Of a DNA stretch of 64,000 bases, positions 1 to 64,000 are shown piece after piece. The DNA comes from Candidatus Binatia bacterium (GTDB taxonomy: Bacteria; Desulfobacterota; Binatia; UBA12015): contig JAQWJE010000040.1 in assembly GCA_029248525.1 (NCBI GenBank), positions 1-64,000 of the forward strand. The letters are read 5' to 3'. Made by a program: the position numbers and the translations under genes. Each line of letters opens with the position of its first letter. Position 1 is the stretch's first letter. A model generated the notes under the pieces. The model was given only the letters and a program-made list of their open reading frames with translations, was not told the origin of the DNA and made no database searches.

Positions 1-1
1 T

Positions 2-142
2 GATTTTTCACGCATGAAGGGACTTTTGAAGTATCCGGTAGTTTTTGACGGTCGGAACGTGTACGACCCGGCTCGTATGGAAGAAGCAGGCTTTACGTAT
101 TATTCGATGGGTCGACCGACGGTGGGGCCGGGGCTGAAATGA
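2..142 (+). CDS. UDP-glucose 6-dehydrogenase, C-terminal fragment
   Basis: The window opens inside this gene; only the last 46 codons are visible. They contain [16 protein letters not shown] followed by a tail ending in YYSMGRP, which is the typical end of UDP-glucose 6-dehydrogenase (Ugd/TuaD/RkpK family), where the substrate- and NAD-binding C-terminal domain finishes. The enzyme oxidises UDP-glucose to UDP-glucuronate with two NAD+. The stop codon overlaps the start of the next gene (ATGA), which encodes the enzyme that uses UDP-glucuronate, so the two are very likely translationally coupled. The catalytic part lies outside the window. Confidence 0.85.
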
Positions 143-1095
143 GTCGCCGAATCCTGATTACCGGTGGTGCCGGATTTATTGGCTCGCATCTGGCCGACCG
201 CCTTCTTGCGGACGGAAACGAGGTGATCGCTATTGATAACCTCGCCACGGGGCATACCCGAAATATCGAGCATCTGGCCGGGAATACCAACTTCCGCTTC
301 ATCCACCATAACGTCACCGAGTATATTTATATCGAAGGCCATCTGGATGTTGTGCTGCACCTGGCCTCGCTGCCCAGTCCCGTCGATTATCTGAAGTTGC
401 CGATTCCGACACTCAAGGTCGGCGCGCACGGAACCCACAAGGCCTTGGGGCTGGCGCGAGCAAAGGGCGCGCGTTTCATGTTGGCCTCGACGTCCGAAGT
501 TTATGGCGACCCGCTCGTGCATCCTCAGCCAGAGGACTACTGGGGGAACGTGAACCCGGTCGGGCCTCGCGGGGTCTATGATGAGTCGAAGCGCTTCGCC
601 GAAGCGATGACCATGGCGTATCATCGCTACCACGGGCTGGACACGCGGATCTTTCGTATCTTCAATACCTACGGCCCACGGATGCGTCCGGATGACGGAC
701 GAGTCGTGACGAATTTCATCAACCAGGCGCTCCATGGTCAGGACCTGACGGTCTATGACGACGGATCACGGACGCGAAGCTTTTGCTACGTGAGTGATCT
801 GGTCGAGGGCATTCTTCGATTGATGGACTCCGATGAAGTCGATCCCGTCAATCTGGGCAATCCCGGCGAGATGACGATTCTGGAATTCGCGGAAGTCGTG
901 CGCCGATTGACCGGTGAAGTCTCGGCGCTGAACCATGTCGTGCCGACGGACGAGAGGACCAAGGACGACCCTCAAGTTCGCCGACCGGATATCACCAAGG
1001 CCCGCAAGGTATTGGGGTGGGAGCCTCAGGTCAGCCTGGACGAGGGGCTTGGGCATACGATCGAGTATTTTCGGGAGCTCTTTGCCGCGCCCTGA
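139..1095 (+). CDS. uxs: UDP-glucuronate decarboxylase (UDP-xylose synthase)
   Basis: A 318-residue extended short-chain dehydrogenase/reductase. The N-terminus has the Rossmann motif [15 protein letters not shown], the active site has YDESKRFAE (Tyr-x-x-x-Lys), and [16 protein letters not shown] is the usual substrate loop of UDP-glucuronate decarboxylases. The family converts UDP-glucuronate to UDP-xylose with bound NAD+. It directly follows the UDP-glucose dehydrogenase that makes its substrate, with a 4-nt ATGA overlap. The product would supply xylose for a cell-surface glycan, perhaps the one made by the locus at 27-57 kb (inference). A dTDP-glucose dehydratase or UDP-galactose epimerase is less likely given the neighbour and the substrate loop. 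Confidence 0.85.
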
Positions 1096-1172
1096 TCCGT
1101 CCCCGAGCAACTGAGGCAGGTTCTGCGCGAAGCATCGTTGTCTGATAGGCTGGAGCCTCGGACCACGGCTTC

Positions 1173-2972
1173 ATGAATACGGAACGCATTCGGAATTTCT
1201 CGATCATCGCTCATATTGACCATGGCAAGTCGACGCTTGCCGATCGACTGCTGGAGCAGACGGGTACGGTAAGCTCCAGAGAAATGCAGGCTCAGCTCCT
1301 TGATGACATGGATCTCGAGCGGGAGCGGGGCATCACGATCAAGGCACGAGCCGTTCGTCTGACCTATCTGGCCGATGACGGTGAGCAGTATATCCTCAAC
1401 CTCATCGACACTCCGGGGCATGTGGACTTCCATTATGAGGTTTCGCGGAGCCTGTCGGCCTGCGAAGGCGCTATTTTGGTCGTCGATGCCGCACAGGGCG
1501 TGGAGGCCCAGACCCTCGCGAACGTCTATCTCGCTCTCGACAACGACCTCGAAATTCTTCCGGTCCTGAACAAGATTGATCTGCCATCGGCGGACCCGCC
1601 TCGGGTGCGCGCAGAAGTCGAGGATATGATCGGGCTGGATGCCAGTGATGCTCCCGAGGTCTCGGCCAAGCTCGGTACGGGGATCAAGTCGATTCTCGAA
1701 CAAGTGGTGGCCCACGTGCCTCCGCCGACGGGTCGCCCGGAGAATCCCCTCCAAGCTCTGATCTTCGATTCCTGGTTCGATCCATACCACGGTGCTGTCG
1801 TGCTGATGCGCGTGAAAGAGGGCGTTGTTCGCAAGGGGGACCGCATTCGCTTGATGGCGGCCGGAGAGGAATACGATGTGACCCGACTCGCCGTGCTGGC
1901 ACCTCAGGCAACTGAGGTGCCGGAGTTGGGCCCGGGCGAAGTCGGCATCTTGATGGCCTCGATCAAGGAGATCGAACACGCTCGTATCGGCGATACGGTG
2001 ACCTTGGCCAAAAAGGGTTCCACTGAGGCATTGCCTGGATTCCAGGAAGTAAAGCCGATGGTCTTCAGCGGCCTTTATCCGACGGATGGAAAGCAATACG
2101 AGGCACTGCGCACCGCTCTGGAAAAGCTGAAGCTGAACGACGCTGCGTTCTCGTATGAGGCCGAGAGCTCGATCGCATTGGGTTTCGGTTTCCGCTGCGG
2201 TTTCCTCGGGCTGCTGCATATGGAAATCGTCCAGGAGCGCCTCGAGAGAGAATTTTCTCTCTTGTTGATCACCACCGCTCCTACGGTCGCCTATCGAGTC
2301 ACGGATACGGCTGGCAATGTACTTCTCGTCGACAGTCCCTCCAAGCTGCCGGAGCCAACCGAGGTCGAGAAAATCGAGGAACCGGTCATTCTGGCGACCG
2401 TACATCTGCCCACGGAATATCTGGGTTCGGTTTTACGGTTATGCGAGGACAAGCGCGGCACCCAGAAGGAGATCCGCTATGCGGGTGAAAACCGGGCTCT
2501 GCTTGTCTACGAAATGCCCCTCAACGAGGTTGTGGCTGATTTTTACGACCGACTGAAAACTCTCTCTCGCGGTTACGCTTCGCTGGACTACGAGATGCAT
2601 GATTTCGTCGAAAGCAAGCTGGTCAAGCTGGACGTGCGGATCAACGGCGATGTGGTGGACGCCTTGTCGTTGATTGTTCATCGTGACCGAGCCTATGCTC
2701 GTGGTCGCGAACTGACGTCCAAAATGAAGGAACTCATTCCGAGGCAAATGTTCGAAATTGCCATTCAGGCCTCTCTGGGCAACAAGGTCATTGCACGGGA
2801 AACGGTCAAGGCTCTGCGCAAGAATGTCACGGCGAAGTGCTACGGTGGCGACATTTCACGCAAGCGAAAGCTGCTCGAGGCGCAGAAGGAGGGCAAAAAA
2901 CGAATGAAGCAGGTCGGGAACGTCGAAATTCCTCAGGAAGCCTTCCTCGCGGCCTTGAAGGTGGAATCTTGA
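1173..2972 (+). CDS. lepA: Elongation factor 4 (LepA), translational GTPase
   Basis: The 599-residue length is normal for LepA. The G1 motif [16 protein letters not shown] lies at about residues 12-27, DTPGHVDF (G3) and NKIDLP (G4) follow, and the C-terminus has the basic LepA-specific domain ([20 protein letters not shown]). The protein binds ribosomes and hydrolyses GTP; it is a back-translocase or assembly factor depending on the study. No clear ribosome binding site stands before ATG 1173; the nearest GGAG is about 17 nt away. The stop codon overlaps the TTG start of the signal peptidase gene, an arrangement (lepA-lepB) found in many proteobacteria. Confidence 0.97.
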
Positions 2973-3595
2973 GTCGAGAGAAAGCAGCGCCCGGAAAGTC
3001 CATTGTCCGGGAATGGGCCGAGGCCATCATCGTGGCGTTGCTTTTGGCCCTTTTCATAAGGACTTTTTTCGTTCAGGCCTTCAAAATCCCTTCCGGATCG
3101 ATGCTGCCGACACTGCAGATCGGGGACCATTTGCTCGTCAACAAGCTGCTTTATGGCATCCGGGTCCCAATTGTCGGAAAGCGATATTTTGACTTCTTCG
3201 CGCCGGAGAGAGGGGATATCATCGTCTTCGTCTTCCCGGAGGACCCCGCCAAGGACTTCATCAAGAGAGTCGTGGGCATCCCGGGCGATGTGCTTGAGAT
3301 TCGCGAAAAAAAACTATTCCGCAACGGCCAGATGGTCGATGACGGAGATGAGCCTTATGCCCAGTACCTCGACCAGTCACAGAATAAAGTCCCCCGAGAC
3401 AATTGGGGACCGGAAACGGTTCCCGAAGGAAATGTCTTTGTATTGGGGGACAATCGTGACCGGAGCTATGACTCCCGGTTCTGGGGCTTCGTGCCCTTTG
3501 AGAACATCAAGGGCAAGGCCGTCGTCATTTATTGGTCCTGGGACGGAGAAGAAACCTGGGTTCGGTTCAATCGTATCGGAAACCTTCTGCAGTAG
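2969..3595 (+). CDS. lepB: Signal peptidase I
   Basis: I place the start at TTG 2969, which overlaps the lepA stop (TTGA) and has AAGGTGG a few bases upstream; this gives 208 residues. One N-terminal membrane helix ([16 protein letters not shown]) precedes the catalytic box [10 protein letters not shown] (nucleophile Ser). The general-base Lys box is [11 protein letters not shown], and [14 protein letters not shown] is the conserved box E. The enzyme cleaves signal peptides on the outer face of the inner membrane. A longer reading from 2837 is open but would lie inside lepA and lacks a better start. Secreted products in this window, such as the beta-helix protein, would be its substrates. Confidence 0.95.
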
Positions 3596-3683
3596 AACCG
3601 GCTCTTCAGCCGATCGAGCATTGTTTTCGAGTTTCCAGCCGGCTCCCGGGGGTTCTCATTTTCGTTCCACGTTCTATCTAAAC

Positions 3684-3699
3684 GGCCCTGATAGGGGCC
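3684..3699 (+). other. Short hairpin in the leader of the nucleotide-sugar dehydrogenase gene
   Basis: GGCCC TGATAG GGGCC forms a 5-bp stem with a 6-nt loop, ending shortly before the GGAGG ribosome binding site at about 3707. A second small stem, CGGCT CTTC AGCCG (3599-3612), lies just after the lepB stop. Neither has a T-tract, so neither is a convincing terminator. The 123-nt gap 3596-3718 otherwise shows nothing I can name; a promoter for the downstream gene is probable but not readable. Confidence 0.3.
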
Positions 3700-3718
3700 A
3701 TGTTCCCGGAGGAAACCC

Positions 3719-5074
3719 ATGTCCCTGAGTGAGAAGCTCAAAAATCACGAAGCCCGTGTCGGCGTCATCGGCCTCGGCTACGTTGGTCTGCCCTTGGTTG
3801 TCGAAATGGCGGAAGCTGGTTTCGAGGTTGTTGGAATCGATTCCGACCCACGCAAGGTGACCGAGATTAATGAAGGTCGCTCGTATATTGGCGACGTCAA
3901 AACCGAAACACTCGCGGCTCTGGTCAAGGCGGGCAAGATCTCGGCGACAACGGATCCAAGCATCCTGGCCGAACTTGATACCGTCAGTATCTGTGTTCCC
4001 ACGCCTCTGTCCAAGACCAAGGATCCCGACGTCAGCTACATTCTGTCGGCGGTCTCCTCGATCAAGAAGCATCTGAAGTCAGGCCAGTTAATCGTTCTGG
4101 AGAGTACCACCTATCCTGGAACGACAGACGAATTGATTCGAACGGAATTGGAAAGCGAAACTTTCCAGTCGGGCAAGGATTTCTTCCTCGCCTTCTCGCC
4201 GGAGCGAATCGATCCGGGCAACAAAACTCATGGGACGCGTAATACGCCCAAGGTTGTTGGCGGGATCACTCCTCGCTGCACGGAACTCGCGGTGCTGCTC
4301 TATTCGCAGTTCATCAAGACGGTGGTGCCCGTGTCCAGTGCGCGAACTGCCGAGATGGTGAAGCTGCTGGAAAATACTTTCCGAAGCGTCAATATCGGCC
4401 TGGTCAACGAGCTGGCTTCGATGTGTGACACCCTCGGTGTTGATGCCTACGAAGTGATCGATGCGGCAGCGACCAAGCCCTTCGGCTTTATGCCTTTCTA
4501 CCCGGGGCCGGGTCTCGGCGGGCATTGTATTCCCATCGACCCCCATTACCTTGCGTGGAAGTTGAAGGCGCACGATTTCACCGCACGCTTCATCGGATTA
4601 GCGTCCGAAGTGAACCAGAAAATGCCGGCGCTGGTCGTCGAGAAAGTCGCGGATGGACTGAATCACCACGGCCGTGCCGTAAAGGGCTCTCGGGTCCTGG
4701 CTCTCGGCGTTGCCTATAAAAAGGACGTCAGCGATATGCGTGAGTCGCCGGCCTTGTCGGTAATCCATCAACTCGTCGAGCGCGGTGCTTCCGTCAGCTA
4801 TCACGATCCCTATGTGGCCGAGATGGTGACCGAAGATGGTGCCATGGCCAGTGTGGAGCTCTCGGAGGAGACTTTGCGGCTCACTGATTGCGTGGTCATC
4901 TTGACCGATCATACCGAGTACGACATCTCGTGGGTGGTCGAGAATTCCCGTCTGGTGGTCGATACTCGAAACACAACCCGCGGCTTGGAAGATCGGTTTG
5001 GTGAAAGGATCATCAAATTGGGTGCGCCGGCTGGGTACTCGCAGCCGCAGGTCAAGTTGGCCGAAAGCGCCTGA
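3719..5074 (+). CDS. Nucleotide-sugar dehydrogenase, UDP-N-acetylglucosamine/galactosamine 6-dehydrogenase type
   Basis: A 451-residue UDP-sugar dehydrogenase with the N-terminal NAD motif VGVIGLGYVGLPLVVEMAEAG. The catalytic segment GLGGHCIPIDPHYLAWK contains the nucleophilic Cys; the form 'GGHCIPIDPHYL' is typical of WbpA/TviB-like UDP-HexNAc dehydrogenases rather than UDP-glucose dehydrogenases. The C-terminal domain has GVAYKKDVSDMRESPA. The expected product is a UDP-N-acetylhexosaminuronate for surface polysaccharide. GGAGG stands 8 nt before ATG 3719. It is the last gene before a strong terminator. Which HexNAc it uses cannot be told from sequence alone. Confidence 0.85.
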   Translation: MSLSEKLKNHEARVGVIGLGYVGLPLVVEMAEAGFEVVGIDSDPRKVTEINEGRSYIGDVKTETLAALVKAGKISATTDPSILAELDTVSICVPTPLSKTKDPDVSYILSAVSSIKKHLKSGQLIVLESTTYPGTTDELIRTELESETFQSGKDFFLAFSPERIDPGNKTHGTRNTPKVVGGITPRCTELAVLLYSQFIKTVVPVSSARTAEMVKLLENTFRSVNIGLVNELASMCDTLGVDAYEVIDAAATKPFGFMPFYPGPGLGGHCIPIDPHYLAWKLKAHDFTARFIGLASEVNQKMPALVVEKVADGLNHHGRAVKGSRVLALGVAYKKDVSDMRESPALSVIHQLVERGASVSYHDPYVAEMVTEDGAMASVELSEETLRLTDCVVILTDHTEYDISWVVENSRLVVDTRNTTRGLEDRFGERIIKLGAPAGYSQPQVKLAESA

Positions 5075-5098
5075 TTCGTATCGGCATGAGAAGAAAGA

Positions 5099-5130
5099 GG
5101 GCGGGTCCTTGGCGGGCCCGCCCTTTTTTT
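5099..5130 (+). terminator. Rho-independent terminator after the nucleotide-sugar dehydrogenase
   Basis: GGGCGGGTCC (5099-5108) pairs with GGGCCCGCCC (5114-5123) across the 5-nt loop TTGGC, with one T-G wobble, followed directly by seven T (5124-5130). This is the clearest intrinsic terminator in the window. It separates the plus-strand gene from the convergent oxidoreductase gene, whose stop codon begins at 5131. Confidence 0.9.
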
Positions 5131-6256
5131 ATGCCGCGATGACGTGCTCCCAGTGGCGCGAGTTGCTGGACCTTTCGATGGCCTCGAGGACCTGAAGATT
5201 TTGTCGTCCGTCGGAGAAGTTCGGTGATGGCGACGAGCCTGTCGCTACGGCAGCCAGAAAGTCGAGGATGGTATTGGTGAAGCTGTGTTCGTACCCCAGG
5301 AGATGTCCCGGCGGCCACCAGCCCTCGACGAAGGGATGGGACTCGTCGGTTGCCAGAATGGTGCGGAAGCCACTTTCGCTTCCAGCTTCTTCATAGAATT
5401 CCAGCTCGTTGAGTCGCTCGAGGTCAAACGAGAGGCTGCCCTTCTCGCCATTGATTTCAAACCTGTTGGCGTTCTTCCGGCCAGCGGCAAATCGAGATGC
5501 CTCCATCGTCCCGATGGCACCATTTTCGAAGCGCAGCAGGCTCAGGGCAGCGTCGTCGACATCGACCGCTCCGGTGCCTGATCCGTCTTCCAGGGGGCGC
5601 TGGTCGACGAAGGTCGTCAAATGACCGCTGACTTCGAGGATCTCGCCGACAAGGTGGCGGGCGAGGTCCAGCGAGTGTGATCCGATATCGCCGAGCGCTC
5701 CGGATCCGGCCCGGGTCTTCTGGAGCCGCCAGACCAGAGGGAACTCGGGGTCGATGATCCAGTCCTGGAGGTAGGTTCCCCGGAAATGGAAGATGCGTCC
5801 GAGGCGGCCCTCCTCGAGCAGTCGTTTGGCCAGAGCGACGGCGGGTACGCGGCGGTAGTTATGGCAGAGCATATGGACGATGCCGGCAGCTTCGGCGGCT
5901 TGCTCCATCGCGAGAGCCTCCGTGACCGTATTGGTCAGCGGCTTCTCGCAGAGAATCGCCTTGCCTGCGGCTGCCGCGGCAATCGCGATCTCCGCGTGCG
6001 AATCGCCCGGCGTACAAATGTCGACGATGTCGATATCGTCGCGTTGGATGACTCTCTGCCATGAGGTATCCGACTCCGCGAAGCCAAGGGTCTCCGCTGC
6101 GATCTCCGCGGCTTTGGCATCGCGGCCGCAGACCACCCTCAATTCGGGCGTGAGTGCCGGCTTTGCGAAATGTTTGGCCTGTCGCCAGGCATTGGCGTGG
6201 GCCCGCCCCATGAATTGATAGCCGATCATGGCGACTCGTGCGGATGTCTTCTTCAT
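5129..6256 (-). CDS. Gfo/Idh/MocA family NAD(P)-dependent oxidoreductase
   Basis: Start chosen at ATG 6256 ([20 protein letters not shown]), 4 nt after the stop of the upstream gene; this gives 375 residues, normal for the family. The N-terminal Rossmann motif is [17 protein letters not shown], the signature [12 protein letters not shown] carries the conserved Glu-Lys-Pro, and [16 protein letters not shown] has the usual catalytic His region. These enzymes oxidise or reduce sugars, inositols or their derivatives. Paired with a TIM-barrel isomerase/epimerase, it probably acts in sugar or inositol-like breakdown (inference). The substrate is not deducible. Confidence 0.85.
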
Positions 6257-6260
6257 CGGA

Positions 6261-8264
<2,004 letters not shown>

Positions 8265-8268
8265 GCAT

Positions 8269-9264
8269 ATGCTTTTTGAACGTCCGCATTTACTGGGCCT
8301 GGAAGGACTGACTGCAGAGGAACTGACCTTCCTGCTCGACACCGCGGAGTCCTTCAAGGAAGTTTCCGAACGGGAGATCAAAAAAGTACCCGCACTCCGG
8401 GGGCGGACGGTCATCAACCTGTTCTTCGAGCCGAGCACGCGCACAAGGACATCGTTTGAACTGGCGGCGAAGCGGTTGTCCGCAGACACGGTGAACCTGA
8501 ACGAGAAAGCCTCGTCGGCGACCAAGGGCGAGACGCTGAGCGATACCGCACGAAATATAGCCGCGATGCGTCCGGATGCGATCGTGGTGCGCCATCCAGC
8601 CTCCGGTGCGCCGGACCTGCTGGCGCGCCATGTGGACTGTCCGATTATCAACGCCGGCGATGGTTCCCACGAGCACCCCACGCAGGCCCTGCTGGATCTG
8701 CTGACGATCCGGGAGCGCAAGGGCTCGATTGCTGGTCTGACGGTAGCGATTGTCGGTGATGTTCTGCATAGCCGGGTTGCGCGCTCGAATCTCCACGCAC
8801 TGCTGACGTTGGGGGCCAAGGTGCGCTTTGTCGGCCCGCCGACATTGGTGCCCAGAGAGTTCGCGGCCATGGGGGCCGAGCTTTTTTACAATCTGGAAGA
8901 GGGCGTTCGCGATGCGGACGTCGTGATGATGCTCCGCATCCAGCGGGAGCGGATGAACGGCAAGTATTTCTCGTCGCTCTACGAGTATTCGCGACTCTAC
9001 TGCCTGTCGGTCGAGGCGCTCCAGCGTGCAGATCCCGAGGTGATCATTCTCCATCCGGGGCCAATGAACCGCGGGGTCGAAATTTCCAGTACCGTCGCGG
9101 ATGGCCCATATTCGGTGATCATGGACCAAGTGACGAACGGCGTCGCGGTCCGGATGGCAGCGCTTTACGTTCTGGTAGGAAGACGGCGTCCCGAGGCCAA
9201 TGAGGATGATTCGTCGTTCACGGAAACAGAGGAATTTTTGAAAAAGGCGGCACATAGTGAGTGA
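8269..9264 (+). CDS. pyrB: Aspartate carbamoyltransferase catalytic subunit
   Basis: A 331-residue ATCase. The carbamoyl-phosphate motif [15 protein letters not shown] is near residue 48, [11 protein letters not shown] follows, and [13 protein letters not shown] is the C-terminal signature of the B-type enzyme. It joins carbamoyl phosphate and aspartate in the second step of UMP synthesis. No regulatory PyrI subunit is nearby; the presence of PyrR and a dihydroorotase next door fits ATCases that assemble with dihydroorotase (inference). It overlaps pyrC by 8 nt. Confidence 0.97.
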
Positions 9265-10621
9265 ACCAAGAATTCGGCGAGCGGCCGACAGACCCGTACT
9301 GATTGTTGGTGGGGAAGTGATCGACCCTGAAGGTCGACGCATAATGAAGGCAGACGTCCTTCTCGAGGATGGCGTGATTCGCGCGATCGAGCCCGGGCTG
9401 CACGCTTCCCGGGCCGGCGGCGAAGATGCTCTGATTATCGAGGCAGCCGGTCGATTCGTGATGCCCGGCTTGGTCGATATGCACGTTCATTTGCGGGAAC
9501 CGGGCTATGAATACCGGGAAACGATCGAAACTGGCGCTTTGGCGGCTGTTGCGGGCGGGGTGACCAGCGTTGCCTGTATGGCGAATACTCGCCCCGTGAA
9601 TGATTGCCCCTCGGTGACAAGATTTATTCTGGACCGAGCCGAGCAGGCGGGGCTTGCCCGGGTGCTGCCAGTTGGTGCGGTCAGCGTTGGCCTCGGCGGC
9701 GAGCATCTCGCTGAATTCGCGGGCATGGTGGAGGAGGGGATCGTCGCGGTATCCGACGACGGCCTGCCTGTGCGGGATGCCGAATTGATGCGACGCGCAC
9801 TGGAGTGTGCGCGGCTCTTTGATATCCCGGTCCTCGACCACGCAGAGGACCCGACCCTGGTCGCGGGCGGATGCATGCACGAAGGTGCGGTGTCCCTGCG
9901 GCTCGGTTTGCAGGGGATTCCGGCGGCTGCAGAAGACGTGATGGTGGCGCGCGATATTGCGCTGGCGGAACTCACGGGCGGGCACCTGCACATCTGCCAT
10001 ATGAGTTCAGGGCGTGCTGTCGAGATCGTGCGGGCGGCCAAGGCCTCCGGGATCAACGTCACAGCCGAAGTTTGCCCCCACCATCTTGAACTGACCGATG
10101 AGGCGGTGGTCCCTTACCGCACCGATGCCAAGATGGCGCCTCCTCTGCGCAGCGAAGAGGACCGGAACGCTCTGCGGGAAGGCCTGGTCGACGGGACGAT
10201 GGATGCGATTGCTACTGACCATGCACCGCACCATCGAGATGAGAAGGATGTCGAGTTCTCGATTGCCCAAAACGGTGTTGTCGGACTCGAAACGCTGCTG
10301 CCTCTGACCCTGCGTCTCGTTGAAGAGGGCGTGCTGGACCTGCCGACCGCGATCGCGCGCGTGACCAGCGAGCCTGCCAAGATCCTCAAGACAGCCTACG
10401 GACGAATGGCGGTTGGTGCGCCGGCGGATATCGCCGTCGTCGATGCCGAGCACGAATGGACCGTGACGCGGACCGAGCTCAAATCGAAGGGTAAGAATAC
10501 GCCCTTCAAGGGGTGGAAGATGCGGGGGCGCGCGACGCAGACGCTCGTGGCCGGCGCTTTGGTTCATGAGCAAATCGAGGCGAAGATGGGCTCCGCCGCG
10601 AACTCTGGAGGTGGTCAATGA
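9257..10621 (+). CDS. pyrC: Dihydroorotase, class I
   Basis: GTG 9257, inside the end of pyrB, gives 454 residues. The metal motif [17 protein letters not shown] holds the His-x-His pair, CHMSSG and CPHHL supply further His ligands, and ATDHAPHH contains the catalytic Asp. It closes carbamoyl aspartate to dihydroorotate. The motif SDDG sits where some class I enzymes use an Asp instead of a carboxylated Lys to bridge the metals (as in Aquifex). All key residues are present, so it should be active, unlike the inactive dihydroorotase homologues found next to some pyrB genes. Its stop overlaps carA (ATGA). Confidence 0.95.
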
Positions 10622-11769
10622 GTCCTGTCGTATCCAAAGCCGAAACCCGTGAGGAGGCTGTGCTCGTCCTGGCGGACGGGACCTCGTTCCGTGGGCGGGC
10701 CTTCGGTGCCGCGGGTGAGGCGTCGGGTGAAGTGGTCTTCAATACCTCGATGTCGGGGTATCAGGAGATTCTGACGGACCCCTCCTACGAAGGGCAGATG
10801 GTCGCGATGACGTATCCGGAAATCGGAAACGTCGGCGTGAACCCGGAAGATGTGGAATCGGGCCGGCCCCATGTCGGCGGATTTATCGTTCGGGAGTATT
10901 GGCCCGAGCCCTCGAGTTGGCGCGCCAAGCTGAGTCTCGGCGACTATATGAGAGAACATGGCATTGTGGGCATCGAGGATATTGATACCCGCTCTCTGGT
11001 GCGCCACGTGCGCGACACCGGAGCGCAGCAGGCCATTCTCAGCCCTGCGGTCGAGGATATTGCGCCGCTGATCGCGCGAGCCGCCGCATTGCCTTCTCTC
11101 GAGGGACAGGACCTGGCCAGTCGCGTAACCTGCGATTCGGCTTACGATTGGTCCGAGGGGGGGTGGACGCTCGGCAGCGGCTATGAAGTTCGGGAGCCCG
11201 GCCAGTATTTCGTCGTGGCTTTCGATTTTGGCCTGAAGCGTAATATTCTGCGCGGGCTCGTCGAGGCGGGATGTCGCGTGCGCGTGGTTCCCGCGCATAC
11301 CCCGGCGGCCGAAGTGCTTGCGATGAAGCCCGACGGGATTTTCCTCTCGAATGGCCCGGGCGATCCGGATGCGGTCGCCGGTGCCCGAGAAAATGTCGCG
11401 CAGTTGATCGGAGAGCGTCCGATCTTCGGCATTTGCCTGGGGCATCAGATTCTTGGTCTCGCGCTGGGTGGCAAGACCTACAAGCTGAAGTTCGGTCATC
11501 ACGGCGCCAATCATCCCGTGAAGGATCTGGCTACGGGTAAAGTCGAGATCACATCCCAGAATCATGGGTTTGCGGTCGATACCGACTCTCTGCAAGGGAC
11601 AGCCGTCCTGTCGCATGTCAATCTGAACGACAATACGGTCGCCGGATTGCGGCACGAGACGCTGCCGCTCTTTTCGGTTCAGTATCACCCCGAAGCATCC
11701 CCGGGTCCTCGCGACTCGAATTACCTTTTTCAAAGATTTGTTGAGATGATGGAGGCGAATCCGCGTTAA
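10618..11769 (+). CDS. carA: Carbamoyl phosphate synthase small (glutaminase) subunit
   Basis: A 383-residue protein with the CarA N-terminal domain ([20 protein letters not shown]) and a class I glutamine amidotransferase domain. The nucleophile is Cys in [16 protein letters not shown], and the His-Glu partners are in [11 protein letters not shown]. It releases ammonia from glutamine for CarB. GGAGGTGG precedes ATG 10618, which overlaps the pyrC stop. Carbamoyl phosphate from this pair serves pyrimidines (same operon) and arginine (argJ lies at 57.6 kb). Confidence 0.97.
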
Positions 11770-11771
11770 TC

Positions 11772-14700
11772 ATGCCGCGCCGTAATGACATCGAATCCGT
11801 ATTGCTCATTGGTTCCGGCCCGATTGTAATCGGGCAGGCCTGTGAGTTTGATTACTCAGGAACTCAAGCCTGCAAGGCTCTGCGGGAGGAGGGGTACCGA
11901 GTCATTCTGGTGAACTCGAACCCGGCGACGATCATGACTGATCCGGAGTTTGCCGACGCGACCTACGTCGAGCCGATGACGCCGGAAATTCTGGAGCTGA
12001 TCATCGAGCGAGAAAAGCCGGATGCTCTCTTGCCGACCATTGGCGGGCAGACGGGATTGAACCTGGCCCTCGAAGTGGCCGAGCGAGGCATTCTCGAGAA
12101 GCATGGCGTCGAGTTGATCGGCGCGGATGTGGGGGCGATCAAAAAAGCGGAGGACCGGGACCTTTTCAAGACTGCGATGGAGGATATTGGTCTCAGTGTT
12201 CCAAGGTCGGGTTACGGGCGGAGCCTCGAGGAGTCCCGCACGGTTCGCGACGAGATTGGTTATCCCATCATCATTCGTCCCTCGCGGACGCTCGGTGGTA
12301 TGGGTGGTGGCTTCGCTCACAACGACGAAGAGTTTGATGAACTCGTCGCATGGGGATTGGACGCTTCGCCGAATAGCGAATTGTTGATCGAGGAGTCGAT
12401 CGCGGGTTGGAAGGAATTCGAACTCGAGGTGATGCGCGACAAGGCGGATAATGTCGTGATCGTCTGTTCGATCGAGAACCTGGATCCGATGGGCGTGCAC
12501 ACAGGGGACTCGATCACTGTCGCGCCGGCCCAGACCCTGACAGACAAGGAATATCAAATCCTTCGGGATGCAGCGATTGCGATCATGCGCGAAATCGGCG
12601 TGGATACGGGTGGGTCGAACGTGCAGTTCGCGATCGATCCGGATACCGGACGACTCGTCGTCATCGAAATGAACCCGCGCGTATCGAGGAGTTCGGCATT
12701 GGCCTCGAAGGCCACCGGTTTTCCTATAGCCAAAATCGCGGCGAAACTGGCGGTGGGCTACACGCTGGACGAAATCGGAAACGATATTACCCGAGTCACG
12801 CCGGCCTGCTTCGAGCCTACGATTGATTATGTCGTCACCAAGGTTCCTCGATTTACTTTCGAGAAGTTCCCTCAGGCAGAGGATCGGCTCACCTCGCAAA
12901 TGAAGTCCGTCGGTGAAGCCATGTCGATGGGCCGGACCTTCCGGGAAAGTATGCAGAAGGCTCTGCGTTCCATGGAAATTGGTATCTCGGGATTCGATGT
13001 TTCGGGACGCGACTTGGACGAGGAGCAGTTGCGTGAGGGCCTTCGGGTCCCGAATGCCCAGCGAATCCTTCTCGTTGGCGAAGCTTTCCGACGCGGTTTC
13101 TCTCGCGAGACGGTGCACGAACTCTCGAGAATTGACCGCTGGTTTCTGCGTGCAATCGAGGGGATCGTTCTGGATGAGGAAGAGATCGCCAGCGGCGGTC
13201 TGTCGGCTCTTGATGCCGAGGCCCTGCGTCGTCACAAGAGGTCGGGTTTCTCTGATATCCGGCTTGGCGAACTCTGTGGCGTGCCTGCGGCTGCGGTCCG
13301 CGCGCAGCGCGAGGCTGTCGGGATTCGCCCCGTGTACAAGAAGGTCGATACCTGCGCGGCTGAATTCGAGGCCTACACTCCCTATCTCTACGGCACGTAC
13401 GAGGATGGCGAATGTGAGTCCGAGCCGACAGATGCCCGCAAGATCGTGATCCTCGGGGGTGGTCCCAATCGTATCGGACAGGGGATCGAGTTTGACTACT
13501 GTTGTGTGCACGCCTGTTATGCGCTCTCCGAGGATGGTTTCGAGACGATCATGGTCAATTGTAATCCCGAGACGGTTTCGACGGATTACGATACTTCCGA
13601 CAAGCTCTACTTCGAGCCCCTGACCTTCGAAGATGTGATGAATATCCTCGACAAGGAGAAGCCCGAGGGTGTGATTGTGCAATTCGGGGGGCAGACGCCT
13701 CTGAAATTGGCTGTCGAGCTGGAGAAAGCGGGCGCCCCGATCATCGGGACGCCGCCGGATGCCATTGATCGTGCCGAAGATCGCGAGCGTTTCCAGCAGC
13801 TGCTGCAGGATCTGGATTTGCGCCAACCGGCGAATGGAACAGCCCGTTCGGTCGAGGAGGCGGCAAGAATTGCCTCGAGGATCGGCTACCCGGTCCTCTT
13901 GCGGCCCAGTTATGTGCTCGGGGGCCGCGCCATGGAGATCGTTCGCGATGAGGACGGTCTTCGCTCCTATATGAAGCGTGCGGTGAAGGCCTCGCCAGAC
14001 CATCCGGTTCTTGTCGATCAGTTCCTCGACAATGCCATCGAGATCGATGTCGATTGTATCGGCGATGGAACCGACGTTGTTGTGGGTGGCTTGATGGAAC
14101 ATATCGAGCCTGCGGGCGTTCATTCCGGTGATTCGGCATGCTCGCTGCCCCCGCGATCCCTGGATGCGACCACCCAGACCGAGATCCGGAGACAGACGGT
14201 CGAGTTGGCGCGGGAGTTGGGTGTCGTCGGCTTGATGAATATCCAATTTGCCGTCCAGAATGGGAAGGTCTTTGTTCTGGAGGTCAACCCTCGCGCGTCC
14301 CGGACGGTTCCGTTTGTCTCGAAGGCGATCGGTCGCCCGCTGGCGAAGATTGCCGCTCGTGTGATGTCCGGCAAGACCCTGCGGGAGCAGGGCATTCTCG
14401 ACGAGATCGTGCCGAAACATTTCTGCGTCAAGGAATCCGTTTTCCCATTCCTGAAGTTCCAGGGTGTGGATACTCTGCTTGGCCCCGAGATGAAGTCGAC
14501 CGGAGAAGTCATGGGCATCGATCGCGATTTTGCCACCGCTTTCTGGAAAGCTGAGGATGGGGCGAGTTGTTTCCTGCCCCGCAGTGGTCGGGTGTTTCTG
14601 AGCGTCCGTGATGAGGACAAGGGTGCTCTGGAGGCGGTTGCCCGCGATTTGATTGGCGCGGGGTTCGAGCTCGTCGGGACCAGTGGTACGGCGAAGTATT

Positions 14701-15002
14701 TACGCGATTTGGGGATGAAGGCTGAATCGATCAACAAGGTCTTCGAGGGCTCGCCGCATATCGTGGACGCCTTGCGAGCGGGCGAGATTCAGTTTGTCGT
14801 GAATACGATTTCCACAGAGCAGTCCGTTCTGGATTCCTTCTCGCTTCGACGTACGGCTTTGGAGACCAAGACTCCATACTTTACGACAATTGCCGGAGCG
14901 GGTGCGGCGGCTGAAGGGATGGTGCAGCGAGCCAAGGCCCCGGCGGAAGTCCGCCGGTTGCAGGAGTATCACGCCGAGGACGCGGCTGCGCGGGGGAGCT
15001 GA
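11772..15002 (+). CDS. carB: Carbamoyl phosphate synthase large subunit
   Basis: The 1076-residue length is standard. Two homologous ATP-grasp halves are visible: the first opens with [20 protein letters not shown], the second with [20 protein letters not shown] at about residue 560. Both have the ATP-binding loops ([12 protein letters not shown] and [14 protein letters not shown]). The C-terminal MGS-like allosteric domain (about 940-1060) contains [16 protein letters not shown]. It makes carbamoyl phosphate from bicarbonate, ammonia and 2 ATP. It starts 2 nt after carA and is the last pyr gene before recG. Confidence 0.98.
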
Positions 15003-15003
15003 T

Positions 15004-17592
15004 TTGGCCGGGCGGAATCTGCGGGCAGAGTTGACCGAGAACGCCCGGCGGCCATTGGTCTTTCTCCGCGAGGCTGATCCGGGCCAACGCACTCGGATTC
15101 GGCTCCCTTTGGATGCATGGCTCGGTTCTCTCGACGAACTGCGGGATTCGGGCCCTTTGGTGGATGAGCTTCGGAAAGCAATCGAGGCTCTTCGGACCGC
15201 CAAGGGCGAAGCTGTCGATCCGGTCGTTGACCATTGCCTCAGCCTGTTGGAGGCTTTTGCCCAGCTGCCGGACCCTGGTGGTGAGGGGTCGGACCTGCCT
15301 GCCGGCGACATCGTGTCTGCTTCCACCTCCGTACCTGCGACTGAACCCGCATCTCCACCCGCGTCGGCGGCGACGGGGCGGAAGCCCGCATCGAGGGCTA
15401 CGAAGAAGGCAGGGACGAGCCGATCTGCTCGGGCGACTTCTGCAGGTGGGCGAAAAAAAGTCGACGTGCTCGATCCGGCGGCCCCATGGCAGCAGGTCGC
15501 GGCAGCGCCGCTCTCGGCTCTGTCAGGGGTAGGGCCCAAACGCGAGCAGGAGTTGGCCAAATTCGGGCTCGAGCGTTTGGAAGATCTCCTCTACCATCTC
15601 CCGTTTCGTTACGAGGATCGTCGTCAGGTGATGACGACTCGCGATCTGCAGGCAGGCGAGATGGCGACTCTTGCGGTGAAGATTCGCCATGTGGACGAGC
15701 GCTCCGCGGGTCGTGCCCGACGCCGTATTCTGACGGTCGTGGCCGGCGACGAGAACGGCTCGGTTGAATTGGTCTGGTATAACCAGATCCGTTGGTTCGC
15801 CCAGCGGCTCAAGACCGATTCGACGTGGTTGGTCCATGGGAAAGTGGAAGCCGCATACGGTGCCTTTCTGCGCATCGTTCACCCCGAAGCCGAGCTGCTT
15901 GAAGATGGTGGGAATGCTCCGGTGGCCGGCGTGGTTCCGGTGTATGAAAAGCCGACAGCCATGCCACGTCAGGCGATGCGACGAGCGGTCCTCGCGGCTG
16001 TGGAGGGCTTCGCTGCGCGGATTCCGGATGTGGTCCCGTTGCCGGCGCGGGAAAGACTCGAGCTGCTGCCCATGGCAGAGGCCTTCTCGCAGGTGCATAT
16101 CCCGGAACTGGATGCGGATTTGACGGCTCTGGCAGAGATGCGTTCCCCAGGACATCGTTCCATCGTTTTTGAGGAGCTCTTTCTGGTGCAACTGGGTCTT
16201 CTGCTGCGCAAGGGCGAGGTCAAAGCGACACCGGGGATCGCTTTTGCGCCGAGAGGCGCGCGAGTAGATCAGTTGTTGGCCTCGCTGCCCTTCGCCCTTA
16301 CGGCTGCGCAGGAGCGCGTTCTATCCGAAATCGAAGCCGATATGGGACGCCCGCAGCCCATGCATCGATTGGTGCAGGGGGATGTGGGCAGTGGCAAGAC
16401 GATCGTCGCGGTGGTGGCGGCATTGCAGGCAATCGAATCCGGCTACCAAGCTGTGATCATGGCGCCGACCGAGCTTCTGGCGGAGCAGCATTGGAAAACG
16501 GTGCAGGATGTGGCGGGCGGGTTGGGCATCGCGCTGGACTTTCTGAGCGGTGAGGTCGGTACGGCCGCGCGTCGTGAGATTTTGCCGCGGCTGGCGGCGG
16601 GCGAGCCGGGACTCGTCGTCGGTACGCATGCCCTGATTCAGGATGGCGTGAAGTTTGGCAGGCTCGGTCTGGCGGTGATTGATGAACAGCATCGTTTTGG
16701 TGTGATGCAGCGTGCGGTGCTGGGCCGCGAGGACGGCGTGGAGGAAGCGCCGGATATCCTTCTGATGACGGCAACCCCGATTCCCCGCACGATGGCCTTG
16801 AGCGTCTATGGTGATCTTGACCTGTCGATCATTGATGAACTGCCTCCGGGGCGAAAGCCGGTCCGGACCGAAATCCTCGCAGCCGACAGGCGGGAGCAGG
16901 TTTTTGCGGCGATCCGCGAGGAGGTTTCGGCCGGTCGACAGGCGTATATCGTCTATCCGTTGATCGAGGAATCCGAAAATAGCGACCTGCGTGACGCGAC
17001 GTCGGGCGCGGACGAGATCCGGGCGAACCTGCCGGAATGCTCGGTCGCCCTGATCCATGGCCGCGTCCCGGCGGCAGAGCGCGAGCGGATCATGCGCGAA
17101 TTCAAGGAGGGGGCCTACCAGATCCTGGTGGCGACGACGGTGATCGAGGTGGGTATCGATGTAGCGAATGCGACCGTCATGGTGATCGAGCATGCGGAGC
17201 GCTTCGGCTTGTCTCAATTACATCAGCTCCGTGGGCGGGTCGGGCGGGGTGCTTCGGCCGCGAGATGTCTACTGGTGGCGGACTGGGCGCAGTCCCGCGA
17301 GGCGCGAGAGCGCCTGCGGGTGATGACCGAGACCACCGACGGTCTTCGAATTGCGGAAGCGGATCTCGCGATCCGAGGTCCCGGAGCGATGTTGGGAACG
17401 CGCCAATCGGGTGTTCCCGACTTCCGGGTGGCGAATATTCTACGGGATCAGGCGCTTCTGCATGAGGCCCGAGATGTGGCGATGGCCCTGCTGGAGGGCG
17501 ATCCGGACCTGTCAGCGCCCGAGTCACAAGGGTTGCGTGACGCTCTGGCCGCGCGATGGGCAGGTCGTTTGGGTCTGGCCCGGGTTGGGTGA
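15004..17592 (+). CDS. recG: ATP-dependent DNA helicase RecG with an N-terminal extension
   Basis: I start at TTG 15004, one base after the carB stop, because GGGGGAG lies 5 nt upstream; this gives 862 residues. Residues 1-165 are an extension absent from E. coli RecG (693 residues), with a charged helical part and an Ala/Ser/Thr/Lys-rich linker. The helix-hairpin-helix-like LSALSGVGPKREQEL begins the usual part. The OB/wedge domain follows, then Walker A QGDVGSGKTIVA, Walker B VIDEQHRFG, motif III LMTATPIPRT and motif VI QLRGRVGR. RecG remodels stalled forks and Holliday junctions. Similar extensions occur in several deltaproteobacterial RecG proteins. Confidence 0.93.
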   Translation: MAGRNLRAELTENARRPLVFLREADPGQRTRIRLPLDAWLGSLDELRDSGPLVDELRKAIEALRTAKGEAVDPVVDHCLSLLEAFAQLPDPGGEGSDLPAGDIVSASTSVPATEPASPPASAATGRKPASRATKKAGTSRSARATSAGGRKKVDVLDPAAPWQQVAAAPLSALSGVGPKREQELAKFGLERLEDLLYHLPFRYEDRRQVMTTRDLQAGEMATLAVKIRHVDERSAGRARRRILTVVAGDENGSVELVWYNQIRWFAQRLKTDSTWLVHGKVEAAYGAFLRIVHPEAELLEDGGNAPVAGVVPVYEKPTAMPRQAMRRAVLAAVEGFAARIPDVVPLPARERLELLPMAEAFSQVHIPELDADLTALAEMRSPGHRSIVFEELFLVQLGLLLRKGEVKATPGIAFAPRGARVDQLLASLPFALTAAQERVLSEIEADMGRPQPMHRLVQGDVGSGKTIVAVVAALQAIESGYQAVIMAPTELLAEQHWKTVQDVAGGLGIALDFLSGEVGTAARREILPRLAAGEPGLVVGTHALIQDGVKFGRLGLAVIDEQHRFGVMQRAVLGREDGVEEAPDILLMTATPIPRTMALSVYGDLDLSIIDELPPGRKPVRTEILAADRREQVFAAIREEVSAGRQAYIVYPLIEESENSDLRDATSGADEIRANLPECSVALIHGRVPAAERERIMREFKEGAYQILVATTVIEVGIDVANATVMVIEHAERFGLSQLHQLRGRVGRGASAARCLLVADWAQSREARERLRVMTETTDGLRIAEADLAIRGPGAMLGTRQSGVPDFRVANILRDQALLHEARDVAMALLEGDPDLSAPESQGLRDALAARWAGRLGLARVG

Positions 17593-17669
17593 ACCGATTC
17601 TCGACGATTGTGCAGGAAAAGCGGGGCGCGACTTGGACGAAAACCCCTTTTCAATGCTAGCCACTAGAT

Positions 17670-18917
17670 ATGGAATTTCCGCGGATCAAGCGCCTCCCGC
17701 CCTACGTCTTCAACGTCATCGGTGACTTGAAGGTCGACGCCCGGGCTCGGGGGGAGGATATTGTCGATTTCGGGATGGGTAACCCGGACACGCCGACCCC
17801 GAAGCATATTGTGGACAAGCTGGTCGAGGCTGCTCAGAACCCCCGGAATCACCGCTATTCGGTGTCGCGCGGGATCTACAAGCTCCGATTGGCGATTTGT
17901 GATTGGTACGCGCGTCGCTACGGAGTGTCTCTGGATCCGGATAGCGAGGCGATTGTCACGATCGGTTCCAAAGAAGGGATTGCCCACCTTTCGTTGGCGA
18001 TGTTGGGCGCGGGCGATGTGGTGCTCGCGCCGACGCCGACTTATCCGATCCATCAGTATTCCGTGATCATCGCCAACGGCGATTTGCGTTCGGTACCACT
18101 CGGGCCCGGACAGGATTTCTTTCAAAATCTGCTCGAGGCGACGCGTCAGAGTTGGCCGAAGCCGAAGTTCCTGATTCTGAACTTTCCGCATAATCCCACA
18201 ACGGAGATTGTCGACCTCGAGTTCTTTGAGCGGATCGTCGAGTTCGCCCGTGCGCACGATATGCTTGTGGTTCACGATTTGGCATATGCGGATATCTGCT
18301 TTGACGGCTACACGCCGCCAAGCTTGTTGCAGGTTCCGGGCGCCCGCGAAATCGGTGTGGAATTCTTCTCTCTCTCGAAGAGCTACAGTATGCCGGGTTG
18401 GCGAGTGGGTTTCGCCTGCGGCAATCAGGAAATCATTGCGGCTTTGGCGCGGATGAAGAGCTATCTGGATTACGGCATTTTCCAGCCGGTCCAGATCGCA
18501 GCGACGGTAGCCTTGAATGGCCCGCAAGATTGTCTCGACGAGATTCGAGATCACTACCGCTCGCGTCGAGATGTCCTCTGTGACGGGCTGACGCGTGCTG
18601 GCTGGAATGTGCCACGACCGAAATCGACGATGTTCGTATGGGCAGAAATTCCGGATGAATTCAAAAAAGCGGGCTCGCTGGAATTCTCGAAGTTTCTGCT
18701 CGAGGAGGCCAAGGTTGCTGTTTCGCCCGGGATTGGTTTCGGCGAGTATGGCGACGATTTTGTACGCTTTGCCTTGATTGAAAACGAGCATCGAACTCGC
18801 CAGGCGATCCGGGGCGTTCGCAAGGCTTTGAATTTGGGAGGAAGTCCTCCCCTGATCACAAAAGAAATGACGGCTGCGGCAACGCAAAAGCCGGGAGGTG
18901 AGAACGATGGGCGCTAA
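17670..18917 (+). CDS. Class I/II aminotransferase, alanine transaminase (AlaC) type
   Basis: A 415-residue fold-type I PLP enzyme. The N-terminal [18 protein letters not shown] is characteristic of the AlaC/AlaT-like subgroup. NFPHNPTTE gives the Asn ligand, [15 protein letters not shown] the Asp-x-x-Tyr pair, and [15 protein letters not shown] the Schiff-base Lys. It likely interconverts alanine/pyruvate and glutamate/2-oxoglutarate. It overlaps hom by 11 nt; an aminotransferase in front of homoserine dehydrogenase recurs in deltaproteobacteria. ATG 17670 has no clear ribosome binding site. The 77-nt gap before it holds TTGGAC (17632) but no good -10. Confidence 0.88.
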
Positions 18918-20280
18918 AAAAGGACGTGCGGCTTCGCGTGGTCCCGCAAGGCGGCCGGCGCCAGCGACTCGAGCGGGCGTGCGCGTTGGCGTCGTTGGCT
19001 GGGGTACGATTGGCTCGGGCGTGATCCGATTTCTGCGTGAGTCGAATGAGCATTTGGCGTCTCGCCTGGGGGCCCCGATCGAATTGGCGCGAGTTGCCGA
19101 CCTTGATCTGACCCGCAAGCGAGCGGTGCGCGTACCCAAATCGCTTCTGACCAAGGATGCCCGATCGATCCTTAGCGACCCTAAAATCGACGTGGTTGTC
19201 GAATTAATGGGCGGTCTTGAGCCTGCTCGGACGTTTGTGCTCGAAGCGATTCGCCATGGCAAGGATGTCGTGACCGCAAACAAGGCTCTTCTCGCTCATC
19301 ACGGAGCTGAAATCTTTGCCGCGGCCGAAGAGGTCGGCGTCGGCGTCGGTTTCGAAGCCAGCGTCGGTGGCGGGATCCCGATCATCCGGACTCTCCGTGA
19401 AGGCATCTCTCCGGACGAACATGAGGCGGTATTCGGCATCGTGAACGGAACCGCGAACTATATTCTCAGCACCATGGCCGCCGACGGCCTGGGCTTTGCC
19501 GAGGTGCTCGCCGCGGCTCAGGCCAGCGGTCTGGCCGAAGCGGATCCGACCTACGATGTCGACGGTATCGACTCGGCTCATAAGCTCGCGCTCCTGGCTC
19601 AGTTGGCCTTCGGAGTGGCTTTGCCATTGGATGCCATTCATACGGAGGGGATTCGGGACGTGGATCGGGTAGATATGGCTTACGCCAAAGAGCTTGGGTA
19701 CGTGATCAAGCTTCTGGCGGTGGCCAAGCGGGATGGCAAGGATATCGAGGCCCGCGTTCATCCCACGATGATTCCCGCCACCGACCCTCTGGCTCTTGTC
19801 GATGGTGCGTATAATGCGGTTTGCGTGCATTCCCGCGGTCTCGAGAGGACCATGTACTACGGGCAGGGCGCCGGCATGATGCCGACGGCCGCAGCCGTAA
19901 TCGCCGATGTTCTGGATGTGGCTCGAGATCGTTTGGGTCAGGGTGGGCCTCGTTTGGCACCGCTGGGTTATCCGATCGCGCGCCAGGTCGCCGCGAAGGT
20001 TCGACCGATCGGTGCCATCGAAAGCGACTACTACCTGCGGATCATGGTTCGTGATGAGGCGGGTGTCCTCGGGAAAGTGGCCGGCCAACTCGGCCGGTCG
20101 GGGATTTCGATCGCGTCGGTCGTGCAACGCGAGCGGGTGGGCCGTGGTGCAGTGCCCGTCGTGATCCGGACGCACGGAACTCGCGAAAAGGATCTGCGAA
20201 AATCTCTGGCCCGCGTCGCGGCCTTGCCTGCGGTCAAGGGCAGGCCGGTCGCGATCCGCATCGAGGAGGCTCCGGGCTGA
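18907..20280 (+). CDS. hom: Homoserine dehydrogenase
   Basis: Start at ATG 18907, 8 nt after GGGAGG; GTG 18898 is in frame but overlaps that site. The protein has 457 residues. NAD(P) motif [17 protein letters not shown], substrate segments [10 protein letters not shown] and [11 protein letters not shown], and [19 protein letters not shown] with the catalytic Asp/Lys are present. The last 90 residues are an ACT domain ([20 protein letters not shown]), usually the site of threonine feedback. It reduces aspartate semialdehyde to homoserine. No thrB or thrC follows here. The first 20 residues are a basic Arg/Ala-rich extension. Confidence 0.95.
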
Positions 20281-21242
20281 TGGATCGTAACCTTGCATTG
20301 GAACTGGCGCGCGTGACGGAGGCCGCCTCGCTGGCCGCGGGGCGGTTGATGGGACGCGGTGATCCGATGGCGATCGATCAAGCGGCTACGGCCGCCATGC
20401 ATCGAGCGTTCGGGGCGATCGAGACCACGGGCAAGATCGTGATTGGCGAGGCCCCTGTCGGGACCGGCGATCCCCTTCATGTCGGAGAATTCGTGGGCGG
20501 CGGCGGGGAAGATGCTCCGGTGGCCATGGATGTTGCGCTCGATGCTCTGGAAGGCGTCACTGTCTGCGCGACCGGGGGTGCAAATGCCCTGTCGATCATT
20601 CTGGTCGGGATGCCGGGTGAAATTCTGTGCTGCCCGGAAACCTATATGGAGAAGATTGCCTGTGGGCCGGAGGGGAAGGGCGTGGTTTCGCTGGCCCAGT
20701 CCCCTACGGAGAACCTCAAGGCACTTGCGGCCGCCAAGGGTGTTTACGTTGAAGATCTCACAGCGGTGATTCTGGATCGCCCACGTCATAGTCGCCTCGT
20801 GCACGAGATCCGGGAAGCCGGTGCCCGTGTTCAGTTGCTCGCCGACGGAGATCTGGCCGCCGCTATCGCAACGGCACGTCCGGACTCCGGCGTCGATATC
20901 CTGCTCGGAATCGGCGGCGGCCAACAGGGCGTGCTGGCCGCGGGCGCTCTGCAGGGTCTGGGCGGCGTGTTCGAAGGAAGGTTTCGCCCCTTGTCAGGCG
21001 ACGAGACTGTTCTCCTGAAAGAAGCGGGACTTGAGGAGGCTGATCGGATTTTCCCATCGGAAGCCCTGGTTGGCGAGAACGTGATGTTCGCCGCCACCGG
21101 CGTGACGAGCGGGCACCTCTTGTCCGGCGTACAGTTTTTCAAGGGAGGGGCGCGGACCAATTCTGTCGTCGTTCGATCGGCGACGCGTACGACCCGCTGG
21201 ATCGAGACTCACCATCATTTTGATTTCAAACCGGAGTATTGA
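20280..21242 (+). CDS. glpX: Class II fructose-1,6-bisphosphatase (GlpX type)
   Basis: A 320-residue protein beginning [21 protein letters not shown], the standard GlpX start. APVGTGDPLHVGEFVGGGG carries the metal-binding region, with VAMDVALDALEGV the Asp-containing strand and VCATGGANALSI the phosphate site. It dephosphorylates fructose 1,6-bisphosphate to fructose 6-phosphate in gluconeogenesis. The start codon overlaps the hom stop (TGATG). Its place in an amino-acid operon has no obvious pathway logic but the tight coupling is clear. Confidence 0.93.
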   Translation: MDRNLALELARVTEAASLAAGRLMGRGDPMAIDQAATAAMHRAFGAIETTGKIVIGEAPVGTGDPLHVGEFVGGGGEDAPVAMDVALDALEGVTVCATGGANALSIILVGMPGEILCCPETYMEKIACGPEGKGVVSLAQSPTENLKALAAAKGVYVEDLTAVILDRPRHSRLVHEIREAGARVQLLADGDLAAAIATARPDSGVDILLGIGGGQQGVLAAGALQGLGGVFEGRFRPLSGDETVLLKEAGLEEADRIFPSEALVGENVMFAATGVTSGHLLSGVQFFKGGARTNSVVVRSATRTTRWIETHHHFDFKPEY

Positions 21243-21247
21243 ACCTT

Positions 21248-22018
21248 ATGTCCGTCGAGATGACCCGTCAGGGTGAAGTTGCTACCGTCACAATCTCACG
21301 TCCCCGTGCGCTGAACGCATTGGACGCCGATACGCTTCGGAGCCTTCGTGAGTGCATGCAAAATCTGGCCATGGATCCACCGCGAGTTGTGGTTCTGGAT
21401 TCTGCCGGAGATCGCGTGTTTGTGGCCGGGGCAGATATTGCGTCGATGTCGACCATGACACCGGAGGAGGCTCGAGAGTTTACCCTGCTCGGCCACGCTG
21501 CGTTCGATGCAATTGAGCGCTTGCCTTCAATCGTCCTCGCGGTCGTGCAAGGTGCAGCGCTTGGCGGTGGTTGTGAATTGGCTCTTGCCTGCGATCTGGT
21601 GATCGCCAGCGAGAAGGCCCGATTCGGCCAGCCGGAAACCAACCTCGGTCTGATCCCGGGCTTCGGTGGGTGTTCTCGACTGTTGCGCCGTGTTGGTGTC
21701 GCCGCGGCGCGCGAGTTGGTCTACACAGGGCGCCTGGTCGATGCGGCAGAGGCGCGCACGCTCGGACTGGTCAATCGTATCGTGGCCCCCGAGTCCTTGC
21801 GAGAAGAGGCTGACGCCTGGGCTGCGGAATTGGCGACCCGGCCTCCATTGGCCTGCGCACGTGCCAAGGTTGCCATGGCCGCCGCCGAGACATCCGACGC
21901 TCGCTCGGCGCAGGCTGTCGAGGTGGAGGCATTTGCCGGTCTTTTTGGTGCTGCTGATACACGCGAGGGGCTTGAGGCCTTCCTCGAGAAGCGCCCGGCC
22001 GAATTCAAGGGTCGGTGA
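21248..22018 (+). CDS. Enoyl-CoA hydratase/isomerase family protein
   Basis: ATG 21248 gives 256 residues; TTG 21239, overlapping the glpX stop, is an alternative. The crotonase fold shows [12 protein letters not shown] at the N-terminus, the oxyanion-hole segment [10 protein letters not shown] and the second active-site segment [19 protein letters not shown] Glu in [15 protein letters not shown] sits where true hydratases have the catalytic Glu, which supports hydration of 2-enoyl-CoA (e.g. crotonyl-CoA) rather than another crotonase reaction. It overlaps the following B12-binding subunit and stands near a thiolase, so short-chain acyl-CoA metabolism is likely. Confidence 0.88.
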
Positions 22019-22443
22019 GCTCTTCGACCACACAGGGAGCGGCCTCGCGGCCGTTGCGGATCTTGATCGCGAAACCGGGCCTCGACGGCCATGACCGCGG
22101 TGCCAAGATCATCGCCCGTGCGTTGCGCGATGCAGGGATGGAAGTGATCTATTCCGGGTTGCATCAGACCGCCGAAATGATCGCGGAAGCGGCTCTGCAG
22201 GAAGATGTCGATGCGGTGGGGCTCTCGCTGCTTTCGGGGGCTCACCTCGCGCAATTCCCCGCAGTCTGCGAGCTTCTCGGAGACAAGGGTGCGAGCGATA
22301 TCGTGGTATTCGGGGGCGGGATCATTCCCGAAGAGGACTTCCCGATCTTGCAGGATCAGGGCGTAGCGCGCTTGTTTACGCCGGGGACGTCCACGGACGA
22401 GATCATCAAATGGGTGCAGGAAAATGTCCGCAGCGACGGTTGA
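22015..22443 (+). CDS. Cobalamin-binding subunit of an acyl-CoA mutase
   Basis: A 142-residue stand-alone B12-binding domain starting at GTG 22015 inside the enoyl-CoA hydratase stop (GTGA). [19 protein letters not shown] contains the Asp-x-His-x-x-Gly signature that supplies the His ligand to cobalt. SLLSGAHL and [11 protein letters not shown] are the nucleotide-tail binding segments. It matches the small or C-terminal domain of methylmalonyl-CoA mutase-like enzymes (isobutyryl-CoA or ethylmalonyl-CoA mutase also possible). The large catalytic subunit is not in the window, so it must be encoded elsewhere. Confidence 0.88.
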
Positions 22444-23572
22444 GAAACGCGATCTGGTGATCGTGGGTGCCGGTCCGGCCGGGACCGCGATGGCACTTCG
22501 TCTCGCACAGATCGATCCCGCTCTGGCGCAGCGGACACTGGTGCTGGACCGAGCGCAATTCCCTCGTGATAAAACCTGCGCCGGTGGTTTGATTCCACAA
22601 ACGCTTTCTCTGCTGCGCTCGCTGGGTGTGGGGCTGGAAGTGCCCTATGTACGCGTCGATGAAGCGGTGGTCGAAGCGGGTGGTCCGGCGATTCGGATGC
22701 CTGATCAGGGTTGCTGCTTCGTGATTCGTCGATTCGAGTTCGACGCGATGCTCGTCGCCGAGGCGCGAGCTCGCGGGGTGGAAATACGAGAGGGCGCCTC
22801 GCTGCGGCAGGCGACCCCGGTCGGGGGTGGTATCCGTTTGGAGACGACCTCGGGGACGATCGATGCGCGCGTCGTCGTCGGTGCGGATGGTTCGGGAAGC
22901 CGAGTTCGGCGAGATCTCGTGACGCAGGAAGAAGGCTGGGTTGCGCGGGCGGCGATGGCAGACGTGCCGGTGGAGGGGGACTTGCCGGAATCGTTCCATT
23001 TTGATTTTCGCTCGGTCTTGCGCGAAGAACTCGATGGCTACGAGTGGTCCTTCCCCTGTCTGGTGGACGGCCAGCCGCACTGGAATGTCGGGGTCTACTC
23101 GATGGCACGTGAGTCGCAAGGCGATGAGATCAAGGCTCTGCTCGAGCGTCGCAAGGCGGGTGTCGAGGCGCGGAATCGTGCCTTCCCCATTCGACTCTAC
23201 GATCCGAAGGATCCGCTGGTGGCGCCGCACGTCTTGCTGGTCGGCGACGCGGCCGGAATCGACCCTCTATTGGGGGAAGGCATATCGTATTCGCTCGAAT
23301 ACGGCATGCTGGCCGCGGAACACGTAAAGCGCGCCCTCGAGTTGGGCGAATTCGACTTTTCGGGCTATGAACGGGCGGTAAGAGATTCTCATGCGGGGCG
23401 AAAGTTGCGCCGGCTCGGTCTGGCCGCCAAAGTCTTCTATGGAGCGCGCCGTCGGACCTGGTTCCGGCTGGCGCGCGTCAGCCGTCGAGCTCAGCGGGCG
23501 GGCATGCATTGGTATAATGGAGTGGGTCCCTTGTCGGCCCCCTCAAGCGAAATCAACAACCGGAAGCCGTGA
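22424..23572 (+). CDS. FAD-dependent oxidoreductase, geranylgeranyl reductase family
   Basis: A 382-residue flavoprotein with the FAD dinucleotide motif [19 protein letters not shown], the conserved [15 protein letters not shown] (family Cys/Gly box), [13 protein letters not shown], and the late FAD motif [20 protein letters not shown]. Family members reduce isoprenoid double bonds, e.g. geranylgeranyl groups on lipids or quinone side chains. It overlaps the B12 subunit by 20 nt. The true substrate (menaquinone side chain, archaeol-like lipid, halogenated or aromatic compound) cannot be read from sequence. Confidence 0.82.
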
Positions 23573-23619
23573 ATTTCATCCCAGATACGGCTGATAACAC
23601 TGATAATTTGGAGGATTGA

Positions 23620-24804
23620 ATGGCAGAGGCAGTCATCGTTTCAGCGACGCGTACCGCAATTGGTTCCATGGGTGGTTCGCTTTCTACAGTTCCCGCCACA
23701 AAGTTGGGGGCGGCTGCCGTCCGCGAGGCCGTCGCCCGTGCGGGCATCGACCCGGCCGAAGTCGGCGAAGTTGTCCTCGGTCATGTCCTGCAAGCTGGTC
23801 AGGGACTGAACTCGGCCCGCGTGGCCTATCTGGAGGGCGGGGTCCCTCAGGAGGTTCCGGGTTACGCCCTGAACAAGGCTTGTGGTTCGGGCCTGAAGGC
23901 CGTTGCAAACGTTGCCTCGGGCATCATGCTCGGTGAGTACGATGCTGGTGTCGCTGGTGGCATGGAGAATATGTCTCTGGCGCCTTACCTGCTGAACAAG
24001 GCACGTTACGGCTACCGTCTGGGTCATGACAAGATCTTCGATTCCTTGATCAATGATGGCCTGACCTGTCCGATCACCGATGTGCATATGGGGATTACGG
24101 CTGAGAATATCGCTGCCAAATATGATCTCTCGCGCGAGGCGCAGGACGCTTTCGCCGCCGGAAGCCAGCAGAAGGCTGTCGCCGCTCAGGAAGCCGGCAA
24201 GTTTGATGCAGAAATTTTTGCTTTCGATGCTCCGGGAAAGAAGCGTGGCGAGACAGTGTCGTTTGCCAAGGATGAATTTCCTCGCGCTGGCACCACCGCC
24301 GAGTCTCTCGGGAAATTACGTGCCGCCTTCAAGAAAGATGGCTCGGTGACGGCAGGAAACGCATCGGGGATCAATGATGGTGCGGCCGCGCTGGTTGTGA
24401 TGAATGCTGATGTGGCCCGCGATCGTGGCTTGCAGCCGTTGGCCCGAATCCGCGGCTGGGCATCTGCCGGTGTGGATCCCTCCATCATGGGTATGGGACC
24501 GTGGCCCGCCTGCGAGAAGGCTCTGGACCGAGCCGGCCTCTCCAAGGACGATATCGGACTTTGGGAGTTGAACGAGGCGTTCGCGGCTCAGTCGCTGGGT
24601 GTTCTGGCCGAGCTCAAGATCGACGCCGACAAGGTGAACGTGAACGGCGGAGCGATTGCGTTGGGTCACCCGATTGGCTGCAGTGGTGCCCGCGTTTTGG
24701 TGACATTGCTCCACGCCATGCAGGATCGAGACGTTGAGCGCGGCATCGCTTCCCTCTGCATCGGCGGTGGGCAGGGCGTTGCCATGATCGTCGAGCGCGG
24801 ATAA
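23620..24804 (+). CDS. Acetyl-CoA C-acetyltransferase (thiolase)
   Basis: A 394-residue thiolase of degradative/biosynthetic acetoacetyl-CoA type. The acyl-accepting Cys is in LNKACGSGLKAVAN, the His of the second motif in NGGAIALGHPIGCSGARVL, and the second Cys in SLCIGGGQGVAMI. TTGGAGGATTGA places GGAGG 6-7 nt before ATG 23620. It condenses two acetyl-CoA to acetoacetyl-CoA or cleaves 3-ketoacyl-CoA. Its neighbours (enoyl-CoA hydratase, acyl-CoA mutase subunit) suggest a short-chain acyl-CoA or polyhydroxybutyrate-type route, but no dehydrogenase of that route is seen here. Confidence 0.93.
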   Translation: MAEAVIVSATRTAIGSMGGSLSTVPATKLGAAAVREAVARAGIDPAEVGEVVLGHVLQAGQGLNSARVAYLEGGVPQEVPGYALNKACGSGLKAVANVASGIMLGEYDAGVAGGMENMSLAPYLLNKARYGYRLGHDKIFDSLINDGLTCPITDVHMGITAENIAAKYDLSREAQDAFAAGSQQKAVAAQEAGKFDAEIFAFDAPGKKRGETVSFAKDEFPRAGTTAESLGKLRAAFKKDGSVTAGNASGINDGAAALVVMNADVARDRGLQPLARIRGWASAGVDPSIMGMGPWPACEKALDRAGLSKDDIGLWELNEAFAAQSLGVLAELKIDADKVNVNGGAIALGHPIGCSGARVLVTLLHAMQDRDVERGIASLCIGGGQGVAMIVERG

Positions 24805-25475
24805 TCCATTCCTTTTCCTCCAGCGAGCCGACAGCAGCGTTCTTCGATATCGATGGAACGCTGCTGTCGGTGAACTCGGCGACACTCTACGCGCGTTATC
24901 TGCGCAAAAAGGGCATCGGCCGACGTCGGGATCTGGTTCGGGCGGGCTTTTACCTCGCTCTCTATCGGTTGGGTCGGTTGGATATTGCCAAGGCTGCAGA
25001 GAGTGCCGGCAGTGGCATCCGCGGCAAGTCCGAGGAGGAGGTCGCAGCCTTTGCCGAGCGCTGGTATCGCGAGGAGATCCGGCAGCATATTGTTCCGCTG
25101 ATGCGGTCGCGCCTGGAGGAGCATCGCGCCGCCGGGCACTCGATTGCTTTGCTCTCGAGTACGACGAGCTATCTGGCCGAGCCTCTGGGGCGGGATCTGG
25201 ACGTCGAAGACCTTCTCGTGACTCGGCTCGAGATTCAGGACGGCTGCTTCACCGGGAAGCCGGTACCTCCGATTTGCTACGGAGAGGGGAAGATCGGTTA
25301 CGCTCGCGAATATCTGGGCGAACGCCAGATTTCCCTCCAGAATGCCTACTTTTATACCGACTCCATCACCGACCTTCCGCTGCTCGAGTTGGTCGGCTTC
25401 CCCGAGATTGTGGCGCCGGATCGACTCTTGCGACGAAAAGCTCGAGCGAACGGGTGGCCCATCATTGATCCTTGA
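24804..25475 (+). CDS. HAD-superfamily phosphatase, SerB-like subfamily IB; start codon uncertain
   Basis: The catalytic motif AAFFDIDGTLLSV (nucleophile and acid/base Asp) lies at 24834-24872, upstream of GTG 24870, the first ordinary start in frame. A gene starting at 24870 would lack its nucleophile. Between the thiolase stop and this motif the only start-like codons are ATC 24804 (rare) and ATA 24801; I use ATC 24804, giving 223 residues. Motif II is ALLSSTTSYL, motif III Lys in GEGKIGYAREYLG and motif IV FYTDSITDLPLLE. It resembles SerB-like phosphatases of the CicA/HAD-IB group acting on small phosphomonoesters. Either a rare start, frame fusion to thiolase, or a sequencing error is possible. 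Confidence 0.8.
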   Translation: MHSFSSSEPTAAFFDIDGTLLSVNSATLYARYLRKKGIGRRRDLVRAGFYLALYRLGRLDIAKAAESAGSGIRGKSEEEVAAFAERWYREEIRQHIVPLMRSRLEEHRAAGHSIALLSSTTSYLAEPLGRDLDVEDLLVTRLEIQDGCFTGKPVPPICYGEGKIGYAREYLGERQISLQNAYFYTDSITDLPLLELVGFPEIVAPDRLLRRKARANGWPIIDP

Positions 25476-25497
25476 GGGTTCTTCTGGGAGATAAGAG

Positions 25498-25522
25498 AAT
25501 CCTGCAGATTCCTGGCAGGATT
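25498..25522 (+). other. Perfect 8-bp inverted repeat in the dnaB leader
   Basis: AATCCTGC (25498-25505) and GCAGGATT (25515-25522) flank a 9-nt loop. The repeat lies between the HAD phosphatase stop and the GGAGAG ribosome binding site of dnaB (about 25525). Only three T follow, so it is a weak terminator at best; an operator or an mRNA stability/translation element is equally possible. Confidence 0.5.
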
Positions 25523-25533
25523 TCTGGAGAGAG

Positions 25534-26925
25534 ATGACAACTGCAGCCCTAGCCACCAACCCCCGCGTACCCCCGCAGAGCCTCGAAGCCGAGGAGGCGG
25601 TTCTGGGTGGGATTTTGCTCGACAATCGCGCAATGGATGCGGTCAATGAAATTCTTGTGATCGAGGATTTCTACCGAGAAGCTCATCGCAAGATTTTTCG
25701 CGCCCTGTTGGAACTCGATGAAGATCGGGAGCCTGCCGATGTGGTCACGCTGACCGACCGATTGCAGCGGCTGGGGGAATTGGAGGCGGTGGGCGGAGTT
25801 GCCACGGTGGCAGAGCTTGCCGACCGGACGATGACCGCAGCCAACGTCAAGCACTATGCACGCATCGTCAAGGACAAGGCTGTTCTTCGGCAGTTGGGCG
25901 AAGTCGCGACTGATATCGTCACCCAGACAATGGATAGTGGTGGGGCGGTCGATCAGTTGCTCGAGGATGCGGAGGCGGCAGTCTTTCGTCTCTCCGAGGG
26001 CCGGATCGGAAAAGGCTTCACCAAGGTTGAGGACGTCGTTGAGGAATCGATTCACCAGATCGAGCAACTCTTTGAACGAAAAGAGGCGGTTACCGGGATT
26101 GCGTCCGGTTTCTACGATCTCGACAAGCTGACCTCCGGTTTTCAACCCGGCGATCTGATTATCATGGCCGGCCGTCCGTCGATGGGCAAAAGCGCATTGG
26201 CAGTGAACTGTGGGCAGTACGCAGCGCAGCATTCGGGAAAGGCGGTAGGCGTTTTTTCTCTGGAAATGTCCAAAGAGTCGATCGTCATGCGTATGCTTTG
26301 CGCGGAAGCGCGGGTCAGCATGGGCCGAGTTCGTAACGGTAATCTTTTCGATAATGATTTACCGCGCCTTGCGGCCGCGGCCAGTCGATTGACACAGATC
26401 CCGTTTTTCATCGATGACTCGCCCGCGCTTTCGGTCCTGGAATTGCGGGCGAAGTCCCGTCGATTGATGCGGGAGCACCCCGAGGGGCTTGGGCTGATCA
26501 TCGTAGATTATCTTCAGTTGATGCGCGCCCACCAGAAAGTCGATAACCGAGAGCAGGAGATCTCGCTGATCTCGCGCTCGCTCAAAGGGCTCGCCAAGGA
26601 GCTTCATGTTCCGGTCATCGCCCTTTCACAGCTCAATCGTGGCGTCGAGATGCGAGCAGACAAGCGCCCCATGATGGCGGACCTTCGCGAGTCCGGTGCC
26701 ATCGAACAGGATGCAGACGTGATCAGCTTCATCTACCGCGACGACTTTTATAATAAGGCGTCGCCTGAAGAGGGCATCGCCGAGGTGATCATCTCCAAGC
26801 AGCGTAACGGGCCCCAAGGCACCGCCAAGCTCGGTTTCCGCAAGGAGTTGACTCTTTTCGAGAACCTCAGCGGTCGAGAAGAAGACGAAGACGATCCACC
26901 GGCCGGAGACGATTTCGCTCTTTAG
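25534..26925 (+). CDS. dnaB: Replicative DNA helicase DnaB
   Basis: A 463-residue DnaB with the N-terminal primase-interacting domain (RVPPQSLEAEEAVLGGILLD) and the RecA-like motor. Walker A is AGRPSMGKSALAVN, Walker B LIIVDYLQLM, and the H3/H4 region has DLRESGAIEQDADVISFIYR. It unwinds DNA ahead of the replisome. No intein is present. GGAGAG precedes ATG 25534. It ends the plus-strand block; the 116-nt gap to the convergent lipoprotein gene (26926-27041) shows no convincing terminator. Confidence 0.97.
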   Translation: MTTAALATNPRVPPQSLEAEEAVLGGILLDNRAMDAVNEILVIEDFYREAHRKIFRALLELDEDREPADVVTLTDRLQRLGELEAVGGVATVAELADRTMTAANVKHYARIVKDKAVLRQLGEVATDIVTQTMDSGGAVDQLLEDAEAAVFRLSEGRIGKGFTKVEDVVEESIHQIEQLFERKEAVTGIASGFYDLDKLTSGFQPGDLIIMAGRPSMGKSALAVNCGQYAAQHSGKAVGVFSLEMSKESIVMRMLCAEARVSMGRVRNGNLFDNDLPRLAAAASRLTQIPFFIDDSPALSVLELRAKSRRLMREHPEGLGLIIVDYLQLMRAHQKVDNREQEISLISRSLKGLAKELHVPVIALSQLNRGVEMRADKRPMMADLRESGAIEQDADVISFIYRDDFYNKASPEEGIAEVIISKQRNGPQGTAKLGFRKELTLFENLSGREEDEDDPPAGDDFAL

Positions 26926-27041
26926 CGAAAGATCAAACGTGGCGGCGCAGGTCTCCGCGATCCGAGTCGTGAAGCGCTGCCTTGCGCCCGTCGGGTGGAC
27001 CGGGAAATTCGCTGGTATTTGATGGCCGAAAGCCGCCAGCC

Positions 27042-28763
27042 TTATTGCCCGAGAGTCAGTTTTTGAACGACCAGTTCTGCTCGGAGGTCATGCCCGGCCT
27101 GAGAGAGATGAATTCCGTCTTCTCCAAGATCTATCTGCGAGTCCAGTGCCGAGAACGTGTCGATGATTTGCCTCGCAGGGTAGGCCTCGAAGATCGCGTC
27201 ATTCATGGCTGAGAGGTTGAAACGCAATTGACGATCCGAGTTGTGATGAAGAGGCGTCGAAGTCGTGATGAAGATTGGAATCTCGGGATCGAAGGTCGCG
27301 ATCGACGCAGCATGCTCTCGGTAGGCGCCGGCAATCTCCCGGATGCTTTTATGAGGGAGCATGCCTTCGGACCAGAAGCGCATATCGTTGGTCACAAAGG
27401 AAAAGATGAACACGTCCGGTGTCGGACCCTTCAGCGTCCGTTCGAGCTGGCTCCATGCGGCAAGGTGGCGAGGTGGGAGAAAGATTCCGAAATCTGCAAC
27501 GGTCGCGCCTCCAATTGCTTGTGTCGCATCGATTTTCCAGTCGAGGCCCTCGCGATCATAGAGTCGCTGAGATACTTCGGACCAGGTCTCCAGACCGGAC
27601 CATTCCAGCGCGGTGTTGGAGTCGCCGAGGTGGCTGATGAGGATTTCACCGTCTCCGTTTAGGTCGGAGATCGCCTGACCGGAAGCAACGCCGGGGTCGA
27701 GGACGACAAGTGTTCGGTCCTCAGTGGAGATCGCGTACAAGGTGCCGTGGGCGATGTCGAGCGCATTCAATGGCGCCGCTGTTTCATGGGATCCGATGAT
27801 GTTGGGCTCCGACGAAGTATCCAGGATATAAATTCCATCTCGACCTGAGACATAGGCTGTGTCGTGATAAGCCTCGATGTCCGTTGCCTCCGTTCCGACC
27901 ACTCCCGAGTGCAAGGTGCTTGCGGACTCCGGTTCTTCGAGATCGATGACGAAGAAGTTCTCGTCGGGGCTGGCGGTCGTCAAAAGGGCACGCCCACTGT
28001 TTATGTCGAGCCCGGTAACGTGACCGACGGGCAGGAACGCAACCTCCTTCAGCGCCGACAGATCCTCGATCGACAGAATATGGAGACCCTTCCGCGATCC
28101 AATATAGGCAAAGCCACCCTCCACGTGAATTTCGGTGACACTCTCGCGCAGGTCGAAGGAGGCGGTTTGCTGCGGTGCGCTCATCTCCGATACGTCCAGA
28201 ATGAAGACTTCGGGAGCGGTGGGATCCTCGGTGGTTCCTAAATAAACGGAGTTTCCGGAAGCGAAAATGGCGGTTCCCGATTGTTGGCTCGGTGCATCGT
28301 AAGTGCCAACGACGCTGGGGTGGTCAAGGTCGTTGAGGTTGAGGATCGCAAGTTCGGATTCAGGATCTGTGGTGGCAACGAAGGCTCGCAAGGCTGTACC
28401 GGCAACGGCAGTTGGCTGGCCGGAGATTCGAGCGTGGCCGTGCTTCAGAAGGCCGCGCTTGCCGTCCGAGGCGCGTTGGTAGATCTGCAGGCCTGCCGGG
28501 TCCGTCTGGGCGATGAAAACGAGATTGCCGACGGCCTCGATTTCCAGGACGGGCGCACCGCTATAAGTCTTCTGGTGCTTAGGTGTAGCTGTCACGGAAC
28601 CACAACCGGCCAAAACGAAGAGGAGCATTCCGAAACTGAAAAACGTACGAACGAATCGCTGTATTTCCGGAGGCCGGCTGTTTTCTCCCCAAACGCGTTC
28701 GCATGAATCCGCGGTCGCAAAGATCTCTTTGATTGGTATTGCTCGCATCGGCTGACTCGTCAT
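27042..28763 (-). CDS. Lipoprotein with LVIVD-type repeats and a C-terminal SGNH (GDSL) hydrolase domain
   Basis: About 573 residues from ATG 28763 (TTG 28766 and ATG 28745 are alternatives; none has a good ribosome binding site). A hydrophobic stretch ends in LLFVLAGCG, a lipobox with Cys near residue 54, so the n-region is unusually long. Residues about 75-365 are repeated blocks of the LVIVD kind, each like 'LNLNDLDHPSVVGTYD', expected to form a beta-propeller. DLNGDGEILISHLGDSNTA then starts an SGNH domain: Ser of GDSN (about 382), Asn of FVTNDMRF (about 459), and Asp/His of EDGIHLSQAGH (about 549/552). This suggests an envelope-anchored esterase or glycan deacylase with a binding propeller. 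Substrate unknown; its position at the end of the polysaccharide block suggests a glycan. Confidence 0.75.
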   Translation of the reverse strand: MTSQPMRAIPIKEIFATADSCERVWGENSRPPEIQRFVRTFFSFGMLLFVLAGCGSVTATPKHQKTYSGAPVLEIEAVGNLVFIAQTDPAGLQIYQRASDGKRGLLKHGHARISGQPTAVAGTALRAFVATTDPESELAILNLNDLDHPSVVGTYDAPSQQSGTAIFASGNSVYLGTTEDPTAPEVFILDVSEMSAPQQTASFDLRESVTEIHVEGGFAYIGSRKGLHILSIEDLSALKEVAFLPVGHVTGLDINSGRALLTTASPDENFFVIDLEEPESASTLHSGVVGTEATDIEAYHDTAYVSGRDGIYILDTSSEPNIIGSHETAAPLNALDIAHGTLYAISTEDRTLVVLDPGVASGQAISDLNGDGEILISHLGDSNTALEWSGLETWSEVSQRLYDREGLDWKIDATQAIGGATVADFGIFLPPRHLAAWSQLERTLKGPTPDVFIFSFVTNDMRFWSEGMLPHKSIREIAGAYREHAASIATFDPEIPIFITTSTPLHHNSDRQLRFNLSAMNDAIFEAYPARQIIDTFSALDSQIDLGEDGIHLSQAGHDLRAELVVQKLTLGQ

Positions 28764-28840
28764 CAAGTCATGCTGGATTGACGTGAAAGTAGCAATCCGA
28801 CGCCCGGTCGGTGGGAAAGCGCACGCGGCGAAGGTGTAGC

Positions 28841-29494
28841 CTAACGCCTCTCGGGTCGCCGGAGGGCTTCTGCAAGGGCTCGCGGGTCGGGAGATTGCTC
28901 CAATGCACCGATCATGGCCACGGCACTGGCTCCGGCAGCGAGCGCCTCGGGGGCTGTTGTGGCGGTGATCCCACCAATGGCAACCAGAGGCTGGGTCGTG
29001 ATTTGGCGAACAGCGCGCAGCCCCTCGATGCCCTGTGGCGCCTCAGCGTCCGGCTTGGAAGTGGTCGGGAAAATCGGTCCGAAACCCAGATAGTCGACTG
29101 GCAGGTTTCTGGCGGCGCGGACCTGAGCGGGGTTATGGGTGGAAAGCCCGATCAGAAATCCCTCGGGTGTCATGGTGCGAGCCACCGAAGGCGGAAGATC
29201 GGTTTGCCCGAGGTGGACACCATCCGCGCCAGCGGCAAGGGCGAGATCGACTCGGTCGTTGAGGACGAGTCGGGCGCCGGACGGACGGAGAATCTCGAGG
29301 AGTTCACGGGCGACAGACAAGGTTTGCTCGGCCGAGCTATCTTTTGCACGGAGTTGGAAAATTCGTGCGCCACCGGCGACAAGCGCATGAGCCAGAGCCA
29401 GCTGCGGCGCGGAGTCGGCAACGGTTCCCGCGAGATTCAGGATCGCATAAAGGCCGCAGATATCAGCCTCTCCGAGATTGGCAGTTTTGCTCAT
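28841..29494 (-). CDS. thiE: Thiamine phosphate synthase
   Basis: A 217-residue TIM-barrel protein with the ThiE motifs FQLRAKDSS (start of the phosphate/pyrimidine site), LVLNDRVDLALAAGADGVHLGQTD and FGPIFPTTSK, then VAIGGITATTAPEAL. It couples hydroxymethylpyrimidine diphosphate with the thiazole phosphate. It overlaps the upstream DUF218 gene by 4 nt (ATGA). No THI-box riboswitch precedes it, as expected for an internal gene. Its presence at the end of a polysaccharide block looks incidental. Confidence 0.92.
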   Translation of the reverse strand: MSKTANLGEADICGLYAILNLAGTVADSAPQLALAHALVAGGARIFQLRAKDSSAEQTLSVARELLEILRPSGARLVLNDRVDLALAAGADGVHLGQTDLPPSVARTMTPEGFLIGLSTHNPAQVRAARNLPVDYLGFGPIFPTTSKPDAEAPQGIEGLRAVRQITTQPLVAIGGITATTAPEALAAGASAVAMIGALEQSPDPRALAEALRRPERR

Positions 29495-30168
29495 CGGGTT
29501 TTCTTCTCGGAGGGAGCGGGCTGAGGTTGGATCTCGGTGGAAGGAGCCTCGGGGCTCAGGCCGAGCCAGGAAGGGAGGAAATATTTGAACAAGTAGAGAC
29601 CCAGTTTGATGGTCTCATTGCTCACCTCAATTAGAGGTTTTTCATGCCACCACCACCCTGAAATGTCGCTATAGCTTCTCTCGCAAGTCGTCATCCAGAC
29701 TTTGCCGCCGATCGGTTCGAGGGCGATTCGCAGGGATTCGCCGGCACGACGAGCGTGGCTCGGTGAGGTCACCGCAATGATGCTTCGGTTGCCGGTCTGC
29801 GCTGCCCACTCGCTGACGGCGGCCGCATCGGCCCACGTGCTGCGACCGGAGGGTATAATGACTTCGGCGGAGGCTGGCACGCCCGCGCGGGCGGCGAGTT
29901 TGGCTCCGAGTTCTGCATCCGAGTAGGGCATGCCGACGGCCCGCAATTCCGGACGAATCCTGCTGCCGGTGAAAACAACAAGAGGCGCCAGCCCCTGGCG
30001 AAAAAGTCGGGCCGAGCATTTGGCGCGGGTCTCGAGTTTGCCGGGAAATACGTAAAGGGCATCGGCGGTGGGCGGGAGCTTGTCGCTTCGTGAGAGCAGG
30101 TCGGGCAGATAGGGAAACGCGAGCACGCCGATAGCGAGGACGGTGAGGATCTGCAGGAAGCGCCGCAA
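29491..30168 (-). CDS. DUF218 (YdcF/SanA/ElyC-like) membrane-anchored protein
   Basis: A 225-residue protein with one N-terminal hydrophobic segment (FLQILTVLAIGVLAFPYL) and a DUF218 domain: ADALYVFPGKLETR, a PSGRSTWADAAAV segment, and IIAVTSPSHARRAGESLR. Members of the family (SanA, ElyC) are linked to envelope integrity and undecaprenyl-carrier use, though the biochemical activity is unclear. It lies between the flippase and thiE genes, 9 nt after the flippase stop, so a role in the lipid-linked glycan pathway is plausible (inference). The C-terminus is a short Pro/Lys-rich tail. Confidence 0.75.
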   Translation of the reverse strand: MRRFLQILTVLAIGVLAFPYLPDLLSRSDKLPPTADALYVFPGKLETRAKCSARLFRQGLAPLVVFTGSRIRPELRAVGMPYSDAELGAKLAARAGVPASAEVIIPSGRSTWADAAAVSEWAAQTGNRSIIAVTSPSHARRAGESLRIALEPIGGKVWMTTCERSYSDISGWWWHEKPLIEVSNETIKLGLYLFKYFLPSWLGLSPEAPSTEIQPQPAPSEKKTR

Positions 30169-30177
30169 CGGTCTCTC

Positions 30178-31692
30178 CTAACTCTCGGGCGGGGGTGGCA
30201 ATCGGAAGATCGGGCCGATCTTCCGAATCACGTTTGCGGTTGCGGGGTATTTCTTCGTCACGATCGCAACGCCCTGAACCAGATCCTCCGCGGCGAAAAA
30301 GCCGCCCCAGAGAAGCGCCAGAGGATAGCTGATAATGAGCCCGGCCTTGGCTGCCAAACGAATCGTGAGATCTTCGGCCGGAATCAGGTGGGATACCGCG
30401 AAGAGGAGCATGGCAGCAGCAGCCGCGATGGCGACACGGCCGTACTGATAGGGAACATGGTAGAGCCTCAAGGAAACTACCAGCGCCAAGGTTGTCTGGA
30501 TCACGAAAGCGATCAGAGTTGCCCAGGCCGCTCCTGCCGGCCCGTATACGGGGATCAGAAGGTAGTTGAGGATCACATTGATCACGGCTGCGGTGATCAC
30601 GGTATAGGTCCGGAGGATTGTCCGTTTTGTGAACGCCGGCCCCAGATTCACCATCGGCATGATTCCGTCGAAGATCAGACCGAAGGCGAGGATGGGGATG
30701 AGTGGCGCGGCGCCCCAATAACCTTCCGGCGCCATGATTTTGATAAAATCGGGTGCGAAGGTCGCGAGGCCCAACCACAGAAAGAGGTAGATCGCGAGGA
30801 GATAGCTGGTGAGGTGGGCAAAGAGCTGCGGTGCCTCGGGGTCGCGTCGGTGGGAGTAGGCGAAGGGCCCCCAGGAGAGCTGGAAAGCCGTGATGATAAG
30901 AAGCAGGATTTCGCCGAACCGATAGGCGAGAGAATAGACGCCGACATCATCGACCGAGTAGTAGTGACGAATGAACCACCGATCGGATAGATCCAGCAGG
31001 AAGGTGGCGACGCCGGCAGGCACCAGAGGCAAGCCGAATTTCAATTGCTGCTGAATATCGACCCAGCGGAAACCCGATCGAAGCATTCGGAATGTGGTGC
31101 CGGTCAAAAACAGGCACATGGTAAATTCGGCGAGGAATTGAGCCCCAATCACGCCGGCTGCTCCTTGATGAAAACCGACGACCAGGACCACGGCGACAAT
31201 TGTGGCCAGAGCACTGCGCAGGAGAGACCATTTGGCGTAGCGCTTGGACTCCTCTCTTGCCCGCATGATCGAAAACGGCATGCGGAGAAGCACCTTGGCC
31301 AGAACGGTCGCCGTTCCCATCAAAATCAGGAACCAGAGAGCTTCATTGTCGAGGAGCCATCCAGCGATGAACCCCGAGAAGGCAAGTGGAACGAGGCTCA
31401 GCGGTACCGAGAAGAGGAAAACAATCCATATGGCGGCCGCGATGACGCGCTCGCGGCCGGCATCGTCGTCGTGGTCGTAGTAAAAGCGGAAAATCCCGAC
31501 GGTTTGCCCCAGATTCATCACGACAAACATGGCCTGCGTGTACATCGCGACAAGCGCCAGGATTCCGTAGTCGCCCGGAGTGAGGTATCGGGTGTATACA
31601 GGAATCAGCAGGAAGCCGACGACTTTGATTCCGTAGTTCCCGAGGCCGTAGATCATTGTGTGGCCGAGAAGGGTTTTGAGTTTTGCGAGCAT
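30178..31692 (-). CDS. Polysaccharide flippase (Wzx/MVF-like)
   Basis: A 504-residue integral membrane protein with 12-14 predicted hydrophobic helices. It begins with HTMIYGLGNYGIKVVGFLLI and has VYTRYLTPGDYGILALV, the classic polysaccharide-transporter start. The C-terminal half carries paired helices ending near the positively charged tail. It would flip undecaprenyl-linked oligosaccharide to the periplasm for the polymerase encoded at 32955-34952. Start ATG 31692 lies only 9 nt from the divergent start of the beta-helix gene. Confidence 0.9.
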   Translation of the reverse strand: MLAKLKTLLGHTMIYGLGNYGIKVVGFLLIPVYTRYLTPGDYGILALVAMYTQAMFVVMNLGQTVGIFRFYYDHDDDAGRERVIAAAIWIVFLFSVPLSLVPLAFSGFIAGWLLDNEALWFLILMGTATVLAKVLLRMPFSIMRAREESKRYAKWSLLRSALATIVAVVLVVGFHQGAAGVIGAQFLAEFTMCLFLTGTTFRMLRSGFRWVDIQQQLKFGLPLVPAGVATFLLDLSDRWFIRHYYSVDDVGVYSLAYRFGEILLLIITAFQLSWGPFAYSHRRDPEAPQLFAHLTSYLLAIYLFLWLGLATFAPDFIKIMAPEGYWGAAPLIPILAFGLIFDGIMPMVNLGPAFTKRTILRTYTVITAAVINVILNYLLIPVYGPAGAAWATLIAFVIQTTLALVVSLRLYHVPYQYGRVAIAAAAAMLLFAVSHLIPAEDLTIRLAAKAGLIISYPLALLWGGFFAAEDLVQGVAIVTKKYPATANVIRKIGPIFRLPPPPES

Positions 31693-31701
31693 GAATTGAA
31701 T

Positions 31702-32964
31702 ATGAAGAGTACTCTGCTGAAGTCCCGAGTGCGAGGGGAAGAAATCCTCGCGATTTTAATGATTCTGATGTTGGTGGTGGCAATGCCGGCAGATGCCCGC
31801 GATTGCGGAGGCCGGAAGGCTTGCGATTGCGGGGACAAGGTTGTCCGTGACCATATTCTGACCCGCTCCCTCGGGCCGTGCCCGGGCGTGGGACTGCGCA
31901 TGGGCCCTGGCGCGACGCTCGACGGTAACGGCGAAGCGATCCGCGGCTCGGGGCGCGAGGCCGGGATTATCTTTGATGAAAAGGCCATCGGCGCAGTGGT
32001 TCGGAACCTCGAAGTCTCCGGGTTCAAGCGCGGGGTTCGGTTTGCCGGGGTGCGGGGCGCGCGTCTGGAGAACGTTCAGTCTCACCATAATGGAGACCGA
32101 AAGACGGCGGTTGGCTACGGGGTCGATCTCGCCCGGGGAGCGTCCGAGAATATTCTGGTGGGGTTGCGCGTGTTTGAGAACGCCGATGAGGGAATTCATT
32201 TCGGTACGGGCGCGAACCGAAATCGCCTGGAGGACTCGGAAGTCTTCGACAACTACCGCGAGAATATCTATTTCCTGCAGAATCGAGGGAATGAGGTTCA
32301 TCGATCGAAGCTCCATGGGGGCGGCGCGGCCGCTTTCTATATCAAACATGCTCCGGAAACCGTGCTGTCGGAGAACGAGATTTCTGATCGTCCCATCCAG
32401 CTTCGGGGTCGCTCGGATCGAGTGCGTCTGGTCGATAATCGCTTGCGAAAAAGCTCCGTGAATCTGGAGCCCTTCAAGGACGACGTTCCCGAGGGAGTGC
32501 GAATTTCGGGTGGACAGATCGAAACGCCCGGCCACGCCTGCGTCAGGCTGCGGGGGGCCCGGAAGGTTTGGGTCGAGAACGTGAAATTCTCCTGTCGGGG
32601 GAGTGTTTCCGTGGAGCAGGGCGCCGACGTTCGCGTGACTCTGGACTCGTTTACCGAGGCGCGGTGTGAGGGCACCGGAGCCGTCACCCAGCTGGGATAT
32701 CTCGAGCAGCGTTTCGTCGATGCTCAGGGCGCCGGTGTCGGCGGTGTGACGGTGCTGGACAATCAGGGGGTTTCCTGGGGAAAGTCGTCCAGCGACGGTC
32801 GAGTGGAGCGTGTCCTTCCGCTGGCGACGCTGACCTGTCCCGCACGGGACGTGTCTTCGACGGGATTGCGAGCCTCTCGAGGCACCTGGACCGAACCGCT
32901 GAATCCGAAAGCCGGCAAGGTCGTGCTGGTACCGGTCGAGCCGGCCGGAGCAGATCAGGGCTGA
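31702..32964 (+). CDS. Secreted right-handed parallel beta-helix protein
   Basis: ATG 31702 gives 420 residues beginning with a signal peptide (basic start, then ILAILMILMLVVAMPADA, cleavage likely after ADA). The mature part starts with a Cys-rich patch (DCGGRKACDCGD) and runs into beta-helix repeats with periodic Asn/Gly turns, e.g. VVRNLEVSGFKRGVRF, NILVGLRVFENADEGIHF, NRLEDSEVFDNYRENIYF. This fold is shared by pectate lyase-like and alginate C5-epimerase-like proteins; no specific catalytic signature was recognised. It is the only plus-strand gene within the polysaccharide block: its start is 9 nt from the flippase start and its stop overlaps the stop of the sugar transferase gene by 10 nt. 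A role in trimming or epimerising the local polysaccharide is inference. Confidence 0.8.
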   Translation: MKSTLLKSRVRGEEILAILMILMLVVAMPADARDCGGRKACDCGDKVVRDHILTRSLGPCPGVGLRMGPGATLDGNGEAIRGSGREAGIIFDEKAIGAVVRNLEVSGFKRGVRFAGVRGARLENVQSHHNGDRKTAVGYGVDLARGASENILVGLRVFENADEGIHFGTGANRNRLEDSEVFDNYRENIYFLQNRGNEVHRSKLHGGGAAAFYIKHAPETVLSENEISDRPIQLRGRSDRVRLVDNRLRKSSVNLEPFKDDVPEGVRISGGQIETPGHACVRLRGARKVWVENVKFSCRGSVSVEQGADVRVTLDSFTEARCEGTGAVTQLGYLEQRFVDAQGAGVGGVTVLDNQGVSWGKSSSDGRVERVLPLATLTCPARDVSSTGLRASRGTWTEPLNPKAGKVVLVPVEPAGADQG

Positions 32965-34952
32965 CCGAGTTTCAGGGCGATTCGATATTCCGAAGAACGC
33001 CCCGAGAGACGCACCTCAGTGCCGATCCCGATTCCGAGCAGGCCCCAGAATAGAATCTGCAGCGCGATGTTGTCGAAAGGATCGAAAGCCTGCATCGCGA
33101 CTAGGAATCCAAGAATCGCGAGGATCACAGCCCAAAGGACCGACCGCAGTCCAGGATCATTCACTCTGGATTGGGTGCGATAGAGGGAGAAGAGAGCGGC
33201 TGCAAAAATCCACATCATGGCCCCCCAACCGAGAAGTCCATTTTCGAGAATCAGCCGCACATTGGCGTTCGCGCCCTCGATCAAATTTTGCGCGCTTCCC
33301 AAACCCGGAATATTCAATTCGCCCAGCGTTCTGGGCCCCATGCCGAATAGAAGTTCCTTCCACGAGAGCTGCCCAAGCTGCGCGCATGCTTCCTGCGCCG
33401 AGCCGCAGATCATGCTTCCTGCAGTGAACCCTGCGCTGGTGAGCCGATGATCTACCGCAAGGAAAGAGGCTGGCGCGAGAATCACCAGAGCGACAAGCCC
33501 GGCGAGTGGCGTGAAATGTCGCCACACGTAGATGGTGATGATCAGGGAGAGAGCGGCGAGACCCGCCGGGTTTTTCGTTAGAAGAACGCCGACCATCACC
33601 AGCGTAGTCGCTGCGATCCAGAAGTCGCGGCTGCTGCGATTCTGAGCGCGTGCAAGGCTGCATAGAACGCAGGGCACGCCGAGCAGGAGATAGGTGGACA
33701 AGGCAATAGGACTGCCGAGCGTCGAGGAGATCCCCACGGAGCTCATGCCCAGCCCGGTCGAAAGCTGGGGAGCGGATGTGAAGTATTCGGCAAAAGCGAC
33801 TTCAAGAATACCGACCATGGAAATTGTCAACGAGGTCAGGGCGACGGCACTGATCGCGCTTCGGACGAAGGATTTCGTAAAGGTGCCGTTGATGATGGCC
33901 AGCGTGACGATGAAGCCCGTTATCAGATAATAGGCGGACCCCCGCATCGCTTGCAGCGGCGCCTCGGAGAGGAATGCCGAGCTGAGCGCGAGGAGAAGAA
34001 ATACTGCGATGGGTGTGTTCAGCGGGGTACGATAGAGGTTGATTCGGTCCTTGGGCGCATGTCGCAGCAGCATCCAGAGAGCGCCGAAAGCGATGACGCC
34101 ATGTAGCGGATTGACCTTCACGCCGAGTGTCTCGATATACAGGTTCTCGAGTGAACCGGAAGGAATGAAGGATACGAAGAGCAGAAGGACCAGCAGGAAA
34201 GCCCCGAGCGTCAGCCAGCGATTCAAAACCTTCAGGGCTGTCAGGCAGACGAGCTGTGCATCGAGAAGCAGCGATCGGTGCTGGATATAGAGATGATCGA
34301 AACGAAGCTTGTTGCGCGCCGACGTGAAATATCCGCCGCGCACCTGTGCCAGGCCGGTCATCCCGGGCGCGACGCGAAAACGATCAGCGTAGTTCGGGAT
34401 CTCTTCAAGGTACCGCTCGAGAAAGACCGGTCGCAGGGGGCGCGGCCCGGCGAAGTTCATTTCCCCGCGCAAGACGTTGAGGAGTTGCGGGACCTCGTCC
34501 AGTTTTGACTTCTTCAGGAATTTGCCGACGGGCGTGTAGAAATCATCCTGAGCCGTGAGCAATCGCCCGCCGATTTGCCTTTCCGAACCCTCTCCGAGAG
34601 TCCGGAATTTGTACATCGTATAGAGAATCTGATTTTTGCCGGTTCGAATTCCTGCATAGAATAATGGCCCGGGGCTGGTGAGCTTGACCGCGATCGCGAC
34701 CATGAGCAGAACGGGAGAGAGTACGGCGAGTGCCGTGATCGCCATCAATGCCTGGAGCAGGTAGCGGACTGGCGATTCAGGAAGTGCAGGCGGAATCTCC
34801 CGCTGGCTCGCGGGCGCTTTTTCGGCCTCAGTTGCCACTTGTTCGGCTGGAGGCTCTGACTTCGATACGACGACTAGTTTCGGCACTTGGCGGGGACTTT
34901 CTTTGTTCGGGGAACCAGCATCAGGGTGCCCGAACCACGCGGCTGCGGTCAA
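32955..34952 (-). CDS. Polyprenyl-phosphate sugar-1-phosphate transferase fused to an O-antigen polymerase/ligase domain
   Basis: A 665-residue fusion. Residues 1-60 are a hydrophilic tail; about 62-255 form a bacterial sugar transferase (membrane helix LLQALMAITALAVLSPVLLM, then TMYKFRTLG, SKLDEVPQLLNVLRGEMNF with the Asp-Glu pair, and AGPRPLRPVFLER). From about 245 to 650 follow ten or so membrane helices with a loop containing FGMGPRTLGELN and LILENGLLGWGAMMW, typical of Wzy/WaaL-like proteins. The first part would put sugar-1-phosphate on undecaprenyl phosphate in the cytoplasm; the second would polymerise or ligate repeat units in the periplasm. These are normally separate proteins. The frame is continuous through the junction, with no stop. 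It overlaps the asparagine-synthetase gene by 4 nt. Confidence 0.82.
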   Translation of the reverse strand: MTAAAWFGHPDAGSPNKESPRQVPKLVVVSKSEPPAEQVATEAEKAPASQREIPPALPESPVRYLLQALMAITALAVLSPVLLMVAIAVKLTSPGPLFYAGIRTGKNQILYTMYKFRTLGEGSERQIGGRLLTAQDDFYTPVGKFLKKSKLDEVPQLLNVLRGEMNFAGPRPLRPVFLERYLEEIPNYADRFRVAPGMTGLAQVRGGYFTSARNKLRFDHLYIQHRSLLLDAQLVCLTALKVLNRWLTLGAFLLVLLLFVSFIPSGSLENLYIETLGVKVNPLHGVIAFGALWMLLRHAPKDRINLYRTPLNTPIAVFLLLALSSAFLSEAPLQAMRGSAYYLITGFIVTLAIINGTFTKSFVRSAISAVALTSLTISMVGILEVAFAEYFTSAPQLSTGLGMSSVGISSTLGSPIALSTYLLLGVPCVLCSLARAQNRSSRDFWIAATTLVMVGVLLTKNPAGLAALSLIITIYVWRHFTPLAGLVALVILAPASFLAVDHRLTSAGFTAGSMICGSAQEACAQLGQLSWKELLFGMGPRTLGELNIPGLGSAQNLIEGANANVRLILENGLLGWGAMMWIFAAALFSLYRTQSRVNDPGLRSVLWAVILAILGFLVAMQAFDPFDNIALQILFWGLLGIGIGTEVRLSGRSSEYRIALKLGQP

Positions 34953-36868
34953 CCCACAAGATTAGTTATCGGTCCAGATTCCTGAGGGTTTACCGCCGAT
35001 GTGCCTATAGAGTCTTGCCAGGTCTGGAACATCAGGAGTGTCCAGATGTCGCGGCTATAGTCCATCTGGCGAGACTCGTGTCCCTCGATCAGGTTCTGCA
35101 CCATTTCCGGCTGGAAGAGCCCTCCGCGACGAATGCGGTCCGGTGCCAGAGTGTCTCGTACGCGCTCCCGGAGGGGCCCCAGAAGCCAGGAGGGAATCGG
35201 TACGTTGAAACCTTGCTTTGGACCATGCAGCGTTTCATGCGGGAGGTAGGGCTCCATGGCTTTGCGGAGAAGGTACTTCTTGGTCATTCGCTTCATTTTC
35301 CACCGGCTGGGGATGGATGCGACCAACTCGACCAGGTGGTGGTCGAGAAGCGGAACTCGACCCTCGAGAGAGGTAGCCATGGTCATGCGATCGGCTTTGA
35401 CCAGCATATCGCCTTCGAGCCCCACCTTGGTGTCGGCGGCCAGCAACTGCGCGAGAATATCCTTCTCCGGTACCCCGGCCGCGGCACGCTCGAAAAGTCG
35501 AAGGGTGCCTTCCAATCCTTCTCCCTCATCACTGTAGAGGCTTGCTTTGCGTGTCTCGTCAAAGATGGCCTTCCAGGCCAGATGTGAGGCCATGGGGGGA
35601 TTTTCGGCACCGCGCACAAATCGTTTGGCCATATAATCAAAGCTCAGACGACCATGGGATACCGGCAAGCGATCGACGATCGCCGGCACGATCCGTCGAG
35701 CGAAGCCGGGAACATACTGGCGGTACCATCCAGCGAGCATCGTCGCCGAGTAAGTTTTATAACCGGCAAATATTTCATCGCCGCCCTCGCCGGAGAGAGC
35801 GACGGTCACGTGTTCTCGGGCGAGGCGGGCCACCGAGAGCACGGGGATCGCCGAAGAGTCAGCAAAGGGCTCGTCAAATGAAGCCACCAGTTCCGGGACC
35901 AATTCTGTGGCGTCGGGTCTGACGATCAGCTCATGATGTTCGGTATCGTAGTGCTTGGCCGCAATGCGGGCCCGGTCCAGTTCGTTGAAAGTCTTCTCCT
36001 CGAAGCCAATCGAGAAAGTCTTGAGTTCGCCGCTATGGTGTCGCCGCATTCCGGCGACCAGGCTTGCCGAGTCGACGCCTCCGGAAAGAAAGACGCCCAG
36101 GGGAACGTCGGAAACGAGATGGCTCCGCACCGCATCATCCACGGAGGCCCGGATTCTCTCGAGAATCTCACCCTCCGAGCTGAAATGAGCTGGCGTCATA
36201 TCCAATTCCCACCAGGTCTCGTCGCGAATGTTCCCATTTTCGACGATCAGTCGGTGGCCCGGCTCCAGCTTTCGTGCGGCGCGAAAAATCGATTGGGGTG
36301 CCGGTATATGGGTCAGCGTCAGATAGTCGTGCAGAGCCTGCCGATCCAGCTCCCGGCTCATGCCGGCAGCGAGCAGAGATTTCAGCTCGGAGCCGAAAAG
36401 CAATCGGCCGTTCTCCGTCGAGTAATAAAGCGGCTTGATCCCCAACCGATCCCTCGCGAGCATAAGGCGTCGCTTGTTGCGGTCCCAGATTGCGATCGCA
36501 AACATCCCCCGAAGGTGCTTGACGCAATCCGTGCCGTATTCCTCATAGAGACGGAGAATCGCTTCGGTATCGCTGGCCGTGTGGAAGGTATGCCCGCGGC
36601 TCTCCAGGTCACGTCGCAGTTCATTGAAGTTGTAGATCTCACCGTTTTGAAAGACCGCGATGTCGCGGGCTTGATTCCAGATCGGCTGTTGGCCGCCTTC
36701 AAGGTCGATGATGGACAAGCGGCGCATCCCGATCGATAGGGGCCCTTCGGCAAGAATGCCCTCGTCGTCGGGGCCGCGGTGCACGATGACATCGCACATG
36801 GCCTGAGCAATCGATGCTGGAAGGGTTTCCTCTGGATTCAACGAAAGAGCGCCGGCAATGCCACACAT
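34949..36868 (-). CDS. Asparagine synthetase-like amidotransferase of the polysaccharide locus
   Basis: A 639-residue glutamine-hydrolysing asparagine synthetase family protein. It begins MCGIAGALS, leaving Cys2 as the glutaminase nucleophile, followed by HRGPDDEG, RRLSIIDLEGGQQPI and FNGEIYN-like FQNGEIYNF. The synthetase half has the ATP-pyrophosphatase loop FLSGGVDSASLVAGM and SGEGGDEIFAGYKTY. Length and locus match the amidotransferase group seen in XrtA-associated exopolysaccharide clusters, which may amidate sugar uronates rather than make asparagine (inference). UDP-uronate genes at the start of the window would offer such a substrate. Confidence 0.85.
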   Translation of the reverse strand: MCGIAGALSLNPEETLPASIAQAMCDVIVHRGPDDEGILAEGPLSIGMRRLSIIDLEGGQQPIWNQARDIAVFQNGEIYNFNELRRDLESRGHTFHTASDTEAILRLYEEYGTDCVKHLRGMFAIAIWDRNKRRLMLARDRLGIKPLYYSTENGRLLFGSELKSLLAAGMSRELDRQALHDYLTLTHIPAPQSIFRAARKLEPGHRLIVENGNIRDETWWELDMTPAHFSSEGEILERIRASVDDAVRSHLVSDVPLGVFLSGGVDSASLVAGMRRHHSGELKTFSIGFEEKTFNELDRARIAAKHYDTEHHELIVRPDATELVPELVASFDEPFADSSAIPVLSVARLAREHVTVALSGEGGDEIFAGYKTYSATMLAGWYRQYVPGFARRIVPAIVDRLPVSHGRLSFDYMAKRFVRGAENPPMASHLAWKAIFDETRKASLYSDEGEGLEGTLRLFERAAAGVPEKDILAQLLAADTKVGLEGDMLVKADRMTMATSLEGRVPLLDHHLVELVASIPSRWKMKRMTKKYLLRKAMEPYLPHETLHGPKQGFNVPIPSWLLGPLRERVRDTLAPDRIRRGGLFQPEMVQNLIEGHESRQMDYSRDIWTLLMFQTWQDSIGTSAVNPQESGPITNLVG

Positions 36869-36887
36869 GAACAGGAACCTCGAGTGT

Positions 36888-37721
36888 CTATTTCGCTCTT
36901 CCGGAAGCGCGTAGACGGCCCCACGCCTGTTTCAGGGCGTGGAGGCGATCATAGCTTCCGTCGAGTTTATGAGAGAAGTCACGCAGGCGATCATCGCGCG
37001 CGATGAAGGTGCGTCGAAGCGTGAAGGGGGTGTCGTCCGGAGACACAATTCCAGGTCGTGTCGTGAGAGCCGTCGAGTAGCCAGCTTCTCGAACCGCATT
37101 CTCGACCGCTTCATTATAATGTCCGCGCGGATAGCAGAAATCCTCGGCCCAGACGCCGGTCTCTTCCTGAATTCGTGCACGGCATTCGCGAATCTCGTGC
37201 ACCATCATCTCGGAAGAAATCGCATTGAGTGACGGGTGCGTCAGGGTATGGGCGCCGAGTTGAACCCCGCCGGCGGCCATCGCTCGCACCTGCTCCCAGT
37301 TCAAGGGGGAAATGCCCCTGCGATCCCGCAAAACCGGCAGTTCGTCGGTCCCGATATAGTCGGTCGTGAGAAAAACGGTCGCCGGAATCTCTTCCTTTTG
37401 CAAGATAGGGAGAGCGGCTGTGTAGTTGTCCTCGAATCCGTCATCGAAAGTGACCGCGAGCGCCCGATCGGGAAAGGGTTTCTTCGTGCTGAGATGCTCG
37501 GCTACCTGTTTCAGCGTCAGGATCGTCCAGGCCTCGCTTCGGAGAAGAGCCATTTGCTCAGCGAATGCGTTAACGGAAACGCAGGAACGGTGCTCTTCGT
37601 TGTCGATGCGGTGGTAGTAGATAATCCGCAGTTCGCCACGCGTGGAAACCCCGCGCGGTTGGAGCCATGAACTGGCCTCGGCTGCGCTTCGACGCAGCAT
37701 TGTTCCGAGTCGGGAGCGCAT
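36888..37721 (-). CDS. Polysaccharide deacetylase (NodB-like), first of three in the locus
   Basis: A 277-residue carbohydrate esterase family 4 protein. RIIYYHRI is the N-terminal strand, LAVTFDDGFEDNYTAALPIL has the catalytic Asp and metal Asp (motif 1), and LGAHTLTHPSLN gives the metal His pair (motif 2). FCYPRGHYNE is motif 3. It removes N- or O-acetyl groups from glycans. No clear signal peptide is visible. Its start directly abuts the stop of the upstream glycosyltransferase, implying coupled translation. Confidence 0.88.
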   Translation of the reverse strand: MRSRLGTMLRRSAAEASSWLQPRGVSTRGELRIIYYHRIDNEEHRSCVSVNAFAEQMALLRSEAWTILTLKQVAEHLSTKKPFPDRALAVTFDDGFEDNYTAALPILQKEEIPATVFLTTDYIGTDELPVLRDRRGISPLNWEQVRAMAAGGVQLGAHTLTHPSLNAISSEMMVHEIRECRARIQEETGVWAEDFCYPRGHYNEAVENAVREAGYSTALTTRPGIVSPDDTPFTLRRTFIARDDRLRDFSHKLDGSYDRLHALKQAWGRLRASGRAK

Positions 37722-38930
37722 TCAGTCAGCACCGCCGGTGCGGTCCGCCTCGGCAAATCGCGCGGCCAAAGTGCGCACGGTCTCCCGCATGTCGAAATCG
37801 CGTGCCACCCGACGACGACCTTCTTCGGCGATTGCTGCTGCGAAATCAGGCGCATCGAGAAGCCTTTCGAGGGCATCGGCGAGAGCTTCCGGATTTCTCT
37901 CGGGTACGAACAAACCGCTTTTCTCGTGCTCGATCAGTTCGTGAAGCGAAGGGAGTTCTGTGGAGACAACAGGAACACTTGCCGCGAGTCCTTCGATGAG
38001 AATATTCGGGATTCCGAAATGGTCTTCATGGTGCGCGGGCAGGGCGACGGCCGCGGCGCGATGGTAGGCCGGGATGATCTCCTCCTGGGGCAGATAGCCG
38101 GGCAGGGAGACTTCCTTTTCCAACCCAAGGCTGCGCACAAGATTTTCGAGGGCCTCGCGTTCTTCTCCCTCGCCGAGGATTTCCAGCCGAGCGCTTTTCT
38201 GTCGTTGCTTGAGGATGGCAACCGATCGAATGAGATCGTCGAAGCCCTTGCAAGTTCGCAGGGTGCCTACGCTGAGAATCAAATCGGCTTCTCGGGGCGC
38301 TCCATTGCGTGCAAAGCGCTCGAGGTCCACACCGTGATAGATGGTTTCGACCTTCTCGCGCGCCTCGGGACATTTATCACCGAGGTAGCCCCGATTAAAC
38401 GAGGTGCAGGTGATGACGAACCGTGCGGCGGCAAGTTTTTCCTCCAGCATGGCATGGTGCACGAAGATATCCGTTGCATGGCCCGAAAAGCTGAAGGGAA
38501 TTCCGGACAGGCGCGAGATGATCATCGCTGCCGTTGCGGGATAGGTCGCCCAGTTTGCATGCAGGTGTCTTACGCCCCGGGCCTGCATATCGGTCGAGAA
38601 TTCCATCGCCTGCGGGAATACCGCCAGGGATTTGGCCAAAGCATTCGGCATCGACTTGTGTCCACGGACGATCTCGCCGGCGAGTCGCGTGGACTTTCCC
38701 GGGTGTCGCAGGAACTGAGCCGCTCCTTTGGCGAGCCGTGGTCCGGGCGCTGACGGATAGATTGTCCGTTCGAGCAATTGGCGCGCGTCCTCATGGACTT
38801 TCCAGCCGCTGGGTGCGGGAAGAAGCGAGTAAATCGAAAAGTCCAAACCTTCTCGTGCCAGACCCACCAGTTCGCGAAGGAAGTAGGCATCGACTTGGCG
38901 GGGAAATTGATTGACGACAAAAGCGATCAT
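37722..38930 (-). CDS. Glycosyltransferase family 4 (GT-B fold)
   Basis: Start at ATG 38930 (MIAFVVNQFPRQVDAYFL) gives 402 residues; a longer open reading reaches 39188 but lies inside the upstream gene. The C-terminal nucleotide-sugar domain has SVGTLRTCKGFDDLI, LEILGEGEERE and the E-x7-E motif near HEDHFGIPNILIEGLA. SGHATDIFVHHAM in the acceptor domain is typical of exopolysaccharide GT4 enzymes. Sugar and linkage are unknown. It lies 7 nt after the stop of the preceding glycosyltransferase. Confidence 0.87.
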   Translation of the reverse strand: MIAFVVNQFPRQVDAYFLRELVGLAREGLDFSIYSLLPAPSGWKVHEDARQLLERTIYPSAPGPRLAKGAAQFLRHPGKSTRLAGEIVRGHKSMPNALAKSLAVFPQAMEFSTDMQARGVRHLHANWATYPATAAMIISRLSGIPFSFSGHATDIFVHHAMLEEKLAAARFVITCTSFNRGYLGDKCPEAREKVETIYHGVDLERFARNGAPREADLILSVGTLRTCKGFDDLIRSVAILKQRQKSARLEILGEGEEREALENLVRSLGLEKEVSLPGYLPQEEIIPAYHRAAAVALPAHHEDHFGIPNILIEGLAASVPVVSTELPSLHELIEHEKSGLFVPERNPEALADALERLLDAPDFAAAIAEEGRRRVARDFDMRETVRTLAARFAEADRTGGAD

Positions 38931-38937
38931 GGTTTCT

Positions 38938-40173
38938 TTATGCTGCCTTCTTGCGGCCGTTCTGAAAGAGGTCGAGGTAAAGGCCACTGGTGTTGTCCAC
39001 CATTTTCTCGACCGAGAAAAGCGATTCGACTCGCAATTTGGAGGCGGCACCGAGTTCGAGGATTCTGGTCGGTTCGGCCACCAGGCTGGCGATTGCTGCG
39101 CCAAAGAGTTCGGGTTCGCGTGTGGGCAGGAGGAATCCGGTCTCGCCTTCGACGATGACTTCCGGGTTGCCTCCGACTGCTGTGGCAATCACGGGCTTTC
39201 CCGCCGCCATGGACTCAATCACGGTATTGGAGAGTCCCTCCTTGACCGACGAAAGGACCGAAAAATCGAACGTTCGAATCCACTCGGCTGCATCCGTGCG
39301 GAAACCGGTGAAATGAACGCGGTCGCCAATTCCGAGCTCGTGAGCCAACGCGGTCAGGCGTTCGGTTTGGCGTCCATCACCGACCACTGCAAGGTGGAGG
39401 TTGGAGGTTTGCTCGCGGACGCAGGCCATCGCGTGAAGGAGTGTGTCGTGATCCTTTGCGGGCTCGACGCGGGCGACGACACCCGCGAGCAGTGCGTCGC
39501 CGGGCATGCCCAGTTCCCGACGTCTTTCGAGTGGGTCGAAGGGCTTCTCGAAGCGCTCGAAATTGACTCCGTTGTAAATCCGCACGACTTTTTCCGGCGC
39601 CAGTCCGCCGCGACCCAGCAGGTATTCCCTGACGGCTTCAGAGTTCGCAATGATTTTATCGGTCGCTCCGGCCAGGTAACGCCCGATCACGCGCTTGTAG
39701 GATTGCTCCCAGATATCGACATTGCGTTCCGAGGCGACCACGACCGGAGTGCCGGCCATTCGTGCGGCGACCCGCCCCCAGGTGTTCGCCGTCCAGAGGT
39801 AGGTTTGGAGAATATCGATTCGCTCTTCGCGCAGCAGTTTGGCGATCCGAGGGATGATACCTGCGTCGAGCTTATGTGTTTTTTCGATTTGGAACACGGG
39901 CACGCCCATGTCGGCGATCTCTTCCGCCTTGCGTCCGTGCCGGTAGCAACAGACCATGGGCTCGAAGCGATCGCGGTCGATCCGCCTCACAAGTTCCAGA
40001 ATCTGCTGTTCTGTCCCACCGATGTCGAGCTCGTCGAGCATGCAGAGCAGCCGGAGAGGGCGGTTCGGAACAGAGCCGGGCTCTGCGCCGTTGGAATGCG
40101 GCGAATTCATCATGGGGAACATTGGAAAGGGTGCGTCAGGCACCCGTAAGGCTTCAGGAGATTCGTTCTTCAA
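38938..40173 (-). CDS. Glycosyltransferase family 4 (GT-B fold)
   Basis: A 411-residue GT-B enzyme beginning, after a variable 40-residue lead, with RLLCMLDELDIGGTEQQILEL, the glycine-rich acceptor-side loop common to GT4. The donor domain shows GVVARVEPAKDHDTLL, LAVVGDGRQTERL, and SVKEGLSNTVIESMAAGKPV with the E-x7-E pair. Start codon is uncertain: ATG 40173 overlaps the epimerase gene by 20 nt, and internal ATGs at about 40119-40110 are alternatives. The IGGTEQ start resembles the Stp-type sugar transferases of XrtA-linked clusters (family recollection, not searched). Confidence 0.86.
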   Translation of the reverse strand: MKNESPEALRVPDAPFPMFPMMNSPHSNGAEPGSVPNRPLRLLCMLDELDIGGTEQQILELVRRIDRDRFEPMVCCYRHGRKAEEIADMGVPVFQIEKTHKLDAGIIPRIAKLLREERIDILQTYLWTANTWGRVAARMAGTPVVVASERNVDIWEQSYKRVIGRYLAGATDKIIANSEAVREYLLGRGGLAPEKVVRIYNGVNFERFEKPFDPLERRRELGMPGDALLAGVVARVEPAKDHDTLLHAMACVREQTSNLHLAVVGDGRQTERLTALAHELGIGDRVHFTGFRTDAAEWIRTFDFSVLSSVKEGLSNTVIESMAAGKPVIATAVGGNPEVIVEGETGFLLPTREPELFGAAIASLVAEPTRILELGAASKLRVESLFSVEKMVDNTSGLYLDLFQNGRKKAA

Positions 40174-41131
40174 ACGTGGCGACGCCGGCCTGTATGTCGA
40201 GCGTCGGTCGCCATTGAAGTTCGGAGCGAGCTGCGTCGGTGCTGTATTTCAAATTTTCCGTAGCTCGGGTCAATTTGTACCGCGAGAGGGGTAGGGTTCG
40301 TTTCAGAAGGCGACTGGCGATATCGCAGGCCGCAGCAACGGGCATGAATACGGCCGGGGGGACGTAGGTTGCCTGAACATCCTTGATTCCCTGATTGCGG
40401 AGAGCTTCGAGATATTCGCCCTGCGTGACTCGACCGTCGATAATATTATACGCCCGACCAGAGACTCCATGGTTGGAGGCATTGAGAATTGCCTCGCAGG
40501 CGTTGTCGACGTGTGTGAAGGGCAGCAGGTTGGTGCGCCGGCCGACGATGAGGCGTCTGCCGCCGGAGCGTGGGATCGGGAAATGAAGCCGAGCGACAAA
40601 GGGTGCGGCTTCGGCTCCGTACAAAAGGCCGGGGCGGATAATAATCGTTTCGAGGCGCGAGTTCTCGCCGAAGGCACGCACACGTCGATCGGCTTCCGCC
40701 TTGGACCATGCGTATGCGCCTCTTTCCTCGATTCTCGGGTCGAGGGGCGTATTCTCGTGGATTTCGGTGCCGGCTGTTTCGGCGCCGTAAATCCCGGCCG
40801 AACTGATATGAATGAAGCGACGGACTCCGGCCGCTTCGGCCGCTTCCAATAGCGACTCGGTCGCAAGGACATTGTCGTCCTCGAAGCGCTGGCGATTACC
40901 GCCGCTGCTGACCCGAGCTGCGGTATGGTAAATCGTATCCACATCATGGGTGGCTCGTGCGATCGCGGCAGGGTCGTCGAGGGATCCCCACACGACCTCG
41001 CCTACCTCCGATGGAATTCTTTTCAAATCGGTTCCGGTTCGCACCAAGGCCCGGATCTGTTTGCCCTCGTCGGCAAGTTTTCGGGCGAGGTGGCGTCCGA
41101 GGTAGCCTGTACATCCCGTCAGGAGTTCCAT
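40154..41131 (-). CDS. NAD-dependent sugar epimerase/dehydratase (extended SDR)
   Basis: A 325-residue protein with the Rossmann motif LLTGCTGYLGRHLARKL, DTIYHTAARVS, IHISSAGIYG (Ser) and YAWSKAEADRRV (Tyr-x-x-x-Lys). It belongs to the atypical or extended SDR group acting on nucleotide sugars or on lipid-linked/steroid-like substrates; epimerase or reductase activity cannot be separated by eye. It overlaps the oxidoreductase gene by 13 nt and the next glycosyltransferase by 20 nt, so it belongs to the same transcript. Confidence 0.82.
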   Translation of the reverse strand: MELLTGCTGYLGRHLARKLADEGKQIRALVRTGTDLKRIPSEVGEVVWGSLDDPAAIARATHDVDTIYHTAARVSSGGNRQRFEDDNVLATESLLEAAEAAGVRRFIHISSAGIYGAETAGTEIHENTPLDPRIEERGAYAWSKAEADRRVRAFGENSRLETIIIRPGLLYGAEAAPFVARLHFPIPRSGGRRLIVGRRTNLLPFTHVDNACEAILNASNHGVSGRAYNIIDGRVTQGEYLEALRNQGIKDVQATYVPPAVFMPVAAACDIASRLLKRTLPLSRYKLTRATENLKYSTDAARSELQWRPTLDIQAGVATFEERIS

Positions 41132-42198
41132 GTGAGTTCTCTTTCCTGATCTGCCGGAGGGTCCTTGCGCAAGGCGCTCTCGATCGCGCGCAGCACGCGG
41201 ACGTTCTCGCGTCCCGAGAAGCCGGAGTTGGGCGATGGATCTCCCTCGTCCAGGCTGCGGTAAAACGCGCGGATTGTATTGCCGATTCCGGGGTAGGTTT
41301 TCATGCGTCGCAGCAGGACCGCGAGCGTCACCGAGATCGTCGCCTGAACCATCTGGGCGGCAGGATCGAGATTGGCGAGTAATTTGGCCACCATCTTGGG
41401 CAGTTTGCGGTCACGCTCAACCACCAGTGTCATGGTGTTCAGGTTCACGCGTGCCGTTGCTTTCGTGCCATAGATGGCGAGGTGGTTGAGATAGGGCTGC
41501 GCCCCCATCGAAAACGACACAAAGGCGTCGCATTTTTCACCGGGCAGCATGATTCTTATTTCACGCAGAACGCCGTCGCTGGCGATGGGCGCGCCCTGCA
41601 CAATGATATCCCGTGCGGGTCCGCTGAAAGCCTCTACGAGATAGAGCGGGTGGGGCCCGAGGTTGTAGAGCGGCGCGAAGGCATCTGCGACGCTCCAATG
41701 GCCGCCGGTATCATCTTCGGGCGGATTCACACCCTGATGTGCCTCGACGGTGACGATGTCACCGAGGCCGCCCTTGGCCACCAGTTTGTGGACTTTCTGC
41801 ATGACCGGGTCCATCAGTCGGTTATGGTCCACGCAGATCCGACGGCCATAGCGCTCGGCCGTCTCGATCATCCGGTCGCAGTCCTCCACCGACATGGCCA
41901 TGGGCTTTTCGACAAAAACATTGGCACCCTGTTCCATGACTCGAATGGCCAGATTGGCATGGGTCGCCGGAGGCGTGCAGATGTGGACAATGTTCGGCTG
42001 TTCGGCAGACATCATCTCATCAATGGATGTGTAGTGGTTTGGGATACCCTTTTCGCTGGCGAACGTCTCGGCGAGGGCGGCGTCGGCGTCACAGACGGCA
42101 ACAACCTCGGCCCCGGCGATGCCGCGAATGAAACCACGATGGACAGCAGCGATCCGACCGGCGCCAATCAGCGCCACCCGGTTATTACGTTTGCTCAT
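41119..42198 (-). CDS. Gfo/Idh/MocA family oxidoreductase of the polysaccharide locus
   Basis: A 359-residue protein. Rossmann motif VALIGAGRIAAVHRGFI at the N-terminus, FVEKPMAMSVEDCDRMI with Glu-Lys-Pro, and YNLGPHPLYLVEAFSG with the catalytic His region. Enzymes of this family in surface-glycan loci (WbpB-like) oxidise or reduce nucleotide-sugar C3 or related positions. The residue after GPH differs from the DxGxH of many members. It stands between a radical SAM gene (10-nt gap) and the epimerase gene (13-nt overlap). Confidence 0.84.
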   Translation of the reverse strand: MSKRNNRVALIGAGRIAAVHRGFIRGIAGAEVVAVCDADAALAETFASEKGIPNHYTSIDEMMSAEQPNIVHICTPPATHANLAIRVMEQGANVFVEKPMAMSVEDCDRMIETAERYGRRICVDHNRLMDPVMQKVHKLVAKGGLGDIVTVEAHQGVNPPEDDTGGHWSVADAFAPLYNLGPHPLYLVEAFSGPARDIIVQGAPIASDGVLREIRIMLPGEKCDAFVSFSMGAQPYLNHLAIYGTKATARVNLNTMTLVVERDRKLPKMVAKLLANLDPAAQMVQATISVTLAVLLRRMKTYPGIGNTIRAFYRSLDEGDPSPNSGFSGRENVRVLRAIESALRKDPPADQERELTWNS

Positions 42199-42208
42199 GT
42201 TTCTGATC

Positions 42209-43408
42209 TCAGCCGAAGGTGGGCAGGTAGCGCCAGAACTCGTTGTTCAAGGCACAGCATTTCGCGCAACTTGGAAAGAGACCTCGCTCTTTCAGCGATT
42301 TGCGGAACAAGGTGTAGGCGTCGTTGTTCCAGATTTCCTTGACACTTTTGTCACGGATATTCCCGAAAGCGACGTCGAGCGAACAGGAATAGACATCGCC
42401 ATAGGGATTGATTCGGAACGTTTTCCAGGGGTAGAAGCATTTTTCGACGAAGGCATACTCGTCATCGAGGAACCGGCGTTCCATTTCTTCGGGCGTCTTC
42501 AGCGGAGGTCCGAAGCCAACGGGGATTCCATACTCCTCGCCCTTTTGAATCGCTTTTTGGGATTCGGCATGGAGGGTTTCACCGTTGACCTGACGCAGAT
42601 ACATCGGGAGGTCCTGGTTTTCCTCTTTGTCATGCTCTGGCAGGGGCATCAGTTCCCGAGTTTCCTTGTCATGCTCGGGCGTCGTGTAGAACATATAATC
42701 GAAGTCGACAGTGTCGACGCCTGTGTCCTTGAGCCAGTCGAGGACTTCGCTGTAGCGGTGCTGGTTGAGCGCCGTCACGGTCACGGTGATTCCGATTTTC
42801 GGGCGACGAACCCCAAGTTTCTTCTTGGCTGCCTGAATGTTGCGAATGCCTTCGAGCAGGCGACGAAAGCTGCCCTTGCCGCGGCGAATCTCATCGTGGA
42901 GATCGTCGGGTCCGTCGATCGAAATCGACAGAGAGTGAGGCTTGAGAGAGACCAGTCGCTCGGCCTCGGCTGGTCGCAGGAACCAACCGTTGGTGTTCAC
43001 GCAGAGATGGATTGGTGTCTTGCCGATATATTCGATGATCTCGAAGGCGTCCTTGCGCAGGAAAACCTCGCCGCCGGTGATGGTCATATCCTTGACGCCC
43101 ATCTCGACGATATCATCGATGGTCCGCTTCACTTCCTCGGTGGTCACCTCGGCTCGTTGGCGCGACTTCACATAATCCGCATCGGTCTTGTTGTGCATCA
43201 TCCGGGGAATATCGAGAGGGCACATCTGGCAGGAGAGGTTGCACCTCAGCGTCAGTTCGAACGTCATGGACTGCGGGGTCCAGGCCTTGCCGCCGGCGAC
43301 GGTATAGGGGAGCCAATATTTGTAGCTCTGCAGATTGCTTTTGGTCAGTCCGCGGTCGCGGAGCCATCCTTTTACGCCATCAGCCAGAGTATTTTCTTCG
43401 TTCGTCAT
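42209..43408 (-). CDS. Radical SAM/SPASM domain protein
   Basis: A 399-residue enzyme. The radical SAM cluster is TLRCNLSCQMCPLD (Cys-x3-Cys-x2-Cys), followed by TITGGEVFLRKDAFEII (SAM-binding GGE). The C-terminal SPASM region holds CFYPWKTFRINPYGDVYSC and later CAKCC, enough Cys for at least one auxiliary iron-sulfur cluster. Such proteins modify peptides, sugars (e.g. dehydrogenation or epimerisation) or lipids. In a polysaccharide locus next to a formyltransferase-like and a Gfo/Idh/MocA gene, sugar modification is likelier than peptide maturation; no precursor peptide gene is visible nearby. Confidence 0.88.
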   Translation of the reverse strand: MTNEENTLADGVKGWLRDRGLTKSNLQSYKYWLPYTVAGGKAWTPQSMTFELTLRCNLSCQMCPLDIPRMMHNKTDADYVKSRQRAEVTTEEVKRTIDDIVEMGVKDMTITGGEVFLRKDAFEIIEYIGKTPIHLCVNTNGWFLRPAEAERLVSLKPHSLSISIDGPDDLHDEIRRGKGSFRRLLEGIRNIQAAKKKLGVRRPKIGITVTVTALNQHRYSEVLDWLKDTGVDTVDFDYMFYTTPEHDKETRELMPLPEHDKEENQDLPMYLRQVNGETLHAESQKAIQKGEEYGIPVGFGPPLKTPEEMERRFLDDEYAFVEKCFYPWKTFRINPYGDVYSCSLDVAFGNIRDKSVKEIWNNDAYTLFRKSLKERGLFPSCAKCCALNNEFWRYLPTFG

Positions 43409-43433
43409 TTAGTTCGCTCCCGGCAATCCGGAG

Positions 43434-44222
43434 TCAGAGGAAGCGTCGTCCCTGCTGTCGCAGGCGTCGGCCATCTTCCTTTGTAGGGAAAGAAAAGTAG
43501 GTTGCACTCTCTCGGTCATTCGGAATCGTCTCTACGTTACCAGCTTCCAGGCGATCAATCGCCCGGATAATCAGCCTCGCGCCGGTGGATTTGGTCCGCC
43601 GGATCAGGCTGTCCTGTGTATCTTCGTCGGTAATTTCGACCTTTTCCTGTAGCAGGATCGGCCCATCGTCGAGGTTTTCGTTCATGAAATGGACGGTGGC
43701 GCCGGTCTCCTTCTCGCCATTTGCGAGGACCCAGAAACTCGGCAGGCGTCCTCGGTAACGCGGAAGAAGGGCGCCGTGGACGTTCAGGCAGCCCAATTTG
43801 GGTAGTGCGAGGATTTCGGTCTTGAAAACCTGGCTCGCATTGATCGAAATGACCAGATCGACTCCGAGTTCTCGCAATTTCGCATGATAATCGGGGGCAT
43901 TGACGCTGGTCGTCGATATTTCCGGGATTCCGTGGGCCTTGGCGACCGAGGTGACCGAAAAATGTCCGGGAACCGGAACCCATCCCGAGGCGAGTCCGAG
44001 TGCTTTACGGCTGGCATAGCGGATGGATTGCTTCAGGAATTGGGTGACTCCGTACACATTCAGGTGCTCGAGCGCGGTCGAGGTCCAGGTCTGTTTCGGC
44101 ATCAAGGTGGGGAGAATGGTGATGCCGACGAAGTTCTGGCGCCTTTCGGAGAGGACGGTCTCGAGAAACTGAGGCAGGTAGAGGCAATCTTCCTGTGTAA
44201 TAATGAGGGTTTTTAGGGGCAT
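43434..44222 (-). CDS. Formyltransferase-family protein, probable sugar N-formyltransferase
   Basis: Start at ATG 44222 (MPLKTLIITQEDCLYLPQF) gives 262 residues; the longer open frame to 44747 overlaps the deacetylase. The formyltransferase core shows VISINASQVF (catalytic Asn), LNVHGALLPRYRGRLPSFW (catalytic His, folate-binding loop) and ENLDDGPILLQEKVEI (catalytic Asp). It lacks the C-terminal tRNA-binding domain of methionyl-tRNA formyltransferase. With 10-formyl-tetrahydrofolate it could formylate an amino sugar, as in some O-antigen loci; no sugar aminotransferase is seen in the window, so the amino sugar would come from elsewhere (inference). Confidence 0.8.
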   Translation of the reverse strand: MPLKTLIITQEDCLYLPQFLETVLSERRQNFVGITILPTLMPKQTWTSTALEHLNVYGVTQFLKQSIRYASRKALGLASGWVPVPGHFSVTSVAKAHGIPEISTTSVNAPDYHAKLRELGVDLVISINASQVFKTEILALPKLGCLNVHGALLPRYRGRLPSFWVLANGEKETGATVHFMNENLDDGPILLQEKVEITDEDTQDSLIRRTKSTGARLIIRAIDRLEAGNVETIPNDRESATYFSFPTKEDGRRLRQQGRRFL

Positions 44223-44236
44223 TTCGAGTTTCCGTC

Positions 44237-45148
44237 TCAGGGGTTCATCATGTGGGGTTTGTCCGTCGCAGGCAATACGGGAATTTCGGGCCCTGCGAGA
44301 TGTCCGGCGGTGGTCAGGACGTCTCGAATTGGAGCGAACCGGAAATCGCTCAGAAGTCGGCGAAGTTTCGGTTCCATAGCCTCCAGGCGCCAATAATGCG
44401 TTGAAAACCCTCGTTTTCCCTTGATGGGGAGCCGTGGCTGCTCCGGATCGATTTCCCAAGGATGGAGGTACACGACGGCGGGTTGGTTTTCCATATGGAC
44501 CCGGCGCATACCCCATTGCATGTATTTGTAGGGAAGTAGACGCAGATAGGCTCCGCCGCCGAGAGGGAAATTCCGTCCTCCGATCGCCATGGTCGTCATC
44601 GGAAATTCTGCCAACTTGCGCCCTTCGCTCTCGTGCACGGTGAAGGGAAAGCGCTGCGCTCCGGGGATGCCATAGAGAGGATCCTGAACGGGGAAGACGC
44701 TGGAGTCGTAGGTCAGGCCTGCGTCCACCATCACATCGAGTGCCCATAGAGACTTCGCAGTGACCGAGAAGGAAGGTGCTCGATAACCAAGGACCTCCAC
44801 GCCTGGTACGGCGCGAAGAATTTCGAGGGACTGCAACAGATCTTCCTCGAACAATTCGCGTCCCTGCTCGTAGACGAGTCGGTGGGTATGCCCGTGCGTT
44901 GCGATTTCATGGCCCGCCTCGGCAATTTCCTGCACCAGATCGGGGTGCCGGACCGCGTTCCAGGTCAGGATGAAAAAGGTTCCTCGGACATCGAACTCCT
45001 TGAGGAGTTTCAAGATCCTGCGGGTGTTGGGAACCACTCGGCTTTCGTAACGGTCCCATTGGTCCAGCGGGATTTTGTCTTCGAAGTCCGATACCTGGTA
45101 CCAGTCCTCGACATCGACGGAGAATCCATTGATGATTTCGGAGCTCAT
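44237..45148 (-). CDS. Polysaccharide deacetylase of the XrtA-associated (DUF3473) type
   Basis: Start at ATG 45148 gives 303 residues. NGFSVDVEDWYQVS carries the catalytic Asp in the form typical of this subgroup, EIATHGHTHRLVYEQ the metal His pair, and GYRAPSFSVT motif 3. The C-terminal DUF3473-like part includes FPLGGGAYLRLLPY and VVYLHPWEIDPEQPRL. This subgroup is known from exosortase A exopolysaccharide clusters; no signal peptide is visible. It is 14 nt before the formyltransferase gene and overlaps the upstream glycosyltransferase gene by 4 nt. Confidence 0.9.
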   Translation of the reverse strand: MSSEIINGFSVDVEDWYQVSDFEDKIPLDQWDRYESRVVPNTRRILKLLKEFDVRGTFFILTWNAVRHPDLVQEIAEAGHEIATHGHTHRLVYEQGRELFEEDLLQSLEILRAVPGVEVLGYRAPSFSVTAKSLWALDVMVDAGLTYDSSVFPVQDPLYGIPGAQRFPFTVHESEGRKLAEFPMTTMAIGGRNFPLGGGAYLRLLPYKYMQWGMRRVHMENQPAVVYLHPWEIDPEQPRLPIKGKRGFSTHYWRLEAMEPKLRRLLSDFRFAPIRDVLTTAGHLAGPEIPVLPATDKPHMMNP

Positions 45149-46350
45149 GGTTCCACTCCCGAACTCGGCTTGGCGGCACTCTCTCTTGCGGTTTCCGTCT
45201 CGAAGGGGCGCTCGGCGGTTTGCCATTTACCCAGTTCGGACCCTGAAAGCACTTTCTTCCACCCCTGCAGCGCGGCGAGGTTTCCGATCCCGAAATAGAC
45301 AGCAGGCGAGATCGCTTTCTTCAGAGCGCCGTCCGGGAGCCTGAATCCGATGGGGATGGCCAGATAGACTGCCAGTTGAGCAACAAAGGCGAGGTTGTAG
45401 AACCATCCCTCTGCCAGCGCCGATCCGATAAAGATGCCCAGGAAAAGGAAGGGCATCAGATAGCGCAGGCCCTTGCGCGAGAGGAGTTCCCAGCCGATGA
45501 GCCCGGCGCGCCGGGCGGCGATTTCCGGCCATACGGCGGCGATTCCGCGAATGCCGCGACCGATGATGCGGGAGCGACGTTTGAGCTCATCATCGGTGTC
45601 GCTGGAACCGGCTTCGACGGAAAGGGCACCTCCCTGATAGACGCAGGCGTAACCGGAGGCGGCCACCCAGATGGGTTGCACCATATCGTTACAGACATCA
45701 TTGGGGATCGAGCGGCATAGGTCCTTGCGAACGGCAAAGATCGAACCATTGGCCCCGAGCAGGCTGTCGAGAGACCCCTCCATGCGCTTCTGCATCTGGT
45801 CGAGTTCCCAATAGCGGTTGTAGCCCTCGGCGATCGGGTTTTCGTTGAAATTCCGGTACACGAGTTCCCCGCACGCCGAGCCCACCTGCGGGTCCGCGAA
45901 TGGATAAAGCAGTTCCTTGAGGGCATCGGGTTCGTACATGCCGTTGGCATCCGTGAAAACGATCACGTCGCCGGTTACCAGCGGCATGGTTTCATTCAGC
46001 ACGAGGTTTTTGCCGCGGTTGGGTTCAAAGCGATGGAGCACGACCCCACGGTCGGCAAAGCTTCGTGCGATCTCGGGAGTTCGATCGGCAGAGCCGTCGT
46101 CAGCGACCACCACCTCGAGCCGCCCTTCGGGGTAGTTGAGGCCGATCGCATTCTCGATCTTCTGTTCCAGAACCTCTTCCTCGTTATAGGCAGAGATGAT
46201 CAAGGTTGCTTTTGGCAGCAGCTCATCTTCGCGAGGGCGCACGGGCGGCTTCGGTCGGACTTTGCCGAGCAGAACCAGCGCGAGAGGGTATCCAATAAAA
46301 TGGTAGCCCAAGGCTCCGACCGAGAGCCAGAAGAGAATCATTCCGAACAT
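45145..46350 (-). CDS. Membrane-bound glycosyltransferase family 2
   Basis: A 401-residue processive-type GT2. An N-terminal membrane helix (MILFWLSVGALGYHFIGYPLALVLL) precedes the GT-A domain: ATLIISAYNEEEVLEQKIEN, VVVADDGSADRT and VIVFTDANGMYEPDAL (Asp-x-Asp-like metal site). RRSRIIGRGIRG is an Arg-rich counterpart of the Q/RxxRW motif. Three or so C-terminal helices follow (LMPFLFLGIFIGSALA and next). It would transfer sugars at the inner face of the membrane. It starts 4 nt after the stop of the upstream GT4 gene. Confidence 0.87.
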   Translation of the reverse strand: MFGMILFWLSVGALGYHFIGYPLALVLLGKVRPKPPVRPREDELLPKATLIISAYNEEEVLEQKIENAIGLNYPEGRLEVVVADDGSADRTPEIARSFADRGVVLHRFEPNRGKNLVLNETMPLVTGDVIVFTDANGMYEPDALKELLYPFADPQVGSACGELVYRNFNENPIAEGYNRYWELDQMQKRMEGSLDSLLGANGSIFAVRKDLCRSIPNDVCNDMVQPIWVAASGYACVYQGGALSVEAGSSDTDDELKRRSRIIGRGIRGIAAVWPEIAARRAGLIGWELLSRKGLRYLMPFLFLGIFIGSALAEGWFYNLAFVAQLAVYLAIPIGFRLPDGALKKAISPAVYFGIGNLAALQGWKKVLSGSELGKWQTAERPFETETARESAAKPSSGVEP

Positions 46351-46354
46351 ATGA

Positions 46355-47545
46355 CTAGATATTTCCTCGCGAAGCGTTTTCGAGCAATGGACTCCCCGAA
46401 TTTCGAGAATCTACAGTCTTTTCGGCCCAATTTGCAGGAATCTTGAATCCAGCATCTTGCAGCGATGCGCGATACGCTCTTTGCATCGAACCGATCATGG
46501 CATCGAGGCTGTAGTGCTCTTCGACCCGCTTTCGACCGGCGCCGGAAAGGCTGGCGGCAAGCTGCGGATCGGTCAGGACACGTTCGAGTGCATCGGCGAG
46601 GCCCGCCGCATCATGCGTATCCGCGAGGAGTCCGGAAACACCGTCTTCGATAATTTCGTCGCAGCCACCCGCCCGGGTGCTGACGACCGGGAGTCCCGCA
46701 GCCATTGCTTCTAAAAGGGCATTGGGCATGCCCTCAATCACCGAGGACAAGAGGTAGACATCCCAGCGCGGAAGCAGGGCCGGGACGTCATTGCGCCGAC
46801 CAAGGAATTGGACGCAATCCTCGAGGTCGAGCGCGTGCCGCTGCAGCAGAAGTTCGTCCCGCAGGTTTCCCTCACCGACAATCTCGACCTGCAGGCCCGG
46901 GATCAATTTTCTGAGAGCGGCGAATGCTTCCAGAGCGAATTCGTAACCCTTTTTCCAGCCCAGTCGTCCAACCATGCCGATGGTGGGCCGGGCGGGGTCG
47001 AGCGGTCGCCGGACAGCGGCCGAGGGGAACTCGACTCCGTTCGGGATCTCCAGAATCTTGCTCGGAGGACACCATTCGTGAGTCCGCACAAGCTCACCTA
47101 CGGAGCCTGCGTTGACCACGACTTGATCCGCGACGCGATTGGAAAACGCGGCTGCCAGTCGCCGATCGCGACGTGTGTAGAGGTCGAGGCTCCTCTTGGC
47201 GACAAAGGTCACGGGTGCAGCGCGGAAGAGTCTGGCGAGAGCGGCAAGGAAGTTGCCCTCAAAGAGGTAGCCGTGAACGATATCGACCTTGTGTCGGCGC
47301 AGCTCGCGCGACATTTCCCATGTCGAGCGCAGGGTCGCCGGGCGCATCATGCTGTCGCGGATCCCCACGGCATGCACGGCCGTGTCCCGGGCCCGAAATT
47401 CGTCGGCTAATTCCCCGGGATCATCGGACGCCGTCCAGATCTCGGGCGTGAACTGGTCACGGTCGAGTCCTTCGACGACTCGGAGAAGATGCTTCTGCGC
47501 CCCTCCGATTTGTAGATGGTCAACGATATAGGCGACACGAAACAT
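46355..47545 (-). CDS. Glycosyltransferase family 4 (GT-B fold)
   Basis: A 396-residue enzyme starting MFRVAYIVDHLQIGGAQKHL with the glycine-rich loop. The donor domain shows GMVGRLGWKKGYEFAL, VEIVGEGNLRDELL and VIEGMPNALLEAMAAGLPVVS with the E-x7-E motif. It is the third GT4 of the locus. Its start touches the stop of the O-antigen-ligase-like gene (1-nt overlap, TGATG form), so they are coupled. Confidence 0.88.
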   Translation of the reverse strand: MFRVAYIVDHLQIGGAQKHLLRVVEGLDRDQFTPEIWTASDDPGELADEFRARDTAVHAVGIRDSMMRPATLRSTWEMSRELRRHKVDIVHGYLFEGNFLAALARLFRAAPVTFVAKRSLDLYTRRDRRLAAAFSNRVADQVVVNAGSVGELVRTHEWCPPSKILEIPNGVEFPSAAVRRPLDPARPTIGMVGRLGWKKGYEFALEAFAALRKLIPGLQVEIVGEGNLRDELLLQRHALDLEDCVQFLGRRNDVPALLPRWDVYLLSSVIEGMPNALLEAMAAGLPVVSTRAGGCDEIIEDGVSGLLADTHDAAGLADALERVLTDPQLAASLSGAGRKRVEEHYSLDAMIGSMQRAYRASLQDAGFKIPANWAEKTVDSRNSGSPLLENASRGNI

Positions 47546-49119
47546 CAGGCGCCTTGAGGCCTGTAGAGAGCTCGAGCGGCGGCACGTCGGGCGCCGGCTG
47601 TGCCTGCATTCTGTCCGGGCAGGCCGCGGCCACGCAATTCTTCATCCTCGGCCCATCGGGACAGGACGACGGCGATGGCGACCAGGAAGTAGACATGAAC
47701 CTCGAGCCAGACATCGGCGAAAATCGAGAAGAAGAGCAGCAGAATCAGGTAGAGGTTCAGAAATTCAGGCAGATAGGGAAGGGTTTCGTGGTTCTTGTAT
47801 TTTGGCCGGAGTTTTTGGATCCGCGTATAGAGCGCAGCAAAGAGGCTCAGGTAGAGAAGGCCGGCGATGATGCCTCCTTCGGCGAGAGACCAGATATACG
47901 AGTTATGTGGAGGCTTGTAGGAGCCGTGCATGATGGCATTGACCCAACGGAAGTTCGCCAAGCCGACGCCCGTGATCGGGTATTCGGAAATGATGGTGGT
48001 CGCCTCGGCCAGAGTCGTGGTGCGCACCTGCGTGGAGCGACTTCCTTCCGCAGAGGCACTGCCGTCCGTCGAGGCAGCAGGCGCAAAGGGGTTCAGATTC
48101 AGCAGGCGCTCGCGGTGGTTTTCGGTCAACGCGAAGTTGAAGGCGAGAACGAAAATGGCAATCCCGAAAAAGCCGGATCCAATCTTCCATCGACGCGGTA
48201 CCTGAGGACCTTTGAGCAGCATGAATCCCACCAGAGCGAGCCCGAGGAATCCACTACGTGAAGCGGAGAGGAGAACCAGCGGCACGCTGCAAATTGCGAG
48301 GAAGAAGAATAATGTGCGCACGGCAATCGATCGAGCCGTGACCGCCAGATAGACAAAGAGCGCGATGCCCACGTTCATCATGAAGGCAAAGCGGTTCAAG
48401 TTGACCGCCCAGCCAACAGATTTGGAGGAAATTCGGTAGTCCGCTTCGCCGGCAATGATCTCACCGCCAAGGGTGGGGAGCGCCGCGGCAATACACGCAG
48501 CCAGCACGATGAGGACGGTGCGCAGTTGGCTGGGTGTTTTGACCCATTGGATGAAAAAGATCACGAAGGCCACGCGCGAGAGGAGTTCGAACATCCACCG
48601 GCCGCTATCGTCCGAGACCCCGTAGAAACGACCCATGGAGCCTTTGACCTCAACCGAAGGGAGAAGGCGTTTCTCCGGCAAGTACAGCTCGCTGACGTAG
48701 GAGATCGCGATAAACCAGACGGCAATCATCAGGAGCAGACGAATTTCTTTCTCTCGGAAAAACCAGAAATCTCGCGTCTGGTAGAGGTGCCAGGTCAGCA
48801 TCAGGATCAGCGAGGCCCCCAGCAAATTGTTGATGGTCAGGGGAGGAGAGCCTTTGAGCGCATCCGGGTAGGACACCAGCATCGTCGACATGATGATCAG
48901 AACGCCGATCAGGGGTTGGTAGAAAACGGCAACCGCACCAACCAGGGCCAAGCCAATGAAGGCCCCACCGATCGCAAGCTTCTCGTCGGTCAGAGCCGCG
49001 TACGCAAGGAAGATTGCGTAGATGACGAGAACGCCCACCGACCAAAGCGGAATCCCCGGAGTGGCGCTTGTGCGCCTCCGGGTCGCAGGTCGGGAGATCG
49101 GTAGCGACGGCGAGCTCAC
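47545..49119 (-). CDS. O-antigen ligase/polymerase family membrane protein
   Basis: A 524-residue protein with about 12 hydrophobic helices, e.g. WSVGVLVIYAIFLAYAAL and AFIGLALVGAVAVFYQPLIG. The large periplasmic loop late in the protein contains ITGVGLANFRWVNAIMHG and PPHNSYIWSLAEGGIIAGLLYL, the Wzy/WaaL 'H-N-x-(Y/W)' region. It polymerises or ligates glycan repeats in the periplasm. It is the second protein of this family in the locus; the other is the C-terminal part of the fusion at 32955. One may be a polymerase and the other a ligase (inference). Confidence 0.87.
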   Translation of the reverse strand: MSSPSLPISRPATRRRTSATPGIPLWSVGVLVIYAIFLAYAALTDEKLAIGGAFIGLALVGAVAVFYQPLIGVLIIMSTMLVSYPDALKGSPPLTINNLLGASLILMLTWHLYQTRDFWFFREKEIRLLLMIAVWFIAISYVSELYLPEKRLLPSVEVKGSMGRFYGVSDDSGRWMFELLSRVAFVIFFIQWVKTPSQLRTVLIVLAACIAAALPTLGGEIIAGEADYRISSKSVGWAVNLNRFAFMMNVGIALFVYLAVTARSIAVRTLFFFLAICSVPLVLLSASRSGFLGLALVGFMLLKGPQVPRRWKIGSGFFGIAIFVLAFNFALTENHRERLLNLNPFAPAASTDGSASAEGSRSTQVRTTTLAEATTIISEYPITGVGLANFRWVNAIMHGSYKPPHNSYIWSLAEGGIIAGLLYLSLFAALYTRIQKLRPKYKNHETLPYLPEFLNLYLILLLFFSIFADVWLEVHVYFLVAIAVVLSRWAEDEELRGRGLPGQNAGTAGARRAAARALYRPQGA

Positions 49120-50111
49120 GCTTGCAGCTTGCCTCTCTCGATGCCGAGGGTGAATTCGGGCATCGCGCCATGACGGTTGTAGATGCCAATACGTTTCAGC
49201 GCGAGAAGGTCATCTCCTGCCTGGACGCTCCCGGTAAGTGAAGTCGTCGAGGAGTCGTATCCTGCATCTCGCACGATTCCCTTCACTTCGTCCGTCAGAT
49301 GCGCGCTTCCGCGACCATTGGGGTAGGAAAAGTGCCGGACGGGTGCGCGCAGCTGCGCTTCGAGCGCCGCCTTCGAGCCGATGATTTCTGTTTGGGCTTC
49401 TTCGAATGTGGCGTTCGGCAGGTTGGGGTGGGTCAGGGTATGAGCCCCGAAAATCATGCCCGCCTGGTGCATTTCGCGGACCTGGTCCCATGTCATCATG
49501 ATCTCGCTGAGAGGTGATAGGTCGTCGATCTCTCCAGCGACGCGTACAGCTTCGAGAAGGGCCAGTCGCTGTGGCGTGGGAATATTCTTCATGCGAATGA
49601 CCAGCTGGGTGAACGCTTCCTTACGCTGTACGGCATCTCCCAGCGGTAGCCGGAAGGCGATGGGATCCTTCGTCTCCAGAACAGCGACCTGCGAGGTGAA
49701 GACCACGAAGCGCAGGAGCCCGACCCAGAAGATCTCTTCGTTGTCGATGCAGTTGGTCGTGACGTAAAACGTCGCGTTCAAATCATGCTTCCGCAGGATC
49801 GGGAATGCTTGCGTGTAGTTGTCCAGGTAGCCGTCGTCGAAAGTCAGGGCGACTGCTTTGGGCGGTTGCGGCTCGCCTTGCTTGACACGATCCACCATCT
49901 CGTCGAGCGAAATCACATTATAGTGCTTGCGCAAGTAGGTGCATTGATCATCGAAGTCAGCGGGTGTGACGGCGAGTCCCGGGTCGAGACATAAATGGGT
50001 CCCATCGGCCTCGGTGCTTACCGAGTGATAGCGCAGGATAACCGCTTTGCCGCTGAGGCAGGTCCGGGCGAGTCTGGCGATGCCACCGTAGTGGATCGCA
50101 ATCTTCGCCAT
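49116..50111 (-). CDS. Polysaccharide deacetylase (NodB-like), third in the locus
   Basis: A 331-residue carbohydrate esterase family 4 protein. AVILRYHSVS is the N-terminal strand, VALTFDDGYLDNYTQAFPIL motif 1, FGAHTLTHPNLPN motif 2, and FSYPNGRGSAHL motif 3. It is longer than the deacetylase at 36888 because of an insert after motif 1 (about residues 130-190). No clear signal peptide. It overlaps the next gene by 4 nt. Confidence 0.88.
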   Translation of the reverse strand: MAKIAIHYGGIARLARTCLSGKAVILRYHSVSTEADGTHLCLDPGLAVTPADFDDQCTYLRKHYNVISLDEMVDRVKQGEPQPPKAVALTFDDGYLDNYTQAFPILRKHDLNATFYVTTNCIDNEEIFWVGLLRFVVFTSQVAVLETKDPIAFRLPLGDAVQRKEAFTQLVIRMKNIPTPQRLALLEAVRVAGEIDDLSPLSEIMMTWDQVREMHQAGMIFGAHTLTHPNLPNATFEEAQTEIIGSKAALEAQLRAPVRHFSYPNGRGSAHLTDEVKGIVRDAGYDSSTTSLTGSVQAGDDLLALKRIGIYNRHGAMPEFTLGIERGKLQA

Positions 50112-50139
50112 GCTGGTAATTGTATTTCGAATGGGAACA

Positions 50140-50171
50140 CCTCCCGTTGGTGCGCACCCGGAAAGGGGAGG
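50140..50171 (-). other. Structured intergenic segment with a perfect 10-bp palindrome
   Basis: The 71-nt gap between the chain-length gene and the deacetylase gene contains GGTGCGCACC (50149-50158), a perfect palindrome, nested between CCTCCC (50140-50145) and GGGAGG (50166-50171), which can also pair. There is no T-tract on either strand, so it is not an obvious intrinsic terminator; an operator or RNA processing site is possible. Confidence 0.4.
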
Positions 50172-50182
50172 GGGAACGAGTA

Positions 50183-51610
50183 TTAGTGGGCGCGAATATC
50201 GGAAATCAGACCCAGGACGGGGAGCTCAAGCTCGCGCTCCACGTCTGAGGCAAAATGATAGGTTTGGTAGAGGAATTCGAGGCCAAAGGCCCCGGCGATG
50301 CCCAGCCCGGCACCCGCGATCAGGGCGACAATGAACGTCAGGCCTCGATTCTGGCCGTAGGGCTTGACCGGTGGTTGGGCTCGATCGACGATGCGGATGG
50401 AGTCGAGTTTATCCGCGCTCATCTGGAGGGAAAGGTCGGCTTCCTGACTGCGCCTTACCGCAAGGTCCAATGCCTCCCGTGTTTGTCGGACGCTGGATTC
50501 CAATTCGCGGAGTCGACCAGCAGAACCGTCCATTGCATGAATCCGGTCCTGATAGACATCGACGGACTCCTCGAGTGTCGACTTCTTGGCGAGCAGGCCT
50601 TCCCGGTTTGCATTCGCGCGGTGCAACTCTTCCATCAAATTCTGACGGATCGGGTTTCTCTCGAACCTCTCGGTCCCGACGATCCTGGGGGGTTGTTCCC
50701 CGACGCGGCCGCGAAGTTCTTCGATCTGGCGCATCTTGTCCTGAACGCGACGATCGCTGTCGGTGTATTTTTGTCGCAACTCCGAGAGCTCAACCGTGAG
50801 CATTCCGATTCGTTCCTCGAGGGCTCGCGCTACGGGGTTGTTGACCATATTCACATCGCTGGCCACGCGTTCGGGTTCGGCCTCAAGGGATTGGTTCAGG
50901 CGGGCGATATTCTGGCCGGTCTGTCGGATCAGTCCCTCGGTTTCGCGCAAGTCCAGTTCGGCGGCCATCATCTGGCGCACGGACTCATCGAGTTGTTGTT
51001 CCAGGTCCACGATTCCGGTCTCGCGCTGGTAGTTGTCGAGATTGGATTCTGCGACTCGAAGATCTCCTTGCAGGAGGGTCTGACGCTTGTCGTAGAATGC
51101 CGCGACTTCGGGGGACTCATATAGGCTGGGGTGATACTCGATGTAGGTGTCGGCGATCGTGTTCACGACCGAGGCTGCGACATTTTTGTCGGGATGCTCG
51201 AACGCGATTTCGATCATGGGCGTTTTGGGAAATGGAGTCACTTGCAAGTTCCGCCGCATCGCCGCGGCGGTCCGGCGCGCGCGGACCTTCGGGTCTGCCG
51301 GGACCGGGTCCACCAATTCCAGCTGGAGCCGGCTGGCGGCTTTCAGCAAGAAGGTTCGGTTCTGCAGGTTCTCGATCTCGGCAAAGAGCACCTGAGCTTC
51401 CGGGATCTGTGTCGTCTTCCGCGTCTCCTGCGGCGAGAGGTGCAAATAGGAGCGGCTTCCGACCACCAGCAGTTTCGCACGCGCCATATAGGTTGGCGGC
51501 CGCAAGAGGGTGAACAGAATGATGGGTACGGCAACCACGAGGAAAGTGATCAGGACAAAGCGTTTCCTCTTGAACAGAATGTGGAGGAATTCTCTTACGG
51601 CATCATTCAC
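50183..51610 (-). CDS. Polysaccharide chain-length determinant/co-polymerase (Wzc/GumC N-terminal type)
   Basis: A 475-residue protein with a membrane helix at each end: FVLITFLVVAVPIILFTLL near residue 20 and GLTFIVALIAGAGLGIAGAF near 440, preceded by a proline-rich stretch (AQPPVKPYGQ) typical of Wzz proteins. Between them lies a long periplasmic part rich in heptads (coiled coils around residues 165-400). It has no kinase domain; the partner ATPase-like protein is the next upstream gene, which it overlaps by 4 nt. It would set chain length and gate export with the Wza-like lipoprotein. Confidence 0.88.
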   Translation of the reverse strand: MNDAVREFLHILFKRKRFVLITFLVVAVPIILFTLLRPPTYMARAKLLVVGSRSYLHLSPQETRKTTQIPEAQVLFAEIENLQNRTFLLKAASRLQLELVDPVPADPKVRARRTAAAMRRNLQVTPFPKTPMIEIAFEHPDKNVAASVVNTIADTYIEYHPSLYESPEVAAFYDKRQTLLQGDLRVAESNLDNYQRETGIVDLEQQLDESVRQMMAAELDLRETEGLIRQTGQNIARLNQSLEAEPERVASDVNMVNNPVARALEERIGMLTVELSELRQKYTDSDRRVQDKMRQIEELRGRVGEQPPRIVGTERFERNPIRQNLMEELHRANANREGLLAKKSTLEESVDVYQDRIHAMDGSAGRLRELESSVRQTREALDLAVRRSQEADLSLQMSADKLDSIRIVDRAQPPVKPYGQNRGLTFIVALIAGAGLGIAGAFGLEFLYQTYHFASDVERELELPVLGLISDIRAH

Positions 51611-52734
51611 GATCGCGCCCCCTGGTCGGGAATCACGGCAACCTCGATGACGTCCTGAGGGTTCGCCAGTCGGGTCAGCGTTTCGGGGATGTAGTTCTGG
51701 GTCCGGTTCAGGATGGCGCCGATGACTGGCGCGCTCACCCTCTCGAGTTCGCGCAGCGAGATCGCGGGTGCGCTCACTGGCGTGGCTTCAGCCTGAATGA
51801 CGACGACGACTCCGTCGGTGCGCGGCGCGAGGTAGGCGCTGTCTGCATACATCTCCATCGGAGCCCCATCGATCAGGATGGTGTCGAAGTCCTTGCGGAG
51901 TGCGCTGAGTAGATCGTCAAAGGAGCGCCCTTCGAACATATAGGGGACCCGCATGGGGCCAATTCCGGTGGGCATGAAGTAGAGGTTCGGTAGATCGGTA
52001 GGGTGGATATGTTCCGATCCATCGCCACCGTCGGCCAGCGCTTCGCAGAGTCCGGTGCGAGTTTCGCCCCCGAAGACATTGGTCAGTCCCGGGGTGCGGA
52101 AGTTCGCATCGATCACCAGACAGCGGCCCCCTTGGGCCATGGTGGATCCGAGGAGGGCGGTTGTGGTCGTGACGCCCTCGCCGTGGCGGGAGCTGACCAG
52201 CAGCATCAGTTGCAGCGCCCGCGGGCCTTTGGCCGCCAGAATATTCTTGCGGAGTTGCTGGAACTCCTCGACCGTCGTGGGAGGCACGTCGAAGCTGAAA
52301 TGCTTGCGGCCGTGGAAATCGTTTCCGGCGCCGTAATAGGCTCCGTTACCGTTACCGTTGCCGTTGCCGTTCCCGTTGGCGTGTCCGTTGCCATTTCCGT
52401 TGGCGTGTCCGTTACCGTTGGCGTGTCCATTGCCGTTCGCCTGTCCGCCGGCCATCCTCTTGAGGTGTTCGCCGATGCGGGCCCAGCGGCCCTCGTTCAT
52501 GGCAGGGAGGTTCTGGTGGGGCGCCTCTGGTTCGAGCGCAGGCTCGACCGACGGTTTGGCGCTCGCTTCCCGGGTTTCCGACCCCGCGTTCAAGTCGGAA
52601 CTCTCGGCGGATCCGCTGGATGTGGCGCTCGCGGCGGTGGTCTCGACGTCGATCTCGTCGCGCCGGCCCTCCTTTGCGAGGCGGGCTTTTCGCTCTGCTT
52701 CGGCCCGCTTCAATGCTTCGTATGTCTTACCCAC
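51607..52734 (-). CDS. CpsD/CapB-like BY-kinase homologue with a degenerate P-loop and Asn-Gly repeat
   Basis: Start at GTG 52734 (MGKTYEALKRAEAERKAR, the usual first residues of the group) with GGGAGA 7 nt upstream; 375 residues. Residues 97-131 are a repeat of Asn-Gly, Ala and His. The ATPase-like domain has VSSRHGEGVTTTTALLGS where Walker A normally reads GEGKTT: the essential Lys is Val at about 188. Walker A' (CLVIDANFRTPG) and Walker B (DTILIDGAPM) remain. There is no Tyr-rich C-terminal tail. The loss of Lys suggests no normal kinase or ATPase activity; it may act structurally with the chain-length protein. Confidence 0.82.
   Translation of the reverse strand: MGKTYEALKRAEAERKARLAKEGRRDEIDVETTAASATSSGSAESSDLNAGSETREASAKPSVEPALEPEAPHQNLPAMNEGRWARIGEHLKRMAGGQANGNGHANGNGHANGNGNGHANGNGNGNGNGNGAYYGAGNDFHGRKHFSFDVPPTTVEEFQQLRKNILAAKGPRALQLMLLVSSRHGEGVTTTTALLGSTMAQGGRCLVIDANFRTPGLTNVFGGETRTGLCEALADGGDGSEHIHPTDLPNLYFMPTGIGPMRVPYMFEGRSFDDLLSALRKDFDTILIDGAPMEMYADSAYLAPRTDGVVVVIQAEATPVSAPAISLRELERVSAPVIGAILNRTQNYIPETLTRLANPQDVIEVAVIPDQGARS
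52343..52446 (-). repeat. Tandem hexanucleotide-like repeat coding for Asn-Gly
   Basis: About 100 bp made mostly of CCGTTR units (plus-strand view) with interspersed GGCGTGT, coding on the minus strand for the NGNGHANGNG tract of the CpsD-like protein. The units are imperfect at the third codon position, so part of the tract is maintained by selection or is old; unit number could still vary by slippage. Confidence 0.8.
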
Positions 52735-52757
52735 GTGAATCTCCCGGGAATCTCTGG

Positions 52758-53534
52758 TCAGAATGCCATTGCGTTCAGGTCGAAGCCTGGCCGCGGTACG
52801 GTTGGGAGCAAGCCGCGGATCCATTGATCCACCCAGATGTTGGCTTGTCCGATGAAGGTTTTGGGGACGAAGACGATATCGTCGGGCGCCATGTAAATTT
52901 CTTCCGGCGAATCTCCCTGAACGACGGCTTCCAGATCCAGACGCTGTGTCTGGATCTCACCGCCCATGCGGGTGACGTAGAGAACCTCGTCCATCCGAGC
53001 AGTGTCGGTAAAGCCGCCTCGTTCGATCACGGCCTGGAGTGGGGTGAGGCCATCTCGGAAGTTCACGAATCCAGGCTTCGCCACATCGCCGCCGACGTAG
53101 ACTTTATGCTCGGCCAGTTGGGCGATGATCACGCTGACCACGGGGTCGCGGAGTGTTGCCGACGATTTCTCGACGATGAGACGCTGCAGCTCAGCGACCG
53201 TGAGGCCGGCAGCGTTGATGTCGCCGGCGATCTGCAAACTGATCAACCCGTCCGGCCGGAGGGGGACGCGTTCGTTCTCCTCGGGATGATGGGTGAACTT
53301 CACGTCAATCAGGTCGCCTGGTGCCAAACGATAGCTGAGAGGGTCGACCTGCTCGGGGAGAAGTTTCGCCGGGCTGGTCTGCTCGGCCGGAACCTGCGCC
53401 ATCATCATCAGCGCTCGTTGCTGGCTGATGCTGGGGCCGCAAGCGGAAGCCAGCAGTCCGGTCATCACCAGAATCAAGGTGAGAGAAAAGCCGGACTGCG
53501 GCGATCCCGAGTCATTTGCTTGCGTGAATTTCAA
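52758..53534 (-). CDS. Wza-like polysaccharide export lipoprotein
   Basis: I start at TTG 53534, about 10 nt after GGAG, because the signal peptide (LTLILVMTGLLASAC) then sits near the N-terminus; 258 residues. An open frame reaches ATG 53771 but would bury the signal peptide. Lipobox-like LASAC precedes the mature protein. YRLAPGDLIDVKF starts the Poly_export domain, VPLRPDGLISLQIAGDINA follows, and SLBB-type HKVYVGGDVAKPGFVNF and IERGGFTDTARMDEVLYV complete it. It forms or supports the outer-membrane export channel. It is 23 nt upstream of the CpsD-like gene. Confidence 0.85.
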   Translation of the reverse strand: MKFTQANDSGSPQSGFSLTLILVMTGLLASACGPSISQQRALMMMAQVPAEQTSPAKLLPEQVDPLSYRLAPGDLIDVKFTHHPEENERVPLRPDGLISLQIAGDINAAGLTVAELQRLIVEKSSATLRDPVVSVIIAQLAEHKVYVGGDVAKPGFVNFRDGLTPLQAVIERGGFTDTARMDEVLYVTRMGGEIQTQRLDLEAVVQGDSPEEIYMAPDDIVFVPKTFIGQANIWVDQWIRGLLPTVPRPGFDLNAMAF

Positions 53535-53820
53535 TTTGGAGTGTCTCCGTGGAACAGTTTTTATAGCGGTTTCGGGCTGAAAAGGCTTGTGAAAGTTTAA
53601 CGCTTTCGGCCTGTCGCCATCTTGCCCGGGAATAGATTGGCGCAAAAGAGAGAAAAGCAAATCTGAAGCCAAGGCGGTCTCCGCCAATTTCTCAGAAAAC
53701 AATGTAAATGCTAGCTTTTTCAAGGTTCTGCCACCCCTCCCATGGATACGTTTTTGGTGCATCCATGCCAATCATCGGCAGAATCGTGCAAAACCACGAG
53801 GGTTCGGCCCAAAATAGTGT
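53535..53820 (-). other. 286-nt intergenic region upstream of the Wza-like gene
   Basis: The longest gap in the polysaccharide block and AT-richer than its surroundings. On the minus strand TATAAA (about 53564-53569) could be a -10 box, but no suitable -35 lies at the right distance. TTGAAA (about 53719) and TTGGCATGGATGCA (about 53762-53775) were also seen but fit no promoter well. An internal promoter for the export genes is likely from the gap size, not proven by motif. No terminator with a T-tract follows the ATPase gene. Confidence 0.4.
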
Positions 53821-55869
53821 TTATTTTTGCAGAACTGGACCGAGGGTTTGCGCGGTGCGCAGTGCGTCATCGGGGTCGGTGAAGGCCGGCAGGAACACCC
53901 GATAAAGGTCCGGGCCATCGTACAAGCTGACCGTTTCGATCTCGACGGGCTGGGCCAACTGCTTCTGCAGCAGGCTCTGGCGGGCGAGTGCCTGCCGGAG
54001 GCTTGGCGTGGTCAGGGCAATGACCTGGAGTTGCCCATCCGGTCCGGAGACGATGCGCGTGGCTGCGTCGAGGCTCGGGAAAAGAACAACTCCGCCGGCG
54101 ATGATCCGGCTGGGGTCATCGAGGCCGGGATTCGCTGCCTGAATCAGATCCAGAAGTGTATAGCTCTGCGTTCCGTAGACCCGGTTGGCCATCGCGGCGA
54201 GGGTGTCTCCGAGTTGGATTTCGAGGAGCGCAGGCACGGTTATGGGGCGTTCGGTTGACGTCTCCGGCCGGGCCTCGGCTGGCTCGGGCAATGCGTCAGG
54301 TTGGGAGGGCGCAATGACCGGGGTCGCCGCGGGGCGCGGGCTTGTCGGGGACGACCCGACTGACGGCGGCAGGACCGCAGCCAACCGAACAGCATCCGGT
54401 ACTGGCTTTGGCTGGAGCATTTGGGCGCCGCTTTGTATCGCTGCGGACGCGGTTTCTCGTGGCATTGCCGCGACCACTACCGGCGCTGCTGTGGACAGGG
54501 CGCTCGCGGTGGGTACCGGACTCGCGCTCGGTGCCGGACTTGCGGTCGGTGTCGGACTAACCGTCGGTGACGGGCTGGCGCTCGGCACCGGCGTCGGCTG
54601 CGGGGTCGCTGTGGGGACCGGATCCGAAGTCGGACTCGGAAGCGGCAGTGCGATCGGTAATTTTTCGGGGGCGGCGTTCTCCGCATCTCGAGGCGCGTCC
54701 GCGAGTACCGGCGCGGAGGGCCTTGCGGGAATCGGCGGGTTCGTTGTGCTCACGTCGCCGGGGCTGCCCGATGGCATCACGGAGGGTGCAGGAGGTGCCT
54801 CGCCAAACCAGGCGACCGCGGCAAAGAGCAGAAGGCCGACAGCCAGCAGTCCAGCCAAAAGGGAATTGTTCACGGGTCGCTGCGGTGGTTCGACAGGCTT
54901 GTCGGAATTCGTTTTCGGCGCCTCGGGCGCGGGGTCTGCGGGACGGCTTTCCGGGCTGATATCGGCGGTCGTCGGGACAGGCTTGGTCGTCGCGGAATCC
55001 GCAATTATCCTATTGTTTTCAGTATCTTGCCGGGTCGGCTCGAGGATGGGTGCGGTGTGACGCGGGTCGATTTTCTCGAGGTCAGCAATGACTTCCCGGA
55101 GAACTTCGCTGTCGATCGTCTTGCGGCCCAGCGCGTAGCCCACGAGCAGGGCATTGTCGCAGACTGTGTTGATCAGGCGCGGGATTCCGCTGGAATATTG
55201 CCAGATTGCGTCGAGGCTCTCGGGGAGAAAAAGAGAGGGTGAGCCGCCGGCAACGGCGAGGCGCGCCTCGATAAATTCGGGCAACTCTTCCCGCGTCAGA
55301 GGGTCCAGCCGACAACGCACGGCTATCCTCTGTTTCAGCTGCCGAATGCTGGGATCGGCCAGTCGGTCGGCCAATTCCGGTTGGCCGGAAAGTACGATCT
55401 GCAGGATCTTGTCCTGCGCTGTCTCGAGGTTGGAGAGCAGGCGCAAGGATTCCAGAACGTCGATGTCGAGGTCCTGGGCTTCATCGATGAGCAGAATCGT
55501 GTTGCGTCCTTCGGAGAAGGCCGCGAGCAGAAATTCATTCAATTGCTGGAGCATCGCCAGCTTTTTTCCGGCCGGTGAGCTGATGCCCAATTCGCTCAGG
55601 GTATATTCGAGGATCTCCTCGAACGTGGCGTTCGGGTTGAAGAGGAAAACCGAAACAACCTCATCTCCGAGATCGTCAAGCAGTTTTCGGAGGAGTGTGG
55701 TCTTGCCGGTGCCAGCCTCTCCGACCATCGCGATAAAGCCTTTTCGCTCCAGGATCCCGTAGCGCAGGCTGGCCAAAGTCTCCCGGTAGCCATCGTTCCA
55801 ATACAGAAAGCGAGGGTCGGGTGTCTGCGTGAAGGGTTTTTCGCTGAGTCCGTAGAACTCCAGGTACAT
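53821..55869 (-). CDS. ExeA-like AAA ATPase with membrane anchor, Pro/Ser/Thr linker and LysM/SPOR-like C-terminus
   Basis: ATG 55869 has GGAGAG 5 nt upstream; 682 residues. MYLEFYGLSEKPFTQTPDPRF matches the start of the XrtA-associated/ExeA ATPase group. Walker A GEAGTGKTT is at 50-58 and Walker B TILLIDEAQD near 124-132. A single membrane helix (about 337-355) is followed by about 190 residues rich in Pro, Ser, Thr and Ala with PTPVPSASPSPT-like repeats. A LysM-like part (LGDTLAAMANRVYGTQSYTLLDLI) and a SPOR-like end (YRVFLPAFTDPDDALRTAQ) close the protein. It could link cytoplasmic ATP use to the peptidoglycan around the export machine (inference). Confidence 0.84.
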   Translation of the reverse strand: MYLEFYGLSEKPFTQTPDPRFLYWNDGYRETLASLRYGILERKGFIAMVGEAGTGKTTLLRKLLDDLGDEVVSVFLFNPNATFEEILEYTLSELGISSPAGKKLAMLQQLNEFLLAAFSEGRNTILLIDEAQDLDIDVLESLRLLSNLETAQDKILQIVLSGQPELADRLADPSIRQLKQRIAVRCRLDPLTREELPEFIEARLAVAGGSPSLFLPESLDAIWQYSSGIPRLINTVCDNALLVGYALGRKTIDSEVLREVIADLEKIDPRHTAPILEPTRQDTENNRIIADSATTKPVPTTADISPESRPADPAPEAPKTNSDKPVEPPQRPVNNSLLAGLLAVGLLLFAAVAWFGEAPPAPSVMPSGSPGDVSTTNPPIPARPSAPVLADAPRDAENAAPEKLPIALPLPSPTSDPVPTATPQPTPVPSASPSPTVSPTPTASPAPSASPVPTASALSTAAPVVVAAMPRETASAAIQSGAQMLQPKPVPDAVRLAAVLPPSVGSSPTSPRPAATPVIAPSQPDALPEPAEARPETSTERPITVPALLEIQLGDTLAAMANRVYGTQSYTLLDLIQAANPGLDDPSRIIAGGVVLFPSLDAATRIVSGPDGQLQVIALTTPSLRQALARQSLLQKQLAQPVEIETVSLYDGPDLYRVFLPAFTDPDDALRTAQTLGPVLQK
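54500..54640 (-). repeat. Low-complexity Pro/Ser/Thr/Ala repeat inside the ExeA-like ATPase gene
   Basis: Plus-strand units such as CTCGGTGCCGGACTTGCGGT recur with small changes and encode alternating Pro-(Ser/Thr)-(Ala/Val) on the minus strand. The protein segment is probably an extended periplasmic spacer. Irregular units argue against recent expansion. Confidence 0.7.
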
Positions 55870-55962
55870 CGCTTCTCTCCGAATATCGCCGTCGATTCCC
55901 CCGACGTGCCATAATGGCGCGCGAGGATCTCCTTTGCTCAACGTCCCGCGACGTGGGTTCCT

Positions 55963-57453
55963 TTAATTGGGCAGGTTTTCGTTGCCTCGGAACCTTCTCG
56001 CGCGGGCCCATCCGAGAACGACAAGGCTGAGACCTAGCACGAATCGCGGGAAACTGTGCGGATGTCTCTGGTAGACCGTGCTCTGGTCGAGCAATCGGGC
56101 CTCGAGGGTGCCCGCAACGCTCTTCCCTCGGGGAAGCTGGAAAAACCGCTTGCCCATCGGGTCGATAGCGGAGGTGAGTCCGGAATTGGTCGCGCGAACG
56201 AAATATCGGCGGTTTTCCAAGGCACGCCATTGTCCCAGAGTCTCATGCAGGAGCAGGGCTGCGCTGTCGCCGTACCAGGCGTCGTTGGCGACGCTGACCA
56301 GGAGGTTGGCTCCCTTGGCGGCCGATGTGCCGAGTGGCGAGGCCATCATGTCTTCGTAACAAATAGCGGGCCCTATGCGGATATCCTGATTCAGCGAGAG
56401 GACCGTAGCCTCCCGGCCGGCGTGGAAATCTCCGGAGTTTGGACTCCACGATCGGATGATGGGAAATTGTTCACTGAAGGGCAGAAATTCGCCAAAGGGC
56501 ATCAGGACCATTTTGTCATAGCGACCCTTCAGCCGGCCTTCGGCGGTGCGCAGGAAAAGGCTGTTGTAAAAATCCAGCCCTTGCGGAGTTTGGCGATAGG
56601 AAAGCGCGCCGAAAAGCATCGCGGTGGGCGCCTCGGGGTAAGGGTCCCGCGCGGCCTCGAGGGGGCGGTCTTGTGGCAGGCCCCAGGTCACAACCGTTTC
56701 CGGCCAGATCAGCAAGTCCGGCGGGGGCTGGAGGCTCTCGGAGAGCCTCCGGTATGTCTTCAGGTTCCTGTCGAGATCGTTGGGGTCACGTTTTGCAAAA
56801 AGAGAGAGATTTCCTTGCACGACACCGACACGCAACGAGGGCGCGGTCTCTATCGCCGTCTGCACCCGAGGCATTTGCCACTGGGCATAGGCGAGGAGCA
56901 GGGCCACGAGGATTAACGGAGGGACGATGCGAGTGATACGCGGACGCACGAGTCCGGCGGCAAACCACAAGATGGCAAACGAGAGAAGATAGGGTCCGGC
57001 CACGTCTGCAGACTGAATGAGGAGGGGAAACTCCCGCTGCGTATAGGCCATCCTCCATGGAAAGAGATTGGGAAAAAGGTACTCGGTTCCCACCCAGAGA
57101 GCGGGTGCGAGCAGGCTCGGTGCCGCCGGACCGGCAAATCGCAGGGCCACGCCGACGGCCGCAAACGGAATGCCCGTGTAGCCGATCAGGATCACATAAA
57201 AGAGGGCGGCCAGAGGCCATGGAAATCCGCCAAAGATGGTGATCGTGTCGATCAGCCAGAGACAGACAATGCCATTGGCTGTGCCACCCATGACCATCCC
57301 CAGAGCCAAGCTCTGCCTGTAGCTCGAGGCACGCGGGGCGGCCCACAGGAACGGGAGGAAGGCGATCCAGGCAATTGGACCCCAGACCGGCGCAATAAAG
57401 GGGAGGGCCACGGCCAACCCGCCCAACGCGCAAAGAAAGTAGTTCAGTGGCAT
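55963..57453 (-). CDS. lnt: Apolipoprotein N-acyltransferase
   Basis: A 496-residue protein with about seven membrane helices in the first 200 residues, then a nitrilase-like domain. The catalytic triad is visible: Glu in LLIWPETVV, Lys in RYDKMVLMPFGEFLPF and Cys in GPAICYEDMM. It adds the third acyl chain to lipoproteins, in line with the Wza-like and LVIVD-SGNH lipoproteins of the block. It is the first gene of the minus-strand block and is divergent from argJ; 93 nt separate it from the ATPase gene. Confidence 0.95.
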   Translation of the reverse strand: MPLNYFLCALGGLAVALPFIAPVWGPIAWIAFLPFLWAAPRASSYRQSLALGMVMGGTANGIVCLWLIDTITIFGGFPWPLAALFYVILIGYTGIPFAAVGVALRFAGPAAPSLLAPALWVGTEYLFPNLFPWRMAYTQREFPLLIQSADVAGPYLLSFAILWFAAGLVRPRITRIVPPLILVALLLAYAQWQMPRVQTAIETAPSLRVGVVQGNLSLFAKRDPNDLDRNLKTYRRLSESLQPPPDLLIWPETVVTWGLPQDRPLEAARDPYPEAPTAMLFGALSYRQTPQGLDFYNSLFLRTAEGRLKGRYDKMVLMPFGEFLPFSEQFPIIRSWSPNSGDFHAGREATVLSLNQDIRIGPAICYEDMMASPLGTSAAKGANLLVSVANDAWYGDSAALLLHETLGQWRALENRRYFVRATNSGLTSAIDPMGKRFFQLPRGKSVAGTLEARLLDQSTVYQRHPHSFPRFVLGLSLVVLGWARARRFRGNENLPN

Positions 57454-57636
57454 ATCGGCTTCGTCCGGACGCCAACACTGAGGCGGGAACCCGACGGTCG
57501 TTCATCGATAGCCGCGCACGCCGATGCTTTCAAATAATTCTCATGGATGTTGAAAAATGCCCGCCCACGGTTGCGTCTGACGCTCGGATGGCCATCATCC
57601 TCTCCACGGAGATACTCTTCGGGAAGGCGGCATGGC
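57454..57636. promoter_or_regulatory. Divergent intergenic region between lnt and argJ
   Basis: 183 nt that must hold promoters for both directions. TTGAAA at 57549-57554 faces plus, but no -10 of good quality lies 16-18 nt downstream. The AT-rich stretch TTTCAAATAATTCTCATGG (57531-57549) is the likeliest promoter core. No ARG-box-like palindrome was recognised. Confidence 0.4.
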
Positions 57637-58854
57637 ATGGCAAAACAAAAGGCAGTCAGACGGAGCAAATCGAGCTCGGAGGACTTTGTGGTGCCCGGAT
57701 TTCAATTTGGTGCGGCAACAGCCGGGTTGAAGGACTCGGGCCGCCCGGATGTGGGATTGATTGTCGCGGATACCGCTGCGGTCGCGGCGGGCGTGTTTAC
57801 CACGAACAGGTTTCGAGCAGCGCCCGTAGCTCTTGCCGAAGACCGGCTTCGCAGTGGCCATTTGCGCGCTTTATTGGTCAACAGCGGAAACGCGAATGCG
57901 TGCACAGGTGCGCGTGGTCGGGCGGATGCGGAGAAGCTTTGCGAATGGACCGCGGCCCGATTGGCATGTCCCGCCGAGGAGGTGCTTTCCGCGTCAACCG
58001 GGCTCATCGGGGCACCCTTGCCCATGGGCAAACTTCGCGGAGGGATCCGGGGGGCGACGGCCTCCCTGAGCGCTGGTGGCGCCGAGGCTTTCGCCGAAGC
58101 TGTCTGCACGACCGATGCCTTCTCGAAGGTCGTGACAACGACCGTACCGGGACCGGACGGTCCGGTGAGGATCCTCGGAATCGCGAAGGGGGCCGGGATG
58201 ATTGCTCCCGAGATGGCCACGCTCCTCGTATTCCTGATCACGGATGCAGATCTTTCGGCGACGTCAGCCCGCAAGCTGGCGCGTCTGGTCGCAGGCGGCT
58301 CCTTCAACGAGTTGTCAGTGGACGGCGATACCAGCACGAACGACAGTCTTTTTGTTTTGGCCAGCGGCAAGGCGCGCCTTGCGAAGCGTGGGGGATTGCC
58401 GGAGCCATTTGCGCGGGCGGCGGTCCAGGTCGGGCGCGACCTGGCAACCTTGGTGGCTCAGGATGGCGAGGGGTCGACCAAAGTCGTCCGTCTCGAGGTG
58501 GGCTCGGCTCGCACGGAATCAGAAGCGCGTCAGGTTGCACGCACTGTGTCGAGATCGACGCTGGTGAAAACGGCTTTCCACGGCTCGGATCCCAATTGGG
58601 GACGGATCGCCTGCGCGATCGGGTATAGCGGCGTGCCGGTGGATCCCGAAAAAGTGACGATCGCGATTGGCGGGATCAAGGTGTTCGCAGCCGGAACAGG
58701 AGTCGCAGGCAGTCGTGCCCGCGCGCGGCGGCATATGCTGGGCGCGGACATCGAGGTGCAGATCGAATTGGGCCGGGGAAAAGCGAAAACCTCCGCGATT
58801 ACGACGGATCTCTCCCCTGCCTATGTCGAGTTCAATTCGGCCTATTCGACCTGA
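57637..58854 (+). CDS. argJ: Bifunctional glutamate N-acetyltransferase/ornithine acetyltransferase ArgJ
   Basis: ATG 57637 gives 405 residues, the family length; the open frame back to 57547 is unlikely to be translated. GFQFGAATAGLKDSGR is the N-terminal hallmark, VNSGNANACTGARG follows, and AKGAGMIAPEMATLLVF contains the Ala-Thr self-cleavage site whose Thr becomes the nucleophile. DGDTSTNDSLFVLAS and FHGSDPNWGRIACAIGYSG are further signatures. It transfers acetyl from acetylornithine to glutamate in the cyclic arginine pathway. It ends 6 nt before uvrB. Confidence 0.96.
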   Translation: MAKQKAVRRSKSSSEDFVVPGFQFGAATAGLKDSGRPDVGLIVADTAAVAAGVFTTNRFRAAPVALAEDRLRSGHLRALLVNSGNANACTGARGRADAEKLCEWTAARLACPAEEVLSASTGLIGAPLPMGKLRGGIRGATASLSAGGAEAFAEAVCTTDAFSKVVTTTVPGPDGPVRILGIAKGAGMIAPEMATLLVFLITDADLSATSARKLARLVAGGSFNELSVDGDTSTNDSLFVLASGKARLAKRGGLPEPFARAAVQVGRDLATLVAQDGEGSTKVVRLEVGSARTESEARQVARTVSRSTLVKTAFHGSDPNWGRIACAIGYSGVPVDPEKVTIAIGGIKVFAAGTGVAGSRARARRHMLGADIEVQIELGRGKAKTSAITTDLSPAYVEFNSAYST

Positions 58855-58860
58855 GGCCGC

Positions 58861-60960
58861 GTGGGGAGTTTGGTGGACGATCAGGGCAAGCACGATTGGG
58901 TACCCGAGCGACAGGCGGGTGATTTCAATTTGAAGTCCCCGTTTACCCCGCGCGGGGATCAGCCGGCGGCGATTCGTTCTCTGAATGAGGGCCTCAATGC
59001 GGGGGTGCATCACCAGACCCTGCTAGGTGTAACTGGTTCCGGCAAGACGCTGACCATGGCGCATGTGATCGCCGAGCGAAATCGTCCTGCCTTGGTGATC
59101 GCGCCGAACAAGACGCTGGCGGCCCAGCTCTACAGCGAGTTCAAGGAGTTTTTTCCCGACAACGCCGTACGCTATTTTGTTAGCTACTACGACTACTATC
59201 AACCGGAGGCTTACGTCCCTTCGACAGATACTTTCATCGAAAAAGATTCCTCGATTAACGATGAAATCGACAAGATGCGGCACTCCGCGACCAAGGCGCT
59301 TCTGGAACGAAATGATGTTCTGATCGTGGCCAGTGTTTCCTGTATTTACGGGCTGGGTTCACCGGAAAAGTATTTCGAGATGCTGGTGTTTCTCGAGAGG
59401 GACGCGGAATTTGAGCGTGACGAGTTGCTGCGGCGCCTGGTGGGTATCCAGTACGAGCGCAATGATATCGAGTTTCATCGAGGGACGTTTCGCGTCCGCG
59501 GGGATGTGGTGGAGATTTTCCCGGCATACGAAGATTCCAGTGCTGTGCGCGTGGAGTTTTTCGGGGATACGATCGAGTCCATAGCCGAGTTCGATCCCCT
59601 GCGCGGCCGGACGATTCGCGGGCTGTCGCGTGTCGCGATCTATCCCGCCAGCCACTACGTGACGACGAGCGATCGTCTCGAGGATGCAGTCGCTTCCATT
59701 CGGGACGAGCTCGAGACGCGATGCGTGGAGCTGCGTCAGGAGGGCAAGCTCCTCGAGGCGCAACGACTGGACCAGCGCACCGTCTATGATCTCGAAATGC
59801 TCGCCGAAATGGGTTTCTGCCATGGGATCGAGAACTATTCGCGCCATCTTGACGGTCGTCTTCCCGGGGAGCCGCCTGCTTCTCTGCTCAGCTATTTCCC
59901 GGACGACTCCCTGATCCTCGTCGATGAAAGTCACGTTACGGTGTCGCAGGTGGGGGGCATGTTCCGCGGCGATCAGGCGCGGAAGCGTAATCTGGTCGAC
60001 TTTGGTTTTCGCCTCCCGTCGGCACTGGACAACCGCCCGCTCAGTTTTCCCGAATTCGAGTCCCATGTGCACCAGGCAATTTATGTTTCGGCGACGCCCG
60101 GCGAGTATGAACTGGAAAAGAGCGAGGGGCTGATCGCCGAGCAAGTGATTCGGCCGACCGGCCTGACCGACCCGGAGATCGAAGTGCGTGGCGCCCGCAC
60201 GCAGGTAGACGATCTCCTCGAACAGGTGCGGATCCGGGCCAAGCGGGATGAGCGTGTTCTGGTGACGACCTTGACCAAGAAGATGGCCGAGGACCTGACG
60301 GATTATCTCGACGAAATGAGCGTCCGGGTTCGCTATATCCACGCCGATGTCGATACCCTCGAGCGTGTGGAGTTGATCCGCGCGCTGCGGCGCGGGGAAT
60401 ATGATGTTCTGGTGGGGATCAACCTTCTGCGCGAGGGATTGGATATCCCCGAAGTCTCGCTGGTGGCGATTCTGGATGCTGACAAGGAGGGGTTCCTTCG
60501 TTCGGCGCGTTCTCTGATCCAGACGATTGGCCGTGCGGCGCGCAACGTCAATGGGCGAGTGATTCTCTACGCGGATTCCGTGACGGATTCGATGCGGCAG
60601 GCCATGGACGAGACCAGCCGCCGCCGTGTGATTCAGGAGGCTTATAACGTCGAGCATGGCATTACGCCCGAGACGATTCGCAAGTCGATCGGATCCCCTC
60701 TGGTGGAAGTGTACGAAGCCGATCACTCGACCGCACCCGCGATTCTCACGGAAGGGTCGAACGGGGACGCCGCGTTGAGTGCCGGGGAGTTGCGGCGGGC
60801 GATGCGGGACGCGGCCGAGAATCTCGATTTCGAACGAGCCGCCGAGCTTAGGGATCGCATGAAATCTTCTGCGGCTTCTGATTCGTCGTCAGAGTCTGCG
60901 GCGACGAGTTCTCGGGCCGGGCGCTCGGCGCGGCCGCGCGGTCGCAGGCCGAAACGATGA
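58861..60960 (+). CDS. uvrB: Excinuclease ABC subunit B
   Basis: About 699 residues from GTG 58861; GTG 58873 has GGGGAG 4 nt upstream and may be the true start (695 residues). [18 protein letters not shown] is the N-terminal signature, Walker [13 protein letters not shown], the beta-hairpin [12 protein letters not shown] clamps DNA, and [21 protein letters not shown] and [12 protein letters not shown] are helicase motifs. A UVR domain ([20 protein letters not shown]) precedes a basic Ser/Arg tail. UvrB verifies damage before UvrC cuts. The stop overlaps uvrC (ATGA). Confidence 0.97.
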
Positions 60961-62813
60961 GTCCGTCTGCGGGTGGAGATGTCTCGGAAGCGCTTGCTGC
61001 GCAGGGGGCTGCGGCACCTCCTCGTCCCGGGGTCTATCTCTTCAAGGACGACCAAGCCCGGGTGATCTACGTTGGCAAAGCCAAGAATCTACGGAGTCGC
61101 CTCGGGTCTTATATGCGGGGCGGGGATGGTCGTCAGCAGATCGTCTTCCTCCTGCGCAAGGCGACTCAGGTCGAGTGTCTGGTGACGCGGAACGAAAAAG
61201 AAGCCTTGATCCTCGAGAACAACCTGATCAAGCAGTACAAGCCGCGGTATAATATTCGTCTCAAGGACGATAAATCCTACGTCAGCGTCGCGATGACCAA
61301 GCATGCATGGCCGCGAGTCGTGGTGACCCGAAGGATCCGGAAAGACGGTGCCCGGTATTTCGGACCGTTTCATTCGGCCAGTTCGGTCCGAGAGACCCTC
61401 GACGTGGTTCGCAAGGTTTTTCCCCTGCGCACGTGCAGCGATGCCGTGTTTCGAAATCGTCAGAGGCCATGCCTCGAGCATCAGATCGGTCGTTGTCTTG
61501 CCCCCTGCGTTCTGCCGGTCGACCGGGAAGATTACGAGGGCCATCTCCGCCAGGTGGCCTTGCTGCTGGAAGGGCGCAACGAGGAACTGGTCGCGGGGAT
61601 GGAGCGTGAGATGCAATTGGCCTCGAGCGAGGAGCGATTCGAGGAGGCAGCGAAGCTGCGGGACCGCTTGCGTTCGATCCGTAATACCGCGCAGGGGCAG
61701 GAGGTCCTCCAGCATGATGGAGGCGATCAGGATGTCTTCGGGTTCTACCGCGAGGGCGGTTTTGCCGAGGTTCAGATTCTGATCGTGCGCGCCGGGCGGC
61801 TGGTGGCGAACCGATCGTTCGGATTCCGGGACTGGAACTTGCCCGAAGAAGAACTGATCGGCTCCGTTCTGACGCAGTTCTATGGTGGGGGGCATCCCAT
61901 CCCGCCGCAGATCCTGCTGCCAGTCGAGCTGGCCGATGCTGACGCTCGCGAGGAGATGCTGACGGAACGCCTCGAGCGGAGGGTCCGGATTGTGGCACCG
62001 CAGCGGGGCCGGAAAAAGCGGATGGTGGATCTCGCCGGCGAGAATGCGCGGCAGGCGCTGGGTGCCCGTCGGGGCGAGGATGAGCGTCAATCAGAGACTG
62101 CCGAGGAGTTGCGTCGGCGTCTGCGGCTGCGCTCAGCCCCGCGAACGATTGAATGTGTCGATATATCGACTTTTCAGGGCAGCTCGACGGTCGCGTCGGT
62201 GGTGGCTTTCGATGACGGTGCGCCGGCAACGGCCCGCTACCGCCGCTACCGAATTCGCACGGTCGAGGGGACCGATGATTTCGCAAGTATGGCGGAAGTT
62301 CTCGGCCGTCGCTTTCGGGCCGGTATCGAGGCTGATGACCTGCCGGACCTTTTGGTGGTGGATGGTGGGCGCGGGCAGCTTGGCGTGGCGCTTGCGGCGC
62401 TCGCGGATCTCGGACTCGACAGCCCAGAAATTGTCGGGTTGGCGAAGTCTCGTGCACGCAGTGATGCACGGTCGGTCGCCATGGAGCGAAGCGAGGAGCG
62501 AGTTTTCCTTCCCGGCCGGGTCAACCCGGTAGTCCTGCCGCGCTCTTCCGGTGCTCTCTTTCTGTTGCAACGAGTCCGCGACGAAGCTCATCGTTTCGCG
62601 ATCACCTACCATCGCAGCCTGCGACAGAAGGCGGCTCGTGAGTCGCCGCTGGATGCCGTTGCCGGGATCGGCCCTGAGCGCAAAAAGCTCTTGCTGCGAC
62701 ATTTTGGGAGCATGGCTGGTCTGCGGCGGGCGTCGATTGAGGAAATCGCGGCTCTCGCCGGCATTGGCAAAACTTTGGCGCGTACGATCGTGGCGTCGAT
62801 CGCGGAGGATTGA
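60957..62813 (+). CDS. uvrC: Excinuclease ABC subunit C
   Basis: A 618-residue UvrC. The GIY-YIG nuclease is at the N-terminus ([20 protein letters not shown]), the central Cys-rich part reads [11 protein letters not shown]...[15 protein letters not shown], and the UVR domain is [15 protein letters not shown]. The RNase H-like half has [16 protein letters not shown] (catalytic Asp) and [12 protein letters not shown]; it ends with two helix-hairpin-helix motifs ([28 protein letters not shown]). It makes both incisions in nucleotide excision repair. Pairing uvrB and uvrC in one operon is less common than separate loci. Confidence 0.97.
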
Positions 62814-62871
62814 GCTGCCTGCCGGTCCGCCCGGACTATAGAGCGTGGTTCGTGCAGGGCATGATTCATGA

Positions 62872-64000
62872 ATGGATCGGGCTCTCTGGGCGCGACGACC
62901 TTCGGGGCGCACGAGTCGGGCTCGCCGCTGGGCTCTATGTGTCGTGTCGCTCTCTCTGATCGGCGGCACGCTCGGGGAGATTCTGCTGCCGTCTGCCGCC
63001 TGGTGGTTCAGTCTGGTAGCCGCCTTCGCGGCGGGGTCAGGCGCGGGGAAAAAGTCAGATCGTGCGCTCTGGCTGCTCGCCGCGCTGGGCGTGGCCGCCG
63101 GGGTCGGGGTGGCGGGGCGCTCCCTGGAGGAGGCCGCGGACGTGCCCGGAGCCGGCAGGTTGCAGCGCCTCGAGGTTGAGGTGCGCCGCGTAGCGGAAGG
63201 GACGTGGCCCTCGGGCAGCCGGTGGGTGCGGTTGTCGGCAGATGTGTTGCGTGGGGATAATGACGGTTTGCCGAAAGGCGCCCTTGTCGAGGTCTTGTTC
63301 TCGCGGGCTCGGTCGGATTGGCACCCGGGCGATCGCTTTCGTTTGGTGGCGCGGCCTTACCCCCCACTGGGGTTGTGCAACGCAGGCAAGGACGATCGGC
63401 AAGGGTATGCCCGAAGGCATGGCACCTTGGCTCGATTGCGTATCAAGGACGATCGAGCCGTCGAGAAGATGGCCGCATCGCAGAGCCTCCGGGTCCGAGT
63501 GCGGGCGGCGATTGCGGAAGCGATCGATCGCGGCGCTCCGGGCAAGGCGGGCCCGATCCTGCACGCGCTGGTTTTGGGAGAGCGACACTCTCTGGACAGG
63601 GAACGCCGCGAATATTGGGCCGCTGCCGGGGTGGCTCATCTTCTGGTGGTGTCCGGACTTCATCTGGCGGCGGTGTTTTGGGGTGCCCAGATGCTTCTCG
63701 GCTTTCTTGTGCATCTGCTGCTCCCGGTCGGGCATGGCGCGCGTGCGCGCCTACTCTCCCGCATTCTCGTGTTGGGAGTGGTCTCGTCGTATCTGATGAT
63801 CGTCGGATTCTCGGTGGCTGTTGCGCGCGCGGCGATGGTGGCCTTCCTGCTCCAGTTTCAGGAATTTTTTGGGGGCAGGGCACGCCCTTTTCACTTTTTG
63901 CTGGCCACGGCTGCCGGGTTTTTAATGTGGGATCCGGGGTATGCCGGCGCCGTCGGCTTTCAGCTCACTTTCCTCGCCACGGGCGCCCTGATGCTCGCGG
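62872..64000 (+). CDS. comEC: ComEC/Rec2-type DNA uptake channel, N-terminal part (runs off the window)
   Basis: Reading from ATG 62872 (ATG 62868 lies in another frame) stays open for 376 codons to the window end. The start has a basic stretch and two hydrophobic helices (ALCVVSLSLIGGTLGEILL, WLLAALGVAAGVGVAG), then an OB-like DUF4131 region, and AAAGVAHLLVVSGLHLAAVF, the competence signature 'HLLxxSGLH', followed by more helices (LVLGVVSSYLMIVGFSVAVA, VGFQLTFLATGALMLA). ComEC moves single-stranded DNA across the inner membrane during transformation. The metallo-beta-lactamase domain found at the end of many ComEC proteins would lie outside the window. Confidence 0.88.
   Translation, partial: MDRALWARRPSGRTSRARRWALCVVSLSLIGGTLGEILLPSAAWWFSLVAAFAAGSGAGKKSDRALWLLAALGVAAGVGVAGRSLEEAADVPGAGRLQRLEVEVRRVAEGTWPSGSRWVRLSADVLRGDNDGLPKGALVEVLFSRARSDWHPGDRFRLVARPYPPLGLCNAGKDDRQGYARRHGTLARLRIKDDRAVEKMAASQSLRVRVRAAIAEAIDRGAPGKAGPILHALVLGERHSLDRERREYWAAAGVAHLLVVSGLHLAAVFWGAQMLLGFLVHLLLPVGHGARARLLSRILVLGVVSSYLMIVGFSVAVARAAMVAFLLQFQEFFGGRARPFHFLLATAAGFLMWDPGYAGAVGFQLTFLATGALMLA

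Follow-up and report, generated by a model that had tools for sequence, protein, structure and literature searches.

The window, by which we mean the whole 64,000-nucleotide stretch of DNA analysed, encodes on its minus strand a putative lipoprotein composed of an LVIVD-type propeller and an SGNH hydrolase domain (open reading frame 27042..28766). The protein comprises 573 amino acids with the ATG codon at 28763 as start and 574 amino acids with the alternative TTG start at 28766; a further alternative is the ATG codon at 28748. The open reading frame is not interrupted in its own frame, the remaining two frames contain 16 and 11 stops, and the order of parts proposed by the earlier note, namely a lipobox, LVIVD repeats, and an SGNH catalytic set within one chain, was confirmed by the single intact frame, Pfam, and AlphaFold2. 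A frameshift or the erroneous joining of two genes, which according to that note would have overturned its claim, was looked for and not found; since the coding frame is continuous and the order of the two domains and the junction between them recur in many independent genomes, the fusion of two genes through a sequencing or assembly error can be dismissed as practically impossible.

The gene is the last one of a minus-strand run that includes genes for a flippase-type Polysacc_synt protein (30178-31692), a DUF218 protein (29491-30168), and ThiE (28841-29494), the latter being separated from it by about 75 bases. Further upstream are genes for a sugar-phosphate transferase, an XrtA-type amidotransferase, glycosyltransferases, and an O-antigen ligase/Wzy-type protein, as well as two polysaccharide deacetylases, chain-length and export proteins, and an XrtA-associated ATPase. 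Thus, it is true for the window that the gene closes a polysaccharide locus, as the earlier note had pointed out, but this setting is not kept in the relatives examined, around which no conserved polysaccharide operon was seen. The link between the gene and the polysaccharide locus is weakened also by the fact that thiE lies between them. Three other genes of the window are mentioned here for their own sake. The protein encoded by 32955-34952 (minus strand), possibly a rare fusion, combines a sugar-phosphate transferase domain (residues 66-243) with a C-terminal polytopic O-antigen ligase/Wzy-like part lacking a Pfam match. A right-handed beta-helix protein is encoded on the plus strand (31693-32964) within the minus-strand polysaccharide locus. 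The reading frame 43434-44747 (minus strand) specifies a Formyl transferase domain (residues 277-397) that is preceded by about 175 residues that are not coding-like, and its true start is probably internal (MPLKTLIITQED...).

At the N-terminus, direct reading of the sequence reveals a good h-region followed by a lipobox (FSFGMLLFVLAGC), in which the LAGC motif (28602..28613, minus strand) provides Cys55 as the candidate lipidation site. Between this cysteine and the start codons that could be used lie about 48-54 residues, which is equivalent to an unusually long n-region: about 40 residues separate the nearest usable starts (TTG 28766, ATG 28763, and ATG 28748) from the hydrophobic stretch that precedes LAGC. 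In addition, codon-position GC is flatter and less coding-like over the first 50 codons, and because of this and the distance of the lipobox from the start codons the true start is unsure. Lipidation at Cys55 is plausible. The relatives L006, L013, L007, L003, and L002 possess ordinary-looking signal peptides and L052 an N-terminal membrane helix, as judged by reading their sequences, and therefore lipid anchoring is not a trait of the family. The lipobox motif on which the membrane anchoring suggested previously was based can be read in the window protein but is not common to the relatives examined.

The propeller (27687..28583, minus strand; residues 8-306 of the mature protein) was assigned by the LVIVD model of Pfam (PF08309), AlphaFold2, and structural superposition. 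LVIVD scores 29.7 bits against a cut-off of 20.2, with only one repeat being significant alone, and the window protein was not reported in a whole-genome LVIVD scan at an E-value of 0.001. An internal-period test of the window propeller alone gave a value of 2.34, which is not above the shuffles (maximum 2.37), whereas the same test for the propeller of L052 gave 4.52 versus 2.30. With one significant LVIVD unit and a self-similarity that does not beat the shuffles, the sequence by itself does not reveal how many repeats there are. The AlphaFold2 model, which was built from a seven-row alignment and has a mean pLDDT of 81 (79-96 for most of the propeller), predicts 28 strands ahead of the SGNH domain, corresponding to seven four-stranded blades. 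The prediction of the whole chain that the earlier note had recommended thus yielded a seven-bladed propeller followed by a canonical SGNH fold, in agreement with the propeller proposed there from a run of LVIVD-like repeats, one Pfam repeat significant alone notwithstanding. Seven-bladed WD40 proteins match the modelled propeller with a Z-score of about 32 and an rmsd of about 2-2.5 Å over 260-283 residues; this match of the predicted structure denotes a common fold and not a common function.

LVIVD repeats are commonly carried by surface proteins. The repeat has been described for this type of protein (PMC2447325), and the window protein resembles the group in having a repeat above the Pfam cut-off and in being a predicted surface protein. 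It differs from the choice-of-anchor B proteins (TIGR04312) in scoring far below the cut-off of that model (23.2 versus 100 bits), and most LVIVD proteins met in this analysis lack an enzyme domain. An established ligand of LVIVD propellers was not found in the literature searched. LVIVD-propeller proteins, mostly of about 480 amino acids, are also encoded by approximately 35 of 200 small genomes (relatives of G148; L061-L084 and others); the N-terminus is prepilin-like in those whose full sequence was read, which suggests that the propellers may be displayed on pili. In another protein (L090, G325:C31), an LVIVD propeller is followed by a C-terminal region resembling phage tail-collar or fibre proteins.

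The C-terminal SGNH/GDSL hydrolase domain (27045..27677, minus strand) is recognized by PF13472 (Lipase_GDSL_2; 43.1 bits, cut-off 32.9, E-value 8.7e-11) and PF00657. Alignment and reading of the sequence located, all on the minus strand, block I (GDSNT, 27612..27626) with the nucleophile Ser383, block II (GGAT, 27501..27512) with Gly420, block III (TND, 27384..27392) with Asn460, and block V (DGIH, 27108..27119) with Asp550 and His553. These five residues are invariant across the seven-member family alignment; the catalytic set read previously as GDS, TND, and DGIH is therefore present and is extended by block II. When modelled alone (pLDDT 81, pTM 0.83), the domain adopts a three-layer alpha/beta/alpha flavodoxin-like fold that matches SGNH esterase structures with Z-scores of about 20 (2.4-2.6 Å over 186-189 residues), the close matches including the carbohydrate acetylesterases Est24, CE3, Axe2, and PbeAcXE, among others. 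In one stand-alone relative (L028, G009:C97:4483-5028) GDGN replaces GDSN, and since the catalytic serine is thereby exchanged for glycine, this protein is probably inactive or re-purposed.

The segment DLNGDGEI (27642..27665, minus strand), a possible metal loop at the N-terminal edge of the SGNH domain, is positioned immediately before SGNH strand 1, the strand that ends in GDSN. The underlying motif D-x-N/D-G-D-G is present in the fused proteins, with D-S-G-A-D-G as the version of L002, and most of the class's stand-alone SGNH proteins (L008, L009, L011, L015, L038, and L039) carry a variant of it shortly downstream of their signal peptide. Two further proteins, L005 1303-3561 (minus strand) and L014 19-2211 (plus strand), consist of a polytopic membrane protein without Pfam match and the same type of SGNH domain, whose edge reads DRNGDG or DRNHDG; a stand-alone SGNH gene is located directly downstream of the L014 fusion gene. 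As the stand-alone proteins and the membrane-protein fusions share it, the motif is the edge of an SGNH subfamily, and an inter-domain linker was ruled out because stand-alone relatives begin with it. Compared to the EF-hand/dockerin pattern D-x-[DN]-x-D-G-x-[ILV]-x-x-x-[DE], positions 1, 3, 5, 6, and 8 fit, but position 12 is histidine in the window protein and alanine or cysteine in the relatives; with the acidic ligand at this position missing, a dockerin or EF-hand loop was rejected too. The calcium-binding-like loop of the earlier note thus retains its resemblance to a DxDxDG metal loop but is no separate segment between the domains. SGNH esterases of family CE3 have a known structural calcium site, located in another loop (PMC9487903).

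An N-terminal part with propeller-type repeats combined with an SGNH domain was found at 12 loci in the genomes searched. Ten of these belong to the class of the window genome, where they are distributed over eight species, with three loci in the window's own genome; paralogues of the same order are present there on contigs C33 (L003) and C57 (L002). Within the same family the order occurs in G002, G004, G007, G008, G011, and G012, and in a different family in G017. The copy of G008 (L027/L018, G008:C8:7696-8934) has one in-frame TAG between its halves and represents either a decaying gene or a sequence error. A second genome of the window's species (63% complete) also carries both paralogues, but the window locus is mostly missing from it, which precludes a comparison of orthologues. 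No propeller-SGNH fusion was found outside the class among 395 genomes across the phylum.

The other two loci encode full-length relatives in bacteria with small genomes (1.1 and 0.8 Mb), which we infer from the size and gene content of these genomes to be probably Patescibacteria: L052 5785-7509, with 28% identity to the window protein over 473 columns, and the G777 protein (L114 4600-6408), with 25% identity over 620 columns and scores of 60.8 bits for LVIVD and 38.8 bits for Lipase_GDSL_2. Apart from the window protein, the members from the class have a shorter N-terminal part of about 200 amino acids, and among those scanned only the G017 protein passes the LVIVD cut-off. The short form is homologous to the long propeller according to hhalign (probability 98.7%, E-value 1.8e-16), a test that comprised neither L002 nor the G008 copy, whose placement rests on the family alignment and search. 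The junction of the window protein, ...VLDPG...G..I.DLNGDG...IS.LGDSNT, is near-identical in L052, which favours a fusion shared by these two proteins. In the SGNH tree the window protein is placed on a long branch and none of the starred sets contains it, so that the tree does not distinguish a single fusion event from several.

With the window protein as sole query, a search of genome contigs retrieved no relative; phage records contained no match, and the matches in plasmid records were confined to propeller-type repeats in other proteins. The earlier note had regarded the architecture as belonging to no standard family. Indeed, neither Pfam nor NCBIfam contains a model dedicated to it, but the architecture search proposed there showed that the order recurs and is not unique to the window, and the presence at 12 loci rules out a one-off fusion. 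None of the papers returned by the literature searches describes an LVIVD propeller combined with an SGNH/GDSL domain. We are apparently dealing with a small, recurrent, sparse, and undescribed family, of which many annotated members may exist elsewhere.

Both domains are known already, as is the plan of an N-terminal beta domain followed by a C-terminal SGNH domain. With the SGNH superfamily (PF13472, PF00657), the window protein shares the fold, the four catalytic blocks, and a score above the curated cut-off, but compared to typical members it has in addition the N-terminal propeller and the conserved D-x-N/D-G-D-G edge. The carbohydrate esterases of family CE2 are composed of an N-terminal beta carbohydrate-binding part and a C-terminal SGNH domain (reviewed in PMC9487903). 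The window protein has the same plan as these and relatives such as PbeAcXE, on whose SGNH domain its own superposes with a Z-score of about 19, whereas its N-terminal part is a seven-bladed propeller and not a beta-sandwich binding module.

By computation, the locus holds one intact gene for two predicted folds with a complete catalytic set, in a fusion that recurs. As the most probable function, with a probability of about 0.5, we propose a secreted and probably outer-membrane-tethered SGNH serine esterase that O-deacylates cell-surface or extracellular polysaccharide and uses its propeller as a docking module. The protein would be exported, lipidated, and then tethered, probably to the outer membrane; the seven-bladed LVIVD propeller would dock the enzyme on a surface polymer or hold the latter; and the C-terminal domain would catalyze ester hydrolysis by a Ser-His-Asp mechanism with an oxyanion hole formed by Ser383, Gly420, and Asn460. 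In this way O-acyl groups, most likely O-acetyl groups, would be removed from surface polysaccharide by hydrolysis rather than by transfer. The envelope esterase suggested by the earlier note is plausible on the basis of the folds and the catalytic set; the substrate and the deacylation are what we infer. A surface glycan as substrate is suggested by the neighbours of the genes, i.e. the polysaccharide locus in the window, an AT3-SGNH gene (G017), a propeller-sulfatase gene (L052), and murein genes (G777). Against a glycan esterase it has to be considered that the SGNH fold is just as well suited to acting on lipids, thioesters, or polyesters and to transferase reactions, that the neighbourhoods differ between members, and that thiE and the DUF218 gene separate the window gene from the flippase gene; against tethering, that the lipobox is distant from the start codon and absent from the relatives examined.

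An unlikely alternative, albeit one to be taken seriously, is a cell-surface hydrolase of lipids or polyesters (of the lysophospholipase, arylesterase, or TesA type) whose propeller serves as a LIS1-like platform for protein-protein docking. TesA, arylesterase, and PAF acetylhydrolase are indeed among the fold matches of the SGNH model, and in the PAF acetylhydrolase Ib/LIS1 holoenzyme (1vyh) a seven-bladed propeller likewise cooperates in trans with an SGNH enzyme. This is an analogy only, as two separate eukaryotic cytosolic chains are compared with one predicted exported bacterial chain; moreover, neither fold match carries specificity, and several members lie in gene contexts connected with glycans.

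Rather improbable is acyl transfer, in which the SGNH domain would move acyl groups from a membrane-bound AT3 or MBOAT partner to polysaccharide, as PatB, AlgX/AlgJ, and WssI do with their membrane partners. Structures of PatB match the fold well (Z-score about 18), and many polymer acylation systems pair an MBOAT protein with SGNH proteins (PMC12148441). Furthermore, the window's own genome contains six AT3 genes above the cut-off, and the G017 homologue adjoins the gene of an AT3-SGNH acyltransferase, in which PF19040 was found. The window protein, however, scores as Lipase_GDSL_2 and was not reported for PF19040, the AT3-associated SGNH type, at E-values up to 1; none of the proteins scanned from the interval 24.9-63.7 kb of the window was found to be of the AT3 or MBOAT type, and most relatives have no recognisable neighbour of this kind.

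Quite improbable is a murein O-acetylesterase, which would act on peptidoglycan and not on exopolysaccharide. The peptidoglycan O-acetylesterase 4k3u is one of the fold matches, and the gene that comes immediately after the G777 gene encodes a Mur ligase and is followed by MurA-like and MreB genes; this context, however, is that of one member only, and the window copy lies beside an exopolysaccharide locus.

For the preferred reading, a polysaccharide esterase guided by its propeller, a second gene of L052 is of interest. Divergent from the propeller-SGNH gene, the gene 3183-5609 (minus strand) encodes the same type of propeller, likewise fused to a hydrolase, but here the catalytic domain is a sulfatase (PF00884 and SGSH_C); the two propellers share 38% identity. 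The occurrence of related LVIVD propellers on adjacent SGNH and sulfatase proteins suggests, as a tentative extension, that the LVIVD propeller may be an exchangeable module for docking to surface polymers on glycan-editing enzymes, including those of bacteria with reduced genomes, and that these proteins might form an undescribed class of propeller-guided enzymes that remove decorations from glycans. If the propellers do not bind polymer, the window protein would be one more exported SGNH esterase; if they do, the ligand of the repeat and the target of the enzyme could be found together.
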